IMG/VR virus record: IMGVR_UViG_3300034375_007958
Span: 1 to 64,000 of that record
Strand: one strand, 5' to 3'
Source: a virus
DNA length: 64,000 bases
Shown: piece by piece, positions 1 to 64,000 of the stretch
Numbering within the stretch: position 1 is the stretch's first letter
Layout: each line of letters starts with the position of its first letter
The notes under the pieces: model-generated
Seen by the model: only the letters and a program-made list of their open reading frames with translations
Told to the model about the DNA's origin: nothing
Database searches by the model: none
Made by a program: the position numbers and the translations under genes

Positions 1-786
1 GCAGTTGGGATTCAGTAGTGCTCTGTTGGCTTTTTTATCTGTTAGTGTACTATCGGTGGTAAACTTGACAATTTTATTATTGTCTTGATAAAAGATTTCA
101 TCAGGTTTAGGAAAACTAACTTCCTTAAGTCCTCTACTTAGTTCAACCCACTTATCGTATGTGCCAAAGTCTTTCCAGTCTCTCACTGTGTGTGCATGTA
201 ATTCTAAATTATCATCAAATCCCTGGTAGGCTTCACGTGCACCTTTGGCTTTTAAGTTGTCTAAGTATGTAGTATCCTTGCAGTACATCAAGCCGATAAA
301 AGCGTCGACTGCGGTAGTGCTGGGTTGTTTGTTGTAGATATCTGTAATGGTGTCGCCGTCTCTTTGAATCCAACAGTAGTCTTTGGCTATGGCACTATCA
401 ACAGGATATACACCAATCCAGTTGTGATCCATTTTAGATTTATAATCAAAATCAAAAACAGTGTCGCAACTAAGCCACATAAATGGCGCAGTCAAATGTG
501 GACTACATTTTTGTATTGTAGTAGCCGGGCCCGTTGAACCTTCAGCGTAGTCGTCTATATCTACGTAAATAATCTGTTTGTCTGTATGCACTGCACTGAC
601 ATAGTCTTTGACTTGCTGTCCCATGTGCCCACAGGCAATTACAAATTTTGTGTCCTGATCAAATCGTTCGATGATATGACTGATTAAAGGTTTGTTGTCG
701 TAGGGAATAAGGCCTTTATTGACCATGCGGCTAAAGTGTCCCATACGTCTACCGTAGCCTGCAGCGAGAATTAAAACTGTTAGCAT
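1..786 (-). CDS. sugar-phosphate nucleotidyltransferase (C-terminus cut by window edge)
   Basis: The reading frame starts at the ATG at 786-784 and stays open to base 1, so the C-terminus lies outside the window. The product begins MLTVLILAAGYGRRM, the nucleotide-binding signature of GT-A-fold sugar nucleotidyltransferases (glucose-1-phosphate thymidylyl/uridylyl and mannose-1-phosphate guanylyl types), followed by NKGLIPYDNKPLISHIIE. It probably makes an NDP-sugar from a sugar-1-phosphate in the cytoplasm. Its ATG overlaps the stop of the upstream cupin gene (TAATG), so the two are translationally coupled and probably act in one sugar-nucleotide route. The exact sugar cannot be told. Confidence 0.85.
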   Translation of the reverse strand, partial: MLTVLILAAGYGRRMGHFSRMVNKGLIPYDNKPLISHIIERFDQDTKFVIACGHMGQQVKDYVSAVHTDKQIIYVDIDDYAEGSTGPATTIQKCSPHLTAPFMWLSCDTVFDFDYKSKMDHNWIGVYPVDSAIAKDYCWIQRDGDTITDIYNKQPSTTAVDAFIGLMYCKDTTYLDNLKAKGAREAYQGFDDNLELHAHTVRDWKDFGTYDKWVELSRGLKEVSFPKPDEIFYQDNNKIVKFTTDSTLTDKKANRALLNPNC

Positions 787-1256
787 TATTGGTGTTCTGA
801 ATCTATTTTACCGTGACTGCGATTGCTGTCATCTTGTAATCTAATAACATCGTCTAAGTGACAGGTGCTGGATTCTACAAAACGCAAATCTGTAACAGCA
901 ACCATTCTGTGTATCGTGCCCGGTTCTATTGTCATTGTGCTTCCTGGCCCATATTCGATGCACTCTAAATTTGCTAAAATATAATCAAGTTCGCTTTGGG
1001 TATATTTTCCTTGTTCGTAGCGCTCGCAGTCAAACCATTCTGGATAATACCAAAGTTCTCCACGACCTTCTAAGATAAAATTAGTTTCTGCTTTTTGCCT
1101 ATGAACTTGTATACTGGTTCTAAACCCGGTGTTTAGTTCAATTTCTTTAAGCACGTAAGTATGATTGTCATCTCCGGCCTGTATCCAGCGTTCACATCCC
1201 CAAGGTTTGGTGACGGTTTTTACTTCGTTTAGTGTTTGGTGTTTAATTAATATCAT
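786..1256 (-). CDS. cupin, mannose-6-phosphate isomerase type II-like
   Basis: This is a 156-aa single-domain cupin. It has the N-terminal KPWGCERW motif typical of the cupin domain of type II phosphomannose isomerases, a metal-binding cupin motif 1 (the HRQKAETNFILEGRGELW stretch) and motif 2 near EPGTIHRMVA. Family members isomerise hexose phosphates or bind sugar nucleotides. It is coupled to the downstream nucleotidyltransferase, which supports a role in NDP-sugar synthesis for host-surface or virion glycans. A late-promoter-like ACTAAATA lies 18 nt upstream. No strong Shine-Dalgarno is visible before the ATG. Confidence 0.8.
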   Translation of the reverse strand: MILIKHQTLNEVKTVTKPWGCERWIQAGDDNHTYVLKEIELNTGFRTSIQVHRQKAETNFILEGRGELWYYPEWFDCERYEQGKYTQSELDYILANLECIEYGPGSTMTIEPGTIHRMVAVTDLRFVESSTCHLDDVIRLQDDSNRSHGKIDSEHQ

Positions 1257-1274
1257 AATAATTGAAAGACAAAA

Positions 1275-1282
1275 TATTTAGT
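1275..1282 (-). promoter_or_regulatory. T4-type late promoter candidate (ACTAAATA)
   Basis: Minus-strand ACTAAATA lies 18 nt upstream of the cupin start and resembles the T4 late promoter octamer TATAAATA. Similar octamers precede several other genes in the window. It would drive the cupin and nucleotidyltransferase. Confidence 0.45.
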
Positions 1283-1335
1283 GCTCACTTTATGGTACAC
1301 GGTAGCGAATCGATTCCCACAGGCAGCAGCCGCCT

Positions 1336-1363
1336 ACACCTTAACTTAGCGGTCCTAAGGTGT
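1336..1363 (-). other. intergenic stem-loop after glyA
   Basis: ACACCTTA (1336-1343) pairs with TAAGGTGT (1356-1363) around a 12-nt loop, directly after the serine hydroxymethyltransferase stop codon. There is no U-run, so it is a weak terminator candidate and may instead be an mRNA-end or processing structure. A 10-bp palindrome, GAATCGATTC, lies further along the same 106-bp gap. Confidence 0.4.
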
Positions 1364-2511
1364 TAAGTTCTCAAAATATTAACAATATTCTGAGCAAGTT
1401 CTCTAAACCATTCTTCGTTGTGTCCTCTAGTAGTTTCAGCAGCAGTGCCAATTCTGATTCCACTAGTTTCAACAAAACTTCTGGTATCTCCTGGTACTGC
1501 ATTTTTATTCACAGTAATTCCTTTTTCCTCTAGTCTATCTGCAAGTTGTCTTCCACTATAAGATTCTTTGCCTAAGTCTAAAGTAAACATGTGACATTCA
1601 GTACCATTACTAACTATATCTACATCATTTTCTTTGAATACTTCTACCATTGCTTTTGCATTTAAGATAACTTGCCGGCTGTATTCTCTGAAATCTTTTT
1701 GCAATGCCTCGTGAAAACACTGTGCCTTGGCAGCAATAATATGCATCAAAGGTCCGCCTTGTGTGCCAGGAAAAACTGCGTTGTTAATTTTTGCCGATAA
1801 ATCGTTGTCGTTCCATAGAATTATTCCACCTCTTGGACCGCGTAATGTTTTGTGTGTAGTGCTAGTAGCGATATGAGCATGTGGGAAAGGATTGGGGTAT
1901 TGTCCGCCGGCAATCAATCCACTGTAGTGTGCTATGTCACATAATAGTTTTGCACCTACTTTGTCGGCAATTTGCCTAAACCTTGCCCAATCGATAACTT
2001 GGCTATAATTACTAGCACCTGCAATGATCAATTTAGGTTTTAGTTCTTGAGCCAATTTATCTACTTCTATATAGTCTATTAGGCCATCTTGTCCTAATGT
2101 ATATTTGGCAGCTCTGAACCAAGCACCACTTAGGTTAACATGACTTCCATGACTCAGATGTCCACCATTACTCAGATCCATACCTAAGATAACATCTCCA
2201 GGTTTAAGTAATGCTTTGAATACTGCAAGGTTGGCGTTAGCACCGCTATGTGGTTGAACATTGGCAAATTGACACCCAAACAGTGTTGTAGCGTATTCAA
2301 TTGCCAGACGTTCAATTTCATCTGCGTGTTCGCAACCATTATAAAAACGTCTGCCAGGAATACCTTCTGCATACTTGTTGGTAAACACACTAGCACAGAG
2401 ATTACGCACTACTTCACTGGCAAAGTTTTCACTTGCTATAAGTTCTATGGTGTTGCCTTGCCTGTATTCTTCTCTACCTAATATTTCTAAAATTTTATTA
2501 TCAATTGCCAT
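1363..2511 (-). CDS. glyA: serine hydroxymethyltransferase
   Basis: The 382-aa PLP enzyme interconverts serine plus tetrahydrofolate with glycine plus methylene-THF. Diagnostic stretches are IELIASENF near residue 22, NKYAEGIPGRRFYNGCE near 45, the PLP-stacking/binding CDIAHYSGLI (D192, H195) and the Schiff-base lysine in STTHKTLRGPRGG (K221). It is slightly shorter than bacterial GlyA (about 415 aa) because the C-terminus is trimmed. It sits in the same strand block as isocitrate lyase and BoxB. In a phage it could supply one-carbon units for thymidylate or a hydroxymethylated base, or drain glycine made from glyoxylate; which one is inference. Confidence 0.95.
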   Translation of the reverse strand: MAIDNKILEILGREEYRQGNTIELIASENFASEVVRNLCASVFTNKYAEGIPGRRFYNGCEHADEIERLAIEYATTLFGCQFANVQPHSGANANLAVFKALLKPGDVILGMDLSNGGHLSHGSHVNLSGAWFRAAKYTLGQDGLIDYIEVDKLAQELKPKLIIAGASNYSQVIDWARFRQIADKVGAKLLCDIAHYSGLIAGGQYPNPFPHAHIATSTTHKTLRGPRGGIILWNDNDLSAKINNAVFPGTQGGPLMHIIAAKAQCFHEALQKDFREYSRQVILNAKAMVEVFKENDVDIVSNGTECHMFTLDLGKESYSGRQLADRLEEKGITVNKNAVPGDTRSFVETSGIRIGTAAETTRGHNEEWFRELAQNIVNILRT

Positions 2512-2522
2512 TTTTATTCCAT

Positions 2523-3152
2523 TTAAGTTCCGAAATTAAATTCACTTTTGTCAAAATCAAAATCTATACCATTGATTAATCCATTATAAATTTGTTTAGC
2601 TAATATTTTGTTATTGTATTGGCTAAAATGATTTGCTCTACTATCGCCTGACAGCAAATTGATGTCATCTGATGAAAACTCTAATAAACTTAATTCAGTA
2701 AGCGATGTCTTTGCTTTAATTCCATTGGTGAGATATTTTCCTAGACTCATTGAATCGTCAAAAGCAAATAGGTGCAAAACTGTGGCTTGCTTGTACCGTT
2801 CATTTAATTCCTTAAACCAAGCAGACATCGACCAATCATGAACTTCGTGATTATGAATATATTTCATATATAAACTACCGGCGGCTTGCTCTTCATTTTT
2901 TGATTTTGCTCTATAATCGCATTGAAGAATATTTAAATTTTCAGTTAATATTCTAGCAGGATGTGTGTGGCAAAATATAATTATTTTTGCATTTGACAAC
3001 TTATTTTCTAATCTTTGACAATCTTTATAGGTAATCCACCAACTAGCAGCAGGTGTTCCGTGACAAACAAAATCTGTATTAAGCATATTGGCTAGCATAG
3101 AAGGCCAGCCCTCCTTTTCAGAGCAGAAACTGTCACCCAAGATGACTAACAT
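2523..3152 (-). CDS. SGNH/GDSL-hydrolase-like protein
   Basis: The 209-aa protein opens MLVILGDSFCSEKEGWP, matching block I (GDS) of SGNH/GDSL esterases, which deacylate or deacetylate sugars and lipids. A GTPAAS stretch near residue 33 could be block II, and IIIFCHTHPAR near 57 sits where block III is expected. A clear DxxH catalytic pair at the C-terminus is not evident, so activity is uncertain. It lies 4 nt from the aldolase gene and upstream of glyA in the same operon. A role in surface-glycan modification is a guess. Confidence 0.55.
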   Translation of the reverse strand: MLVILGDSFCSEKEGWPSMLANMLNTDFVCHGTPAASWWITYKDCQRLENKLSNAKIIIFCHTHPARILTENLNILQCDYRAKSKNEEQAAGSLYMKYIHNHEVHDWSMSAWFKELNERYKQATVLHLFAFDDSMSLGKYLTNGIKAKTSLTELSLLEFSSDDINLLSGDSRANHFSQYNNKILAKQIYNGLINGIDFDFDKSEFNFGT

Positions 3153-3155
3153 ACT

Positions 3156-3806
3156 TTAATGTCGTCCACTTGCTAAAACTATTTGACAGATATGTTCTAA
3201 ACGTTCAATGTGTTCAAAACATCTCCAGGGCGTAGTATCTACTGCTACTACGCCGTGTCCTTTAATACCAATAATATCATACTTTACCAAACCAGTTATT
3301 GGACAAACATCAAGTCTATCAATTGTATAGTCTGCCAACTGTTGACTGATCGGCGGCACATCCGGTACATTAGGAGCAACCGATGTATATCTACTTAGTT
3401 CAGGAAAGTCTTTGACCAAATCTTGTAGTTCAATTCCGGCATGCATAGCAGCCACGGTGTAAGTGGGATGAAAGTGCATGACCACTCTTACTTCGTCGCT
3501 GTGTATTTCACGCTGCAAACCAAAGTGTAAAGGAATTTCTCCGCTTGGCCGTAAGTTACGGCTGATGTCAGTATACTCTAATTCACGCCAATTGTATTCA
3601 AAAGGTAATGGCCTGTTTTCTACTGGTTGTTTAAGTATTTCAATTTTTTTAAATTGATCAGGCTGTAGTGTTTGCTTGCGTACTCCACTGGGTGTAATGT
3701 AAAAATGATCTCTGTCGTGATGCCTAATGCTGACATTACCGTCACGACTGGTAATCCAGCCGCGCTGATATGCATGATTCATTGTATCACAGATTGTTTC
3801 TAACAT
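3156..3806 (-). CDS. class II aldolase/adducin family protein
   Basis: The 216-aa protein has the class II aldolase fold signature: SRDGNVSIR near residue 20, TPSGVRK near 38, catalytic-type E90 in RPSGEIPLH, zinc ligands H111 and H113 in VVMHFHPTYTVA, and a third histidine in IKGHGVVAV. The family includes L-fuculose- and L-rhamnulose-phosphate aldolases and methylthioribulose-1-phosphate dehydratase. All zinc ligands appear present. Its ATG overlaps the BoxB stop (TAATG), so it is translationally coupled to BoxB. The substrate cannot be assigned. Confidence 0.85.
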   Translation of the reverse strand: MLETICDTMNHAYQRGWITSRDGNVSIRHHDRDHFYITPSGVRKQTLQPDQFKKIEILKQPVENRPLPFEYNWRELEYTDISRNLRPSGEIPLHFGLQREIHSDEVRVVMHFHPTYTVAAMHAGIELQDLVKDFPELSRYTSVAPNVPDVPPISQQLADYTIDRLDVCPITGLVKYDIIGIKGHGVVAVDTTPWRCFEHIERLEHICQIVLASGRH

Positions 3807-5221
3807 TAATTAAACCTTACGTAATCAAAATCCATTGGTTGTTTGTTGATACCCACAGAAGGTGGTGCAATGTAGTTGGCATACTGTCCTTGTTCAGTAA
3901 CACGGCCCATTAGACTTTGTACAAATGCACGATCTTCTGGTGTGGGTAACCACTGGCTCTGACTTTGCTGCCATTGTTCCTGTGATACAACACGCCCTTC
4001 GGGACTAATTGTTAAGCCTGCTAGTGGTCCGATGTTACGATTAAATGCTTTATGTGGAACTGTAAGTTCAAAGTCGATGCCTGCCTTGTTTAAAATACGA
4101 TTCCAACGTCCAACGCCACTGGCACTGTCTTTGATGTAGTCATCACGTAGCACTTCATTAAGTGCATTCAGCATGGGTACACTGCGCTCTGTTAAGTCTG
4201 CACTTAAAACGCTGTACTCACTGTCTTTTAGTACATGGTCGTCATCGTGCTTTTCTTCATCATAACGTCCTTTTAGTCCTGTTGAGTAGAATGTAGCAGC
4301 ATTACTGCTTTCGTCTGCACCAAATAAGTCCACAGTCTTACTGAAGTGGAAGTTTAAGTAACGTTGGATTGTTGGCAAATCAATTACACCAGCACTACGT
4401 AAACGTTGCGGATCATCTGTGCCAAGTTCTTTCATAACTTGTGCAGTGCGTTGTAGGATCCTTGCTACGCCGCTCTCGCCTACAAACATATGATGTGCTT
4501 CTTCTGTAAGCATGAATTGTGTAGTACGTGCTAAGGGATCAAATGCACTTTCACTCAATGCTTTTAACTGAAACTTGCCGTCCCTGTCTGTAAAGTAAGT
4601 AAACATAAAGAAACTGAGCCAGTCTGGAGTCTTTTCGTTAAATGCTTCCAAGATACGTGGATTGTCTGCGCTACCACTGTTACGTGCCAGTAAGTCTTCT
4701 GCTTCTTCTCTACCATCACGCCCAAAGTATTTGTGTAACAAATATACCATGGCCCACAGGTGACGGCCTTCTTCTACGTTGATCTGAAATAAGTTACGTA
4801 GGTCATACAAACTGGGAGCAGTCAAACCCAAGTGCCGTTGTTGCTCCACTGACGCAGGTTCTGTGTCGCCCTGTGTCACAATAATACGTCTTAGGTTTGC
4901 ACGGTATTCACCTGGCACACTGTCCCAGGCCGCTTCACCTTTATGATCACCAAAATGAATCTTGCGACCTTCTTTAGCAGGGTTTAGGAAAATACCCCAA
5001 CGATAGTCTGGCATCTTAACATGGTCAAATTGTGCCCATCCCTGTGCATCTACACTGACAGCAGTACGCAGATATACGTCATAGTTGGTACTGCCTTCTG
5101 GTCCCATGTCCTGCCACCAGTTTAAAAAGTTTGGTTGCCATCCTTCAAGAGCACGTTGTAGTGCTCTGTCTTCACTTAAATTAACATTGTTAGGTATACG
5201 CTCTGAGTAATTTATTGTCAT
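3806..5221 (-). CDS. boxB: benzoyl-CoA 2,3-epoxidase oxygenase subunit BoxB
   Basis: The 471-aa protein matches BoxB along its whole length (family about 470-475 aa): IPNNVNLSEDRALQRAL at the N-terminus, QGDTEPASVEQQRHLGLTAP near 118, VEEGRHLWAMVYLLHKYFG near 149 and FMLTEEAHHMFVGESG near 237. The class I diiron ligands are all present: E121, E151, H154, D212, E241 and H244. BoxB with its reductase BoxA epoxidises benzoyl-CoA, the committed step of aerobic benzoate degradation through CoA thioesters. BoxA and BoxC are not in the window, so host partners would be needed. It is 9 nt downstream of isocitrate lyase and overlaps the aldolase. Such a gene is unexpected on a phage. Confidence 0.95.
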   Translation of the reverse strand: MTINYSERIPNNVNLSEDRALQRALEGWQPNFLNWWQDMGPEGSTNYDVYLRTAVSVDAQGWAQFDHVKMPDYRWGIFLNPAKEGRKIHFGDHKGEAAWDSVPGEYRANLRRIIVTQGDTEPASVEQQRHLGLTAPSLYDLRNLFQINVEEGRHLWAMVYLLHKYFGRDGREEAEDLLARNSGSADNPRILEAFNEKTPDWLSFFMFTYFTDRDGKFQLKALSESAFDPLARTTQFMLTEEAHHMFVGESGVARILQRTAQVMKELGTDDPQRLRSAGVIDLPTIQRYLNFHFSKTVDLFGADESSNAATFYSTGLKGRYDEEKHDDDHVLKDSEYSVLSADLTERSVPMLNALNEVLRDDYIKDSASGVGRWNRILNKAGIDFELTVPHKAFNRNIGPLAGLTISPEGRVVSQEQWQQSQSQWLPTPEDRAFVQSLMGRVTEQGQYANYIAPPSVGINKQPMDFDYVRFN

Positions 5222-5230
5222 TGTAAATAC

Positions 5231-6439
5231 TTAATGAAATTGATCTGCTTCTGTTGAAGATTTGTTAGCAACGGTACTGGTAGCACCAACTGCTTCACTG
5301 ATAACGTCAAAATAACTAACGCCAACTTCGCGTTGATGTTTTACAGTGGTAAAGCCTCTGTCTACTGCCGCAAACTCACGTTGTTGCATTTCTGCATAGC
5401 CTGCCATCCCACGTTGTTTATATGCTTCAGCAAGTTCAAATGTAGCAAGGTTAACACTGTGGAATCCTGCCAGTGTAATAAACTGAAACTTGAATCCTAG
5501 TTCAGCAATTTCACGTTGGAAAGTTTCGCATTCGTCTTCGCTTAGGAACTTACGCCAATTGAAACTAGGGCTACAGTTATAAGCAAGCAACTGGTCAGGA
5601 TACTCGGCATGTATGGCATCGGCAAATTTCTTAGCCTGTGCCACGTCAGGTGTGCTAGTTTCGAACCATAAGAGATCAGCGTAAGGGGCATAAGCAAGAC
5701 CTCTGCTAATACAAGCATCGATACCATTTTTAAATTTGTAAAAACCTTCTTCAGTGCGCTCATCAATAATAAAATCCTTGTCTAGTGGGTCGTGATTGCT
5801 GGTAATCAGTGTCGCAGCTTCTGCATCTGTGCGTGCCATAATAACTGTGCTAACACCTGCTACGTCTGCTGCCAGCCGTGCAGCATTAAGATTACGAATT
5901 GCCTGTCCTGTGGGAATTAGTACTTTGCCACCTAAATGTCCGCATTTCTTTTCTGAACTTAGTTGGTCTTCAAAGTGTACGCCGGCAGCGCCTGCTTCAA
6001 TCATGGCCATCATAAGTTCATAGACATTAAGTGCACCGCCAAACCCTGCTTCTGCATCTGCTACAATGGGCAGGAAGTAGTCTGTGGTCACGTTGCCTTC
6101 TACGTGTTCAATTTGATCCGCACGACGGAAAGCATTGTTGATACCTTTTACCACATTGGGCACTGAGTTTACTGGATATAGACTTTGATCCGGATAAGTT
6201 TGCAGTGCAGTATTATTTGCTGCCGCTACTTGCCAGCCTGACAGGTAAATTGCTTTAAGTCCTGCCTTGGCATGTTGTACTGCCTGTTGCCCATTGTAAG
6301 CACCTAGTGTGTTAATATATGGTTCTGTGGCTAACAAGTGGCGTAGTTTATTTGCACCCAGTCTAGCCAGGGTATGGTCAATGTGTACACTGCCTCTGAG
6401 TTTGTCTACAGTTTCCTGTGAGTAATTGCGTTTTTTCAT
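5231..6439 (-). CDS. aceA: isocitrate lyase
   Basis: The 402-aa protein is isocitrate lyase, cleaving isocitrate to glyoxylate and succinate. Visible landmarks are [10 protein letters not shown] near 67, the metal-site [10 protein letters not shown] near 126, the active-site KKCGHLGGK loop (164-172, catalytic Cys166), [17 protein letters not shown] and a C-terminus containing STEADQFH, like the family's flexible lid. It is about 30 aa shorter than typical bacterial enzymes (about 430) through trimming of the N-terminus and internal loops, with no catalytic element missing. Malate synthase is not seen. Its start overlaps the methyltransferase stop, and BoxB follows 9 nt later, so it is one operon. 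Confidence 0.96.
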
Positions 6440-7050
6440 TATTTGATTCCTATTTTCATAAACCTTTGATAACTAACTTCCGGATCTCGTAGTTTACGCT
6501 CGCCCAAGTAAAACACATCACTCAACGGAAATTGATTATTAAATTCTTCTACGGTGTCTGTTACTACGTCCACTGATTGTACATTATTTCTAGCCTGCAG
6601 AGCAACCGTTGATCCCGCAGGAATACGGTCTAACCAACCCTCATTTGCCATTTCATTACAACTGGTATTAATTACTAATATTGGCTGCTGGTCAGAATAG
6701 GTAATTTTGTTTGCGTCCTGAATTATGGTATCTAGTTTGTCTGTAATTGGTTCTAATAGTTCTTTGCTAATTTGCATCCAATCTTTGTTAATGTCTACTA
6801 ACACTATTCGATCAAATTCAACACCTTTTTGCTGCAAAAATATAGCCATATTACCAAACCAACTGCCCAGTACATATACTGTTTTGTATTTTTCGACACG
6901 AGTTTTAGTCATTAAAGCACGCACCTTACGTGCTAGCCATAATTTGCTTGTTACTAAGTCAGGTGTAAAACTCCCGCCTAGTGTACTGGGACTGGCTTCA
7001 TAAAAGTCTTTTGTTTGCATTCTTACTTGAGACTTGCTCTTAACATCCAA
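6439..7050 (-). CDS. class I SAM-dependent methyltransferase-like protein
   Basis: The 203-aa protein has a Rossmann methyltransferase layout: a glycine-containing motif I ([15 protein letters not shown] near 59), the acidic end of strand 2 ([10 protein letters not shown] near 82) and a motif IV region ([13 protein letters not shown] near 123). The target is unknown. It overlaps the end of the Dps gene and the start of isocitrate lyase, sitting between stress and metabolic genes. Motif I is degenerate, so a non-catalytic or divergent member is possible. Confidence 0.6.
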
Positions 7051-7457
7051 CTGTGTTTACGATGTGCATCCATACGTTCAGCAAGGAAGTTACTCAAACC
7101 GTGTTCACCTTCACGTTCTGCTAGGTCGTAAACCATCTTGAATACTTTGACGGACTTATCACTGTCACTTAACAGTTCTTCTACCATACCCATTACTGGT
7201 GGTACGCCAGTTTCGTCGTCGATCTGTGTTAGCATACTAAGGCGTGTGTAACTACCAGGAGTGTAACTGCCCAGTTTGCGAATGTTTTCAGCAAATGGAT
7301 CAATGCTTTCGTAGACTTCTTCGTAAATAGTTTCAAACAGTTTGTGATACTCTTGAAAATCTGGACCTTCTACGTTCCAATGAAAATTGTGTGCTTTTAA
7401 ATAAAAACTAAACTCTGTGCTAAATGCAATTTTCATTGCTTTGATTAAATCTTCCAT
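7023..7457 (-). CDS. dps: Dps-family ferritin (DNA-protecting, ferroxidase)
   Basis: The 144-aa protein has the Dps four-helix-bundle signature FHWNVEGPDFQEYHKLFE. The inter-subunit ferroxidase ligands are all present with Dps spacing: H26, H38, E42, D53 and E57. Dps dodecamers oxidise Fe(II) with peroxide, store iron and shield DNA. It lacks a long basic N-terminal tail, so direct DNA binding is less certain. It is 1 nt from the HiPIP-like gene upstream and overlaps the methyltransferase downstream. With the SOD and IscA-like genes further on, it suggests an oxidative-stress and iron theme. Confidence 0.9.
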   Translation of the reverse strand: MEDLIKAMKIAFSTEFSFYLKAHNFHWNVEGPDFQEYHKLFETIYEEVYESIDPFAENIRKLGSYTPGSYTRLSMLTQIDDETGVPPVMGMVEELLSDSDKSVKVFKMVYDLAEREGEHGLSNFLAERMDAHRKHSWMLRASLK

Positions 7458-7458
7458 G

Positions 7459-7890
7459 CTAGTCTGCCTTCTTGCCTTTGTCTTTTTCTGTTATGGGGCC
7501 ATTTGCTATCCAAGCAGTGCAACTTCTATCCCCGGCGCATTTAAAATGCAAGAAGTTACAGTATCCTAAGTCTGCTAAGTTAATACTGGCGTTTGCATCT
7601 ACAGCCTTTTCGTCACCCTTAATACCATTGGCAATGCAGTCACGCATACTGTCGCTGACATCAAATGCACCACAGTTAGCACACAGCATTGTCTTTGCAG
7701 TTTTTTCGTCTATCTTCCACTGCTTGGCACTATCTTTCCAATATTTTCCTGGCGCTGCTGGATTAGCAGGACCGTAATGATAACTGTCAATTGCTGTCTG
7801 TCGATTTTTAAGGTTGACGTCAATGTCGTAGGTTGCCACAGGGCAGTTACGCTCTGCTGCTTCTACCAGTCTAATCAGATTTCTTAACAT
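7459..7890 (-). CDS. HiPIP-like cysteine protein with capsid-targeting-like N-terminus
   Basis: The 143-aa protein has six cysteines. C70-x2-C73, then C111-x12-C124 followed by TAW resembles the CxxC...C...C-xx-W pattern of high-potential iron-sulfur proteins, although the spacing between the second and third cysteines is longer than usual. The first residues, MLRNLIRLVE|AAER, fit the T4 prohead-protease site (L/I)xE|A after a ten-residue leader. I infer a possible Fe-S protein packaged in the head. It overlaps the upstream gene by 20 nt. Without the HiPIP reading it would be an unknown conserved phage protein. Confidence 0.5.
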   Translation of the reverse strand: MLRNLIRLVEAAERNCPVATYDIDVNLKNRQTAIDSYHYGPANPAAPGKYWKDSAKQWKIDEKTAKTMLCANCGAFDVSDSMRDCIANGIKGDEKAVDANASINLADLGYCNFLHFKCAGDRSCTAWIANGPITEKDKGKKAD

Positions 7891-8350
7891 TAATTGGCGC
7901 CTTTTTAGTATTTATGCGTTGTGCTTTTGGAACTGCACCAACTGGGCTAACAGGACTATCGCTGCCCTGTACCTGTGATAACCAAAAAGCGCCATTGTAG
8001 TTCACGCTTTCTCTTTTGTAGAGACTGCGTTTGCTCTGTACATAATTTTGTAGTAGTGCTATGTCTTTTACAAATCTTTGTTTCAGATCAACATAGTCCT
8101 GATCTGTTTCTGGCACAGGATATAAATCTGCTAGTTCCAAATCTGCCTGCATGCCTGGAGGTAAATCACCGTATACACGTTCTACTCTGGCACGCAGGTC
8201 TTCAATCTTTTTGGCCATGCCTGCTAACTCTTCAACCTGCAGAGCCTTACGTCTAAGTTCTGCATAAGTTGGCTGACGTTGCTGTTTATACTGTTGAAGT
8301 TTTTCAATTGCTTCTGGTGGCAGTTCTGCTTCAAACTGAAATAATCTCAT
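7871..8350 (-). CDS. hypothetical coiled-coil protein
   Basis: The 159-aa protein is not recognised. It starts MRLFQFEAELPPE, which resembles the short leader plus E|A cleavage site of neighbouring proteins (Phe in place of Leu). Residues about 14-65 are rich in Glu, Lys and Leu with coiled-coil character, and the C-terminus is basic. It overlaps the HAD-GH19 gene by 4 nt and the HiPIP-like gene by 20 nt, suggesting co-translation with virion or internal proteins. Confidence 0.6.
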   Translation of the reverse strand: MRLFQFEAELPPEAIEKLQQYKQQRQPTYAELRRKALQVEELAGMAKKIEDLRARVERVYGDLPPGMQADLELADLYPVPETDQDYVDLKQRFVKDIALLQNYVQSKRSLYKRESVNYNGAFWLSQVQGSDSPVSPVGAVPKAQRINTKKAPINVKKSD

Positions 8351-9783
8351 GAATCTGCTCCAGTGTCTGCCATAGCAACCTGATACTGTTTGAAGTTTTC
8401 TGCACGATCTTTCAGACCACGCATGTTGGGATTGATACTGCGTGTTACATCATTTACGTTGCTGAAGTCATCTACCTTTGGTTGCACTCTGTTTTTCCAA
8501 AACCATACTGCAATTTGTGCTGCTATTTTAGGATCAGCTGCTAAGTCTGGTTTGTTCGCTAAGTCAATACCTAGGTCTCTGCCTGCACGGGTATAGTTGT
8601 CACGCCCAGTTAACTGTATAAAACCTCTGCCTCTGTACTTGTAGCCATCGCCTGCACGAGTGTTGCCTAATATTTTAGCAGTGCCTGGATTGTATCTGGG
8701 ATCATAGCGATTAAAGTAACGTTTGATACCCTTTTCGTACATGCGAGTAAAGTCCATACTTTCGTGCGCCATCTGTGCCATAAACGCTGCCAGTTCTGTG
8801 CCCTGTATGCCACTGGCTTGTGCTACTTTACGCATCAGTGTTTCGTAAGGACTGCCAGTCAAATTAACTGCCTTTGGTTCTGCTCGGACCTGAGGTGCAG
8901 TCTGTTGTTTAGGCTGTGCAGCAGGCAGTGACTTGGGCAGTTCACGTGGTGGTTCCTTCATTTGGTATGTGGCTGCATCTTTAGGAACCTGATAGCGAGG
9001 ACTGTCGGGGTCTGTGAGTTTGTTAACAAGTGCGCCACCTTGACCCACAGCCAGTGCGCCTGCCACAGCACCTGTTGCTAACTTGCCTTTAAGGTCTACT
9101 TCTACAACAGTGCTACTGCCGCTGGGACCTACGTAATAGGCCTTAAAGTCTACTGCAGGATATTCATCTTTTAAATCTTTGAATGCACGCAGATTGCTCA
9201 TTGAATCATCGTACAGTCTGACTCTGTTGTACATACCAGTGTCTAAATATCTGCGTACCCAAACTGCTTTTTTCAGCGCTGGAGTTTCTGGTCCTGGAAT
9301 ATTGCCTGCGCGGTGCACATGGATGTTGTCAATGTCTATACCGTACTTGCGGAAAGTGTCTAGGAAAGTATCTCTGTCATCAAAGTCTGCTCTTGCAGTC
9401 AGCATTATAACTTTGCTGTTTCCTGCGTTTTTCATGATTGCTTTTAGTTTAGCAATCATAGGGCGTATGGGTTCACTTTCCTTGGCAAACTTTTCTGCAC
9501 TACGAAACTCACCAAAGTCAAACTGTTCGCCTGGTTCTAGTTTGTAGTTATTAAACTCCTGATTGGTTAATTCACGTACGGTTTTGCCGTCTTTGACAAC
9601 ACGTATCTTTGCAGTAGTATGCATTAGTGTGTCGTCTATGTCAAATATAGTTAGGCCAAGATTGGCTGGGTTAGCAGCATCTTCGTTTTTAGAACTCGTT
9701 TTGCGGCAACTACCTACAGCACCTGCTTTGGTTCCAGGTACACGCTCATAGCCAGGCCAGCATTTTAGTTCAACGATTTTCAT
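8347..9783 (-). CDS. HAD phosphatase - GH19 chitinase/lysozyme fusion
   Basis: The 478-aa protein has three parts. Residues 7-29 (KCWPGYERVPGTKAGAVGSC) form a short Cys/basic module. Residues about 43-225 are a HAD domain: DID(D)T nucleophile motif at 48-52, then IMLTARADFDDRDTF, like the phosphatase domain of T4 polynucleotide kinase. After a Pro/Gln-rich linker, residues about 315-478 form a GH19 chitinase-like muramidase (AQMAHESMDFTRMYE with a probable catalytic Glu, YKYRGRGFIQLTGRDNY). A nucleic-acid phosphatase joined to a wall hydrolase suggests a virion protein used at entry. It is separate from the stand-alone GH19 endolysin at 27.2 kb. Confidence 0.8.
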   Translation of the reverse strand: MKIVELKCWPGYERVPGTKAGAVGSCRKTSSKNEDAANPANLGLTIFDIDDTLMHTTAKIRVVKDGKTVRELTNQEFNNYKLEPGEQFDFGEFRSAEKFAKESEPIRPMIAKLKAIMKNAGNSKVIMLTARADFDDRDTFLDTFRKYGIDIDNIHVHRAGNIPGPETPALKKAVWVRRYLDTGMYNRVRLYDDSMSNLRAFKDLKDEYPAVDFKAYYVGPSGSSTVVEVDLKGKLATGAVAGALAVGQGGALVNKLTDPDSPRYQVPKDAATYQMKEPPRELPKSLPAAQPKQQTAPQVRAEPKAVNLTGSPYETLMRKVAQASGIQGTELAAFMAQMAHESMDFTRMYEKGIKRYFNRYDPRYNPGTAKILGNTRAGDGYKYRGRGFIQLTGRDNYTRAGRDLGIDLANKPDLAADPKIAAQIAVWFWKNRVQPKVDDFSNVNDVTRSINPNMRGLKDRAENFKQYQVAMADTGADS

Positions 9784-10406
9784 TTCTTTGTACTTACCCT
9801 TATTGGAGCCTTGCCTTTAGCGCCACTTTTCTTGCCGGGTCTGCCTGCTTTACGTTGTGCGCTACGTTTACGTTGTACTGCACTTTTCTTTTCACTAGAT
9901 GACATACCAGCAGCTTTTGCAGCTGGTACGCATTTGGCATAGCCTTTTTTGTCACCACTGCTGCCGCATTCTTCGTAGCCGCCGCCTTTTTTCTTCTTGG
10001 CAATGTTGACCCATTTTTCTTTAAACCACTTGCGTAGTCCACCCTGATAGGCTTCGCCCAGTTCGTTTTTGACTTTGCTGAGTCTGTCGCCCTTTAACTG
10101 TTCTGCAACAGCAGTTGCTTTAAGTGCAAATTCAAAATCTAATATAGTTAATCCGTCAACGTCGCCGGTTCTAATCTGTACTTCAACACTGTTATGATCT
10201 ATTTTAACCACAGCGTTGTGATCCATGTCTTCGCCCAGTCTGTACATTTCATAGGCAAAACGCATCGCAGTCTGTGCGTCTACAAACTCCCATGCACATT
10301 CTAGCACAGTATAATCCAACATGCTCCACTCAGGAACGTACTTGTTCTTAATTCTGCGAAGTTCGCTGTCTTCAGGTTTGAACAGTTCTGTTGGATCTCT
10401 ACGCAT
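9780..10406 (-). CDS. PCD-like domain plus basic Cys/Lys tail protein
   Basis: In this 208-aa protein, residues about 45-100 (EDMDHNAVVKIDHNSVEVQI, then TGDVDGLTILDFEFALKA) resemble the pterin-4a-carbinolamine dehydratase fold (HHP...V...L.T...GGLT.LD). The canonical HHP is degenerate, so catalysis is doubtful. Residues about 125-208 are a very basic tail with two cysteines (EECGSSGDKKGYAKCVPAAK, then KRSAQRKAGRPGKKSG), like modules in the 783-aa and 478-aa proteins. The tail could bind DNA. The gene overlaps both neighbours by a few nt. Confidence 0.5.
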   Translation of the reverse strand: MRRDPTELFKPEDSELRRIKNKYVPEWSMLDYTVLECAWEFVDAQTAMRFAYEMYRLGEDMDHNAVVKIDHNSVEVQIRTGDVDGLTILDFEFALKATAVAEQLKGDRLSKVKNELGEAYQGGLRKWFKEKWVNIAKKKKGGGYEECGSSGDKKGYAKCVPAAKAAGMSSSEKKSAVQRKRSAQRKAGRPGKKSGAKGKAPIRVSTKK

Positions 10407-12742
10407 TAGAGGATCCTTGGTTCACCAAATGCACGCTCTGCGTCTAGGATACGTTGACGTCCGCTGCGTGCTGTTAGATACCAACCTTTGTCGTCTTGTT
10501 GCATGCCAAAGTCCTGTTCAAGACTTTCTGCCAGTGTGGCCACAGTGCGGAAATACAAACGTGTTTCATCTAAATCACCGTAGTCCTTGCGGTCTGTTTG
10601 GTTTTCGTAGGCATCCAAATATTGCTGGATTTCTTCTCGGTCTGTGAGTTCGACACGTTTGCCATCTACAACTTTGTGTGGCTGTCTGCGACGACCGTAG
10701 TAACTGTCTAATGAACCTGTTTCTTCTGGTGAACGATTCTTTGTGACAACTTCAAACATGCTTTCGCCACCACCGTCACCACCGCCGTCGCTGATCTCGG
10801 CAGTGCCCTGTCCATAGTAGTGATAGCCTGGGAAGTAGTAACCACCGAATGCTTTCTTGCTCTTGGACTTTTTCTTTTTCTTCTTGCGCTCAAATAGTTC
10901 ACCTTGAGGTTTTGTTCTTAAGATTTGCCTCATGTTAAAAACAACAGGCTTTAATTTTTCTCTTGCTGCATGTAGTTTATTAATTTCATTCATGTACGGA
11001 TTCCATACATTCCGTACAAAATACTGCATCATAGCATGATTGTCATCTTTATTTTCAGCGTATTGAGTTTCGACAAACTCTTTTACTTGTTTCATGAAGG
11101 GATGAATTTTTGTTTTAACAGCATTTGTAAGTGCATTAAAATAGTATTCAAAAAATTGTAAATCATCATCGAAGCCCATTTTAGTTTCACTTGCTTTAAC
11201 AGGTTTGTTGTAAATTTTTCCTTTAAATGCAGGAAACATAACATGACCAAACATAGCATTGTATTCTGGATGATTATAAATTTGGGTGTGATAGTCTTCT
11301 AAGTCAATAAAAGCGTTTGTTAATGTACCAAGTTTTCTAACAATGGTTGCAGGAACTAAAAATGCATTGTCCAGTTGAGTAAGACCTTCTCCCCATGGAT
11401 CTTCCTCTTCTTCGTTATCTTCGTCATGGAAAGTTTTTTCAAAATACTTAAAAGCACCATCCCATTTTGTTGCAAAGAAATCATCTAATACGCCAATAAC
11501 TCTTGCTGCAGGCAATCTAAAATCAAATGTTTCTTGTTGTTGTTCATTGATACTTTCATTGTTTGTTCCTGTTAGTAGTTCATCATTTGGGTTTGGAACT
11601 ACGGCTATGCGTTGTTTAGGAGGTTGTGCAGGAGGTTGTGCAGGAGGTTGTGCAGGAGGTTGTGCGGTGCGTGGGCGAAATTGAACTACTTTGTTGTCTG
11701 GTGATGGTTGTATAGGTTGTGGTTGGACATCTGGATACTTTGCTCGTAATGTTGGGGAAGAAGCAATAATTGCATTTAATTTGTCTGTGTTGTCGGGAAC
11801 CACTTTTATAACTTTATTTTGTTCCTGATCAGTTGCTTTAATATCATCGAGTGTGTCATCGGTTTTCTTCATAAAATCTATTATTGTGTTTGTGGAAATT
11901 TCTCCTGGCTTAGGTTGATCTACTGTAATTGGTTTTTCTGGTTCTGGTTGATCTACTGTAATTGGTTTTTCTGCCGCTTGTTTTTCTTTTGCGCTTTGGT
12001 CAATACGCTTGTCTACTACACGCAACAAACGTTTGACGTCACCCATTTTGATGCCGCCTTTTTCAATCTCAACAAATGTACGTTCAATCTCTTTTACGTC
12101 AGCATTGCTGAGTTGACTCATTTTGTCTTCTAAGTCTGCAATTCTTTCTTTGGCAGCAGCCAGTTCTTTTTGTTGTTCTGGTGTTTCAGCACTCTGCTCT
12201 GCACGTTGTAGAACTTGTGTAATATTTTGCACAACTTGTTGTACTGCAGGTTCTGCTGCGGGCTGTGCTTTGACCTGTGCTGCTGTAGGTTCTTTTGCTG
12301 GCGCTGCTGCTTTAGCCGCAGGTTGTGCCTGTTTGGCAACTTGTTGGCGTAGTTCTTGATTTTGTTTTTCTACATCACCAATTTTTTCTACTGCATCTTC
12401 TAGTTCATCGTACATGGCCACAAACATACGTTGGTCATTGGATAGGCCAGTGCCAGGAACTTCAGCAGCCTTACGCATTATGTTAACTAGTTTTTGATTG
12501 CCGTAGGTTTTACTGGGTGCATCACTTTGTTGATCTGCTTCTTCTACACTATCTTCGCCCATACGCCAACCGCCACCTAGTTCTTTATACTTTTTAGCGG
12601 CCCATGCGTTAGCGTATGCACTGGGATATACATCAAACTTTTTCTTTGCTTCAGATTTAGCATAGGCCCATTTCTCTGGCTTGGTGGGCTTGGGCTTTTT
12701 CTTTTTTTCTGTTAGCGGTTGAAATAGATCTCCGGTTAACAT
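10406..12742 (-). CDS. large hypothetical protein, internal/virion type
   Basis: The 778-aa protein has no recognised enzyme domain. After MLTGDLFQPLTE, a leader with a possible LTE|K site, a Lys-rich stretch leads to a helical module around FDVYPSAYANAWAAKKYKEL that recurs in marine T4-like proteins. Residues about 95-260 are Ala/Gln/Glu-rich coiled coil. Two 28-nt perfect repeats encode EKPITVDQP twice, and four perfect 12-nt repeats encode PPAQ units. The middle (about 395-600) is an acidic helical region, and a Lys tract followed by a Gly/Tyr-rich segment lies near 620-670. It starts 1 nt before the 847-aa gene's stop and is probably a structural or packaged protein. Confidence 0.6.
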   Translation of the reverse strand: MLTGDLFQPLTEKKKKPKPTKPEKWAYAKSEAKKKFDVYPSAYANAWAAKKYKELGGGWRMGEDSVEEADQQSDAPSKTYGNQKLVNIMRKAAEVPGTGLSNDQRMFVAMYDELEDAVEKIGDVEKQNQELRQQVAKQAQPAAKAAAPAKEPTAAQVKAQPAAEPAVQQVVQNITQVLQRAEQSAETPEQQKELAAAKERIADLEDKMSQLSNADVKEIERTFVEIEKGGIKMGDVKRLLRVVDKRIDQSAKEKQAAEKPITVDQPEPEKPITVDQPKPGEISTNTIIDFMKKTDDTLDDIKATDQEQNKVIKVVPDNTDKLNAIIASSPTLRAKYPDVQPQPIQPSPDNKVVQFRPRTAQPPAQPPAQPPAQPPKQRIAVVPNPNDELLTGTNNESINEQQQETFDFRLPAARVIGVLDDFFATKWDGAFKYFEKTFHDEDNEEEEDPWGEGLTQLDNAFLVPATIVRKLGTLTNAFIDLEDYHTQIYNHPEYNAMFGHVMFPAFKGKIYNKPVKASETKMGFDDDLQFFEYYFNALTNAVKTKIHPFMKQVKEFVETQYAENKDDNHAMMQYFVRNVWNPYMNEINKLHAAREKLKPVVFNMRQILRTKPQGELFERKKKKKKSKSKKAFGGYYFPGYHYYGQGTAEISDGGGDGGGESMFEVVTKNRSPEETGSLDSYYGRRRQPHKVVDGKRVELTDREEIQQYLDAYENQTDRKDYGDLDETRLYFRTVATLAESLEQDFGMQQDDKGWYLTARSGRQRILDAERAFGEPRIL
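11618..11665 (-). repeat. 4 x 12-bp perfect tandem repeat in coding sequence
   Basis: The plus-strand unit aggaggttgtgc is repeated four times without mismatch and encodes a PPAQ-type proline linker on the minus strand. Copy number could vary between strains by slippage. Confidence 0.9.
11913..11973 (-). repeat. two 28-bp direct repeats in coding sequence
   Basis: Two identical 28-nt copies (11913-11940 and 11946-11973, 33-nt period) encode two copies of EKPITVDQP in the 778-aa protein. They look like a recent in-frame duplication in a flexible linker. Confidence 0.9.
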
Positions 12743-12743
12743 A

Positions 12744-15287
12744 TCACTGCTTTCCTAATTTTGTTAACATACCTGCACGTCCCAATGCGGTTTTTAGACT
12801 GCTACTAGTACTAGGTTCTTCTGCTGCTCTAGCCAACAACGGCATCAGTGTGCCTATAACTTGGTTTTCCTGTGGACTCAGTGGCTTCTGATCAACAATT
12901 TTATTTAATGCAGTTGCTGCCACTGCGGTGTTTGTGCCTGGAGGTAGCACTGCGCTTAAACCAGCCAGTGTTGCTTGACTGACACGTCGGTCCATGCGCT
13001 GACGTTTTAGTTCTGCTTCTGCATCACTTTCTGCACTGTCTTGGCTAGTAGCCTGTTGGTCAGGCGCCTGTTGATTGCCGTATTCTGCAACAAACTTGCG
13101 ATAGTCTGACATTAGCGATTCAACAGTAGCGCCGCCTTTTGCTGCTAATCTTGTCGGCGGCTGTAAGTTGTATTTTGTCAAATATTGCTCTCTGGTAGAT
13201 TTTGGAATGAAATCTTTCCAATCTGAACCAGGTCTCATTGATGCTGCACGAATTGCTTTATCTACTGCACCAGGTCCGGCATTATATGCAGCCAATGCTT
13301 TTTCAGGATCTCTGTACTTATTGTACATAGCATTAGCATAATCTTTACCCACTCTTGCTAACTCTTCAGGACTGTTATCTCGTGCAGGTTCAACACCGTA
13401 ACCTGGGTCTTTTAAAGTGCCGGCTATAGTTTGCCATGCACCAGTTTCTCCTGCTGCACCTACAGCCTTGGGATTGTTGTTACTCTCAACACCTGGTATC
13501 TGATTTAAAATGTAACTAGGCATTGGTTTAAAATTCTTTGCGGTTGATCTAGTTGGTTCTTGTCGTGCATTGTTACTTGCGATTGCAGTTGGTCTAGTAC
13601 TAGTTTGCACCGCAGCCTTGTTTGCCGCAGCAATAGTTTTTGGATTAGTTACTTTTACACCGCCTGGAAAGTACCAATTGCCATCGTCACGTTTCTTTAA
13701 ATCACCAAAAGCAGCAGCTATTCCGCCTTGTGATACACCTAGATTTGCAGTAGCAGTTACACCTGGTTCTGCTTTGGGTGTATCTGGTTTTGCAAAAGCC
13801 TGTGCTTCTGGGTCAGCAGCATTGCCACCTAGGTTTGTGTTATCTTGTTTTGCTGCCTGGCGAGCACGGTATTCTCTACCTTTTTGTAGTTGACTAGCAG
13901 CCTTACCGCTTACTTTAGGTAATTCAGTTCCTTTTAGATCAGGCTGAGGTTTAACTGGTGTGGAAGTAGCAGTTGCAGGCGCTGTTTTTACTGGTGTACT
14001 ATCTGCATAGCCACCTTGTCTATAACGTTGTGCAATACCGCTTAGTGTATCACCTTTGTCGACAACTGCTTTAGAACCATCGGGTAATGTAATTTCCTGA
14101 CCTGGATATATTCTATCTGGATTTTTAATTTGTGGATTTAGTTTTGCCAAACTCCGCCATGTTGTTCTTGCTGGCCTATCAGCTTGTTGTACTGCATCTG
14201 CTGGAGCAGTTGTTGCTGCTGGTGCATCTACTTTTATTGTTTGTTGTGGTACTTTTTTGTATGCATTAGGATCTAACGCAGTCTTTCTAGGTTCGTCTAC
14301 TACTACAGGTCTTGTAGGTGCAGGTGCAGCAGCCTGTGGTTTTGGCACCGCCACTGCAGGTGCAGCCGCTGGCCTTGTAGGAAACACTTCAGGAGCATCT
14401 TTTTGTGCACCAACTACACCTTTAACGGTGTTTAAGTTTTGTCTACCGATGTTTAATGTTTTTGCTCTTGCTTGATCGTCTTGACCTTTAAAATAATCTA
14501 CGCCGGGTTTTGGCCCAGGCATTCTTTTTAGGATATCGGGATCTTGACGATTAGCACCACCTAACCATTTTTCTTGGTCCGGTGTAAATTTAAATTGTTG
14601 AGCACCAGGTGCTGGGGGAGTAGTTGTAGGCGTTTGTTCTTCAACAGTTTCACCTTCTACATCACGTGCAAAAATTTTATCTTTAATCTGATCTATAGCA
14701 GTTTGACTAGCATCTGGACTGGGAGGGCTAGTTACCTGCGCATCAGGATCCATTCTATTTTGGTATTCTTTTATTTCGCTTTTAGGAACATTTTTATAAA
14801 CACGTTTCTCTTTGTCCCATACAGTAACCAGTTCGCCTTGTTTGGCAAGTTGTTTCAGTCTTTTAATTTTGGCGTCCCAATCTGCCCAATCTTCACTGTC
14901 AAAGTTATCAAAGTCACGTTTAAGTTTACGCTCTGTAGAAGTTTCTTTTACATAGTCTTCTAATTCTTTAATGACATTTTCTGCTGCTATTGGCTTTATT
15001 ACTCTTATATTTCCAATTTGAGTAAAGTCTTGATGCTGTAACTGTTGTTTTATATCATTGGCATTAAAATTATATTTTTTTGCAGCCACATTTATATCTA
15101 GTTTGTCTAAGTATTGGCCTTTAGGATCTTGAATAAGAACAACATTGGAATCAAGTTCTTCGCCCACAAGTTTAGTACCAGGCAGACCTTTGTCTGTGCC
15201 CTGCCATTGTTGGCCAGGTTGTTGTCCTTGTTTTTCACCTGCAAAGTCGAACTTGTCAACTGTTTCTAAAAACTTCTTAATATCCAT
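12744..15287 (-). CDS. LysM / SLT lytic transglycosylase virion protein
   Basis: The 847-aa protein starts MDIKKFLETVDKFDF, with a capsid-targeting-like leader. Residues about 375-430 are a LysM module (LNPQIKNPDRIYPGQEITLP, then GDTLSGIAQRYRQGG), which binds peptidoglycan. Residues about 590-715 are an SLT-type lytic transglycosylase with catalytic-type E601 in PGVESNNNPKAVG, GETGAWQ and LAAYNAGPGAVDKAI. The remainder is Pro/Ala/Gln-rich linker. It would cleave murein glycan strands, most likely from the virion at DNA entry. It is 2 nt from the next gene on either side, within the internal-protein block. Confidence 0.85.
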   Translation of the reverse strand: MDIKKFLETVDKFDFAGEKQGQQPGQQWQGTDKGLPGTKLVGEELDSNVVLIQDPKGQYLDKLDINVAAKKYNFNANDIKQQLQHQDFTQIGNIRVIKPIAAENVIKELEDYVKETSTERKLKRDFDNFDSEDWADWDAKIKRLKQLAKQGELVTVWDKEKRVYKNVPKSEIKEYQNRMDPDAQVTSPPSPDASQTAIDQIKDKIFARDVEGETVEEQTPTTTPPAPGAQQFKFTPDQEKWLGGANRQDPDILKRMPGPKPGVDYFKGQDDQARAKTLNIGRQNLNTVKGVVGAQKDAPEVFPTRPAAAPAVAVPKPQAAAPAPTRPVVVDEPRKTALDPNAYKKVPQQTIKVDAPAATTAPADAVQQADRPARTTWRSLAKLNPQIKNPDRIYPGQEITLPDGSKAVVDKGDTLSGIAQRYRQGGYADSTPVKTAPATATSTPVKPQPDLKGTELPKVSGKAASQLQKGREYRARQAAKQDNTNLGGNAADPEAQAFAKPDTPKAEPGVTATANLGVSQGGIAAAFGDLKKRDDGNWYFPGGVKVTNPKTIAAANKAAVQTSTRPTAIASNNARQEPTRSTAKNFKPMPSYILNQIPGVESNNNPKAVGAAGETGAWQTIAGTLKDPGYGVEPARDNSPEELARVGKDYANAMYNKYRDPEKALAAYNAGPGAVDKAIRAASMRPGSDWKDFIPKSTREQYLTKYNLQPPTRLAAKGGATVESLMSDYRKFVAEYGNQQAPDQQATSQDSAESDAEAELKRQRMDRRVSQATLAGLSAVLPPGTNTAVAATALNKIVDQKPLSPQENQVIGTLMPLLARAAEEPSTSSSLKTALGRAGMLTKLGKQ

Positions 15288-15289
15288 TA

Positions 15290-15508
15290 TTATCTCTTAA
15301 ACATTGGGCCGCCAGTAATGTTTGCATCTATGTCTAAGGCATTTTTTGCAGTGCCGTTAGGGTTTAGTGCCTGTGGTGCTTTGGGTATACCGTTACGATC
15401 TCTTTTAATTTTCTGTCTTGCAATGTTAGGATTATTCACAGTGGCAATGTTGCCTGCTGCGGTTGCGCCTGCACTGGCTTCTTCACTGATAATATCCCTA
15501 ATTTTCAT
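15290..15508 (-). CDS. small protein with prohead-protease-like leader
   Basis: The 72-aa product is not recognised. It begins MKIRDIISEEASAGA, where IISE|E or EE|A resembles the T4 gp21 cleavage consensus, followed by a small, Ala/Asn-rich, basic body. It fits a small head-internal protein. Its start overlaps the upstream 99-aa gene's stop (ATGA). Confidence 0.55.
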   Translation of the reverse strand: MKIRDIISEEASAGATAAGNIATVNNPNIARQKIKRDRNGIPKAPQALNPNGTAKNALDIDANITGGPMFKR

Positions 15509-15804
15509 TGCTTGTCTTCATCTTCTGCCACAGGCATTTCTTCGCCAGGCTCTTGTGCGCTCATTAAATCATATTCTAAATACTCACGAACTTTGTTCAA
15601 GTAGTCTGCTGCCAGTGTGATTTTTGCAGCGACCCAGCCTTCAATGCCCTGTGCTTCTGAAATATGACGTAGTAGTTTGTGTAGTGCGATAGCATCTTCG
15701 GCAGCATGATAACACTGACTGCGTGCCATTTGTACTTCGTGATCGGTATGCATTTCTGCGGCATCTGTAACAATGTCTTCTTTTAAAAATTCTTGGGTTT
15801 TCAT
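15505..15804 (-). CDS. hypothetical helical protein
   Basis: The 99-aa helical protein starts MKTQEFLKED, close to the T4 internal-protein leader style (MKTYQEF...E). The body (HTDHEVQMARSQCYHAAEDA) is a predicted helical hairpin and the C-terminus is acidic. It has a Shine-Dalgarno (AAGGA) and a late-promoter-like ACTAAATA upstream, so it may head the 15.8-12.7 kb late transcript. Confidence 0.65.
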   Translation of the reverse strand: MKTQEFLKEDIVTDAAEMHTDHEVQMARSQCYHAAEDAIALHKLLRHISEAQGIEGWVAAKITLAADYLNKVREYLEYDLMSAQEPGEEMPVAEDEDKQ

Positions 15805-15825
15805 GTCAAAAAGGTCCTTATGCTA

Positions 15826-15833
15826 TATTTAGT
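15826..15833 (-). promoter_or_regulatory. late promoter candidate (ACTAAATA)
   Basis: Minus-strand ACTAAATA lies 21 nt upstream of the 99-aa gene and matches the recurring T4-type late element of this window. Confidence 0.5.
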
Positions 15834-16107
15834 TTGGAACAGTGAACCCAGGTTCTATCATTATTCCATTCATTCTAAGGTTTTTATAACTTAAAGTGTT
15901 TCCTCGAATTGTGGGGAGAGGTTCAAATTTAATTAGGTGACTTGTTCCTGCAGGTAATTCCACTAATATTTTTTCCTGACAGAATTCATATTCCATAGCA
16001 TAAAAACCACGCTCACATATCATCTCATCGTCTATATAAATTCTGTATGCTGGTGCAACGTCTTTCCATGCTCCGTAAACATCTAATTTAATTTCAATTT
16101 GCTTCAT
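15829..16107 (-). CDS. small beta-rich hypothetical protein
   Basis: The 92-aa protein is beta-rich (IEIKLDVYGAWKDVAPAYRI, then RGNTLSYKNLRMNGI) and shows a carbohydrate-binding or Ig-like look, similar in style to the 148-aa product at 19.5 kb. No catalytic motif is seen. It overlaps the 67-aa gene upstream by 4 nt (ATGA). Confidence 0.55.
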   Translation of the reverse strand: MKQIEIKLDVYGAWKDVAPAYRIYIDDEMICERGFYAMEYEFCQEKILVELPAGTSHLIKFEPLPTIRGNTLSYKNLRMNGIMIEPGFTVPN

Positions 16108-16307
16108 GTTCTGCCTTCAGCGTAACTTCTGCAGCCTTCATAAAAACTGGGATGGCTGGGGCGATATGGACATGCGTCTGGATCTGTAATATTGTGCTGT
16201 CGTGCCCACTCGTAGCCTGCAATGTGCCCCGAACAGTCGATGCGGCAAGCATAACCCTTGTAGGTCAGTTGCTCGGATACAGTATCAAACAGTTCGTACA
16301 GTTTCAC
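16104..16307 (-). CDS. small cysteine-containing hypothetical protein
   Basis: This 67-aa protein starts MKLYELFDTVSE, resembling the capsid-targeting-like leaders of its neighbours. It has four cysteines (YACRIDCSGHIAGYEWA; DACPYRP; EGCRSYAEG), suggesting metal binding or disulfides. The family is not recognised. It sits 1 nt after the lipoprotein gene stop. Confidence 0.55.
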   Translation of the reverse strand: MKLYELFDTVSEQLTYKGYACRIDCSGHIAGYEWARQHNITDPDACPYRPSHPSFYEGCRSYAEGRT

Positions 16308-16308
16308 A

Positions 16309-16923
16309 TTACTTCCTCGTTAACCACACATCGGGATAGCCCTGTGCAAATGGATCAGGAGCACTTACTGGGTGCCGGGCGCAGTAACTGGGGTCACCTT
16401 GTCCTGCCTCAATTAAGAACTCTGTGCCTTTTTCAATCTGTCTGCTAGGGCAGGTGCAGGTAGCAGTTTGTGTGCCGTTAACAGGGTCTTTGTCATAGGT
16501 ACACATCATGCCAAAACAATTTACAGATTCTGGTGCCAGTTCACCTGGGCAACTCTGCACAGTGGCTTTAGTAGCAGACTTGGGTGTTTGTACAAAGTCA
16601 CTGGCTTCTTGTGGGTAAAATATGCGTGGCGCAAACAGACTCCAAACCTGTGTGCTGGGATCATCTACTGCACAAGTACCTTGCATAACACCAGCAGTTA
16701 AATCGGCAATACTGTAGCCGTCCAACACAGGACAGGTACAGGCCATTTCAGGATAAGTTACACCGTTATTGGTGGTCATTGTACGACCAGTGGGTTTACA
16801 GGTACTGGCAGCACACAAGGCAAACTTGCCTTTGCACAGTGTAAGTTCTGACTCTTGAGTTTTTGTTGTGCTACAACCTGACAATGCAATTGATGCTAAT
16901 ACAATTAATAATAGATTTTTCAT
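16309..16923 (-). CDS. secreted cysteine-rich lipoprotein
   Basis: This 204-aa protein has a type II signal peptide: MKNLLLIVLASIALSGC, lipobox LSGC with acylated Cys17. The mature part has two similar halves, each with spaced cysteines and a CTCP motif, suggesting a duplicated disulfide-bonded domain. It should be anchored in a host membrane facing the periplasm or outside. Phage lipoproteins often alter superinfection immunity, but that role is inference. A Shine-Dalgarno AAAGGT precedes the ATG. Confidence 0.7.
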   Translation of the reverse strand: MKNLLLIVLASIALSGCSTTKTQESELTLCKGKFALCAASTCKPTGRTMTTNNGVTYPEMACTCPVLDGYSIADLTAGVMQGTCAVDDPSTQVWSLFAPRIFYPQEASDFVQTPKSATKATVQSCPGELAPESVNCFGMMCTYDKDPVNGTQTATCTCPSRQIEKGTEFLIEAGQGDPSYCARHPVSAPDPFAQGYPDVWLTRK

Positions 16924-16962
16924 TACAAATTTACCTTTTCTTCGTTGGCTGTTATGTCTTTT

Positions 16963-17136
16963 TTAGTTTGCCTTATCTTCTTCGTCTTTACGAATAGATT
17001 CTTCAATGGATGGCATTTCATCGGCAGCTACTTGCTCGGCCTCACTTTCATTGCCGCCGATAACTGCACCTATTGGGCCGCCCGTAAAGAAGCCTTTAGT
17101 GACTCCCCACCAAGTTTTTAATACACTTATTGCCAT
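16963..17136 (-). CDS. small Gly-rich hypothetical protein
   Basis: I start this at the ATG at 17136, which overlaps the stop of the 783-aa gene (TAATG), rather than 30 nt further upstream. The 57-aa product begins MAISVLKTWWGVTKGFFTGG, has a Gly-rich hydrophobic stretch (TGGPIGAVIGG) that could insert in membrane, and an acidic C-terminus. The function is unknown. Confidence 0.6.
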   Translation of the reverse strand: MAISVLKTWWGVTKGFFTGGPIGAVIGGNESEAEQVAADEMPSIEESIRKDEEDKAN

Positions 17137-25976: not shown

Positions 25977-27053
25977 TTACTTACTTCCTGGTACAGCGCC
26001 TTCTACACCCTTGACGAAAAAGTTAATACTGTCTCGCCAGGCCTGATCGCTTACTTTGCCTGCGGCAAGTCTGGTTTTACCAGTATTGTCAACTACAGGA
26101 CCAGTAAATGGATCAAACGTTCCTGCTTTGATACCTGCCTTAACTTTATTTACACGGGCAACAGCGTCTGCTGGAACTTCTTTGCTGATTTTGATAAGGT
26201 CATTCAAGCCTTCTTTAACACCCCATACTGTACGCTTGGTTTTCCAAGTGCCAGCCTTGAGTTCTTCAATTGCCTGAATATAGTATGGACCCCAGTTGGC
26301 AATGGCGGAGCCCAGGTGCGCCTTGCCAGCAAACTTACTCATGTCACTGTCCCAACCAAATGCATACTTGCCGTTCTTATCAGCAGTCTGTAGCACAGCT
26401 GTACTGTCTGTGTTTTGCAATAGTACGTCAGCACCTGCATTAATTAGACTCTGGGCGGCATCTGTTTCCTTGGGAGGATCAAACCAAGTATTAACCCAAA
26501 CAACTTTTACTTTGACGTTAGGATTTACTGATTGTGCTCCTAAGGTATATGCATTGATATTGCGTAATACTTCTGGAATAGGAAAACTACCAACAAAACC
26601 TAAGGTATTTGTTTTGGTCATTGTGCCTGCAATAATACCTGCCATGTAGGTGTCGTGATAAAAACTGGCATCATATAGACGCATATTTTTTGAAGTCTTG
26701 TAACCTGTGGCATGCTCAAATTTTACTTTGGGGAATTCCTTTGCTACTTTTAGCATTGGGTCCATAAAACCAAACGATGTAGCAAAGATGATATCGTTAC
26801 CTTGACGAGCAAGATCACGAATCACACGCTCAGCGTCGGCACCCTCAGGCACGTTTTCTACATACGTGGTTTGTACAGCATCGCCAAATCTGGCTACTAC
26901 TGCCTTACGGCCTTGGTCATGTGCAAATGTCCAACCTGCATCTCCTACAGGTCCAACATATACCCATGCTGCTTTGATTGGATCTTTGGCCTGTGTTGGA
27001 ATAACAGCCAAGCCGATTACGCTAGCCACTAGTGCTACAAATAGTTTTTTCAT
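25977..27053 (-). CDS. BMP/PnrA-family periplasmic solute-binding protein
   Basis: The 358-aa protein has a Sec signal peptide (MKKLFVALVASVIGLAVIPT, cleavage after TQA near 22) with no lipobox. The rest is BMP family: AAWVYVGPVGDAGWTFAHDQ, TSFGFMDPMLKVAKEFP, LRNINAYTLGAQSVNP and FGWDSDM. Members bind purine nucleosides or related ligands for ABC import. It has a strong Shine-Dalgarno (AAAGGAG) and no permease beside it, so it would load the host transporter. It sits between the spanin genes and the holin/endolysin genes, an odd position for an uptake gene. Confidence 0.93.
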   Translation of the reverse strand: MKKLFVALVASVIGLAVIPTQAKDPIKAAWVYVGPVGDAGWTFAHDQGRKAVVARFGDAVQTTYVENVPEGADAERVIRDLARQGNDIIFATSFGFMDPMLKVAKEFPKVKFEHATGYKTSKNMRLYDASFYHDTYMAGIIAGTMTKTNTLGFVGSFPIPEVLRNINAYTLGAQSVNPNVKVKVVWVNTWFDPPKETDAAQSLINAGADVLLQNTDSTAVLQTADKNGKYAFGWDSDMSKFAGKAHLGSAIANWGPYYIQAIEELKAGTWKTKRTVWGVKEGLNDLIKISKEVPADAVARVNKVKAGIKAGTFDPFTGPVVDNTGKTRLAAGKVSDQAWRDSINFFVKGVEGAVPGSK

Positions 27054-27083
27054 TTTTTCTCCTTTGAATCTAAAACTAATCGA

Positions 27084-27248
27084 TTAACCTTTTTTCCATA
27101 TGGTCCAGATACCATATAGAACTGCGATGCCACCAACTAACTTTGCCAAGTTGGCAGCAAAAACTGCTAATAATCCCATTACAATCAGTGCTGCACCATT
27201 CCAGCTGGTGCGTTCACTGATTCTATCTTTTATCCATTGTGTAAACAT
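27084..27248 (-). CDS. small two-helix membrane protein, holin candidate
   Basis: The 54-aa product MFTQWIKDRISERTSWNGAA continues with two hydrophobic segments (LIVMGLLAVFAANLAKLVGG and IAVLYGIWTIW) and a basic C-terminus. It starts 2 nt after the endolysin stop (TGACATG). Size, topology and position fit a small holin or pinholin. No family match is claimed. Confidence 0.65.
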   Translation of the reverse strand: MFTQWIKDRISERTSWNGAALIVMGLLAVFAANLAKLVGGIAVLYGIWTIWKKG

Positions 27249-27249
27249 G

Positions 27250-28128
27250 TCAGTCCTCTAAAAGTTTTTCTAAAGTCTTAGGACCTGCAATACCGTCAGC
27301 AGTTAAACCGTTGTCTGTCTGCCATTGCTTCAATGCACGTTCTGTGCCGGGACCAAACACACCGTCAGCATCTAGACCTAATGCAGCCTGCATCATCTTG
27401 ACACCGTCACCTCTGCAGCCTTTACGTAGTACACCGATATCTTCTATCTCTACTTCGTCGTCATCATCTGCTGCTATTTCTTCTGCACTCATGCCTAACA
27501 CTTTCATGGCATGCACATAACGTTTTTGACGGTCTTCAAGTCCAATAGTACCACCGTTGATCTTTTTAGTCATACGCTTGACATCGTCACTGTCTGCAAT
27601 ATCGTTTAAGTTGTTTGCGTCCCAGAACCAGCAGGCACTTTCAATAGCACCCGCAGGAGTTGCCACATACTCTGCTGCTTCTTCTGCAGTCATGTCTACG
27701 CTGGCACCGAAACGTGTGTAGTTTTCACGCCCTGTCAACTGCTTGAGTCCTCGGCCACGGAATAGCCAACCATCACCTTCATTAACGTTGCCCATTTTGT
27801 ACTTGCGGAACTCGTCCATGTACACGTAGTTGGCAATCATTTCAGGTTGACGATGATATTCGTCTGCGTCACGCTTGGGTGGTTCACCAAAATAACGACC
27901 AAATACTGCACGTAGTGCCTTGGCACTGTAATTTAAATTTTCTTCTAGACGCTTAAAGCCTGCTGATTCATGAGCACACTGGCTAAGAAAGTGCGCTACT
28001 CTGCGCTCTGTGGTAATACCATATTTAGGTAACAGTTCGCACAGTGCATCATACCAATCATCTGCGTCAGCAGATATAATTTCTGCTAGGTGTTCTTTTG
28101 TAAAATCAAATTCAAATTCAGTTGCCAT
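27250..28128 (-). CDS. GH19 endolysin with peptidoglycan-binding domain
   Basis: The 292-aa enzyme has a GH19 chitinase-like lysozyme domain (about 25-215): HFLSQCAHESAGFKRLEENL with the probable catalytic Glu, FRGRGLKQLTGRENY and ACWFWD. A C-terminal PG_binding_1 domain (about 228-292) contains VFGPGTERALKQWQ and ADGIAGPKTLEKL. It has no signal peptide, so it needs a holin, and the two-helix candidate is directly downstream. A Shine-Dalgarno AAAGGAG precedes the ATG. It is the main lysis muramidase. Confidence 0.93.
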   Translation of the reverse strand: MATEFEFDFTKEHLAEIISADADDWYDALCELLPKYGITTERRVAHFLSQCAHESAGFKRLEENLNYSAKALRAVFGRYFGEPPKRDADEYHRQPEMIANYVYMDEFRKYKMGNVNEGDGWLFRGRGLKQLTGRENYTRFGASVDMTAEEAAEYVATPAGAIESACWFWDANNLNDIADSDDVKRMTKKINGGTIGLEDRQKRYVHAMKVLGMSAEEIAADDDDEVEIEDIGVLRKGCRGDGVKMMQAALGLDADGVFGPGTERALKQWQTDNGLTADGIAGPKTLEKLLED

Positions 28129-28261
28129 TTTTTTGTGCTCCTTTTCTCAGTGGCTGTGCTTGAGTACCTACGCCCACGCTGATAAAGTACCATGGCTTTT
28201 GCACTGATTTTGCTGTGGGTTTTACAACTTGTGATGCGTTTTTTTCGAGTTTACTCAACAT
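28118..28261 (-). CDS. small basic protein upstream of endolysin
   Basis: The 47-aa product starts MLSKLEKNASQVVKPTAKSV and is basic with no recognised domain. It overlaps the endolysin start by 11 nt. Support comes from a GCTAAATA late element exactly six bases before the ATG, the arrangement seen at other gene starts here. It may couple endolysin translation. Confidence 0.6.
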   Translation of the reverse strand: MLSKLEKNASQVVKPTAKSVQKPWYFISVGVGTQAQPLRKGAQKNGN

Positions 28262-28267
28262 TTGCTG

Positions 28268-28275
28268 TATTTAGC
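28268..28275 (-). promoter_or_regulatory. late promoter candidate (GCTAAATA), six bases from ATG
   Basis: Minus-strand GCTAAATA (28275-28268), six bases, then the ATG at 28261. It would make a leaderless late mRNA for the 47-aa gene and the endolysin. Confidence 0.55.
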
Positions 28276-28282
28276 AATGTTG

Positions 28283-28834
28283 TTATCTGATGCCAGCTGC
28301 TATTTGAATTTGTTCTTTAAATTTGTCAGGCTCGCCCAATGACTTCATAGGAACACGGGCTGATTCACGCATGGCATTAAGTTCATCATCTGCTCCAAAC
28401 TTTGCTCTGTATTGACGTGCAGTTAAGGGAACAATTCTAGCAATGTTTTCTTCTGTGCAGTCGTATTTGGTGTTGCTTTTGCGATACTTAAATTCCCAAT
28501 CCGCCATGTCTATGTCTGTTAGGTTTGTAATATCACTGATTAACTGGTGAATATGTTCAGGTGCATCTTCGTTGCGTTCCATTTCAACGAATACCATGTA
28601 CTCGCCGTTTTGTGCCTCACCTGCACTTACATCTGCGTCTAAGACAAAATCGTATCCACGTTCAACAAAGTTCATTAAATCCATTGCAGGGTTTTTATCA
28701 TCAACAACAAACCCTAGTACAATGATGTCAGCATCATCGCCCATCTTGCTTTTAAACTCATCAATACTATAGACATTGCTGACCAGTCTTGCCAAGTCGC
28801 CTTCTTCAAGACCTTCAAATAGCTGGTTGCTCAT
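28283..28834 (-). CDS. hypothetical protein
   Basis: The 183-aa protein is acidic and unrecognised. It has a mixed alpha/beta look (ADIIVLGFVVDDKNPAMDLM; GEYMVFVEMERNEDAPEHIH) and a basic C-terminus. It overlaps the 174-aa gene by 20 nt in the same transcript. No motif for function is visible. Confidence 0.65.
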   Translation of the reverse strand: MSNQLFEGLEEGDLARLVSNVYSIDEFKSKMGDDADIIVLGFVVDDKNPAMDLMNFVERGYDFVLDADVSAGEAQNGEYMVFVEMERNEDAPEHIHQLISDITNLTDIDMADWEFKYRKSNTKYDCTEENIARIVPLTARQYRAKFGADDELNAMRESARVPMKSLGEPDKFKEQIQIAAGIR

Positions 28835-29339
28835 TGTTTATTCCTGTTTGTTGTACTTGGTCAAGTCCGTCTTCGTAAGCGTCCTCAACGTCTTCCATGT
28901 CCAGTGTTTCGTTCTCAAGTTCTAGAGCACCTGCTTGAATGTCGCTCATCAAACGTTTAGGCATGGTAATTGTAACTACCCAAATTGGGGTGCTGACTAG
29001 TTTAGGAACTTTTGTACCTGGCTTAAAGTCATCTGGGGTTTTGACTTCAACTGGATATTCTAACATATCCTTCTCGTAGGTTACTTCACAGCCATAATTT
29101 AGTAAACGTTCAGCACCTGCTGGATCGGGCATTTCGCGATATCTAAACATCCACTTGCAGGTTACAAAGTATTTTTCGTAGTCCGGCCCAGCCAGCAATT
29201 CGCCGGTTTTCCAGTTAGCAAATGTGTACAGATCCAGTTCGTCAAGTACACGCTCGTAGTCCAGCAAACTTTCAAGTACGCTGTCTGTCATGTAGATTTT
29301 CTTGACGTTGTCAAGTACTGATTTAATATTAGTGGCCAT
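28815..29339 (-). CDS. hypothetical protein with leaderless late start
   Basis: The 174-aa protein is unrecognised: an alpha/beta N-terminal half (NWKTGELLAGPDYEKYFVTC), then an acidic Glu/Asp-rich tail. A GATAAATA late element lies exactly six bases before the ATG with no Shine-Dalgarno, so it is probably the first gene of a late transcript with a leaderless start. Confidence 0.65.
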   Translation of the reverse strand: MATNIKSVLDNVKKIYMTDSVLESLLDYERVLDELDLYTFANWKTGELLAGPDYEKYFVTCKWMFRYREMPDPAGAERLLNYGCEVTYEKDMLEYPVEVKTPDDFKPGTKVPKLVSTPIWVVTITMPKRLMSDIQAGALELENETLDMEDVEDAYEDGLDQVQQTGINNEQPAI

Positions 29340-29345
29340 ACAAGA

Positions 29346-29353
29346 TATTTATC
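29346..29353 (-). promoter_or_regulatory. late promoter candidate (GATAAATA), six bases from ATG
   Basis: Minus-strand GATAAATA, six bases (TCTTGT), then the ATG at 29339. It lies back to back with the plus-strand TATAAATA at 29375. Confidence 0.6.
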
Positions 29354-29374
29354 AAATACAATAACAGGCATGCC

Positions 29375-29382
29375 TATAAATA
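29375..29382 (+). promoter_or_regulatory. perfect T4-type late promoter TATAAATA
   Basis: TATAAATA on the plus strand is followed by TTTGCC and the ATG at 29389. This is the exact T4 late consensus, and six bases separate it from the start codon. Confidence 0.65.
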
Positions 29383-29388
29383 TTTGCC

Positions 29389-30114
29389 ATGAATGTTGCT
29401 TTGTATTATTTTGGGGGGAGTGGTGGTTTTTATGCTTTATGGCATATATTGTTAGGAACTAAATTTAAATGCGAATTCGCAAGTAAGAAATTAATCTTAG
29501 AAAACTACGAAACTATTAAGGGATCAGGCTGGCCGAAAAATCTTCCAGAAAACTATGCAGAATTGACTGAAGACATTTTAAAAGAAATGCGTTTATTGAA
29601 TAACCTATTTTTTTACCAAAAGTATTATAAATTACTACCAAAAATTTATGAAATTCATTGGAATATTAATAATATAGAAAATTGGAAAAAAACAGAAATA
29701 TGGCCTTTAAACGAAGAAACAAAAACATCCTGCTATAATAATAAGTTATTTTTTTATTGTAATCCCAGCATCGAAGATTATACATTTCATAAAAATGATT
29801 TTCAAATATTATTATATACTGATTGGGACACACAAAAACAACTTGCGTTTTTTAAAAAAGCTCATGGTTTTAACCATGAGGATGTAGATTTAAACAATTA
29901 TAACACTATAACATATTGCAAGCAAAAAGTAGATTATAAATTAGAAAATTTTTTATCGGCCGACTTAGTTTTAAAATTACAAGATATTATAAAAACTTCG
30001 GGTCAATCTTTACTTGAACCATTAAATTATAAAATAAAACAAGACAACATTGATCATAATAAGTTTTGGCTATCATTACACAATGATTACCTAAAAAATC
30101 TTCTCACATCATAA
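29389..30114 (+). CDS. A/T-rich hypothetical protein, sulfotransferase-like N-terminus
   Basis: The 241-aa protein begins MNVALYYFGGSGGFYALWHI, a Gly-rich first loop like the P-loop of phage sulfotransferase-like proteins; the rest is Lys/Asn/Tyr-rich and unrecognised. It is one of the few plus-strand genes and visibly richer in A/T than its neighbours, suggesting recent transfer. A TATAAATA late element sits six bases before the ATG and there is no Shine-Dalgarno. Confidence 0.65.
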   Translation: MNVALYYFGGSGGFYALWHILLGTKFKCEFASKKLILENYETIKGSGWPKNLPENYAELTEDILKEMRLLNNLFFYQKYYKLLPKIYEIHWNINNIENWKKTEIWPLNEETKTSCYNNKLFFYCNPSIEDYTFHKNDFQILLYTDWDTQKQLAFFKKAHGFNHEDVDLNNYNTITYCKQKVDYKLENFLSADLVLKLQDIIKTSGQSLLEPLNYKIKQDNIDHNKFWLSLHNDYLKNLLTS

Positions 30115-30122
30115 GACTTACT

Positions 30123-30272
30123 TTATTTCCACCTGATAATTATGTTGCAATTTACAATGTACAGAAAGTTCTTAAAGTGCTCTTTATCCTGACATTCCTT
30201 ATAAGAATCTATGCCGCAGTAATCAGAGTTAAAAAATTTTTTACTGTTGACACATAAGTCAGGAAGTAACAT
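30123..30272 (-). CDS. small hypothetical protein coupled to nucleotidyltransferase
   Basis: The 49-aa product (MLLPDLCVNSKKFFNSDYCG...) has four cysteines and a hydrophobic C-terminus. Its ATG overlaps the nucleotidyltransferase stop (TAATG), the local pattern for real genes. It converges with the plus-strand 241-aa gene. The function is unknown. Confidence 0.5.
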   Translation of the reverse strand: MLLPDLCVNSKKFFNSDYCGIDSYKECQDKEHFKNFLYIVNCNIIIRWK

Positions 30273-30682
30273 TAGATTTTGCCTCCTTCTCTTAATTTTT
30301 TTCTAATCTGTGTTGCACTAATTGCGTGAATTTCCTCACCCAAATCATGTTGGGTGAACGTGTATCCAACCCCACGACCATAACTAATATCAACAATATT
30401 AGGAACAAGCATAATAATATAATCTTTGTTGTAAACAAATCCTTCTTTTCCTAAACCTTCAATAATATTATTTTTAACAGTTTCAAAATCAAATGGATTA
30501 TCGTCTTGTGCAACTGTACGTCCGCCGCCTGCATCTTCGCCTACTATACCACCAACGTCCCGAATCATAATACAGACTTGGCCTGTTTCCATTAGTGCTT
30601 TTTTAAATAGGGCAGTGTGGCCATCATGCCACGGTTGCCACCTACCTAACATCTGTGTAGTTGGTTTTTTCCAATCAAACAT
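30272..30682 (-). CDS. HxGH nucleotidyltransferase
   Basis: This 136-aa protein carries GRWQPWHDGHTALF (HxGH-type motif) and ISATQIRKKL, both hallmarks of the cytidylyl/adenylyltransferase superfamily. It is short and close to the 146-aa kinase (8-nt overlap); together they may activate and nucleotidylate a small metabolite. NMN adenylyltransferase activity is one possibility, APS-related another. Confidence 0.8.
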   Translation of the reverse strand: MFDWKKPTTQMLGRWQPWHDGHTALFKKALMETGQVCIMIRDVGGIVGEDAGGGRTVAQDDNPFDFETVKNNIIEGLGKEGFVYNKDYIIMLVPNIVDISYGRGVGYTFTQHDLGEEIHAISATQIRKKLREGGKI

Positions 30683-31115
30683 TATTGTTTCTCTTCATAT
30701 ATTCTGATATAACTTGTACGAGTTGTTCATCCGTATCATCAAACCATTCAGCAACATGATAATTATAATTTGCTGGAGGCTCAAACATGCGATTTGTGTC
30801 TTCAAATCTTCCTTCTTTAATAGTATCCATCCACACAGTAAAGTCGGGGCCAAATTCCAGTCTAGATTTTTCTGTAGGGCATACAAAATCTGCTACTGCT
30901 ATCTTACCTGCTTTCACTACTCCATCCGCCAGATAACGCATACGCATGGCCTGCCTAATTCTACCTTCGGGCGAAAAATCCCAGTCATCATATTCTGTTC
31001 TGATAGCATCCGCATTTAAATGTACTGCGCCTAATAATTCTGCAAAAGGCTTTGCTAAGGTAGTCTTGCCGCTTCCAGGCAAACCCATGATTAATATTTT
31101 AATTGGTTTATGCAT
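30675..31115 (-). CDS. P-loop kinase, adenylylsulfate-kinase-like
   Basis: This 146-aa protein has Walker A GLPGSGKTT (11-19) and HLNADAIRTEYDDWDFSPEGR, the substrate-proximal region typical of CysC-type APS kinases. It is shorter than CysC (about 200 aa). It could phosphorylate APS or another nucleotide or sugar. It overlaps genes on both sides, forming a kinase/transferase pair with the HxGH protein. Confidence 0.75.
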   Translation of the reverse strand: MHKPIKILIMGLPGSGKTTLAKPFAELLGAVHLNADAIRTEYDDWDFSPEGRIRQAMRMRYLADGVVKAGKIAVADFVCPTEKSRLEFGPDFTVWMDTIKEGRFEDTNRMFEPPANYNYHVAEWFDDTDEQLVQVISEYMKRNNNV

Positions 31116-32232
31116 TTTTTCTTTCTAATAAGTGCTGATAAAATAATTCTTCGTAATTATCACTGTTTGTTTTAATTACTGAGCCATCTTCAAAAATTAT
31201 ATTTTCGGAATAAAAATTGGTAGAACTTAATTTTGATGGGACTTTAGTTTTGTATTCGAATATTTTATCTTTAACAATACCATGTATGTATTTTTTAGCA
31301 GTGTCCTTGTATTTTTTTAAGCCGCTTTGATTAATCATTGCTCTAGTTGATGGTGCCCAAGCCCATTTCTGATAATCATTGCTACAGTACCATGGAATGT
31401 AATTTTCTTTATATTCTTTAAAAGATTCGGGTGAAGGATCAGTCAATAACTGATATCTAGACAAATAAATTTGCTGCCAGAAAAAATTAAAGTTTATCCA
31501 ACCTAAAATGTCTTTTAAAGATAATTTTTCAAAATTTAAAGATTGGATATTATATTCTATTCTTTCTATAATTTTTGTTGCAGAATCTTTCAAGTAATTA
31601 GTCGTTAGAAAATCGATAAAATTATCTTTTTCGTTGCTCCACAGATTCTGGGCAGAATTATCTCCATAGATATACGAATAGTTTATAGCCATTTGCGGAA
31701 TCCAAAGCTTGTCTGCTAGTTCTCCGTCTGTTACAATATAATTGTTTAACTTAGGAAAAGACTTTAAATTATTAAAAAGTTGATACTTCAACTTTTTCTT
31801 AATAACTTTATGGAAGAATATAGGGTTTTCTACAAGACTGTAGTCATTTAGAAAAACAACTACGTTTTTTTGATCATGAGTAGACCAATTTTTTAAAATT
31901 GAAGAAATCATAACAGAACTGTCTATTCCTCCACTCCAAAAAATTGCTAATTTTTTATTTTTTTTGTTTACTGTTTCTAAAATATCGACACTTCTCTTAT
32001 CAGTAACTGTTTCAAAGTTTTCTGTTTCTTCTCCCAATAACGGTCCATCTGAAATTATTGAAGCGGTATGGATTAAAAGTTCAGATGAATCTTTTCCATA
32101 CCTTGCTTTGCTTACACCGTCCGGAATACCCCATAACCCGAAGTCAAAATTAAAATAATTTTGATATCTAGACTTGGTACTACTACTAGTAAATCTAAAA
32201 TTATTCCAAGGAAAATATATTATTCGGGCCAT
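31108..32232 (-). CDS. ATP-pyrophosphatase (asparagine-synthase-like)
   Basis: The 374-aa protein contains SGGIDSS at residues 100-106, the PP-loop of N-type ATP pyrophosphatases, in FWSGGIDSSVMISSILKNW, like the synthetase domain of asparagine synthases. No glutaminase domain with an N-terminal Cys is seen, so ammonia or another nucleophile would be used. The gene is markedly A/T-rich (Lys/Asn/Ile codons). It overlaps an unknown 208-aa gene, and the two may form a transferred unit making an amide-containing product. Confidence 0.75.
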   Translation of the reverse strand: MARIIYFPWNNFRFTSSSTKSRYQNYFNFDFGLWGIPDGVSKARYGKDSSELLIHTASIISDGPLLGEETENFETVTDKRSVDILETVNKKNKKLAIFWSGGIDSSVMISSILKNWSTHDQKNVVVFLNDYSLVENPIFFHKVIKKKLKYQLFNNLKSFPKLNNYIVTDGELADKLWIPQMAINYSYIYGDNSAQNLWSNEKDNFIDFLTTNYLKDSATKIIERIEYNIQSLNFEKLSLKDILGWINFNFFWQQIYLSRYQLLTDPSPESFKEYKENYIPWYCSNDYQKWAWAPSTRAMINQSGLKKYKDTAKKYIHGIVKDKIFEYKTKVPSKLSSTNFYSENIIFEDGSVIKTNSDNYEELFYQHLLERKNA

Positions 32233-32827
32233 ATTGTATTATATTATTTTTAATATGAGTTTCTATAAAATCACTTGCTACTTCGAAGTTTTCACCGAGA
32301 TAAATCTGTTCCAGGCATTTCTTTTTTTGATTGTAATATGTCTCAAATATTCCATTAGGTAAAATTGGCAAAAGTTCTTGAGAATATTTTAAGCATAAAT
32401 CTACATTGCCAAATTGGTGAAGGGTCCAATTGCTTAAAAATAAAAAATTTCTTATAGTGGTAACAGATTCATCTATTTTTTCTTTAGATTCGGTAATTTT
32501 ATTTTTGTAACTTACAATATCTCTTGCAAAAATTCTAAAGTAAGGATAGTTTATTTTTTTGATATTTTTTAAGTCAGAGAATGTTCTGTAGTAACAACAA
32601 GAATTGTCAATTAATTCTTTTGAATAGTTGTGTGATTGATCTATTCTAATAGGAAATAAATGCATCTTAGAAGAAATAAGTAAACCCAATGAAATAGTAT
32701 GTTCTAAATCATTGCACAAAAACATAATTTTATCTAATATAGGAGAATACAGTGCATAAAGTTCAGAATCTGAATAACCCCAATCAAAATATTTGTGCCC
32801 CGGTTCAACTTTGTTCATTGATTTCAA
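32201..32827 (-). CDS. A/T-rich hypothetical protein
   Basis: The 208-aa protein is unrecognised. It is helical, with Lys/Ile/Asn-rich composition and tetratricopeptide-like stretches (CLKYSQELLPILPNGIFETY; KKKCLEQIYLGENFEVASDF). It overlaps the ATP-pyrophosphatase gene by 32 nt and the oxygenase gene by 23 nt, implying joint expression. Confidence 0.6.
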   Translation of the reverse strand: MKSMNKVEPGHKYFDWGYSDSELYALYSPILDKIMFLCNDLEHTISLGLLISSKMHLFPIRIDQSHNYSKELIDNSCCYYRTFSDLKNIKKINYPYFRIFARDIVSYKNKITESKEKIDESVTTIRNFLFLSNWTLHQFGNVDLCLKYSQELLPILPNGIFETYYNQKKKCLEQIYLGENFEVASDFIETHIKNNIIQYGPNNIFSLE

Positions 32828-33488
32828 CTTGATGATTATACTGTAATTTAGCGAGAAAAAAATCAGTCTCTTTGGTTTTTACTCCGGTAACTTGTAGTGT
32901 AACTCTGGGCGTATGCCCGGCATTGGCAGTGCTGTGAGGCACGTTTAACCAATCAAATGTGGTAACATCACCCGCACGCCATCCTGCGTACTGATAGTTT
33001 CCGTAGTTCCAAAAATGGCCCATTTGCCAATCAGTCAACTGTACAAAGTATCTAACAACTTGTGCGGGATCTTCAGGCATCCACTTTTCTAACTTGTCCA
33101 AGTGCAAGTTCCAAACTTGTCCGGGGCGTTGTACATGCACTCTCGTCATTGGTAAGTCTAAAGCAAACTGGTCTGCTATACGTTGATATATAGCACTTAC
33201 AGAATAGTTCATGTCTGTTACAACATAGTCTTTGCTCATGCCGTACGATTCTAAGTCGTACTCTTCTTGATCGTATTCTTCACTTGCTCTGACCAGTGTG
33301 TCGTTGGGTCTGCCACGAGTACGCCAAGTAACTGGGTATGCATCTGCAATAGCCTGCTCCAACTCTGCAGTCCATGTGGGTTTGATTCTTCCAAGTTTAA
33401 CTACAGTATCGTATTTTGGATCATTGATCATAGTGTTAAAATGATACTGACTTCTTTGCTTAGTAATTTCCCAATTACTCTTAGACAT
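32805..33488 (-). CDS. 2-oxoglutarate/Fe(II)-oxygenase-like protein
   Basis: The 227-aa protein has an iron-facial-triad pattern of the 2OG-Fe(II) dioxygenase fold: HLDKLEKW (HxD) near 128, a distal H in VPHSTANAGH and R in HTPRVTLQVTG near 193-200 for 2OG binding. Aspartyl/asparaginyl hydroxylase-like members look similar. Many marine phages carry such enzymes; the substrate is unknown. It starts after a GAGG Shine-Dalgarno and overlaps tctA by 8 nt. Confidence 0.75.
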   Translation of the reverse strand: MSKSNWEITKQRSQYHFNTMINDPKYDTVVKLGRIKPTWTAELEQAIADAYPVTWRTRGRPNDTLVRASEEYDQEEYDLESYGMSKDYVVTDMNYSVSAIYQRIADQFALDLPMTRVHVQRPGQVWNLHLDKLEKWMPEDPAQVVRYFVQLTDWQMGHFWNYGNYQYAGWRAGDVTTFDWLNVPHSTANAGHTPRVTLQVTGVKTKETDFFLAKLQYNHQVEINEQS

Positions 33489-34923
33489 AATTTAATCCTC
33501 GGTTTTTATTTCTTATGCTTCTATACACAATCCATGCAGCCACTGCCACAGTCAACACAAACAAAGGTCGTGTGACCAATTGGTCCCATGTGTACAGTTG
33601 ATTGGTCTGTAAGATGTAACCTTCTAAACGTTCGGCTACCACATAAGTTACTAACAATGCCGGTCTGCTGATATCATAATATTTACACGCAATACCTAAC
33701 GTACCACATAATGTCAGCATGGCCATGTCCTGCCAACCCTGTGTGTATTGAAAGTTTGCCCACACAATAACTGCTAAAATAATAGTAGCATATATCCAAT
33801 AGGGTATTTCCAATATTTTTACAATGTAACGCATGAACACTACGCTGACTATGCCTACTACAATACTGCCGCCCACAAATCCTGCAGCAAGGCTTAGTAC
33901 AAAGTCTGTGTCGTAAATTAACATGGGTGTACCCAGTTCAATGCCAAAGTAGATACACAGTGCCATCATGATAGCAGCAAAAGGCGCGGCTGGTATCCCA
34001 AACAACACTGTGGGCAACATACTTGACACTTTTTGAGCACTGTTAGCACCTTCGCATCCTAATAAGCCTAATGGATTGCCTTCACCAAACTTTTTATCTG
34101 GATGCCGCGCCACTGTGGAACCATAGGCTAAAAAGTCTCCTATTGCACCACCTACACCTGGCAGTAAGCCTGTGACAAATCCTATTACACCACCACGCAT
34201 CATGTCACGTCTATATTCTATACAGTCACGCACACCTTGACGTAATTGATGCCAGTACTGGTCAAATACTGGAGGACGCTTATGTCTATTTTTCAACCCC
34301 CATAGTAGTTCTGGAATGCCAAACAAGCCAGATATCAGTGCAATCATTTGTACACCTGCACCTAAGTACTCCCAGCCAAAAGTAAAACGGTAAGCACCTG
34401 TGGCAGGATCCTGTCCTATAACACCAACGAATAATCCAAGTGCAATTGCAATTAAACTTTTAAAGGGATTTTTGCTGGCAACAAATCCTACACAGGCAAG
34501 ACTCATTAACATAAAGCCTGCAAACTCAGGCATGCCAAACCATAGAATAATTTGTCCGTAGTATGGCAGCAACAAAAATGCCAGTGTGCCGTATAACACA
34601 CCGTTGACAGTACTGTCGAAGATAGCAATGCCCATTGCACGACCTGCTTGGCCCTGTTGTGTCATAGGGTATCCATCTATAACACAGGCTGCAGTGGTTG
34701 ACGCCCCGGGTATGCCTGTCAGTATGCTGGTATAACTGTCCGCAGCCGCGCAGGCAGCAATAATGCTGGTAAGAAACACGATACCAGCATAAGGGTCACT
34801 AAGGAAATAAGGAGCGAAACCAAACACAGTGATTAACGCAGTAGTTACTCCTGCAATTGGTATCACTCCTATCAGCAGACCGTATAAACTGCCTGCTAAA
34901 ATCCAAAGTAAGTAAGCGATCAC
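33481..34923 (-). CDS. tctA: tripartite tricarboxylate transporter large permease TctA
   Basis: The 480-aa integral membrane protein (many hydrophobic helices) has the TctA signatures GLLIGVIPIAGVTTALI, AADSYTSILTGIPGASTTAA, DGYPMTQQGQAGRA and GLLPGVGGAIGDFLAYG. TctA forms the ion-coupled channel of TTT transporters, which import citrate and other carboxylates with a periplasmic TctC and small subunit TctB. The length is close to normal (about 500). It overlaps tctC by 4 nt. TctB is not found, so a host TctB or a two-component system would be needed. Confidence 0.95.
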   Translation of the reverse strand: MIAYLLWILAGSLYGLLIGVIPIAGVTTALITVFGFAPYFLSDPYAGIVFLTSIIAACAAADSYTSILTGIPGASTTAACVIDGYPMTQQGQAGRAMGIAIFDSTVNGVLYGTLAFLLLPYYGQIILWFGMPEFAGFMLMSLACVGFVASKNPFKSLIAIALGLFVGVIGQDPATGAYRFTFGWEYLGAGVQMIALISGLFGIPELLWGLKNRHKRPPVFDQYWHQLRQGVRDCIEYRRDMMRGGVIGFVTGLLPGVGGAIGDFLAYGSTVARHPDKKFGEGNPLGLLGCEGANSAQKVSSMLPTVLFGIPAAPFAAIMMALCIYFGIELGTPMLIYDTDFVLSLAAGFVGGSIVVGIVSVVFMRYIVKILEIPYWIYATIILAVIVWANFQYTQGWQDMAMLTLCGTLGIACKYYDISRPALLVTYVVAERLEGYILQTNQLYTWDQLVTRPLFVLTVAVAAWIVYRSIRNKNRGLNYV

Positions 34924-35975
34924 TTGACTAATTCAGGTTTGTAAACACTGGGGAAACCGTAGGCTTCTTGATTCCAACGTACTGCACCTTTAAGTGCTGG
35001 CTCTGTGATTAACTTGCTGAGTTCACCAATAACTGCATTACCATCGTCACCCACAATCCAACCATAACGTCCTGTACGTTGTTCAATGGCACGAACTGCT
35101 TCGGGATCTGCTAACATCTTACGTAGTGCCGCACGAAGTTTTTCTGTATTGGGATTACCCTTATTAACCCATAGTGATTTTTGAATGACATCACGCCAGT
35201 TACGAGTCAGACGATATGCTTCATACAATTCACCACTAGGTGCTTGACCCCATAATTTCTGATATACATCTTCGAACTGTGTATTTGGAAAGTTTGCGTC
35301 AGCAACTTGACGTTTATTGGCTAAGTCGTAAGTGCCATGTGTAAACCATACTTCGTTATTTTTAGCCTTGTCAGTCCAGAACTTAATCCAAGCAGGAGGA
35401 CTTTCACGAGTAATGTTTAGTTCGCCACGTAAAAATCCCAAACGCTTTTCTGCACCTTTAACACCGTTGACCCATACTACACGTTTTTTCCAGCAGTCAA
35501 GATAAGCAGAAATACTACCATCTTTTTGTGGTCCACAAACCATCATGGCCATGGCCATACCGTCGGGTTCTAGTCCAGAACCGCCTGCTACTTTAAATGT
35601 GTCCTTTTTGGGATCTGTGCCCACACGTTTTCCTACCACAATATCCAAGTTCATCATGCCAATGGCATCGTACTGTCTGTAATCGTAGTCTACCCGATCC
35701 AACAAAAAACTAACACCGTTGCCGCCGTGGGCCACCATAATAGTTTTGTCGTCGAATCTTAGTTTGTTGTGAAATTCATTGTATCCAGGAATATCACGTG
35801 CTCCGGGAATATGTCTTACAACAACAGGTTCGTCTGTGTATTTGCTGAGATTCTGTGCTATAATGCCAGCCCAAACAGCAGTACCCAATCCGGGACCTTG
35901 TGGCACAATTAAAGTATAGTCTGCATGGGCTTGTGTGCCAATCACCAATGCTAACATTGCTAGTAGTCGCTTCAT
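34920..35975 (-). CDS. tctC: TctC-like periplasmic solute-binding protein
   Basis: The 351-aa protein has a Sec signal (MKRLLAMLALVIGTQAHA, cleavage near 18) and a Bug/TctC-type fold: YTLIVPQGPGLGTAVWAGII, VRHIPGARDIPGYNEF, FKVAGGSGLEPDGM. It would capture a carboxylate and dock on TctA, whose gene it overlaps by 4 nt. Bug-type receptors are especially numerous in Burkholderiales. The ligand cannot be deduced. Confidence 0.88.
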   Translation of the reverse strand: MKRLLAMLALVIGTQAHADYTLIVPQGPGLGTAVWAGIIAQNLSKYTDEPVVVRHIPGARDIPGYNEFHNKLRFDDKTIMVAHGGNGVSFLLDRVDYDYRQYDAIGMMNLDIVVGKRVGTDPKKDTFKVAGGSGLEPDGMAMAMMVCGPQKDGSISAYLDCWKKRVVWVNGVKGAEKRLGFLRGELNITRESPPAWIKFWTDKAKNNEVWFTHGTYDLANKRQVADANFPNTQFEDVYQKLWGQAPSGELYEAYRLTRNWRDVIQKSLWVNKGNPNTEKLRAALRKMLADPEAVRAIEQRTGRYGWIVGDDGNAVIGELSKLITEPALKGAVRWNQEAYGFPSVYKPELVK

Positions 35976-36613
35976 TTTATTTCCTTTGTAAAAGATAGAA
36001 TTTTAACTTTAATATCGTCTTGAGAATAATCCTGTCTGTATTCTTCTGGAGGCTGCTCGATGTGCAAGTTTAAACAAGCAGTTCTATTATCGTAAGAAAA
36101 AAATCCCGGCCGGTCTTCCATTGCTTTAATAATATCCTGATTTTGAGCACGTATTTGTGTTGTCATGTGTTTTAGGTTTTTGTAATAACTGCTATAGTCT
36201 GGATAGGTAATTGCAAATTCTCCACACATCGTCCACCAGCCTAAACAACTGTCGTTGGGCCTGTGTACAAGTACAATGGGACAGTCGGGCCAAGTACGTT
36301 GAATAAAATCGATATGATGTGCAAAAACATGACTTTTAATAATACGTACACCCTTGCCCGAGAAAGGACGGTCAAACTCTAGTTCTAAGTCCTCTCGACT
36401 GTACTGGTCCATTTTATCGAAAAAATCACCAAATTCCATGCCTGGATCAAAATAAGCACCCAAGTGCATTAACTGCATAGTCCCTGAAGCATCGTGATGG
36501 TATGTACGAGCCTCAGTATAATCTGTGCGGTCAATGCTGGCACTATAGTAGATGTTTTTAACTACACTACTCCATTTTGATCCTGGTGCACCTGCCACAA
36601 AAATATATTTCAT
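35972..36613 (-). CDS. sulfotransferase-like P-loop protein
   Basis: The 213-aa protein begins MKYIFVAGAPGSKWSSVVKN, a PAPS-binding-type loop (APGSKWSS), and has a typical 3'-phosphate region (CPIVLVHRPNDSCLGWW). It overlaps tctC by 4 nt. Its ATG lies six bases after AATAAA with TTGACT 17 bp upstream and no Shine-Dalgarno, so a leaderless start is likely. The acceptor is unknown. Confidence 0.7.
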   Translation of the reverse strand: MKYIFVAGAPGSKWSSVVKNIYYSASIDRTDYTEARTYHHDASGTMQLMHLGAYFDPGMEFGDFFDKMDQYSREDLELEFDRPFSGKGVRIIKSHVFAHHIDFIQRTWPDCPIVLVHRPNDSCLGWWTMCGEFAITYPDYSSYYKNLKHMTTQIRAQNQDIIKAMEDRPGFFSYDNRTACLNLHIEQPPEEYRQDYSQDDIKVKILSFTKEIK

Positions 36614-36619
36614 ACAGAA

Positions 36620-36648
36620 TTTATTGATAATTAAAGTTACTTAGTCAA
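36620..36648 (-). promoter_or_regulatory. sigma70-type promoter for sulfotransferase/tct operon
   Basis: Minus-strand TTGACT (36648-36643), 17-bp spacer, AATAAA (36625-36620; 4 of 6 consensus), six bases, then the ATG at 36613. The -10 is imperfect, but the spacing equals that at the other leaderless promoters. Confidence 0.5.
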
Positions 36649-36659
36649 AAAATTATTGA

Positions 36660-36689
36660 TTGACAAATTTATTTAGTCGAAAGTAAAAA
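36660..36689 (+). promoter_or_regulatory. sigma70-type promoter for plus-strand methyltransferase
   Basis: TTGACA (36660-36665), an 18-bp spacer, TAAAAA (36684-36689) and seven bases to the ATG at 36697. There is no Shine-Dalgarno. It is divergent from the minus-strand promoter at 36620-36648. Confidence 0.5.
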
Positions 36690-36696
36690 ATTTTAT

Positions 36697-37431
36697 ATGA
36701 ATACGAAAATTTTTGCTCTTTTAGAAAAAAATTTAAAGAGTGCGTTTAATTTACCCAAGTATCAAAAAATTTATGACGCTATCGGAGGGGAAACTGAAGT
36801 CGACAAACTGCCGTGGACTCCTGCCCGTTATCGTAAATTTAAAAATGCTATGGAATCTGAACTCAGTTTGGACAGCGACTATTATGGTACTGTAAAAAAT
36901 ATTGTTGCAGACTTAAGTGAACGTTATACGCTAAGATTTTTTAGTGAAATATGGAAACCTAGAACTAACGAATTTGAATATACCGGTTGGCAATTAGCAG
37001 ATGAAGTTAACAAACTCAATCCCAGTAAAGTGTTGGACGTAGGTTGTGGATACCATCCTTTTAAAGGACGAATCAACAATTTGGTAGGTATAGACCCCTA
37101 TAATAATTGTGCAGACTACGAAGTAGATATCTTAGAATATCGTGTAGCACCAGAAAGTTTTGATGTTATAATAGCATTGGGCTCCATTAACTTTAATTCA
37201 AAAGATGAAATTGAACAGCGTTTCAGTCACTGTGTAAATTTGTTGAAATCTGGGGGTAAGTTTTTCTTACGTGCTAATCCAGGGATTCCCCATAAAACAG
37301 GACCTTATGTAGATATCTTTCTTTGGGATTTTGAAACGGTGAATGAGTTTGCCGAAAAGTACAATCTCACACTAGATACTTTTAAGAAAGATGCTAACAG
37401 TAGACTATATTTTGTTTACACTAAGCGTTAA
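36697..37431 (+). CDS. class I SAM-dependent methyltransferase
   Basis: The 244-aa protein has a clear motif I (KVLDVGCGYHPFKG near 109) and motif II/III (LVGIDPYNNCADYEVDILEY; DVIIALGSINF), as in Methyltransf_11/25 families. The substrate is unknown. It is a plus-strand, A/T-rich gene next to phoH, with no Shine-Dalgarno. Confidence 0.85.
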   Translation: MNTKIFALLEKNLKSAFNLPKYQKIYDAIGGETEVDKLPWTPARYRKFKNAMESELSLDSDYYGTVKNIVADLSERYTLRFFSEIWKPRTNEFEYTGWQLADEVNKLNPSKVLDVGCGYHPFKGRINNLVGIDPYNNCADYEVDILEYRVAPESFDVIIALGSINFNSKDEIEQRFSHCVNLLKSGGKFFLRANPGIPHKTGPYVDIFLWDFETVNEFAEKYNLTLDTFKKDANSRLYFVYTKR

Positions 37432-37515
37432 ACAGCCAAATACTTATGCCTTAAGTTTTAGAATTATAGTGTAATATTCCTCCTGTAAACCAGATTTAAA
37501 TATTCTAGTAGACAG

Positions 37516-37539
37516 GGTGTTAGCCGGTCTGCTAACACC
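37516..37539 (+). promoter_or_regulatory. stem-loop in phoH 5' leader
   Basis: GGTGTTAGC (37516-37524) and GCTAACACC (37531-37539) form a perfect 9-bp stem with a 6-nt loop, 30 nt upstream of the phoH TTG start. There is no U-tract, so it is more likely a regulatory or stability hairpin than a terminator. Confidence 0.6.
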
Positions 37540-37569
37540 GAAAACTACGTTTACGATCAGGAGGACACA

Positions 37570-38304
37570 TTGTCAAAACGTAAGCAAAGAATGTATCAGG
37601 AGCAAGTCCGTGATACAGATAACATTATACAATTAAACACATACTACAACAAGCGACGCAGAGTCGATTTACTTCCAAAAACCCTCAATCAAGAAACATA
37701 CGTAAACCTACTAACAGATCCCAGCAAACTAATTGTGTTTGCCACAGGTCCTGCTGGTACGGGTAAAACTATGTTGGCCATGCTTGCGGGTATACAGGCA
37801 CTAAAAGACGGGAGGGTAACAAAGATAGTGCTGACCAGACCAGCAGTGGGAGTAGACGATGAACGCCATGGGTTTTTACCAGGTGACCTAAATCAAAAAA
37901 TGGAGCCTTGGACCAGACCGTTGTTTGATGTTCTTATGGAATACTACGACAAAAGAGAAGTTACCAGAATGCTAGATGAACAAATCATTGAGATATCTCC
38001 ACTAGCATTTATGCGTGGACGCACATTTAAGAATGCTTGGATCATTGCAGACGAAATGCAGAATGCAACTCCCAATCAAATGAAAATGTTGCTGACACGT
38101 TTAGGTGAAGCCAGTAAGATGATAGTTACTGGAGACACACGCCAAGCAGATAGGCGTGACCCTGACAATGGTCTATTAGACTTCAAATCACTTGTAGAAA
38201 GTTATAGAGATTGCCAATATGTGGCTGGTGTTGAATTGGAAGGCCGAGATATTCAACGTCACCCTGCGGTTATTGAAGTCTTAAAAATTTATCAGGAGAT
38301 ATAA
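37570..38304 (+). CDS. phoH: PhoH-family ATPase
   Basis: The 244-aa P-loop protein has Walker A GPAGTGKT (60-67) and the PhoH signatures TRPAVGVDDERHGFLPGDL, Walker B AWIIADEMQNATPNQMKML and VTGDTRQADRR. PhoH-like proteins are widespread in marine T4-like phages and may act in RNA or stress metabolism. It starts at TTG (37570) after a strong AGGAGG Shine-Dalgarno. A bidirectional terminator follows directly. Confidence 0.93.
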   Translation: MSKRKQRMYQEQVRDTDNIIQLNTYYNKRRRVDLLPKTLNQETYVNLLTDPSKLIVFATGPAGTGKTMLAMLAGIQALKDGRVTKIVLTRPAVGVDDERHGFLPGDLNQKMEPWTRPLFDVLMEYYDKREVTRMLDEQIIEISPLAFMRGRTFKNAWIIADEMQNATPNQMKMLLTRLGEASKMIVTGDTRQADRRDPDNGLLDFKSLVESYRDCQYVAGVELEGRDIQRHPAVIEVLKIYQEI

Positions 38305-38306
38305 AA

Positions 38307-38331
38307 AATAAGGGAGCCAGGCTCCCTTATT
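38307..38331. terminator. bidirectional terminator between phoH and HAD gene
   Basis: AATAAGGGAGCC (38307-38318) pairs with GGCTCCCTTATT (38320-38331) between convergent genes, with A-run on one side and T-rich on the other. It would end both transcripts and overlaps the stop of the minus-strand HAD gene. Confidence 0.8.
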
Positions 38332-38920
38332 AACTACTACTTAAAATTCTTTCGTAGATTTGCCGCCAGTTTTTCATTTTAGGTATTGCAGGATTATTGT
38401 GATGCATATTGTGACCGTGTTCTACTAGCAGACTTTTTAACCCTAGTTTAACTCCAACTTCTGCATTAGTAATTTTATCTTCTATCCAAAAACATCCAGT
38501 GTCGCGATACTGTTCTAGTGCTTCGTCTTTGTCTGCACCTGTATCTAAGATAATAAATTTAGCAAACGCTGTTTTCCCAAACAGTTTTTTTAGATTCATT
38601 TTCCTAAGTTCTTGTGCGTTTTCATTTAGACTTAGACTGGTAATACAGTGAAACACGTATCCGTGTTCTTCGTGTAGTCTTTTAACGTAAAACATACTGT
38701 CACGTAGTGCGGGTAGAAATCCTATACTGGCACTTTCGTTAAAAAGTTTTATTAACTTTTTGCCTTGCTCGTAGTCAATGCCGTAGCGTTTGCCAATGTT
38801 GTACTCAAATTCACTGCCTTCTTGGCGCCGGAATCCATGCTCCTGCATCCAAATATCGAAAGCATATTCCCAATCAGTTAGTACACCATCCGAATCTGTA
38901 AGTATAACTTTTTTTCTCAT
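38330..38920 (-). CDS. HAD-family phosphatase, nucleotidase-like
   Basis: The 196-aa protein has motif I LTDSDGVLTDW (D-x-D), motif II around FHCITSLSLNE and motif III/IV around WIEDKITNAEVGVKLG, resembling phage 5'(3')-deoxyribonucleotidases. It may act on deoxynucleotide monophosphates. It overlaps the small coiled-coil gene upstream by 4 nt. Confidence 0.75.
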   Translation of the reverse strand: MRKKVILTDSDGVLTDWEYAFDIWMQEHGFRRQEGSEFEYNIGKRYGIDYEQGKKLIKLFNESASIGFLPALRDSMFYVKRLHEEHGYVFHCITSLSLNENAQELRKMNLKKLFGKTAFAKFIILDTGADKDEALEQYRDTGCFWIEDKITNAEVGVKLGLKSLLVEHGHNMHHNNPAIPKMKNWRQIYERILSSS

Positions 38921-39150
38921 CTAATCTTTCTGTTGATAAAACTAGTCATGGCGTCAACCTGACTTTGTAATCGATTTAGTTTTCTTTCAAGGGTGGCGAT
39001 TGTAATTGCCTGTTCTGTGTTAGTACTGGCCAGTTTTTCAAACTGATTGCGCCATACTTTCATTTCTTTTTCATGTCCCAACAGAGTAGGGCGTGGAGGA
39101 GCATTGGGGTCTACTTCACGCTTCTTCTTTTTCTGTTGGTACATTTCCAT
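38917..39150 (-). CDS. small coiled-coil hypothetical protein
   Basis: The 77-aa protein has a Lys-rich N-terminus (QQKKKKREVDPNAPP) followed by a coiled coil (residues about 35-75). It overlaps the 115-aa gene by 35 nt. It is not recognised. Confidence 0.6.
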   Translation of the reverse strand: MEMYQQKKKKREVDPNAPPRPTLLGHEKEMKVWRNQFEKLASTNTEQAITIATLERKLNRLQSQVDAMTSFINRKIR

Positions 39151-39463
39151 TGTCTTTTACCTCTGGGTATAATTCTGCTAGTAAAGGATTAATATACTTA
39201 GGATAACCTTCTTGATAGTGTGCTAGTAAACTGGCATAGTCTGCTCCACTATTGAAACTGTTTTTAACTACAGTTTCTTTGTTCAAATTTAAAATAACAC
39301 TGGCCTGCAGTTGATCCCTTGTTTTGATACCTCTTGTAATATTTATGGATTCATCGTAGGCAATGTTTTCCACGTTGGTCATGTAACCGGGTTCCTTGGT
39401 ACGTTTAGGATCCTTGGGTTTTTGATGATAGTAAGCAATTAAATGGATGTCTCGATTTGTCAT
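39116..39463 (-). CDS. hypothetical protein next to clamp loader
   Basis: The 115-aa protein (MTNRDIHLIAYYHQKPKDPK...) lies where T4 has gp62, immediately after gene 44 with a 4-nt overlap, but I see no gp62 similarity. It has an acidic C-terminus. The function is unknown. Confidence 0.6.
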   Translation of the reverse strand: MTNRDIHLIAYYHQKPKDPKRTKEPGYMTNVENIAYDESINITRGIKTRDQLQASVILNLNKETVVKNSFNSGADYASLLAHYQEGYPKYINPLLAELYPEVKDNGNVPTEKEEA

Positions 39464-40383
39464 TCTGCGATACCTGCTAACTCTACAATAGTTGCACTTA
39501 GATTAATTTCTGGGTCTGCTACCATACTGTGATTAACTAATCCTCGACGTATGATTACAATTGCTTCGTCTTGTCCCGAGTCTGTCTGGCTCCACAAATC
39601 TAAGTTGTCATACATCCAACGAAACACGTCTTCCATTTCTTCTGGTCTGGCTTGATCACACAACAGTTTGCGTCCTTCTTTGATACGACGTGCTTTGAAC
39701 AGTTCTGTAACACTAAGTTTCCAATCATCTGTGCCACCTTCGCCTTCACGTGGTTGCACCAGTTTACCTGTTGTACTGTTTGCCTGTAGCAAATTCAAAC
39801 ACTTACGCAAGTCTGGATATGTGGTACGCACATACGTGTCCAGTGTGTCTAATTCAAACTCTACATTTTCTTCAACTAACACTGTGGCTGCTCTTGCGGT
39901 AAATTCAACTTGATCAGTTTTGTGTACATGAATTTCATGACAGCGACTTTTTAGTGGGGGGATAACTTTGTTGGCAAAGTTACAAGTTAAAATAAATCTT
40001 GCCTGTGCTGCATAAGTTTCCATCAATCCTCTTAACAGGCCTTGTGCGTTAGGCGATAAGTAGTCCGCCTCATCCAGAAGTACAATTTTAAGGCTACCAA
40101 ATGGTAGTGTGCTGACAAAACCCTCAATCTTAGTCTTAAGGAAATCCACGCCATTGTCACGCGATGCGTTAACCTGTAAAAAGTCATAGTCATCAATCTC
40201 AAGTTGGTTTACTAATACTTTGGCCAATGTAGTTTTGCCAGTGCCTGCTGGACCATGTAGCAACAAATGTGGAACGCTGCCTTCCTTAATCCAAGTTAGC
40301 ACTTGCTCTCGAACTGCGGGGTCAGTGAACACATAACTGTCAACTGTCCGGGGTCTGTACTTCTCTGTCCAAAGTTCTTTCAT
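39460..40383 (-). CDS. 44: gp44-like sliding-clamp loader ATPase
   Basis: The 307-aa AAA+ protein has Walker A HGPAGTGKTT (about 43-52), Walker B KIVLLDEADYLSP, the polymerase clamp-loader SRC motif (LKSRCHEIH) and the N-terminal LWTEKYRPRTVDSYVF of RFC/gp44 proteins. It loads the processivity clamp at the phage replisome. It supports T4-like affiliation. A partner gp62 is not obvious. Confidence 0.92.
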   Translation of the reverse strand: MKELWTEKYRPRTVDSYVFTDPAVREQVLTWIKEGSVPHLLLHGPAGTGKTTLAKVLVNQLEIDDYDFLQVNASRDNGVDFLKTKIEGFVSTLPFGSLKIVLLDEADYLSPNAQGLLRGLMETYAAQARFILTCNFANKVIPPLKSRCHEIHVHKTDQVEFTARAATVLVEENVEFELDTLDTYVRTTYPDLRKCLNLLQANSTTGKLVQPREGEGGTDDWKLSVTELFKARRIKEGRKLLCDQARPEEMEDVFRWMYDNLDLWSQTDSGQDEAIVIIRRGLVNHSMVADPEINLSATIVELAGIAE

Positions 40384-40516
40384 TGTTATCTTTCTTTTGA
40401 TTGTCGTCAGGTGATGGTTTTTTCTTCTTGCCGAAAATAGCGTCCCAATTGTCGCTGAATGTTTTTTGATCTACACTATAAGGTCTAGGGCTCGAGCCTT
40501 TACCACCGTCACCCAT
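40340..40516 (-). CDS. small basic hypothetical protein
   Basis: The 58-aa product (MGDGGKGSSPRPYSVDQKTF then SDNWDAIFGKKKK) overlaps the start of gene 44 by 44 nt and the end of the cytidylyltransferase by 8 nt. Short proteins with a WDxIFGKKK motif occur near replication genes in T4-like phages, by my recollection. The function is unknown. Confidence 0.6.
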   Translation of the reverse strand: MGDGGKGSSPRPYSVDQKTFSDNWDAIFGKKKKPSPDDNQKKDNNERTLDREVQTPDS

Positions 40517-40970
40517 TTTTCTGTGCCTCTGCTACTCGTTTGCGTAAGTTACTGCTACTAAACGAGTGATCCCGCTTATTGTAAACAATTTCAATGTCTC
40601 TGTCAATGCAAATTTGACGGCCGGTGAAATCTTTGTCAGCATATTCTACACCCAAAATTCTAACATCTATGGGTAGTGTTAACAATATGTCCTCCAAATC
40701 TTTTTCAGTTTGGTATACCACTATCTCATCTACGTAGCGAGTAGCAGCCAACTGTATCTGCCGTTCTACTATACTCTGTACTGGTGGATTTTTTGTGTCT
40801 GGTCTGTCAATTGTGGGATCAGTTTGTAGTGCAGCAATCAAATAATCACAGTGGTTTTTACATTCACTGAGCATAGCAACATGTCCTGCGTGTAGCAAGT
40901 CAAATGTACTAAACGTAATTCCTATCTTGAGACCTTGTTGTTTAAGTTCTCTTACTTTATTGAATATCAT
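40509..40970 (-). CDS. TagD-like cytidylyltransferase
   Basis: The 153-aa protein has GITFSTFDLLHAGHVAML (HxGH) and the C-terminal SFSSSNLRKRV (an ISSTxxR-like motif), typical of glycerol-3-phosphate cytidylyltransferases and HldE-type enzymes. It probably makes a CDP- or ADP-activated alcohol or sugar. Its start overlaps the stop of the small DUF2970 gene (ATGA). Confidence 0.85.
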   Translation of the reverse strand: MIFNKVRELKQQGLKIGITFSTFDLLHAGHVAMLSECKNHCDYLIAALQTDPTIDRPDTKNPPVQSIVERQIQLAATRYVDEIVVYQTEKDLEDILLTLPIDVRILGVEYADKDFTGRQICIDRDIEIVYNKRDHSFSSSNLRKRVAEAQKNG

Positions 40971-41137
40971 ACTACAATGTTTACTAAAATCATTAATGCT
41001 ATTACAAATACAACACAGAGCACGAACCCCACTGCTATTAATGTGATAGGTGTTAACTGTGTTTTGTCTTGTTCGAATTCTTCTTTACCACGTACCCCAA
41101 GAAAACTCCAAAGCACAGCCCTGACTGTTTTAAGCAT
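40967..41137 (-). CDS. DUF2970 small membrane protein
   Basis: The 56-aa protein (MLKTVRAVLWSFLGVRGKEE, a Thr/Pro turn, then hydrophobic IALMILVNIVV) matches the DUF2970 pattern: an N-terminal amphipathic VLWSFxGVR motif and a C-terminal membrane helix. This family is known from beta- and gammaproteobacteria, which supports a host in those groups. It overlaps the cytidylyltransferase start and the 79-aa gene end. Confidence 0.75.
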   Translation of the reverse strand: MLKTVRAVLWSFLGVRGKEEFEQDKTQLTPITLIAVGFVLCVVFVIALMILVNIVV

Positions 41138-41369
41138 GAGTCTTTTTTAATTCGCGGAAAGTTCGTTCTGCTTCAAGTTTATTAATAAACTCTTGTTCAC
41201 CTACGTAGGTTGAGCAATCTTCTAATGCGTCTTCAATGTAGTATTTTAAACGAATTAAATCTTGTTTGCAACCCCAAGTAGTAAATCCGTCCATTCTGGG
41301 ATCCGTAGCAGCAAATTTTATTTTCCAAATTTCCTGCTCAATCTTTTCTCTGTTCCAGTCTCGGATCAC
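41130..41369 (-). CDS. small hypothetical protein
   Basis: The 79-aa helical protein is Trp/Glu/Lys-rich (WNREKIEQEIWKIKFAATDP) and not recognised. It overlaps genes on both sides by 4-8 nt. Confidence 0.6.
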   Translation of the reverse strand: MIRDWNREKIEQEIWKIKFAATDPRMDGFTTWGCKQDLIRLKYYIEDALEDCSTYVGEQEFINKLEAERTFRELKKTHA

Positions 41370-41788
41370 TGTTGACTCCAGTCAATCCTTTGCTGTGCGT
41401 TACCATCAACTGCGGTACTGACTGTGTCGTCTGGTGGCAGTTCATCACTGACCAGCATGACAGCATCACCGTCAATCCTGCGTAGTGTAAACTCGGCATT
41501 GTCGATATCTACTTTGACACCTCGGGTCCAACGACCATGCTCAACCAGAATCCATTGTCCAACTTCGACATCTTTTTGTTCTGGTCCAACTGCATATACT
41601 TGACACCAACGTGGTCTAATACCATCTGACTTGCCGTCGTCGTCTAGTAATACGATACCACTACTAAGTTGTCTACTACCAAATGCCATATCCCTTGCAA
41701 GAATATGATTTTTAAGTGCTCTTACACTTTTGATTTTATTAGTAAATTTAAATCCAATTTTTTGATCGAAAGGGTTTTCAATTGCCAT
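41366..41788 (-). CDS. GroES-like co-chaperonin (gp31-type)
   Basis: The 140-aa protein has a GroES fold with LARDMAFGSRQLSSGIVLLD, a mobile-loop-like IVLLDDDGKSDGIRPRW and VGQWILVEHGRWTRGVKV. T4 gp31 replaces GroES so that GroEL can fold the major capsid protein, and this is likely the equivalent. It lies beside a small unknown gene upstream and overlaps the 79-aa gene downstream by 4 nt. Confidence 0.85.
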   Translation of the reverse strand: MAIENPFDQKIGFKFTNKIKSVRALKNHILARDMAFGSRQLSSGIVLLDDDGKSDGIRPRWCQVYAVGPEQKDVEVGQWILVEHGRWTRGVKVDIDNAEFTLRRIDGDAVMLVSDELPPDDTVSTAVDGNAQQRIDWSQQ

Positions 41789-42016
41789 TTATTTAGGTTT
41801 CCTCATTGCTTGTCTTGCTGCTTGATCACGTTCGTGATAGCGTTCATTGATTGCTTGGTTACGTCCTTTTACGACTTGACCTTGTTTGTTTACTTGATCA
41901 CCTCTGGCGTTTACTGCCATATTTCCAACTGCACGTTCTTGTTCGTTTTGCAGTCTTAAATTATCCATATTAATGAACTTGCCCTGTGCTGTTCTGTATA
42001 CGCCACGTGCCATCAT
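41789..42016 (-). CDS. small Arg/Gln-rich hypothetical protein
   Basis: The 75-aa basic, helical protein (RTAQGKFINMDNLRLQNEQE...) is unrecognised. An alternative ATG is one codon downstream. It directly abuts the co-chaperonin gene. Confidence 0.6.
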   Translation of the reverse strand: MMARGVYRTAQGKFINMDNLRLQNEQERAVGNMAVNARGDQVNKQGQVVKGRNQAINERYHERDQAARQAMRKPK

Positions 42017-42031
42017 GTTCTCCCTAGTAAA

Positions 42032-42544
42032 CTATTTAAGAAATTCCTGGATGTCCAGGTCATAATATAGACTGTTGATTTTATGTACACCAATTAAGTA
42101 AAGTATATAACTGGCTACACTGGATCCACGCCCAACACCCCAAACTACGTTGTTTTTTCTAAGTGTATCTACTAGATATTTCATAAAACGAAGTAAGTTG
42201 AACAAGTCTCGCTCTTGATAAAGTAGTAATTCTTCACCAACTCTTTGTAGTTCTGCTTCTTTAGTACATTGACTTAGCAGCCATGCCGCAATATCTAATT
42301 CTCGATACTCTGCGGGCATTAGCCATGTGTTCTGTTTAGAATCATGGAACTCGTTGACGTCTCCAATCCACTCAGTATAGTTTTTAAGTAATGGCATCTC
42401 TGCAAATAGTGTTCTCACACTGTGATTGAACTTATGTCCATCTTCGACAAGGAAGTTAGTTATATCTAAGTCGGGATTTTTATAAAGCAAGTCGCACAAC
42501 TCTGTAGTTGTACACCATGCCTGACCTACTGCGTCATATCTCAT
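42032..42544 (-). CDS. DNA polymerase III alpha-like fragment
   Basis: The 170-aa C-terminal part (VVWGVGRGSSVASYILYLIG, then INSLYYDLDIQEFLK) closely resembles the PolIII-alpha segment GxGRGSxxxS...Y.LGIT..DP..YGL.FERF. The catalytic Asp residues of the polymerase palm are missing, so it is not a polymerase. It may be a divergent replisome-binding or decoy protein. It overlaps the small gene upstream. Confidence 0.6.
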   Translation of the reverse strand: MRYDAVGQAWCTTTELCDLLYKNPDLDITNFLVEDGHKFNHSVRTLFAEMPLLKNYTEWIGDVNEFHDSKQNTWLMPAEYRELDIAAWLLSQCTKEAELQRVGEELLLYQERDLFNLLRFMKYLVDTLRKNNVVWGVGRGSSVASYILYLIGVHKINSLYYDLDIQEFLK

Positions 42545-42780
42545 TTGATGTCGATAATGTCGTCAAAGTCTCGGCCGGCTTTTTTGGCGAGATCTTCCAT
42601 CATCTTGCGTTGACGTTTATTAAGTTCTTCGTTATAGTCTTCCAACATCATTTGAACTTGTTGTAGTAATTCTCCATTACCCGAACTCCAAGCCTGAGTC
42701 ATACGTCTATTTAAGTCTTGAACTTTTTTGGCAAGTTCTTCGTCGCTCAACGTGCTTAAATCTGGAGTTAGTGGATGCAT
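42541..42780 (-). CDS. small coiled-coil hypothetical protein
   Basis: The 79-aa, Lys/Glu-rich coiled-coil protein (LSDEELAKKVQDLNRRMTQA) has no recognised function. Its ATG overlaps the stop of the 49-aa gene (TAATG). Confidence 0.6.
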   Translation of the reverse strand: MHPLTPDLSTLSDEELAKKVQDLNRRMTQAWSSGNGELLQQVQMMLEDYNEELNKRQRKMMEDLAKKAGRDFDDIIDIK

Positions 42781-42929
42781 TATGCGTGGTCCTTGTGTTC
42801 TATGCCCAACAACTGCTCTAGTTGCTCACGTGCCAGGTATACTCTACCATCTTCTAAGTATAGTAGAATTTCCTCCAGTTTGTCAACTATCTCGTCGGGT
42901 AGTTCAATGTACTTTTTATCGTTAATCAC
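42780..42929 (-). CDS. small acidic hypothetical protein
   Basis: The 49-aa helical product starts at GTG, which overlaps the MazG stop (GTGA), and ends in a TAATG overlap with the 79-aa gene. The sequence (INDKKYIELPDEIVDKLEEI) is acidic. Overlaps at both ends support it. Confidence 0.6.
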   Translation of the reverse strand: MINDKKYIELPDEIVDKLEEILLYLEDGRVYLAREQLEQLLGIEHKDHA

Positions 42930-43336
42930 AGGTCGCCTTCTTTTCGATTCTCACTGTAATAAACATCAAATTGACCATCTGGATACCTAGATTCCAATTT
43001 ACGTACATTTTCAGCAATAACATCATTCGGATCAAGATTCAATGCCCTACAAGCATTAACCCAGTACCACATAATATCTCCTAATTCGCGCTTCATGTGA
43101 AAAACATTTTCTTGGTTGAACTCTTTTCCTTGAAAAAATATTTTTTTAACGATCTCATTAAACTCACCGCCTTCACTAGCCAATCCAATTCCTGCAGTTA
43201 AAAGCAAAGAAAAATTGTAGCCGTCGTTATTGTAGGCAAGATCTCTTAATCGATTTTGGAAATGGTTTATGGAGTTACTTTCCGCAGAAGTTACAGCGTT
43301 TACAAACTTTTCGTATTTTTTTAGGTCTACTTGCAT
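42926..43336 (-). CDS. mazG: MazG-like nucleotide pyrophosphohydrolase
   Basis: The 136-aa all-helical protein has the MazG metal site ASEGGEFNEIVKK (E55, E58) and ELGDIMWYWVNA (E84, D87), which hydrolyses NTPs or dNTPs, perhaps (p)ppGpp. MazG is common in marine T4-like phages. It has its own near-consensus sigma70 promoter and a TAGGAG Shine-Dalgarno, so it is an early gene. Confidence 0.9.
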   Translation of the reverse strand: MQVDLKKYEKFVNAVTSAESNSINHFQNRLRDLAYNNDGYNFSLLLTAGIGLASEGGEFNEIVKKIFFQGKEFNQENVFHMKRELGDIMWYWVNACRALNLDPNDVIAENVRKLESRYPDGQFDVYYSENRKEGDL

Positions 43337-43358
43337 TCATTCTCCTATTTGTTATAGA

Positions 43359-43387
43359 ATTTTACAACCAAATTAGGAAATTGTCAA
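43359..43387 (-). promoter_or_regulatory. sigma70-type promoter for mazG
   Basis: Minus-strand TTGACA (43387-43382), 17-bp spacer, TAAAAT (43364-43359), then a 22-nt leader with Shine-Dalgarno TAGGAGA before the ATG. Confidence 0.75.
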
Positions 43388-43396
43388 ATAATTCGA

Positions 43397-44593
43397 TTAA
43401 GTAGTTTTGTACCAAACACTGTCGTAATATAGCCATTCTCCGCCAGTAGTTACACCAGCAGTTGTTAGAGCACCTAGTAAGGTTTGGCCTCCAACAGTTG
43501 TGTGTGTTAATGTTGTAATTGTATTTGCAAAGGCAATTTTAATAATTTGTCCATTCATCGGAGTTGATGGCATAGTTAATGTATAACTGGCAATTACTGC
43601 ATTTGGGGCAATAATTACAGTACCAACATTACTATATATCTGAGTACTTGATGCTGCCGCAGCATTAGGTACAAACTGTAACCCGTAAACTGTTCCTGCA
43701 CACATGTCTGTGATGCCATTGACTGTTAGGTTACCAATATTAGCGTTTCCGCTAACACTCAAACTATTAAGTGTGCCTAAATCTGTAATAAAAGTTTGGC
43801 TAGGTGTTCGTATATTTCCGATATATCCACTATTAGCGATAAACCAATCTGCTTCTACGTTGCCACTGAATACTGCACCGTTAGCATCATACGTTAAATT
43901 GCCTGTTACTATTTCGTCACAAGTAATAGTACCATATGCATTCCCGCTGACATTTGTTACAGTCATTGTGATGCCGGCTTGTGCTGCATTGTTGATCGAA
44001 GTAACAACACTTACATTACCTTGCATTTCGTTACGTGGCCTACTCAGGTCAGAAACATGAAAACTTGTACCACCATTATTAGTAGCAAACTCAAAAATGT
44101 AAGTACCAGGATCTGAAAAATAAATGGTATTTCCACTAATTCCAGCGATAGTGTCTTTGTTAATACTAACTGAGGCAGGTATTGTAAGTGTAAAACTGGT
44201 ATCTGTAATTGTAACTTCTAGTCTAAATCTTGTTTGCTGTCCATTAGCACCACTAAAACTATTGAAAGTTAAAACTGTACTACCAGTTAGTGTAATAGTT
44301 TGATAACTTCCGTTTAGGTAATCTAAAGGAATATTGCCTGATACGGATCCTATAGCAAAAATAGTTTCTCTGCTAGTCCTAAATGTACCTGAAGTGATTG
44401 TAGTATTTCCACCCAAATCGTTGTTTTGATTTCTTATAATAGCGTTAGACTGCAAACTGCTAATTTCGTTATAAGCATATCCAAAATTAGTTTGAATTGC
44501 ACTAAAGTTGTTGCGAAATCCTTGACTGCTATTATCCTGTCCTGCTATAGGATAAGTAGCATCAATGGTATTTTGATTAATCTGACTGGCCAT
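43397..44593 (-). CDS. tail fibre/collar-like structural protein
   Basis: The 398-aa beta-rich protein has an N-terminus (NQNTIDATYPIAGQDNSSQG, then FRNNFSAIQTNF) of the type that anchors T4-like fibre proteins to the baseplate, followed by Gly/Ser/Thr/Asn-rich repeats. Repeated GNLT/GNI segments suggest a trimeric beta helix. It starts 1 nt after the adhesin stop. The receptor is unknown. Confidence 0.75.
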   Translation of the reverse strand: MASQINQNTIDATYPIAGQDNSSQGFRNNFSAIQTNFGYAYNEISSLQSNAIIRNQNNDLGGNTTITSGTFRTSRETIFAIGSVSGNIPLDYLNGSYQTITLTGSTVLTFNSFSGANGQQTRFRLEVTITDTSFTLTIPASVSINKDTIAGISGNTIYFSDPGTYIFEFATNNGGTSFHVSDLSRPRNEMQGNVSVVTSINNAAQAGITMTVTNVSGNAYGTITCDEIVTGNLTYDANGAVFSGNVEADWFIANSGYIGNIRTPSQTFITDLGTLNSLSVSGNANIGNLTVNGITDMCAGTVYGLQFVPNAAAASSTQIYSNVGTVIIAPNAVIASYTLTMPSTPMNGQIIKIAFANTITTLTHTTVGGQTLLGALTTAGVTTGGEWLYYDSVWYKTT

Positions 44594-47500
44594 TTAACTT
44601 AAAACTCCAAATTGTGGATACTTAAGATATTTATCACCACTTGTTGGGGTAGTGTAAGGATCTCTAAATGTGTGACTGTATGACAAATTATTTACGTTTG
44701 CAGTACTATTAGCACTTAAATTCATACTAGTATCGCTTGTAATGCTGCTTACATAGCCAAGAACTACGTTAGTATTTACTACAACAGCATCACCTATATG
44801 CAACTCTGATGTGAATAGAGTACTTACTCCTTCAATTTCAAAACTTGCACTTGAAACATTAGATGGTAGCGGGTTGAGCACCGTGAGTGTGTTTGCACTT
44901 ATAATGCTGCGAATAGTACCAATACTATTTCCAGAAACATAAATGTTTTTACCAACAGTTGCTTCTGTGGTAAACGTAGTGCCTGTGCCAGTAATTGTGG
45001 TACTTTCTGTGTTACCTGTAATTGTGCCTGTACCTGTGATGTTGGCTGCAATACCTGTGATTACATTACTAGTAGTATTTGCAGATATGTTACCTGTCGC
45101 AATCACATAGTTGTTATTCAAGAATATGTTACTGTAGGTAAAGGAAAGGTTGGAAACGTTACTGTAACTGTTTGCATCCATAACCAGTGTTGTGTTGCCT
45201 GTAATGGTTACAACATTTCCGATAATAACACCACCTACATACAGTGTTGCGTTGGCTGCTAACTCGCCGCTGAATATTGTGCTGTTACCTGTCACAATAT
45301 TGCTTTGTGTGTTTGCAATCAAATAGCCAGTACCTGCAACTGCTTCATTGGATTTAATGTAGTTGTTGCTGAGGATGCTGTCCCATTCATACCTATCAAT
45401 TGTAAAATCTATTAAGTTAAAGTCCTGATAAGCATTGCGCACTCTGTAAGCAACTTCTGCACTGCGACCTGGATTGGTATAACACAACACAAGTGCTCTG
45501 GTAAAGCCAAGTACAGTGCCGTCTGGTTGTCTACTGGTCATCCAGCGTGGCAGTATACCCCTGTCCTGATAGCCCACACTGTTGTCAACTGAAGTTGTTG
45601 AGGAATCTGGATTGAATATGTAAACGTTTCCGCTTGTAGATAAACCACGAGTCGTAAATGCTATGTTATTGTTTTTGTCTATAAATGGAGCCCAAGCAAA
45701 ATAATCATTCACTTGTGGGTTAGGATTTGGCACGGTCTGCACCAACTGACCGTTACGCAAATCAAACACATAGCCAACACCGCTATTTGATACAGGGTAG
45801 TTTGCACCATAAGCACCAGCAACAACGTATCTATCGTTTATGGCCAGGCCAATACCAAAATTCTGGCTTGTAGAATTATCGTTGCCATATTTTGGATTAC
45901 GCAATGTATATAATAACTCACAGTCTTGCCAAGAGCCGCTGATTGAACGATAAACATAAACAAGTCCATCGGACACGATAGAAGGGTCAGGCTCATCAGC
46001 AAGGTTTGCAGTTACTGCCATATAGTTTGCAGACATGGCCACTCGGTAACCAAACTGATCAGCAACAGACCCGCCATAGAAATTGGGATTGGTTATTATT
46101 TTTATTAGTTGCCCTGTACTGAGATTGAAGATTGCAACTGCTCCTTCATAGTTTGATCCCAAAGGATCTGCAAGGTAAGAAGTGACAACGCCATACTGTC
46201 CATAAGCAGCAACCGCATAACCAAATTGGTCGCTTGTAGGATCCCAATCTGTAAATGGATTTTTTAAGATATGTAGTAACGTGCCTGCTGTGTCATAAAC
46301 ATATGCTCGACCGTAGTTCGATCCCTCGGTATCATTTTGCACTGCTCCAACAAGCACATATTTTCCGCTTACGCTTACAGACCAACCAAAATATTCGTTG
46401 GAAGATGAAATGGGATTATCGATTTTAATAACTCTGGTAATATCAGACCAATCGCCAGTGTCTGTTTTAAAAATTGTTACTGTGCCTGTTTGAGTATATA
46501 TTCCTACATCATCATAGGGCGCACCCACAGCCATGACATTACCTGCTTGATTATCTATACTCACTGAGTAACCAAATCGGCCGTCTACTGCGGTGCCATT
46601 GTTATTTCCAACGTTGGCAATTAATGAGCCGGTTGTGGCATTAAAAATATAGACATTACCTGAGTTTGTTCCTTCAATGTCGTTATCTTCATGCATAGCA
46701 CTTACTGCTACATAGTCGCCATATAAACTTGTACTGAAGCCAAAATAATCAAGATTGCTTGTAATATTGGGATTGGGGTTTTCGATAGTGAGGTTTGCGT
46801 CAGTGTAGAATGTGTATTCTGTGGTTGTGCTGGTATTATTACCTGCCAACCTTTGAATCATATTGGGGAAACTGTTGGGGTAAACTGTGCTGATGTTTTG
46901 ACTGTTTGTGGGCACAGTTTCAGCAATGTTAGGGCCAACGCCACTGGCGTTTACCTGCTGATCAATAATGTCAATATAAACAACTTCGTACACAGTATTA
47001 AAGTTATCATCTTTGGCAACGGCAGTTTTGACCTCACCAAACCTTAGTGTTTTCCAATAGTGGTTTAAGGTCATGGCATTGATATACTGACTGTCTGTGT
47101 CGGGGTTTAATCCAGTTAAGAACAACATTCGACGCAGTGTATTTTTGCTAAACCAAGGATCCCAATATCTGTAGATATAATCTGGAGGGAATATGTCGGT
47201 GGTGTTTAGCAATTCGTTATAGATTAGGCGCCCTGCTCTGTCAGGTAAAACTTGAACATATAAATTTTCATAAGGTCTTGCATTACGTTGATTAACATTT
47301 AAAGTAAATTCTTTATCGCTGTAAAATAACCCATTGACATCGCTGGCTCTGACTGTAAAAGTATATGTGTCTACCGCTGCATTTGTTTCGAAACTTACTC
47401 TGCCTGCTATGGTACCGTCTGATACAAACTCTAGTCCGGCCGGCAAACCACCTAAACCATTTCCTACCAAACTATATTGTAGTTGTGATCCAGAACTAAG

Positions 47501-48523
47501 TTCTGCTTCTACATATAGTTCACTGATTTCGCCATTGTAAATTGATCCAATGTTACTGCTAGTAATCCAAATAACTTCTTCGTCGAGCGCACCTATTACT
47601 TGTATACTATACTCTCTGGTTTCTGACACAAAATCGGTATTAAACCTCTTAAATGCCCTAACTTCAAACGTGCTAAGAGTTCCTCTTACATTTCCTGACA
47701 AAGGAATAGTACCTGTAATCCAGCCAGTATTAGCAACTAAGGAAAGTCCCGTCGGCAGTGTACCTGACACCAGTTCATATGTAAGATAATCTTCATCATA
47801 ATCTGTTGCTAGAACTTGCACGTTAAAGTTATTACCTTCTCTGACATTTCCTAATAGGCCAGCAGGTGTAACCAAAAATGGAGAATACAACGAACTTGTA
47901 TCTGCGGTAATGATACTAACGTTGTCAGTATTATAGTAAGTGGTGTCTGCAGTTAGACTCTTTCTGTTTATAACCCACTGCGAAAAGTAGTTATTATCAA
48001 ATTTTGTTCCGTCAGTTGCTCTAATATCGAATTCAAAGTTTGTGTTGGCAGTTACCGGTTCTATATGGCCAAACAAATTACCATTTGCATACAATGTAAG
48101 ATTAGGAGCGACATTACCAGCAAGTATAATAAAACTAGTATCTGCCAAATTGGAAGTATCAACTAGGGTGAAAGTTTGTTGAAAATAACTACCTGCAATT
48201 TGAAAACTTAATGCACCTGTGTTGGGTGTGATCTCAGGTTGAAGTACGCTGGCAACTGTTAAGTTAAAACTTCTATCTGCTACTGCACCAATGGTATCTG
48301 TTGCTCTTACTGTAAAGTTACTGGTAATAGTTCCAGTAACATTTAAAGTATTTCCCGATATGTTTCCATTTGATGCTAAAGATAAACCTGAAGGTAGTGC
48401 TCCGGATATAAGAGTATATGTTACACTTGAACCAGGACTATAAGTTTCGAGGTTTAGTGTATAAGTTTGCAGTTCAGGAATTACGCCTAAACTACCTGCG
48501 GGGGTTATCCAAGTCGCTGCCAT
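44594..48523 (-). CDS. giant adhesin with Ig-like and FG-GAP domains
   Basis: The 1309-aa protein carries about four putative Ig/cadherin-like (He_PIG) domains (residues about 10-410, e.g. ISGALPSGLSLASNGNISG), a middle domain, then about seven FG-GAP-like repeats (e.g. FGYSVSIDNQAGNVMAVGAP) likely forming a beta-propeller, and Thr/Gly-rich repeats near the C-terminus. It is probably a receptor-binding tail fibre or adhesin. It is flanked by two shorter fibre-like proteins. Confidence 0.8.
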   Translation of the reverse strand: MAATWITPAGSLGVIPELQTYTLNLETYSPGSSVTYTLISGALPSGLSLASNGNISGNTLNVTGTITSNFTVRATDTIGAVADRSFNLTVASVLQPEITPNTGALSFQIAGSYFQQTFTLVDTSNLADTSFIILAGNVAPNLTLYANGNLFGHIEPVTANTNFEFDIRATDGTKFDNNYFSQWVINRKSLTADTTYYNTDNVSIITADTSSLYSPFLVTPAGLLGNVREGNNFNVQVLATDYDEDYLTYELVSGTLPTGLSLVANTGWITGTIPLSGNVRGTLSTFEVRAFKRFNTDFVSETREYSIQVIGALDEEVIWITSSNIGSIYNGEISELYVEAELSSGSQLQYSLVGNGLGGLPAGLEFVSDGTIAGRVSFETNAAVDTYTFTVRASDVNGLFYSDKEFTLNVNQRNARPYENLYVQVLPDRAGRLIYNELLNTTDIFPPDYIYRYWDPWFSKNTLRRMLFLTGLNPDTDSQYINAMTLNHYWKTLRFGEVKTAVAKDDNFNTVYEVVYIDIIDQQVNASGVGPNIAETVPTNSQNISTVYPNSFPNMIQRLAGNNTSTTTEYTFYTDANLTIENPNPNITSNLDYFGFSTSLYGDYVAVSAMHEDNDIEGTNSGNVYIFNATTGSLIANVGNNNGTAVDGRFGYSVSIDNQAGNVMAVGAPYDDVGIYTQTGTVTIFKTDTGDWSDITRVIKIDNPISSSNEYFGWSVSVSGKYVLVGAVQNDTEGSNYGRAYVYDTAGTLLHILKNPFTDWDPTSDQFGYAVAAYGQYGVVTSYLADPLGSNYEGAVAIFNLSTGQLIKIITNPNFYGGSVADQFGYRVAMSANYMAVTANLADEPDPSIVSDGLVYVYRSISGSWQDCELLYTLRNPKYGNDNSTSQNFGIGLAINDRYVVAGAYGANYPVSNSGVGYVFDLRNGQLVQTVPNPNPQVNDYFAWAPFIDKNNNIAFTTRGLSTSGNVYIFNPDSSTTSVDNSVGYQDRGILPRWMTSRQPDGTVLGFTRALVLCYTNPGRSAEVAYRVRNAYQDFNLIDFTIDRYEWDSILSNNYIKSNEAVAGTGYLIANTQSNIVTGNSTIFSGELAANATLYVGGVIIGNVVTITGNTTLVMDANSYSNVSNLSFTYSNIFLNNNYVIATGNISANTTSNVITGIAANITGTGTITGNTESTTITGTGTTFTTEATVGKNIYVSGNSIGTIRSIISANTLTVLNPLPSNVSSASFEIEGVSTLFTSELHIGDAVVVNTNVVLGYVSSITSDTSMNLSANSTANVNNLSYSHTFRDPYTTPTSGDKYLKYPQFGVLS
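44628..44635 (-). promoter_or_regulatory. late promoter candidate (GATAAATA) inside adhesin end
   Basis: Minus-strand GATAAATA lies 34 nt upstream of the 398-aa fibre gene start, in the last codons of the adhesin gene. It has the same GATAAATATCTT context seen at 21106 and 29346. Confidence 0.5.
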
Positions 48524-48531
48524 ATAATGTA

Positions 48532-49500
48532 TTAACTAGTGAACCAATATATTTCATTGGTTTTTAAATTAACTGAATTCGTACCTAATTCTGCGCCAAC
48601 ATTAACAAAAGTATTCTGCGTATTTGCACTAGTCCAAATGTTTCCTGCTGAAGGTTGCACGTTTATTGTTAGTGTTCTGTTATCTAGACCGCCTTCATCG
48701 TAACAAATAAATGTATACCATATTCCTTTGGAATACGGCACACTGGCATTTGGCAAAGTTATAGTAATATTTCCTGCAGTTAAATTTGCAACTATGGTTT
48801 GTGCATAGATAGGACTGGCCGCTAAATTTGCATCAGATGTGATAGTATGGGTGTTTGCGCTAAACCGTCCGTTGGCTTTAAAAGTTCCTGGTACTACAAG
48901 AAGACCACTTTGCGTGCTTATAGTGCTAAAGGTTCCACCAGAACTTACATTACCAGTTACGACTGCATCTTGACTAATTGTTAGAGAAGTAACACTGGTC
49001 GTCTCTAAAATATTTAAATTTCCTGCAGTTATGTTTGCACTTGCAACCACATTAGTAGCATTAATAATGTCTAAATTTGCGATGTTTGCAATAGTTGTAT
49101 CTGCAATTAGATTGGCGGTGAATGTACTGTTTCCTGAAAAAGTTGCTAGGTTAAATGTGCTTTCTCCAGTACTTTCTATGTTGGCGGTAATGTTCCCCGA
49201 AACAGTGAAGCCAGTAATAGTGTTTGCACTAAGAACGTCAACAGTAATATTTGTTGCTGTAATATCTGTTGTAGTATAACTAGATATTGTGTTAACATTC
49301 AACACATCAACGTTAGCAATATTAAACACACTAGTTCCGGTGCTCTCAATGTTCGCTGCTAAATTAGCAACACTGGAGTTGGGGAAAAATGCTTCAATAA
49401 GTTGAAAATTTTCGTTTACAATAATAAACGCATCGCGGAGACTGCTTCCTGTTCCATCGTTGGGAGAGGTTCCGACATTAATATTAGGTAAAAGAGCCAT
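48532..49500 (-). CDS. fibre/structural protein, T4-like N-terminal module
   Basis: The 322-aa protein begins MALLPNINVGTSPNDGTGSS followed by LRDAFIIVNENFQLIEAFF, a motif found in many T4-like phage collar or fibre proteins. The body has Asn/Thr/Ser-rich repeats (NIANLDIINATN) and a C-terminal beta domain. A GATAAATA late element lies upstream. It is the first gene of the fibre cluster. Confidence 0.78.
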   Translation of the reverse strand: MALLPNINVGTSPNDGTGSSLRDAFIIVNENFQLIEAFFPNSSVANLAANIESTGTSVFNIANVDVLNVNTISSYTTTDITATNITVDVLSANTITGFTVSGNITANIESTGESTFNLATFSGNSTFTANLIADTTIANIANLDIINATNVVASANITAGNLNILETTSVTSLTISQDAVVTGNVSSGGTFSTISTQSGLLVVPGTFKANGRFSANTHTITSDANLAASPIYAQTIVANLTAGNITITLPNASVPYSKGIWYTFICYDEGGLDNRTLTINVQPSAGNIWTSANTQNTFVNVGAELGTNSVNLKTNEIYWFTS

Positions 49501-49521
49501 AGTTCTAGAATCCGTTTTAGT

Positions 49522-49529
49522 TATTTATC
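49522..49529 (-). promoter_or_regulatory. late promoter candidate (GATAAATA) for fibre cluster
   Basis: Minus-strand GATAAATA lies 21 nt upstream of the 322-aa fibre gene and would drive the three structural genes. Confidence 0.55.
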
Positions 49530-49554
49530 GGACTTAGAGTTTAGGCTTCAGTGA

Positions 49555-49881
49555 TTAATATGGGCTAAAACTGCTTCCGCAACCGCAGGTTGTTTCAGCG
49601 TTGGGGTTGTTGATGCTAAAACTAGCACCCATTAGATCTTCTTTATAGTCAATTCGAGCACCATCTAAGTATGTGGCACTCATTGAGTCTATAAGAATTT
49701 TAACACCGTCAAAATCTTCCTCCCAATCGTCTTCGTTGGCAATTTCATCGAAAGTAAAACCATACTGCATGCCAGAGCAACCACCACCCTGTACAAAAGT
49801 ACGTAGTTTAAGGTCCGGATTATTTTCTTCTGCCAGCAGGTCTTTTAATTTTTCAACTGCTGATTCTGTAATTGTAATCAT
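49555..49881 (-). CDS. IscA/ErpA-type A-type carrier for iron-sulfur clusters
   Basis: The 108-aa protein has all three conserved cysteines, C35 in [11 protein letters not shown] and C99/C101 in [11 protein letters not shown]. These bind Fe or a cluster and pass it to client proteins. The length matches ErpA/IscA (about 105-115). It overlaps the SOD gene start region by 4 nt, so it is co-expressed with SOD. Confidence 0.93.
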
Positions 49882-50429
49882 TTGCCAGAATAAATCCTAA
49901 TGTTAACTCTATCCCAATTGATTATGCGCCATATGTTAGCAAGGTAACGTTTTTTGTCTGCACCATAGTCTTTGGCCCATGCATGTTCCCACCAATCCAC
50001 AAGTAGTGCAATGTCTGCTCGTTTCTGGTGGTTGGGAATACGTTTAATCTCGCCACTGCGGCTAAGATAGATCCAACCCGAGCCCTGTATCTTCATTGCT
50101 TCTTCGGCGAAACGTTCTTTAAATTCAGCAAAACTGCCAAATTTGCGATTAATTAGTTCAAGGCTCGCGCCGCGCGGCTTATTGTTGTTGCGTGGAGGAT
50201 AAAGTTGAGGAAAAAATATGTTGTGTAAAAATGCACCGGCCTCGTTAAAAGTTTTGTCGCCTTCGCCTTTGTTATAGCGTTCAACGTAACCACGTGCCAG
50301 TTTGCCATAATGATATTCAAGAGTGGCTTTACTCATAACAGGGCTGAGTTGAGTTTCCCGATATGGTAATTTTTCTAATACCAGTTCCTGTCCACTTTTC
50401 GCTTCAACTAAATTTATATAATCACGCAT
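49878..50429 (-). CDS. Fe/Mn superoxide dismutase with capsid-targeting-like leader
   Basis: The 183-aa Fe/Mn SOD keeps all metal ligands, H40 ([12 protein letters not shown]), H69 (GAFLHNIFF), D145 and H149 (VDWWEHAW), plus the gateway-type Tyr48 and GSGWIYL. The N-terminal extension [13 protein letters not shown] has the prohead-protease-like LVE|A site just before the SOD domain, so I infer targeting into the capsid. It converts superoxide to peroxide, complementing Dps. An AATAAATA lies near the start, but its spacing does not clearly fit a promoter. Confidence 0.93.
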
Positions 50430-50436
50430 TATGTAT

Positions 50437-50658
50437 TTATTTTGTCCTATATACTATTCTAGCACGATTTAAATCATAGGGACTCATTTCCATTACCACT
50501 GAGTCTCCTGTAATAATTTTAATATCGTTTTTCCGCATTTTGCCGCCGATGTAGGCAGTTACTATATGTTCAAGTTCGTCTAATTTTACTTTAAAAACTG
50601 CATTAGGCAAACATTCTAGTACACGCCCTGTATAGCGCATCATTTCTTCTTTGGGCAA
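50437..50658 (-). CDS. infA: translation initiation factor IF-1
   Basis: This 73-aa OB-fold protein is IF-1: GRVLECLPNAVFKVKLDELE, YIGGKMRKNDIKIITGD and YDLNRARIVYR match bacterial InfA across the length (72 aa). It starts at TTG, seven bases after an AAGGA Shine-Dalgarno, and follows a 59-aa gene. IF-1 binds the ribosomal A site during initiation. A viral copy may tune initiation on phage mRNAs, possibly leaderless ones, but that is inference. Confidence 0.93.
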   Translation of the reverse strand: MPKEEMMRYTGRVLECLPNAVFKVKLDELEHIVTAYIGGKMRKNDIKIITGDSVVMEMSPYDLNRARIVYRTK

Positions 50659-50668
50659 TTACTGATCC

Positions 50669-50848
50669 TTAATTACTGAGCACTGAAGATTTATATCTTT
50701 GACTGGGAAGAACCACGCCATAGGTTCTATATAAAAAATTTACAAACTTTTCTGCTTCACGTTTTCGTGTGATATCTTCTACATCAGTCCATACCAAATA
50801 TGCTTGGTAGACTTTGTCTAACCATTCTTTGTCATTTGCTATTGCCAT
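50669..50848 (-). CDS. small hypothetical protein upstream of infA
   Basis: The 59-aa protein (MAIANDKEWLDKVYQAYLVW...) is helical and unrecognised. Its C-terminus (YGVVLPSQRYKSS) lies 10 nt before the infA start, so it probably shares a transcript. It overlaps the 62-aa gene by 17 nt. Confidence 0.6.
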   Translation of the reverse strand: MAIANDKEWLDKVYQAYLVWTDVEDITRKREAEKFVNFLYRTYGVVLPSQRYKSSVLSN

Positions 50849-51020
50849 CTTTAATTGATTCCCTAAAACAATACCCAGTCCCGTGCCTGTGAATTGTATT
50901 TAACCTCATCAGTTCTTTATTACACTCTTGCTGAGTTTTTGCACTACCTAATACTTGGTAACTGACAAATCCTTCGGGCCTACTGTCAAAGAAACTGAAC
51001 ACCAAAATCCAATATAGCAT
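50832..51020 (-). CDS. small hydrophobic-leader protein
   Basis: I start at the ATG at 51020, just after the stop of the 129-aa gene. The 62-aa product has a hydrophobic N-terminus (MLYWILVFSFFDS) and two cysteines (QQECNKELM, GTGYCFRE). It resembles the 65-aa protein at 54.2 kb, also hydrophobic then Cys-containing. Possibly periplasmic or membrane-bound. Confidence 0.6.
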   Translation of the reverse strand: MLYWILVFSFFDSRPEGFVSYQVLGSAKTQQECNKELMRLNTIHRHGTGYCFRESIKDGNSK

Positions 51021-51027
51021 CACATAC

Positions 51028-51417
51028 TTATCGTCGCATGTGAGCAATTGCCTCGGCTTCGTCATCACTAAAGATAGGAACCGCGTTGCTTTTGTGCATG
51101 GTGCCAATACCTTTAATCTTGTTACCAGTATACTGCGGAGCCTCACGTTTTGCGGCATTGCCCATGCCGTTGCCCAAACTAGGGATATACTTAGTTTCAC
51201 GTCCAGGCGGCGCACTGAGGTTATACTGTAAGGGTTCGGCGTCAAGACCTTTGCGCTGACGTCGTTGTTCTTGCTCTACACCATGCTTGTTCATAAGTTT
51301 TGCCCAACTGTCTTCTAACTCGCGATGCCGGCGAGCCTGTTCGGCGGTACGAAACTTTATTTTGCCTTTTCGTTTGCCAGATAGACTGAGCCAAGGTCCT
51401 TCAAGATGCATGGTCAT
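51028..51417 (-). CDS. basic hypothetical protein
   Basis: The 129-aa protein is basic and helical (LSGKRKGKIKFRTAEQARRH) with a Gly/Asn-rich middle and an acidic-to-basic C-terminus. It follows a perfect-consensus sigma70 promoter and AGGAG Shine-Dalgarno, so it is strongly expressed early. The function is unknown. Confidence 0.7.
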   Translation of the reverse strand: MTMHLEGPWLSLSGKRKGKIKFRTAEQARRHRELEDSWAKLMNKHGVEQEQRRQRKGLDAEPLQYNLSAPPGRETKYIPSLGNGMGNAAKREAPQYTGNKIKGIGTMHKSNAVPIFSDDEAEAIAHMRR

Positions 51418-51446
51418 AGCGACTCCTAGTGTGTCAAATATAGTTT

Positions 51447-51475
51447 ATTATAAGGGATTTTGGTAATTCTGTCAA
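51447..51475 (-). promoter_or_regulatory. perfect-consensus sigma70 promoter
   Basis: Minus-strand TTGACA (51475-51470), exactly 17 bp, TATAAT (51452-51447). The transcript would have about a 25-nt leader with AGGAG before the ATG at 51417, driving the 129-, 62-, 59-aa and infA genes. Confidence 0.85.
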
Positions 51476-51489
51476 GTAGTACTTTAGTA

Positions 51490-51819
51490 CTACAAATTGT
51501 CGGGCCAATCCCGGTATAGAGCGTGTTGTATATTATCAGCAACAAATTGGTTAAAACTACGATGCTTGCCTTCAAGTTCACCTTCCAGTGGTGCCACACG
51601 TTCAAATGCTGAGTCCATTTGTGCCATGTTCCGGAATTCCATCATTATGTGCCATTCTGGAATGTCCATGCTACGGAATCCCATTTTACATCTGGTAATT
51701 CGATAAGTTTCCATCTTACCTTCCAACTTTAAATGCTCCAAGAAGGATTTCATATTGTTGACAAACTCAGTGTCTGATATATCGCCTTCTTTGTCTGCCC
51801 AAATGTGATAAATGTCCAT
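51490..51819 (-). CDS. hypothetical protein, dimeric alpha/beta-barrel-like
   Basis: The 109-aa alpha/beta protein (IYHIWADKEGDISDTEFVNN; YRITRCKMGFRSMDIPEWHI) looks like a small ferredoxin-like or ABM-type fold. No function is known. It lies 1 nt before the amidinotransferase stop. Confidence 0.6.
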   Translation of the reverse strand: MDIYHIWADKEGDISDTEFVNNMKSFLEHLKLEGKMETYRITRCKMGFRSMDIPEWHIMMEFRNMAQMDSAFERVAPLEGELEGKHRSFNQFVADNIQHALYRDWPDNL

Positions 51820-51820
51820 G

Positions 51821-52978
51821 TTATCCTCGCTCAGGGAAATAATCTTTCATAGTACCTTCTCTGTGTATGTCACTGGTAATACAATGAATTCCACCATCCC
51901 AAAAATATCTATGTCTGAAATTCACTACATGTGGTGTTATACCGTAGCGTTCAAATGCACGAAATACTTTTTCGTTATAAGAATTAACAATTACATTTTT
52001 TTCATCTATGTTCAGAATGTTTACATCAAAAATAGTTTCTTCGACATACCCTAACCAGTGACTTATCCAGGATTCAACAAAGTCAATAAATTCATTGTTT
52101 AGTTCTTCTCCAGGTACCCACCATTTTCCTTTGTTTCTTTGTTTTAATTCTAAAAATGACTTTACCTTAGAAAAATTGTTATCTCCTGGATATATTACTT
52201 CCCAACCCGGGAAAGTTTCGTGATGGGACACCATTTCTGGCACTCCAAACTCATCCGTTCCAATTGAAACAAGCAAACCTGGAACAATCGGACAAAATGT
52301 AGAATCCGAATGACCTTCAGTATTAACTATAGTTGTTCTGTATTGCGGGAACAAGCCAGCTACTTTTTTTGATTGAGTTTCATCCTTGTTCCATGTGCCA
52401 ATATATAAATCTTTACCTACTCTACTTATAAGAGCACCGTTAAGTATATTAGCCGCGGATTTTAAAGGTCGTTCAATAATATTGCAATTTTTTCTAATTT
52501 TATCGAGCAAATGTCTATGATCTAATACACTCAGGTATCCGGTAGAATTAACTGCTGCATATACTTCGTCCTTCATATATTGATCGATTTTTTTAAAGTC
52601 TTCTATACATTTAATTTCCGGCCAATGATCTGCTTTTATATCTTGATAAACTTGGAGTTCAGAAACCCAATTATGATAGAAAGTATCTCCTATCATTATA
52701 CTATGGTCTCGAGGTACCATTGGAGGAGGATAGATTTGACCGTTTGCAGAAAGATAGTTTTTATAGTTATTTGAAACTGTTGGACGTAAAACTTCTACGC
52801 CGAACGATTCCAAGAGAGAAACTAGTTTTAGAAAGTCTTCTTCGGTTTCGTAGGCAATGCGTTCTAAAATATTCCTTACTTTTTTGTTTTTAATAAAACT
52901 ATAAAATTCCGGACCATAACTCCTTCCCACTATGCAGACTTTAAGTGGGTCCCAATGTTGGTAAACTGAATATGTCAT
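51821..52978 (-). CDS. amidinotransferase/guanidino-modifying enzyme
   Basis: The 385-aa protein has the penta-propeller active-site set of arginine:glycine amidinotransferases and arginine deiminases: PRDHSIMIGDTF (D91), NTEGHSDSTFCP (E221, H223) and the terminal DGGIHCITSDIHREG (catalytic-type Cys366). It probably transfers an amidino group from arginine or hydrolyses it. It overlaps the next gene by 4 nt. The gene is A/T-rich, suggesting acquisition. The exact substrate is unknown. Confidence 0.85.
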   Translation of the reverse strand: MTYSVYQHWDPLKVCIVGRSYGPEFYSFIKNKKVRNILERIAYETEEDFLKLVSLLESFGVEVLRPTVSNNYKNYLSANGQIYPPPMVPRDHSIMIGDTFYHNWVSELQVYQDIKADHWPEIKCIEDFKKIDQYMKDEVYAAVNSTGYLSVLDHRHLLDKIRKNCNIIERPLKSAANILNGALISRVGKDLYIGTWNKDETQSKKVAGLFPQYRTTIVNTEGHSDSTFCPIVPGLLVSIGTDEFGVPEMVSHHETFPGWEVIYPGDNNFSKVKSFLELKQRNKGKWWVPGEELNNEFIDFVESWISHWLGYVEETIFDVNILNIDEKNVIVNSYNEKVFRAFERYGITPHVVNFRHRYFWDGGIHCITSDIHREGTMKDYFPERG

Positions 52979-53403
52979 ATTGTTCCTAAAATTTCAAATC
53001 CGTCAATTTGTTGTTTATATTCATCTGCTCCGCCAAGATAAAGATACTGAAACCCTCGTTGTTTATAGTAAGCACATTCATTTTTTAAACTGGCAATGCC
53101 TAGTCCAAGTTTGGGTTCCGCATAGTCCCAAGCAAACTGCACTGCTTCTACATTGATATAGTCATATCTACGCATTAAACTAAATGCTACCAATCTGTCA
53201 TTATGCCAGTACCCTATAACGTCACTTCTTTGATCAATGTACTCACTGTCGAATATAGGCATTACACTATTAAACTTCTTATACCTACAATACTTTTTGT
53301 ATATTTCGTTTAGTTGGTCTGGATCGGGTATTTGTATAACTGACCAAGCAGTGTCTAATAAAGGATAATCAGTTTGACTTAAATCTATTCGTGCATACAT
53401 CAA
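52975..53403 (-). CDS. GNAT/ATE1-like aminoacyl-tRNA-protein transferase
   Basis: The 142-aa protein resembles the C-terminal GNAT fold of arginyl-tRNA-protein transferases (ATE1/Bpt): FAWDYAEPKLGLGIASLKNE, then YYKQRGFQYLYLGG. The N-terminal iron-sulfur domain of ATE1 is missing. It overlaps the amidinotransferase and the 164-aa gene by 4 nt each. Arginine-related context (amidinotransferase, tRNA-Arg) is suggestive, but function is uncertain. Confidence 0.6.
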   Translation of the reverse strand: MMYARIDLSQTDYPLLDTAWSVIQIPDPDQLNEIYKKYCRYKKFNSVMPIFDSEYIDQRSDVIGYWHNDRLVAFSLMRRYDYINVEAVQFAWDYAEPKLGLGIASLKNECAYYKQRGFQYLYLGGADEYKQQIDGFEILGTI

Positions 53404-53894
53404 TTATTGAAACGCCATGTAACAACGTTATTTAATGCTGCTTGATCCCAGTGATGATAATATCCTTTGGCCTTTAACTGCTCGCTAGCATCATTTAATT
53501 TGCTTAATCGTTGTGCAAGAACTAGTGCGGCTTTACCGAAATTCATTTTGACGCCGTTAACTAATTCCTCCCGTTCGGGATGATCTTCTAGCAAGACATA
53601 ATTTTCTGCCATAACAACACGATTAATTTTTTCTACAATGGCTTCTAACTCTTCCGCAGTTGATTCTGTAGGATCGTAATAGAATATAACAACATCTTTT
53701 GTGTCTAACTGCGGCAAGTTTTTTAGTATCTCAAGCGCGAGATTGTTGAATGTACAATCTACAAAAGCAATCTTTCGGTTAACTCTTGCCTGTCTTGCAT
53801 AGGGACAAGGTGCCCAGTTGTTTAGCAGTGGGTTTGGTTTTTCAACAAAGTCTATAAGCCACTTTATAATATCTGCTTTGACTTTATTTCGCAA
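53400..53894 (-). CDS. hypothetical protein with WAPCPYA motif
   Basis: The 164-aa protein has NNWAPCPYARQARVNRKIAF, a motif seen in marine phage unknowns by my recollection. The rest is alpha/beta (VVIFYYDPTESTAEELEAIV). It overlaps the 119-aa gene by 11 nt. The function is unknown. Confidence 0.6.
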   Translation of the reverse strand: MRNKVKADIIKWLIDFVEKPNPLLNNWAPCPYARQARVNRKIAFVDCTFNNLALEILKNLPQLDTKDVVIFYYDPTESTAEELEAIVEKINRVVMAENYVLLEDHPEREELVNGVKMNFGKAALVLAQRLSKLNDASEQLKAKGYYHHWDQAALNNVVTWRFNN

Positions 53895-54243
53895 TTTTGT
53901 AAACTTCCATTGCCCATTCAGGGCCTTTAAGTCTATAAGTTACGTCTTCGTTGTCTTTGACAAAGAAGTGATGCTCGGGAAAACGCTTCTTAAGATTATC
54001 AATTACTTCTTCAATAGTTCTGCCTTGGGCAAGAAAAGTGTCTGAATCCTCATCCCACCAGTAAAAGATACCCTGATGTTCTTCTACTTTGACTCTGTGT
54101 ACAAGATTGTTCAGTATTTCTACAGCACGTTCAAATCTGACTGTTTCTTCCTGGTCTGCCTTACTTTTAATCCAAGCAAGCACAAGGCTAATAGTAAACC
54201 ACCAAAAAACTATCTGCATTACCCATGTAAAAATTTCAGCCAC
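53884..54243 (-). CDS. membrane-anchored hypothetical protein
   Basis: The 119-aa protein has a transmembrane helix at residues 4-24 (IFTWVMQIVFWWFTISLVLA) and a cytoplasmic or periplasmic alpha/beta domain (GIFYWWDEDSDTFLAQGRTI). It abuts the 65-aa gene. The function is unknown. Confidence 0.6.
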   Translation of the reverse strand: MAEIFTWVMQIVFWWFTISLVLAWIKSKADQEETVRFERAVEILNNLVHRVKVEEHQGIFYWWDEDSDTFLAQGRTIEEVIDNLKKRFPEHHFFVKDNEDVTYRLKGPEWAMEVYKIAK

Positions 54244-54441
54244 TTATTGCTCCTGTTTTTTTGTAGCCACACAACTTGCGTATACGGATCTGCCACCAGG
54301 CTTACGCACTTCGTTAATATTTTTTACCAACTGCATACACTGCCCTTGATTGGCCACTGGCATTTTTTCTACTGTGACGGCAGTACCGTTTGCTACAAAA
54401 ACCAGAAACCAAACACTGTATTCAAACATAGTTAGTCCCAA
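54244..54441 (-). CDS. small hydrophobic-leader Cys protein
   Basis: The product is 65 aa; the ATG at 54429 would give a 61-aa form after the upstream stop. It has a hydrophobic N-terminus (YSVWFLVFVANG) and two cysteines (GQCMQLVK; YASCVAT), like the 62-aa protein at 50.8 kb. It may be a secreted or periplasmic protein. The family is unknown. Confidence 0.6.
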   Translation of the reverse strand: MGLTMFEYSVWFLVFVANGTAVTVEKMPVANQGQCMQLVKNINEVRKPGGRSVYASCVATKKQEQ

Positions 54442-55148
54442 AGCGATTCGTAGTATTTGCCAAACAGTCTAAAGCCGTTTTTGATACGAGCATGAAATTT
54501 TGCATGCCCGTCTGTGTCAAACTCGTATGTGTCGTTGGGACCTTTGACCACTTGACTCATGCCACCTTCCAACTGCTTCCACTGTATGTCATGTTCGCCT
54601 TTGCGAAACTGATCTTCCCATGAATCGTCTAACTTGGTGCTAAACGCAAATATCATTTCGTCTAAGACCCAATCCCAACGCTCAAAGTGTGTGCTGTCTG
54701 TACTGCCGTTGGCTTTTTCTTCTTTAGTCTGTTTTGCGGGTTTTAGTTCCGGTGGGCAGTCTTTGGGATCAACATAAGGACCGCCATGTTGAGTGGCCTT
54801 GAGTTGTTTCAGCATGGGCACAATAATATAAGCCAGTGTATGATCCATGCTCCAAGTGTCCCACCGGTCGATACGTACTTTGATTTTACGTTTACGTTTA
54901 CTCTCAACCCATATAAAAAACTTGTACAGCCAAGTATGGTGACGGTTACGATTCCACGAACGCATTTCACCTACTTCTGCTTCGGGCTCTACACTGCCGT
55001 GAGCCAGCCATTCACCAAAGTCGTGTACCCAGTCTGGCTTGCTTTTCATGCCGTATTCGTCTTCTACGTCTTTTGCCCAAAAGCAAAGTAGCTCGGCCAA
55101 CTGGTATGGTCCAAACCAAGATTTATGAGGTCCTATATATGCTTTCAT
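54432..55148 (-). CDS. conserved hypothetical protein, leaderless start
   Basis: The 238-aa protein is Trp-rich (KSWFGPYQLAELLCFWAKDV; WDTWSMDHTLAYIIVPMLKQ) and similar to conserved unknowns of T4-like marine phages by my recollection. Its ATG (55148) follows TATAAT by six bases, with TTGGCA 17 bp further up and no Shine-Dalgarno. It heads the early operon 55.1-53.4 kb. The function is unknown. Confidence 0.7.
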   Translation of the reverse strand: MKAYIGPHKSWFGPYQLAELLCFWAKDVEDEYGMKSKPDWVHDFGEWLAHGSVEPEAEVGEMRSWNRNRHHTWLYKFFIWVESKRKRKIKVRIDRWDTWSMDHTLAYIIVPMLKQLKATQHGGPYVDPKDCPPELKPAKQTKEEKANGSTDSTHFERWDWVLDEMIFAFSTKLDDSWEDQFRKGEHDIQWKQLEGGMSQVVKGPNDTYEFDTDGHAKFHARIKNGFRLFGKYYESLWD

Positions 55149-55154
55149 ACTGTA

Positions 55155-55183
55155 ATTATAACAGAAAATTCGTTATCTGCCAA
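55155..55183 (-). promoter_or_regulatory. sigma70-type promoter, six bases from ATG
   Basis: Minus-strand TTGGCA (55183-55178), 17 bp, TATAAT (55160-55155), six bases (TACAGT), then the ATG at 55148. A predicted +1 falls at or beside the A of ATG. Confidence 0.75.
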
Positions 55184-55370
55184 CCCACTTGAGTGAAAAT
55201 ACAACAGCATCCTGCTCATTTTGGAACTGATACTTGACACCTTCGTCCAAATATTCCAAATCGTATTGATCACCGGGCATGCCAAATTCATCCAAACACC
55301 AAAGCAAGTGATCTTCCCAATCTCGCCAATAGTAAGATTCGTGCTTGTAGGGAATTACTATGTCAACCAC
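55173..55370 (-). CDS. small protein of the FxW array
   Basis: The 65-aa protein ends YQFQNEQDAVVFSLKWVGR. This C-terminal pattern, aromatic-x-Phe, a short loop with Asp-Ala, then Phe-x-Leu-x-Trp, recurs in neighbouring small genes at 55.4-57.4 kb. It also has FGMPGDQYDLEY, like the 73-aa gene's FGLPGDRYVC. It may be a paralog family. The function is unknown. Confidence 0.6.
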   Translation of the reverse strand: MVDIVIPYKHESYYWRDWEDHLLWCLDEFGMPGDQYDLEYLDEGVKYQFQNEQDAVVFSLKWVGR

Positions 55371-55382
55371 GGTGACCCCGAC

Positions 55383-55613
55383 TTAAACGATGCGCCCGTG
55401 CCAAAACATTATGAATGCGGTTACGGCACTTGGTGTTTTTAATTTCCATTGATTAAAACTCATCCATTTGCCCAAGTCTTTTTCTTGGACCCAACTATTT
55501 ACTTGTTGTACCTGTACGTCAGTTAAATCGTTATCAAAGGTCTGTTCGTCTGATGGTTCAACGTTAATCTCAACCCAACAACGATTAAATTGCCTTACAG
55601 TGTAATTGGCCAT
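55383..55613 (-). CDS. small protein of the FxW array
   Basis: The 76-aa protein has a C-terminus KTPSAVTAFIMFWHGRIV, similar in shape to the neighbouring array members. The N-terminal part is charged (NVEPSDEQTFDNDLTDVQVQ). It overlaps the 83-aa gene by 29 nt. Confidence 0.55.
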   Translation of the reverse strand: MANYTVRQFNRCWVEINVEPSDEQTFDNDLTDVQVQQVNSWVQEKDLGKWMSFNQWKLKTPSAVTAFIMFWHGRIV

Positions 55614-55836
55614 ACTTTGTCAAAAACCAAGTCTGGATCTTTTCGTTTCTAAATTCGAATACCGCAGTTCTATCGTATTCCCAATCTGCGAATTCTGGGT
55701 TGTTCCAATAGTTATTCTTTCTGTATTCAAAATGAAAATCCTTAAAGCATTCAAGACCAGATGCTATCAAATCATTAACAATTTCATAACACTGGTCTTG
55801 ATTTTGTACTCCAACAATTACTTGTGGAAACTTCAT
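55585..55836 (-). CDS. small protein of the FxW array
   Basis: The 83-aa protein has a C-terminal FEFRNEKIQTWFLTKYGQL, loosely matching the array pattern. It is mixed alpha/beta. It lies 3 nt after the EF-hand gene. The function is unknown. Confidence 0.55.
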   Translation of the reverse strand: MKFPQVIVGVQNQDQCYEIVNDLIASGLECFKDFHFEYRKNNYWNNPEFADWEYDRTAVFEFRNEKIQTWFLTKYGQLHCKAI

Positions 55837-55839
55837 TGA

Positions 55840-56181
55840 TTATTTTTTGCTCTTGATAGCATCAGCACCAAAGAATGCTGCTACCAATGCTGAAATAGCC
55901 ACAAAGTAAGTAGGTGCAATATCACCAATGATACCTGCTGCTTTGTCTGCTCCCAGTAGGCTGGTTACTACGATGGTGGCAGGGTACAGCAACATACCAA
56001 ATAGTGCAAACCAAGTCATTTTACGCATGGCATCACGCTGTGCGTCTTGATCTTCCAGTTCTCTACGTTTGAACTCCAGGTGCATGTCGTATTCTGCTTT
56101 GGTGATGTGTCCATCTCCGTCTGTGTCCATTCCGTTAACTGCGTCTTCATCGATTGTAACTTTCTTTTTGTCTTCAGCCAT
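55840..56181 (-). CDS. EF-hand membrane protein
   Basis: The 113-aa protein has one canonical EF-hand loop (DTDGDGHITKAEYD near residues 19-30) predicted to bind Ca(II), then two hydrophobic helices (FALFGMLLYPATIVVTSLL; YFVAISALVAAFFG). The last residues are basic. It may be a Ca-sensing membrane protein or holin-like. A Shine-Dalgarno AAGGAG precedes the ATG. Confidence 0.75.
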   Translation of the reverse strand: MAEDKKKVTIDEDAVNGMDTDGDGHITKAEYDMHLEFKRRELEDQDAQRDAMRKMTWFALFGMLLYPATIVVTSLLGADKAAGIIGDIAPTYFVAISALVAAFFGADAIKSKK

Positions 56182-56247
56182 TTTTTACTCCTTCTTGATT
56201 GACTAACAGTATTTACAAGAATTTGGACTAAAAATGGCTGTCATTAA

Positions 56248-56565
56248 CTACGCATATTTCAATTTAAGCATTAACCCAATGCGAGCATCGTTGACATCTA
56301 CTGTAATTTCTTTACTCATACCAGATTGAACGATATGCCATTGTGCAGTCCGACCTTTCCATTCTGCTCGTTGGCTAATTGTGCTGACATGATATGGTGG
56401 TATGGGCTCTGCTTCATTGCCTTTACGACTACCGCTGTCTGCAGGTTCCACATTTTTATGGAGCCAAATCAACAAGTCTACTCTATGTTTCTTAAGTACC
56501 GTAAAAGTCATGAGTGCGTGAGAATTAGTTTGGTAGTTTCCGTAGTATCTGGCAGTGTAACCCAA
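56248..56565 (-). CDS. small hypothetical protein
   Basis: The 105-aa protein (MGYTARYYGNYQTNSHALMT) is mixed alpha/beta with a C-terminal SKEITVDVNDARIGLMLKL, resembling the size and end pattern of the neighbouring array. It overlaps the 101-aa gene by 58 nt. It is unrecognised. Confidence 0.5.
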   Translation of the reverse strand: MGYTARYYGNYQTNSHALMTFTVLKKHRVDLLIWLHKNVEPADSGSRKGNEAEPIPPYHVSTISQRAEWKGRTAQWHIVQSGMSKEITVDVNDARIGLMLKLKYA

Positions 56566-56813
56566 AGTCTGTTGCTGTCATCAATATATGTTGCTATATT
56601 GTGTTCATCAAAAAACCATTTGATAAATTCAGACGCAGTTCGCTGACCTATACCTGGACCTGTTTGCACTATCCAGTCTGCCATCTTATTTTCTAAATTT
56701 AACACCGTTGTACAGTAGTTCCTAAACCACTGAGGTGCAGATGCGTATGTGAATGTCAGTTCTTGGTCCATCTCAGTATCATAAAAACAGCATCTGATTC
56801 TTCCCTGAACCAA
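56508..56813 (-). CDS. small hypothetical protein
   Basis: The 101-aa protein (GRIRCCFYDTEMDQELTFTY; IDDSNRLWVTLPDTTE) has an unknown fold. It overlaps both neighbours heavily, by 58 nt in each case, so it is more likely real by context than by composition. Confidence 0.5.
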   Translation of the reverse strand: MVQGRIRCCFYDTEMDQELTFTYASAPQWFRNYCTTVLNLENKMADWIVQTGPGIGQRTASEFIKWFFDEHNIATYIDDSNRLWVTLPDTTETTKLILTHS

Positions 56814-56977
56814 AACTCCATACCTTCCCTAGTAGGACTGCAAACGTACCGATCGCCCGGAAGTCCAAATTTTTCTATAGCCCAAACACTACCCTCAGTC
56901 CACTCTGCTACATGCTCTATGGTATTATGCCAGGGTATAACTACCCTATGTGAGTGTATGGCTTCTACTATAGCCAT
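56756..56977 (-). CDS. small protein of the FxW array
   Basis: The 73-aa protein contains FGLPGDRYVC and ends FWFREESDAVFMILRWTKN, the clearest match to the 65-aa gene at 55.2 kb (FGMPGDQYDL ... YQFQNEQDAVVFSLKW). I take them as diverged paralogs. It overlaps the 58-aa gene by 10 nt. Confidence 0.65.
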   Translation of the reverse strand: MAIVEAIHSHRVVIPWHNTIEHVAEWTEGSVWAIEKFGLPGDRYVCSPTREGMEFWFREESDAVFMILRWTKN

Positions 56978-57144
56978 CGCAGTGCAAAATGTGTGGCGTG
57001 TTGAGGATTGTCAAACTCAAATTGCCAATTATAGTTTGGGAAACAGTTTTTCACACTGAAGCCGTTATGACCAAATTGTTTACTGGCCCACATGATTGCG
57101 TCATAGGTGCTCACACGTTGCCCGTCAATGGTTACAATATTCAT
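56968..57144 (-). CDS. small protein of the FxW array, leaderless start
   Basis: The 58-aa protein ends FEFDNPQHATHFALRWL, fitting the array pattern. Its ATG is six bases after a perfect TATAAT with TAGACA 17 bp up and no Shine-Dalgarno. It starts an early transcript with the 73-aa and 101-aa genes. Confidence 0.7.
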   Translation of the reverse strand: MNIVTIDGQRVSTYDAIMWASKQFGHNGFSVKNCFPNYNWQFEFDNPQHATHFALRWL

Positions 57145-57150
57145 ACCTAT

Positions 57151-57179
57151 ATTATAACTTATTTGCTATTTTCTGTCTA
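57151..57179 (-). promoter_or_regulatory. sigma70-type promoter, six bases from ATG
   Basis: Minus-strand TAGACA (57179-57174), 17 bp, TATAAT (57156-57151), six bases (ATAGGT), ATG at 57144. Confidence 0.75.
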
Positions 57180-57425
57180 TTAGAGTGTGTCCCATTTTAG
57201 AACAAACCAACGTGCATGATCCATTCTATGAAAGGTAAAGTAGTTTTTGCTGGCGCCGACTCGGTCCACATCACGCCAACGAAAATGTCCCCATTCTGGA
57301 CCGTATGTGTCCGTACACCATTGTGCGGCTTCGAATGCTCGGTTTCGATCATCGTACCAATATACTTGATACTTGTCACGTACAACTGTGAGACTCATTG
57401 ATCGTTTTTCTCGAATAAGTCCCAT
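57180..57425 (-). CDS. small protein of the FxW array
   Basis: The 81-aa protein (an internal ATG at residue 10 is also possible) ends FTFHRMDHARWFVLKWDTL, matching the array. Its start is one base after the radical SAM stop (TAGTATG). The function is unknown. Confidence 0.6.
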   Translation of the reverse strand: MGLIREKRSMSLTVVRDKYQVYWYDDRNRAFEAAQWCTDTYGPEWGHFRWRDVDRVGASKNYFTFHRMDHARWFVLKWDTL

Positions 57426-57426
57426 A

Positions 57427-58245
57427 CTAGTTTGATAATCGTTGATGCAATTTTCTTTTTGAGTCCATTTTTACTTCAGATAATTTATATTCTCCGGGAC
57501 AAAACTTACAAACGTTCATTGGAGTCATAATCGAATAAAAGAACTTCTTTAAATCTTCTTCACTACAATCATGTTCTAAAACATATTCTGGATTTTTCAA
57601 TAACTCCAGATCTTCTTCAGACATCTTCACCTTATACTGCTTTGCAAATTCTGGTAAAACTGCCAACAAAGGACATCTATGCAATCGACCCTCAAAAATT
57701 GTATGGCTGTATTTCATTGAGCAACAAATAAATGCGCTTTCTGGATCGCTATTATGTAAACTAAAACTGTTTTGATTATCTATCAAAGCACAATCTGTAA
57801 ATTCGGTTGCATCTATTATCAATGAATTAGGTTCATTATTTCCGCCCGGAATACTCATTTTATGGGTAGCAATGTATTCTTCATGTTTTTTAAACATTTT
57901 TTTGTCATGAATGGAAATCACCGGTATTATTTTACTTGCGTTTAGTTCTTTAATCTTTTCTTTGGTATAAATTCCGTTAGACTGCACCATTACTACCGAG
58001 TCGGGCCAAAGTCTTTCTAAATTTCTTTTCCATATAAACAACTCTGGGTGTAGTGTAGGCTCTCCACCTATTATACTAATAGTATCTGCAGTAATCCTTT
58101 TGGACCAAGCCGCAATTGCCAATCTATAATCTTTCCAGTAATAATGTCCTCTGAAATCATAGTTATTAAATCTATTACAATTACTACATGTTAAATTGCA
58201 TTCGTTTGTTATATAGATTTCTAAAACTTCCCCGAGATAAATCAT
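57427..58245 (-). CDS. radical SAM protein
   Basis: The 272-aa protein has CNLTCSNC (C16-x3-C20-x2-C23) for a [4Fe-4S]-SAM cluster, GGEPTLHPELF for SAM binding and a C-terminal cysteine group (CSMKYSHT; CPLLAVLP; CKFCPGEY) suggesting an auxiliary-cluster (SPASM-like) domain. It could modify a peptide, tRNA or cofactor. The gene is A/T-rich. It overlaps the 114-aa gene by 4 nt. Confidence 0.85.
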   Translation of the reverse strand: MIYLGEVLEIYITNECNLTCSNCNRFNNYDFRGHYYWKDYRLAIAAWSKRITADTISIIGGEPTLHPELFIWKRNLERLWPDSVVMVQSNGIYTKEKIKELNASKIIPVISIHDKKMFKKHEEYIATHKMSIPGGNNEPNSLIIDATEFTDCALIDNQNSFSLHNSDPESAFICCSMKYSHTIFEGRLHRCPLLAVLPEFAKQYKVKMSEEDLELLKNPEYVLEHDCSEEDLKKFFYSIMTPMNVCKFCPGEYKLSEVKMDSKRKLHQRLSN

Positions 58246-58586
58246 TTTTTCAAAATATTCCAGGTTGCAATTTTATCCTTTAGTTCTGCTTCCATTTTTC
58301 GATATTGATTGCCTAGTCTGTGTAATTCTTCAAACTCAGCCTCCAAGTTGGTGTTTGTTTCCAGTATGGCTAAACGTTCTGCAATAGCGTCTAATGTTTT
58401 TAGTAGACTACGGTCACCAATGGTGATGTCTTCACCTTCTTTGAGTTTTATTCCTTTGGGCGCAGAATCTCCAAAGTCTGTGATAGAGATGCCGTTGTAA
58501 CTTCCTTTAAGAGCATCGTAGTCAATCGTAAAACTATCTAAGTCAATTGTGTCGGCAGTAATGGTAATAATGTCGTCTGGTTTCAT
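58242..58586 (-). CDS. hypothetical protein, leaderless start
   Basis: The 114-aa protein has a beta-rich N-terminal half (ITITADTIDLDSFTIDYDAL) and a helical C-terminal half. Its ATG is six bases after TACATT, with TTGACT 17 bp upstream, so the mRNA is probably leaderless. It heads the radical SAM operon. The function is unknown. Confidence 0.65.
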   Translation of the reverse strand: MKPDDIITITADTIDLDSFTIDYDALKGSYNGISITDFGDSAPKGIKLKEGEDITIGDRSLLKTLDAIAERLAILETNTNLEAEFEELHRLGNQYRKMEAELKDKIATWNILKK

Positions 58587-58592
58587 AGCAGT

Positions 58593-58621
58593 AATGTAAC
58601 AGGTTTATGTTATATAGTCAA
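58593..58621 (-). promoter_or_regulatory. sigma70-type promoter, six bases from ATG
   Basis: Minus-strand TTGACT (58621-58616), 17 bp, TACATT (58598-58593), six bases (ACTGCT), then the ATG at 58586. It abuts the porin terminator, giving tight terminator-promoter punctuation. Confidence 0.75.
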
Positions 58622-58622
58622 T

Positions 58623-58644
58623 AAAAAACCCACCGAAGTGGGTT
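58623..58644 (-). terminator. rho-independent terminator after porin
   Basis: In transcript sense, AACCCAC and GTGGGTT form a 7-bp stem with a TTCG tetraloop followed by a U-rich tail. It lies 20 nt after the porin stop codon. Confidence 0.9.
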
Positions 58645-58663
58645 CTTATACTCTAAACATTGT

Positions 58664-64000: not shown

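Follow-up and report, generated by a model that had tools for sequence, protein, structure and literature searches.

A large bacterial virus from IMG/VR carries two adjoining genes, tctC and tctA (together, the dyad), of which both are intact members of their transporter families and are kept together, under constraint, in many phages that have no detectable TctB. Because dozens of related viruses retain the pair intact, and none of those searched has a TctB, the dyad looks like a working, slimmed-down importer. With slightly better than even confidence, we infer that it is a reduced, TctB-free, TTT-type carboxylate importer brought by phages: that it transports, that it does so independently of TctB and that it benefits the phage. 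We file it as TTT-derived, outside the canonical TTT, since searches for TctB and for the TM1 hallmark of TctA found neither.

Gene run, families and folds

The window, the whole 64,000-nt stretch that was analysed, comprises bases 1–64000 of a 167,330-bp virus record (IMGVR_UViG_3300034375_007958). The record includes a phage primase, a DnaB-like helicase, a ribonucleotide reductase and virion genes, and Synechococcus phages are the nearest relatives for one of its virion proteins; it is classed as 'linear', so a few genes are possibly missing at its ends. The dyad lies in a minus-strand run, from 36613 down to 30272, in which successive genes overlap by 4 to 32 nt (Table 1). A sequence-only reading of the window had called tctC and tctA complete and overlapping by 4 nt, and this was borne out, with both reading frames open. 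Frameshifts, which that reading had raised as a concern, are unlikely because the proteins align over their full lengths with homologues of similar size.

Table 1. Coordinates of the dyad, its neighbours and other features named in the text.
Feature	Sequence	Coordinates	Strand	Basis or remark
Weakly sulfotransferase-like gene, 213 aa	window	35972..36613	-	Directly upstream of tctC, 4-nt overlap
tctC-like, periplasmic solute-binding protein, 351 aa	window	34920..35975	-	ORF, ATG start; TctC/Bug fold
tctA-like, integral-membrane carrier, 480 aa	window	33481..34923	-	ORF, GTG start; PF01970
Putative 2-oxoglutarate/Fe(II) oxygenase, 227 aa	window	32805..33488	-	Residue pattern; 8-nt overlap with tctA
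BoxB next to isocitrate lyase	window	3806-6439		BoxB TIGR03225, 875 bits vs cut-off 499; isocitrate lyase NF011645, 680 vs cut-off 562
PnrA-like (Bmp) ABC substrate-binding protein	window	25977-27053		PF02608, E 7e-55
Gram-negative porin	window	58664-59560		PF13609, E 4.8e-16
Vut_1, putative vitamin uptake transporter	L041 (same phage)	2043-2675 (record 86043-86675)		PF02592
61-codon tctA remnant	L008 (also L009-L011, L038)	5785-5970		Directly upstream of tctC
Mini-TctB locus	L093 (also L095-L099)	3928-6431		PF07331
Mini-TctB locus	L094 (also L095-L099)	4789-7551		PF07331

In a Pfam search the phage TctA matched PF01970 along almost the entire model (E 3.7e-94, profile 1–422 of 423); a PDB fold search with TctA gave no significant match. 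The protein consists of the TctA domain only, with no C-terminal TctB tail, and phage TctA lengths are 478–506 aa. TctC begins with an N-terminal secretion signal (MKRLLAMLALVIGTQAHA), in which A16 and A18, the A-x-A at the signal end, are invariant among TctC homologues. The TctC model PF03401, searched at E up to 1, matched none of 26 proteins (the phage TctC and 25 homologues), and against PDB sequences the phage TctC gave nothing meaningful. An AlphaFold2 model of TctC (mean pLDDT 85.4) was used in a structure search, and the top 11 hits were all TctC/Bug entries (Z 18.2–20.2), with other binding proteins as the next fold, at Z 12.8. Because this fold ranks first, and because the phage TctC profile also finds bacterial proteins, among them one that PF03401 recognises (E 1.1e-37), we identify the phage receptor, as modelled, as a divergent TctC. 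A lipase match of TctC (PF13472, E 0.005) fell below the cut-off and was taken to be coincidental.

The phage encodes further uptake-type proteins. These include a PnrA-like ABC substrate-binding protein, a Gram-negative porin that is possibly an outer-membrane uptake partner, and the Vut_1 transporter.

Absence of TctB and changes in TctA

The sequence-only reading had seen no TctB near the pair and had proposed a genome-wide search for a four-helix one. Neither a profile search nor a transmembrane scan revealed such a protein: PF07331 (TctB) had no match in the full 167,330-bp record, and a whole-record transmembrane and hydropathy scan found no free four-TM protein of TctB type, the only four-TM protein near TctB size being Vut_1. 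No GPGFFP-type small membrane ORF (mini-TctB) was found in the record, nor any small membrane protein common to all dyad loci. PF07331 was likewise absent from another 23 virus records with the dyad, of which 13 exceed 100 kb; some dyad contigs are fragments. In G020 and G021, two phages from a different lineage, the identical search did find TctB, so it is able to detect short phage TctBs. Since the TctB family is poorly conserved, the absence is strong and not absolute; a very divergent TctB elsewhere could be missed.

The phages of that other lineage carry a second phage TTT of different ancestry, composed of a TctC-type gene, a mini-TctB of 57–63 aa and a normal TctA. The mini-TctB has two TM segments and a GPGFFP or GTGFFP motif, and matches PF07331 (E 3.3e-5) over the first third only. 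In the TctA tree these phages fall elsewhere than the dyad. To our knowledge, no TctB as small as this has been reported.

A motif ending in P-G-x-G is highly conserved in TM1 and TM7 of TctA (PMC5812351). All 40 bacterial rows, among which a few loci are represented twice, have the TM1 glycine, as do both mini-TctB phages. This glycine is missing from all 15 dyad rows, being replaced by I, M or V in 14 of 14 phage rows (P-I instead of P-G in the window phage) and by A in a dyad from a MAG. The TM7 P-G is kept in 15 of 15 dyad rows. Dyad TctA also retains the IPG, DGYP and EGAN segments; after the E of the E-S-A-N segment, each of the 15 dyad rows has G, and bacteria have S, A, T or V. TctB loss and TM1 glycine loss thus co-occur in the dyad clade. 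As this glycine is part of a highly conserved motif, the dyad could have lost ordinary transport.

Distribution and bacterial relatives

The dyad recurs in IMG/VR. A scan with TctC recovered 39 viral contigs at 62–78% identity, and a scan with the TctA alignment recovered 55 loci, among them nine additional dyad-type contigs, giving 48 contigs with phage-type TctC and/or TctA; several dyad contigs are near-copies, so there are fewer independent phages than contigs. Wherever both genes were readable they were neighbours (45 of 45 contigs). The main dyad group has the order C-A; the order A-C is found in L050, L051, L074, L081, L086, L089 and L091, which are more distant, and in the marine MAG contig L046. 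In informative close pairs, the dN of each gene did not exceed about one tenth of its dS, indicating strong purifying selection and arguing against decay; the close pair L007/L039 had too few changes and was excluded from this reading. Among isolated phages (tblastn, 50,697 phage records) there was no TctC, and only seven TctA matches at 24–28% identity. Dyad phages have little virion sequence in common.

Several loci bear on the history of the pair. Contig L046 (MAG Marine bacterium B5-7, BQJD01000039.1; 33.8 kb), of bacterial or integrated viral origin, holds a TctB-less tctA-tctC pair, beside which lies a homologue of the weakly sulfotransferase-like phage gene. The phage gene itself matches PF13469 at E 0.0011, below cut-off; in other phages, as on this contig, homologues of it are found repeatedly close to the dyad. 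On five contigs an internally deleted tctA remnant, which still has the TM1 P-G, stands directly upstream of tctC (Table 1). The remnant suggests that tctC once had a tctA copy on its other flank, and it may record a switch in gene order.

Bacterial relatives were sought in sampled Pseudomonadota genomes. The MAG dyad aside, 14 sampled proteobacterial genomes encode phage-related TctC-type proteins (E 1e-8 or better), and 12 of their neighbourhoods were read. In nine, a fusion-length TctA (649–686 aa) adjoins that TctC; in L143 the TctA is cut by the contig end, and none is found in L144 or in L146 (a 3.6-kb contig). The fusion TctA has 167–206 extra residues with three to five membrane segments, in which Pfam does not call TctB; profile–profile comparison matched the extension to TctB with E 2.2e-6 over 154 columns, against 0.1 or worse for reversed and unrelated controls. 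The same group emerged independently of TctC when 299 genomes were ranked by the phage TctA profile: after the MAG dyad, the best matches were seven fusion-length TctA (658–697 aa, 215–239 bits), whereas normal-length bacterial TctA scored 181 bits and below. In the tree, dyad TctA and fusion TctA form a joint branch with support of 99/97, to be read with long-branch caution given the long dyad stem.

These sequence comparisons indicate that dyad TctA and the bacterial TctA-TctB fusion group share ancestry. The fused TctB tail was probably lost in the phage line before the pair spread; shedding of TctB is the most likely course because the nearest bacterial relatives are fused and all 23 other dyad records lack TctB. 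The fusion loci scanned adjoin PrpF and isocitrate/isopropylmalate dehydrogenase-type genes, and these neighbours hint, by analogy, at tricarboxylate-like substrates.

Proposed function, alternatives and known systems

We propose that the phage TctC, once secreted, would capture a small organic acid (a carboxylate) in the host periplasm, and that TctA in the host inner membrane would carry the acid inward, with an ion gradient as the presumed driving force. The pair would descend from a bacterial two-gene system of a large TctC and a TctA-TctB fusion; with the TctB part lost in the phage line, TctA would act without it, and during infection the dyad would add to the organic acid available in the cell. 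Against this, no bacterial TTT demonstrated to function in the absence of TctB is mentioned in the papers searched. A bolder form of this proposal, to which we give somewhat less than an even chance, holds that loss of TctB from the fusion, compensated by replacement of the TM1 glycine, yielded a self-sufficient two-component importer that then spread and is maintained as standard cargo of many aquatic phages.

The sequence-only reading had described a phage carboxylate transporter that borrows TctB from its host. Its TctA, its TctC-type receptor, the lack of a phage TctB and probable carboxylate transport all stand, and host borrowing is no longer the favoured part. If the phage did supply receptor and channel and use host-made TctB, the complex would be tripartite after infection. 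Characterised bacterial TTT do have TctB or, rarely, a TctA-TctB fusion (PMC5812351), and TctB occurs in many bacteria, with three in the MAG genome G001. We nevertheless consider borrowing unlikely, and less favoured than TctB-free action: dyad phages share little virion sequence and so may have varied hosts, whose TctB would be poorly conserved; a free, distant TctB would have to fill an interface that in the nearest bacterial TctA is occupied by a fused one; and another phage lineage encodes its own mini-TctB. Quite unlikely, in our estimate, is that nothing is imported, with TctC sensing or signalling in the periplasm or both proteins altering the host envelope, for example to block superinfection. 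Bacteria have large numbers of orphan TctC, and sensing may be part of what these do (PMC5994714); a porin and a PnrA-like binding protein are further products of the phage, and the TM1 motif of TctA is altered. Yet a full-length TctA is kept with every readable TctC under equal constraint, and its TM7 motif and other conserved segments persist.

The adjoining gene offers a candidate substrate. Of 46 assessable loci, 33 have a member of its 227-aa family directly downstream of the dyad, and in seven more a single gene intervenes. The family has no Pfam, PHROG or PDB sequence match, and H129, D131, H185 and R195 are invariant in 20 homologues (HxD...H...R, the triad plus a 2-oxoglutarate-binding Arg), a residue pattern that alone suggests a putative 2-oxoglutarate/Fe(II) oxygenase. 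The imported acid might then be 2-oxoglutarate or a similar dicarboxylate feeding that enzyme, and the four putative metabolic genes listed in a study of SUP05 viruses do include both tctA and a 2OG-FeII oxygenase (PMC4164917). We regard this as very improbable: the assignment is motif-based, the same genome has two more members of the family at places with no transporter, the adjacency may reflect an accessory-gene hot spot, and the neighbours of the bacterial relatives hint at other substrates.

Isocitrate lyase, which the sequence-only reading had linked to the transporter, is real in the window phage, and by family models it and the neighbouring BoxB are full length. As a partner of the transporter it was rejected: the gene was absent from 17 other dyad records and two mini-TctB records searched, leaving the window phage alone among 20 (18 dyad and two mini-TctB), and it therefore does not explain the transporter.

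In the literature searched, which largely omits subscription papers and preprints, we found no account of the dyad, of its lack of TctB or of its descent from a fusion, and viral organic-acid import appeared only as a passing mention of a 'tctA domain'. Should the proposal hold, organic-acid import would be a widespread viral addition to host metabolism. The conserved TctC-TctA pair and the mini-TctB phages are also simple systems in which to test the role of TctB, the function of which a review calls unknown while relaying a proposal that TctA is the core (PMC5812351), and any link between TctB and the TM1 glycine.

The viral tctA noted in SUP05 single-cell viral contigs resembles the dyad in its marine phage context and in being noted with a 2OG-FeII oxygenase (PMC4164917). 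It was described as a 'protein domain hit only' with unknown role (PMC4164917, repeated in PMC6359870), with no TctC, dyad or TctB question raised. In archaea, TctA often stands alone (arCOG04469, PMC5898192); like the dyad these proteins have no TctB and are proposed to work alone, but they are chromosomal and mostly also lack TctC. With TctCBA (TC 2.A.80) the dyad shares a TctA-family carrier, a secreted receptor of TctC/Bug fold and adjacent, co-directional genes. Unlike TctCBA, it is phage-borne and has no TctB, its receptor is missed by PF03401, and its TctA has P-I/M/V/A for P-G in TM1 and EGAN for the ESAN-type segment. The bacterial systems of TctC and a TctA-TctB fusion (L118, L136-L142 and L145) come nearest, with the closest TctA by profile score, the closest non-dyad TctC found and the same two-gene arrangement as in phages; their TctA is only about 29% identical to that of the phage and, unlike the phage protein, continues at its end into a multi-TM extension resembling TctB.
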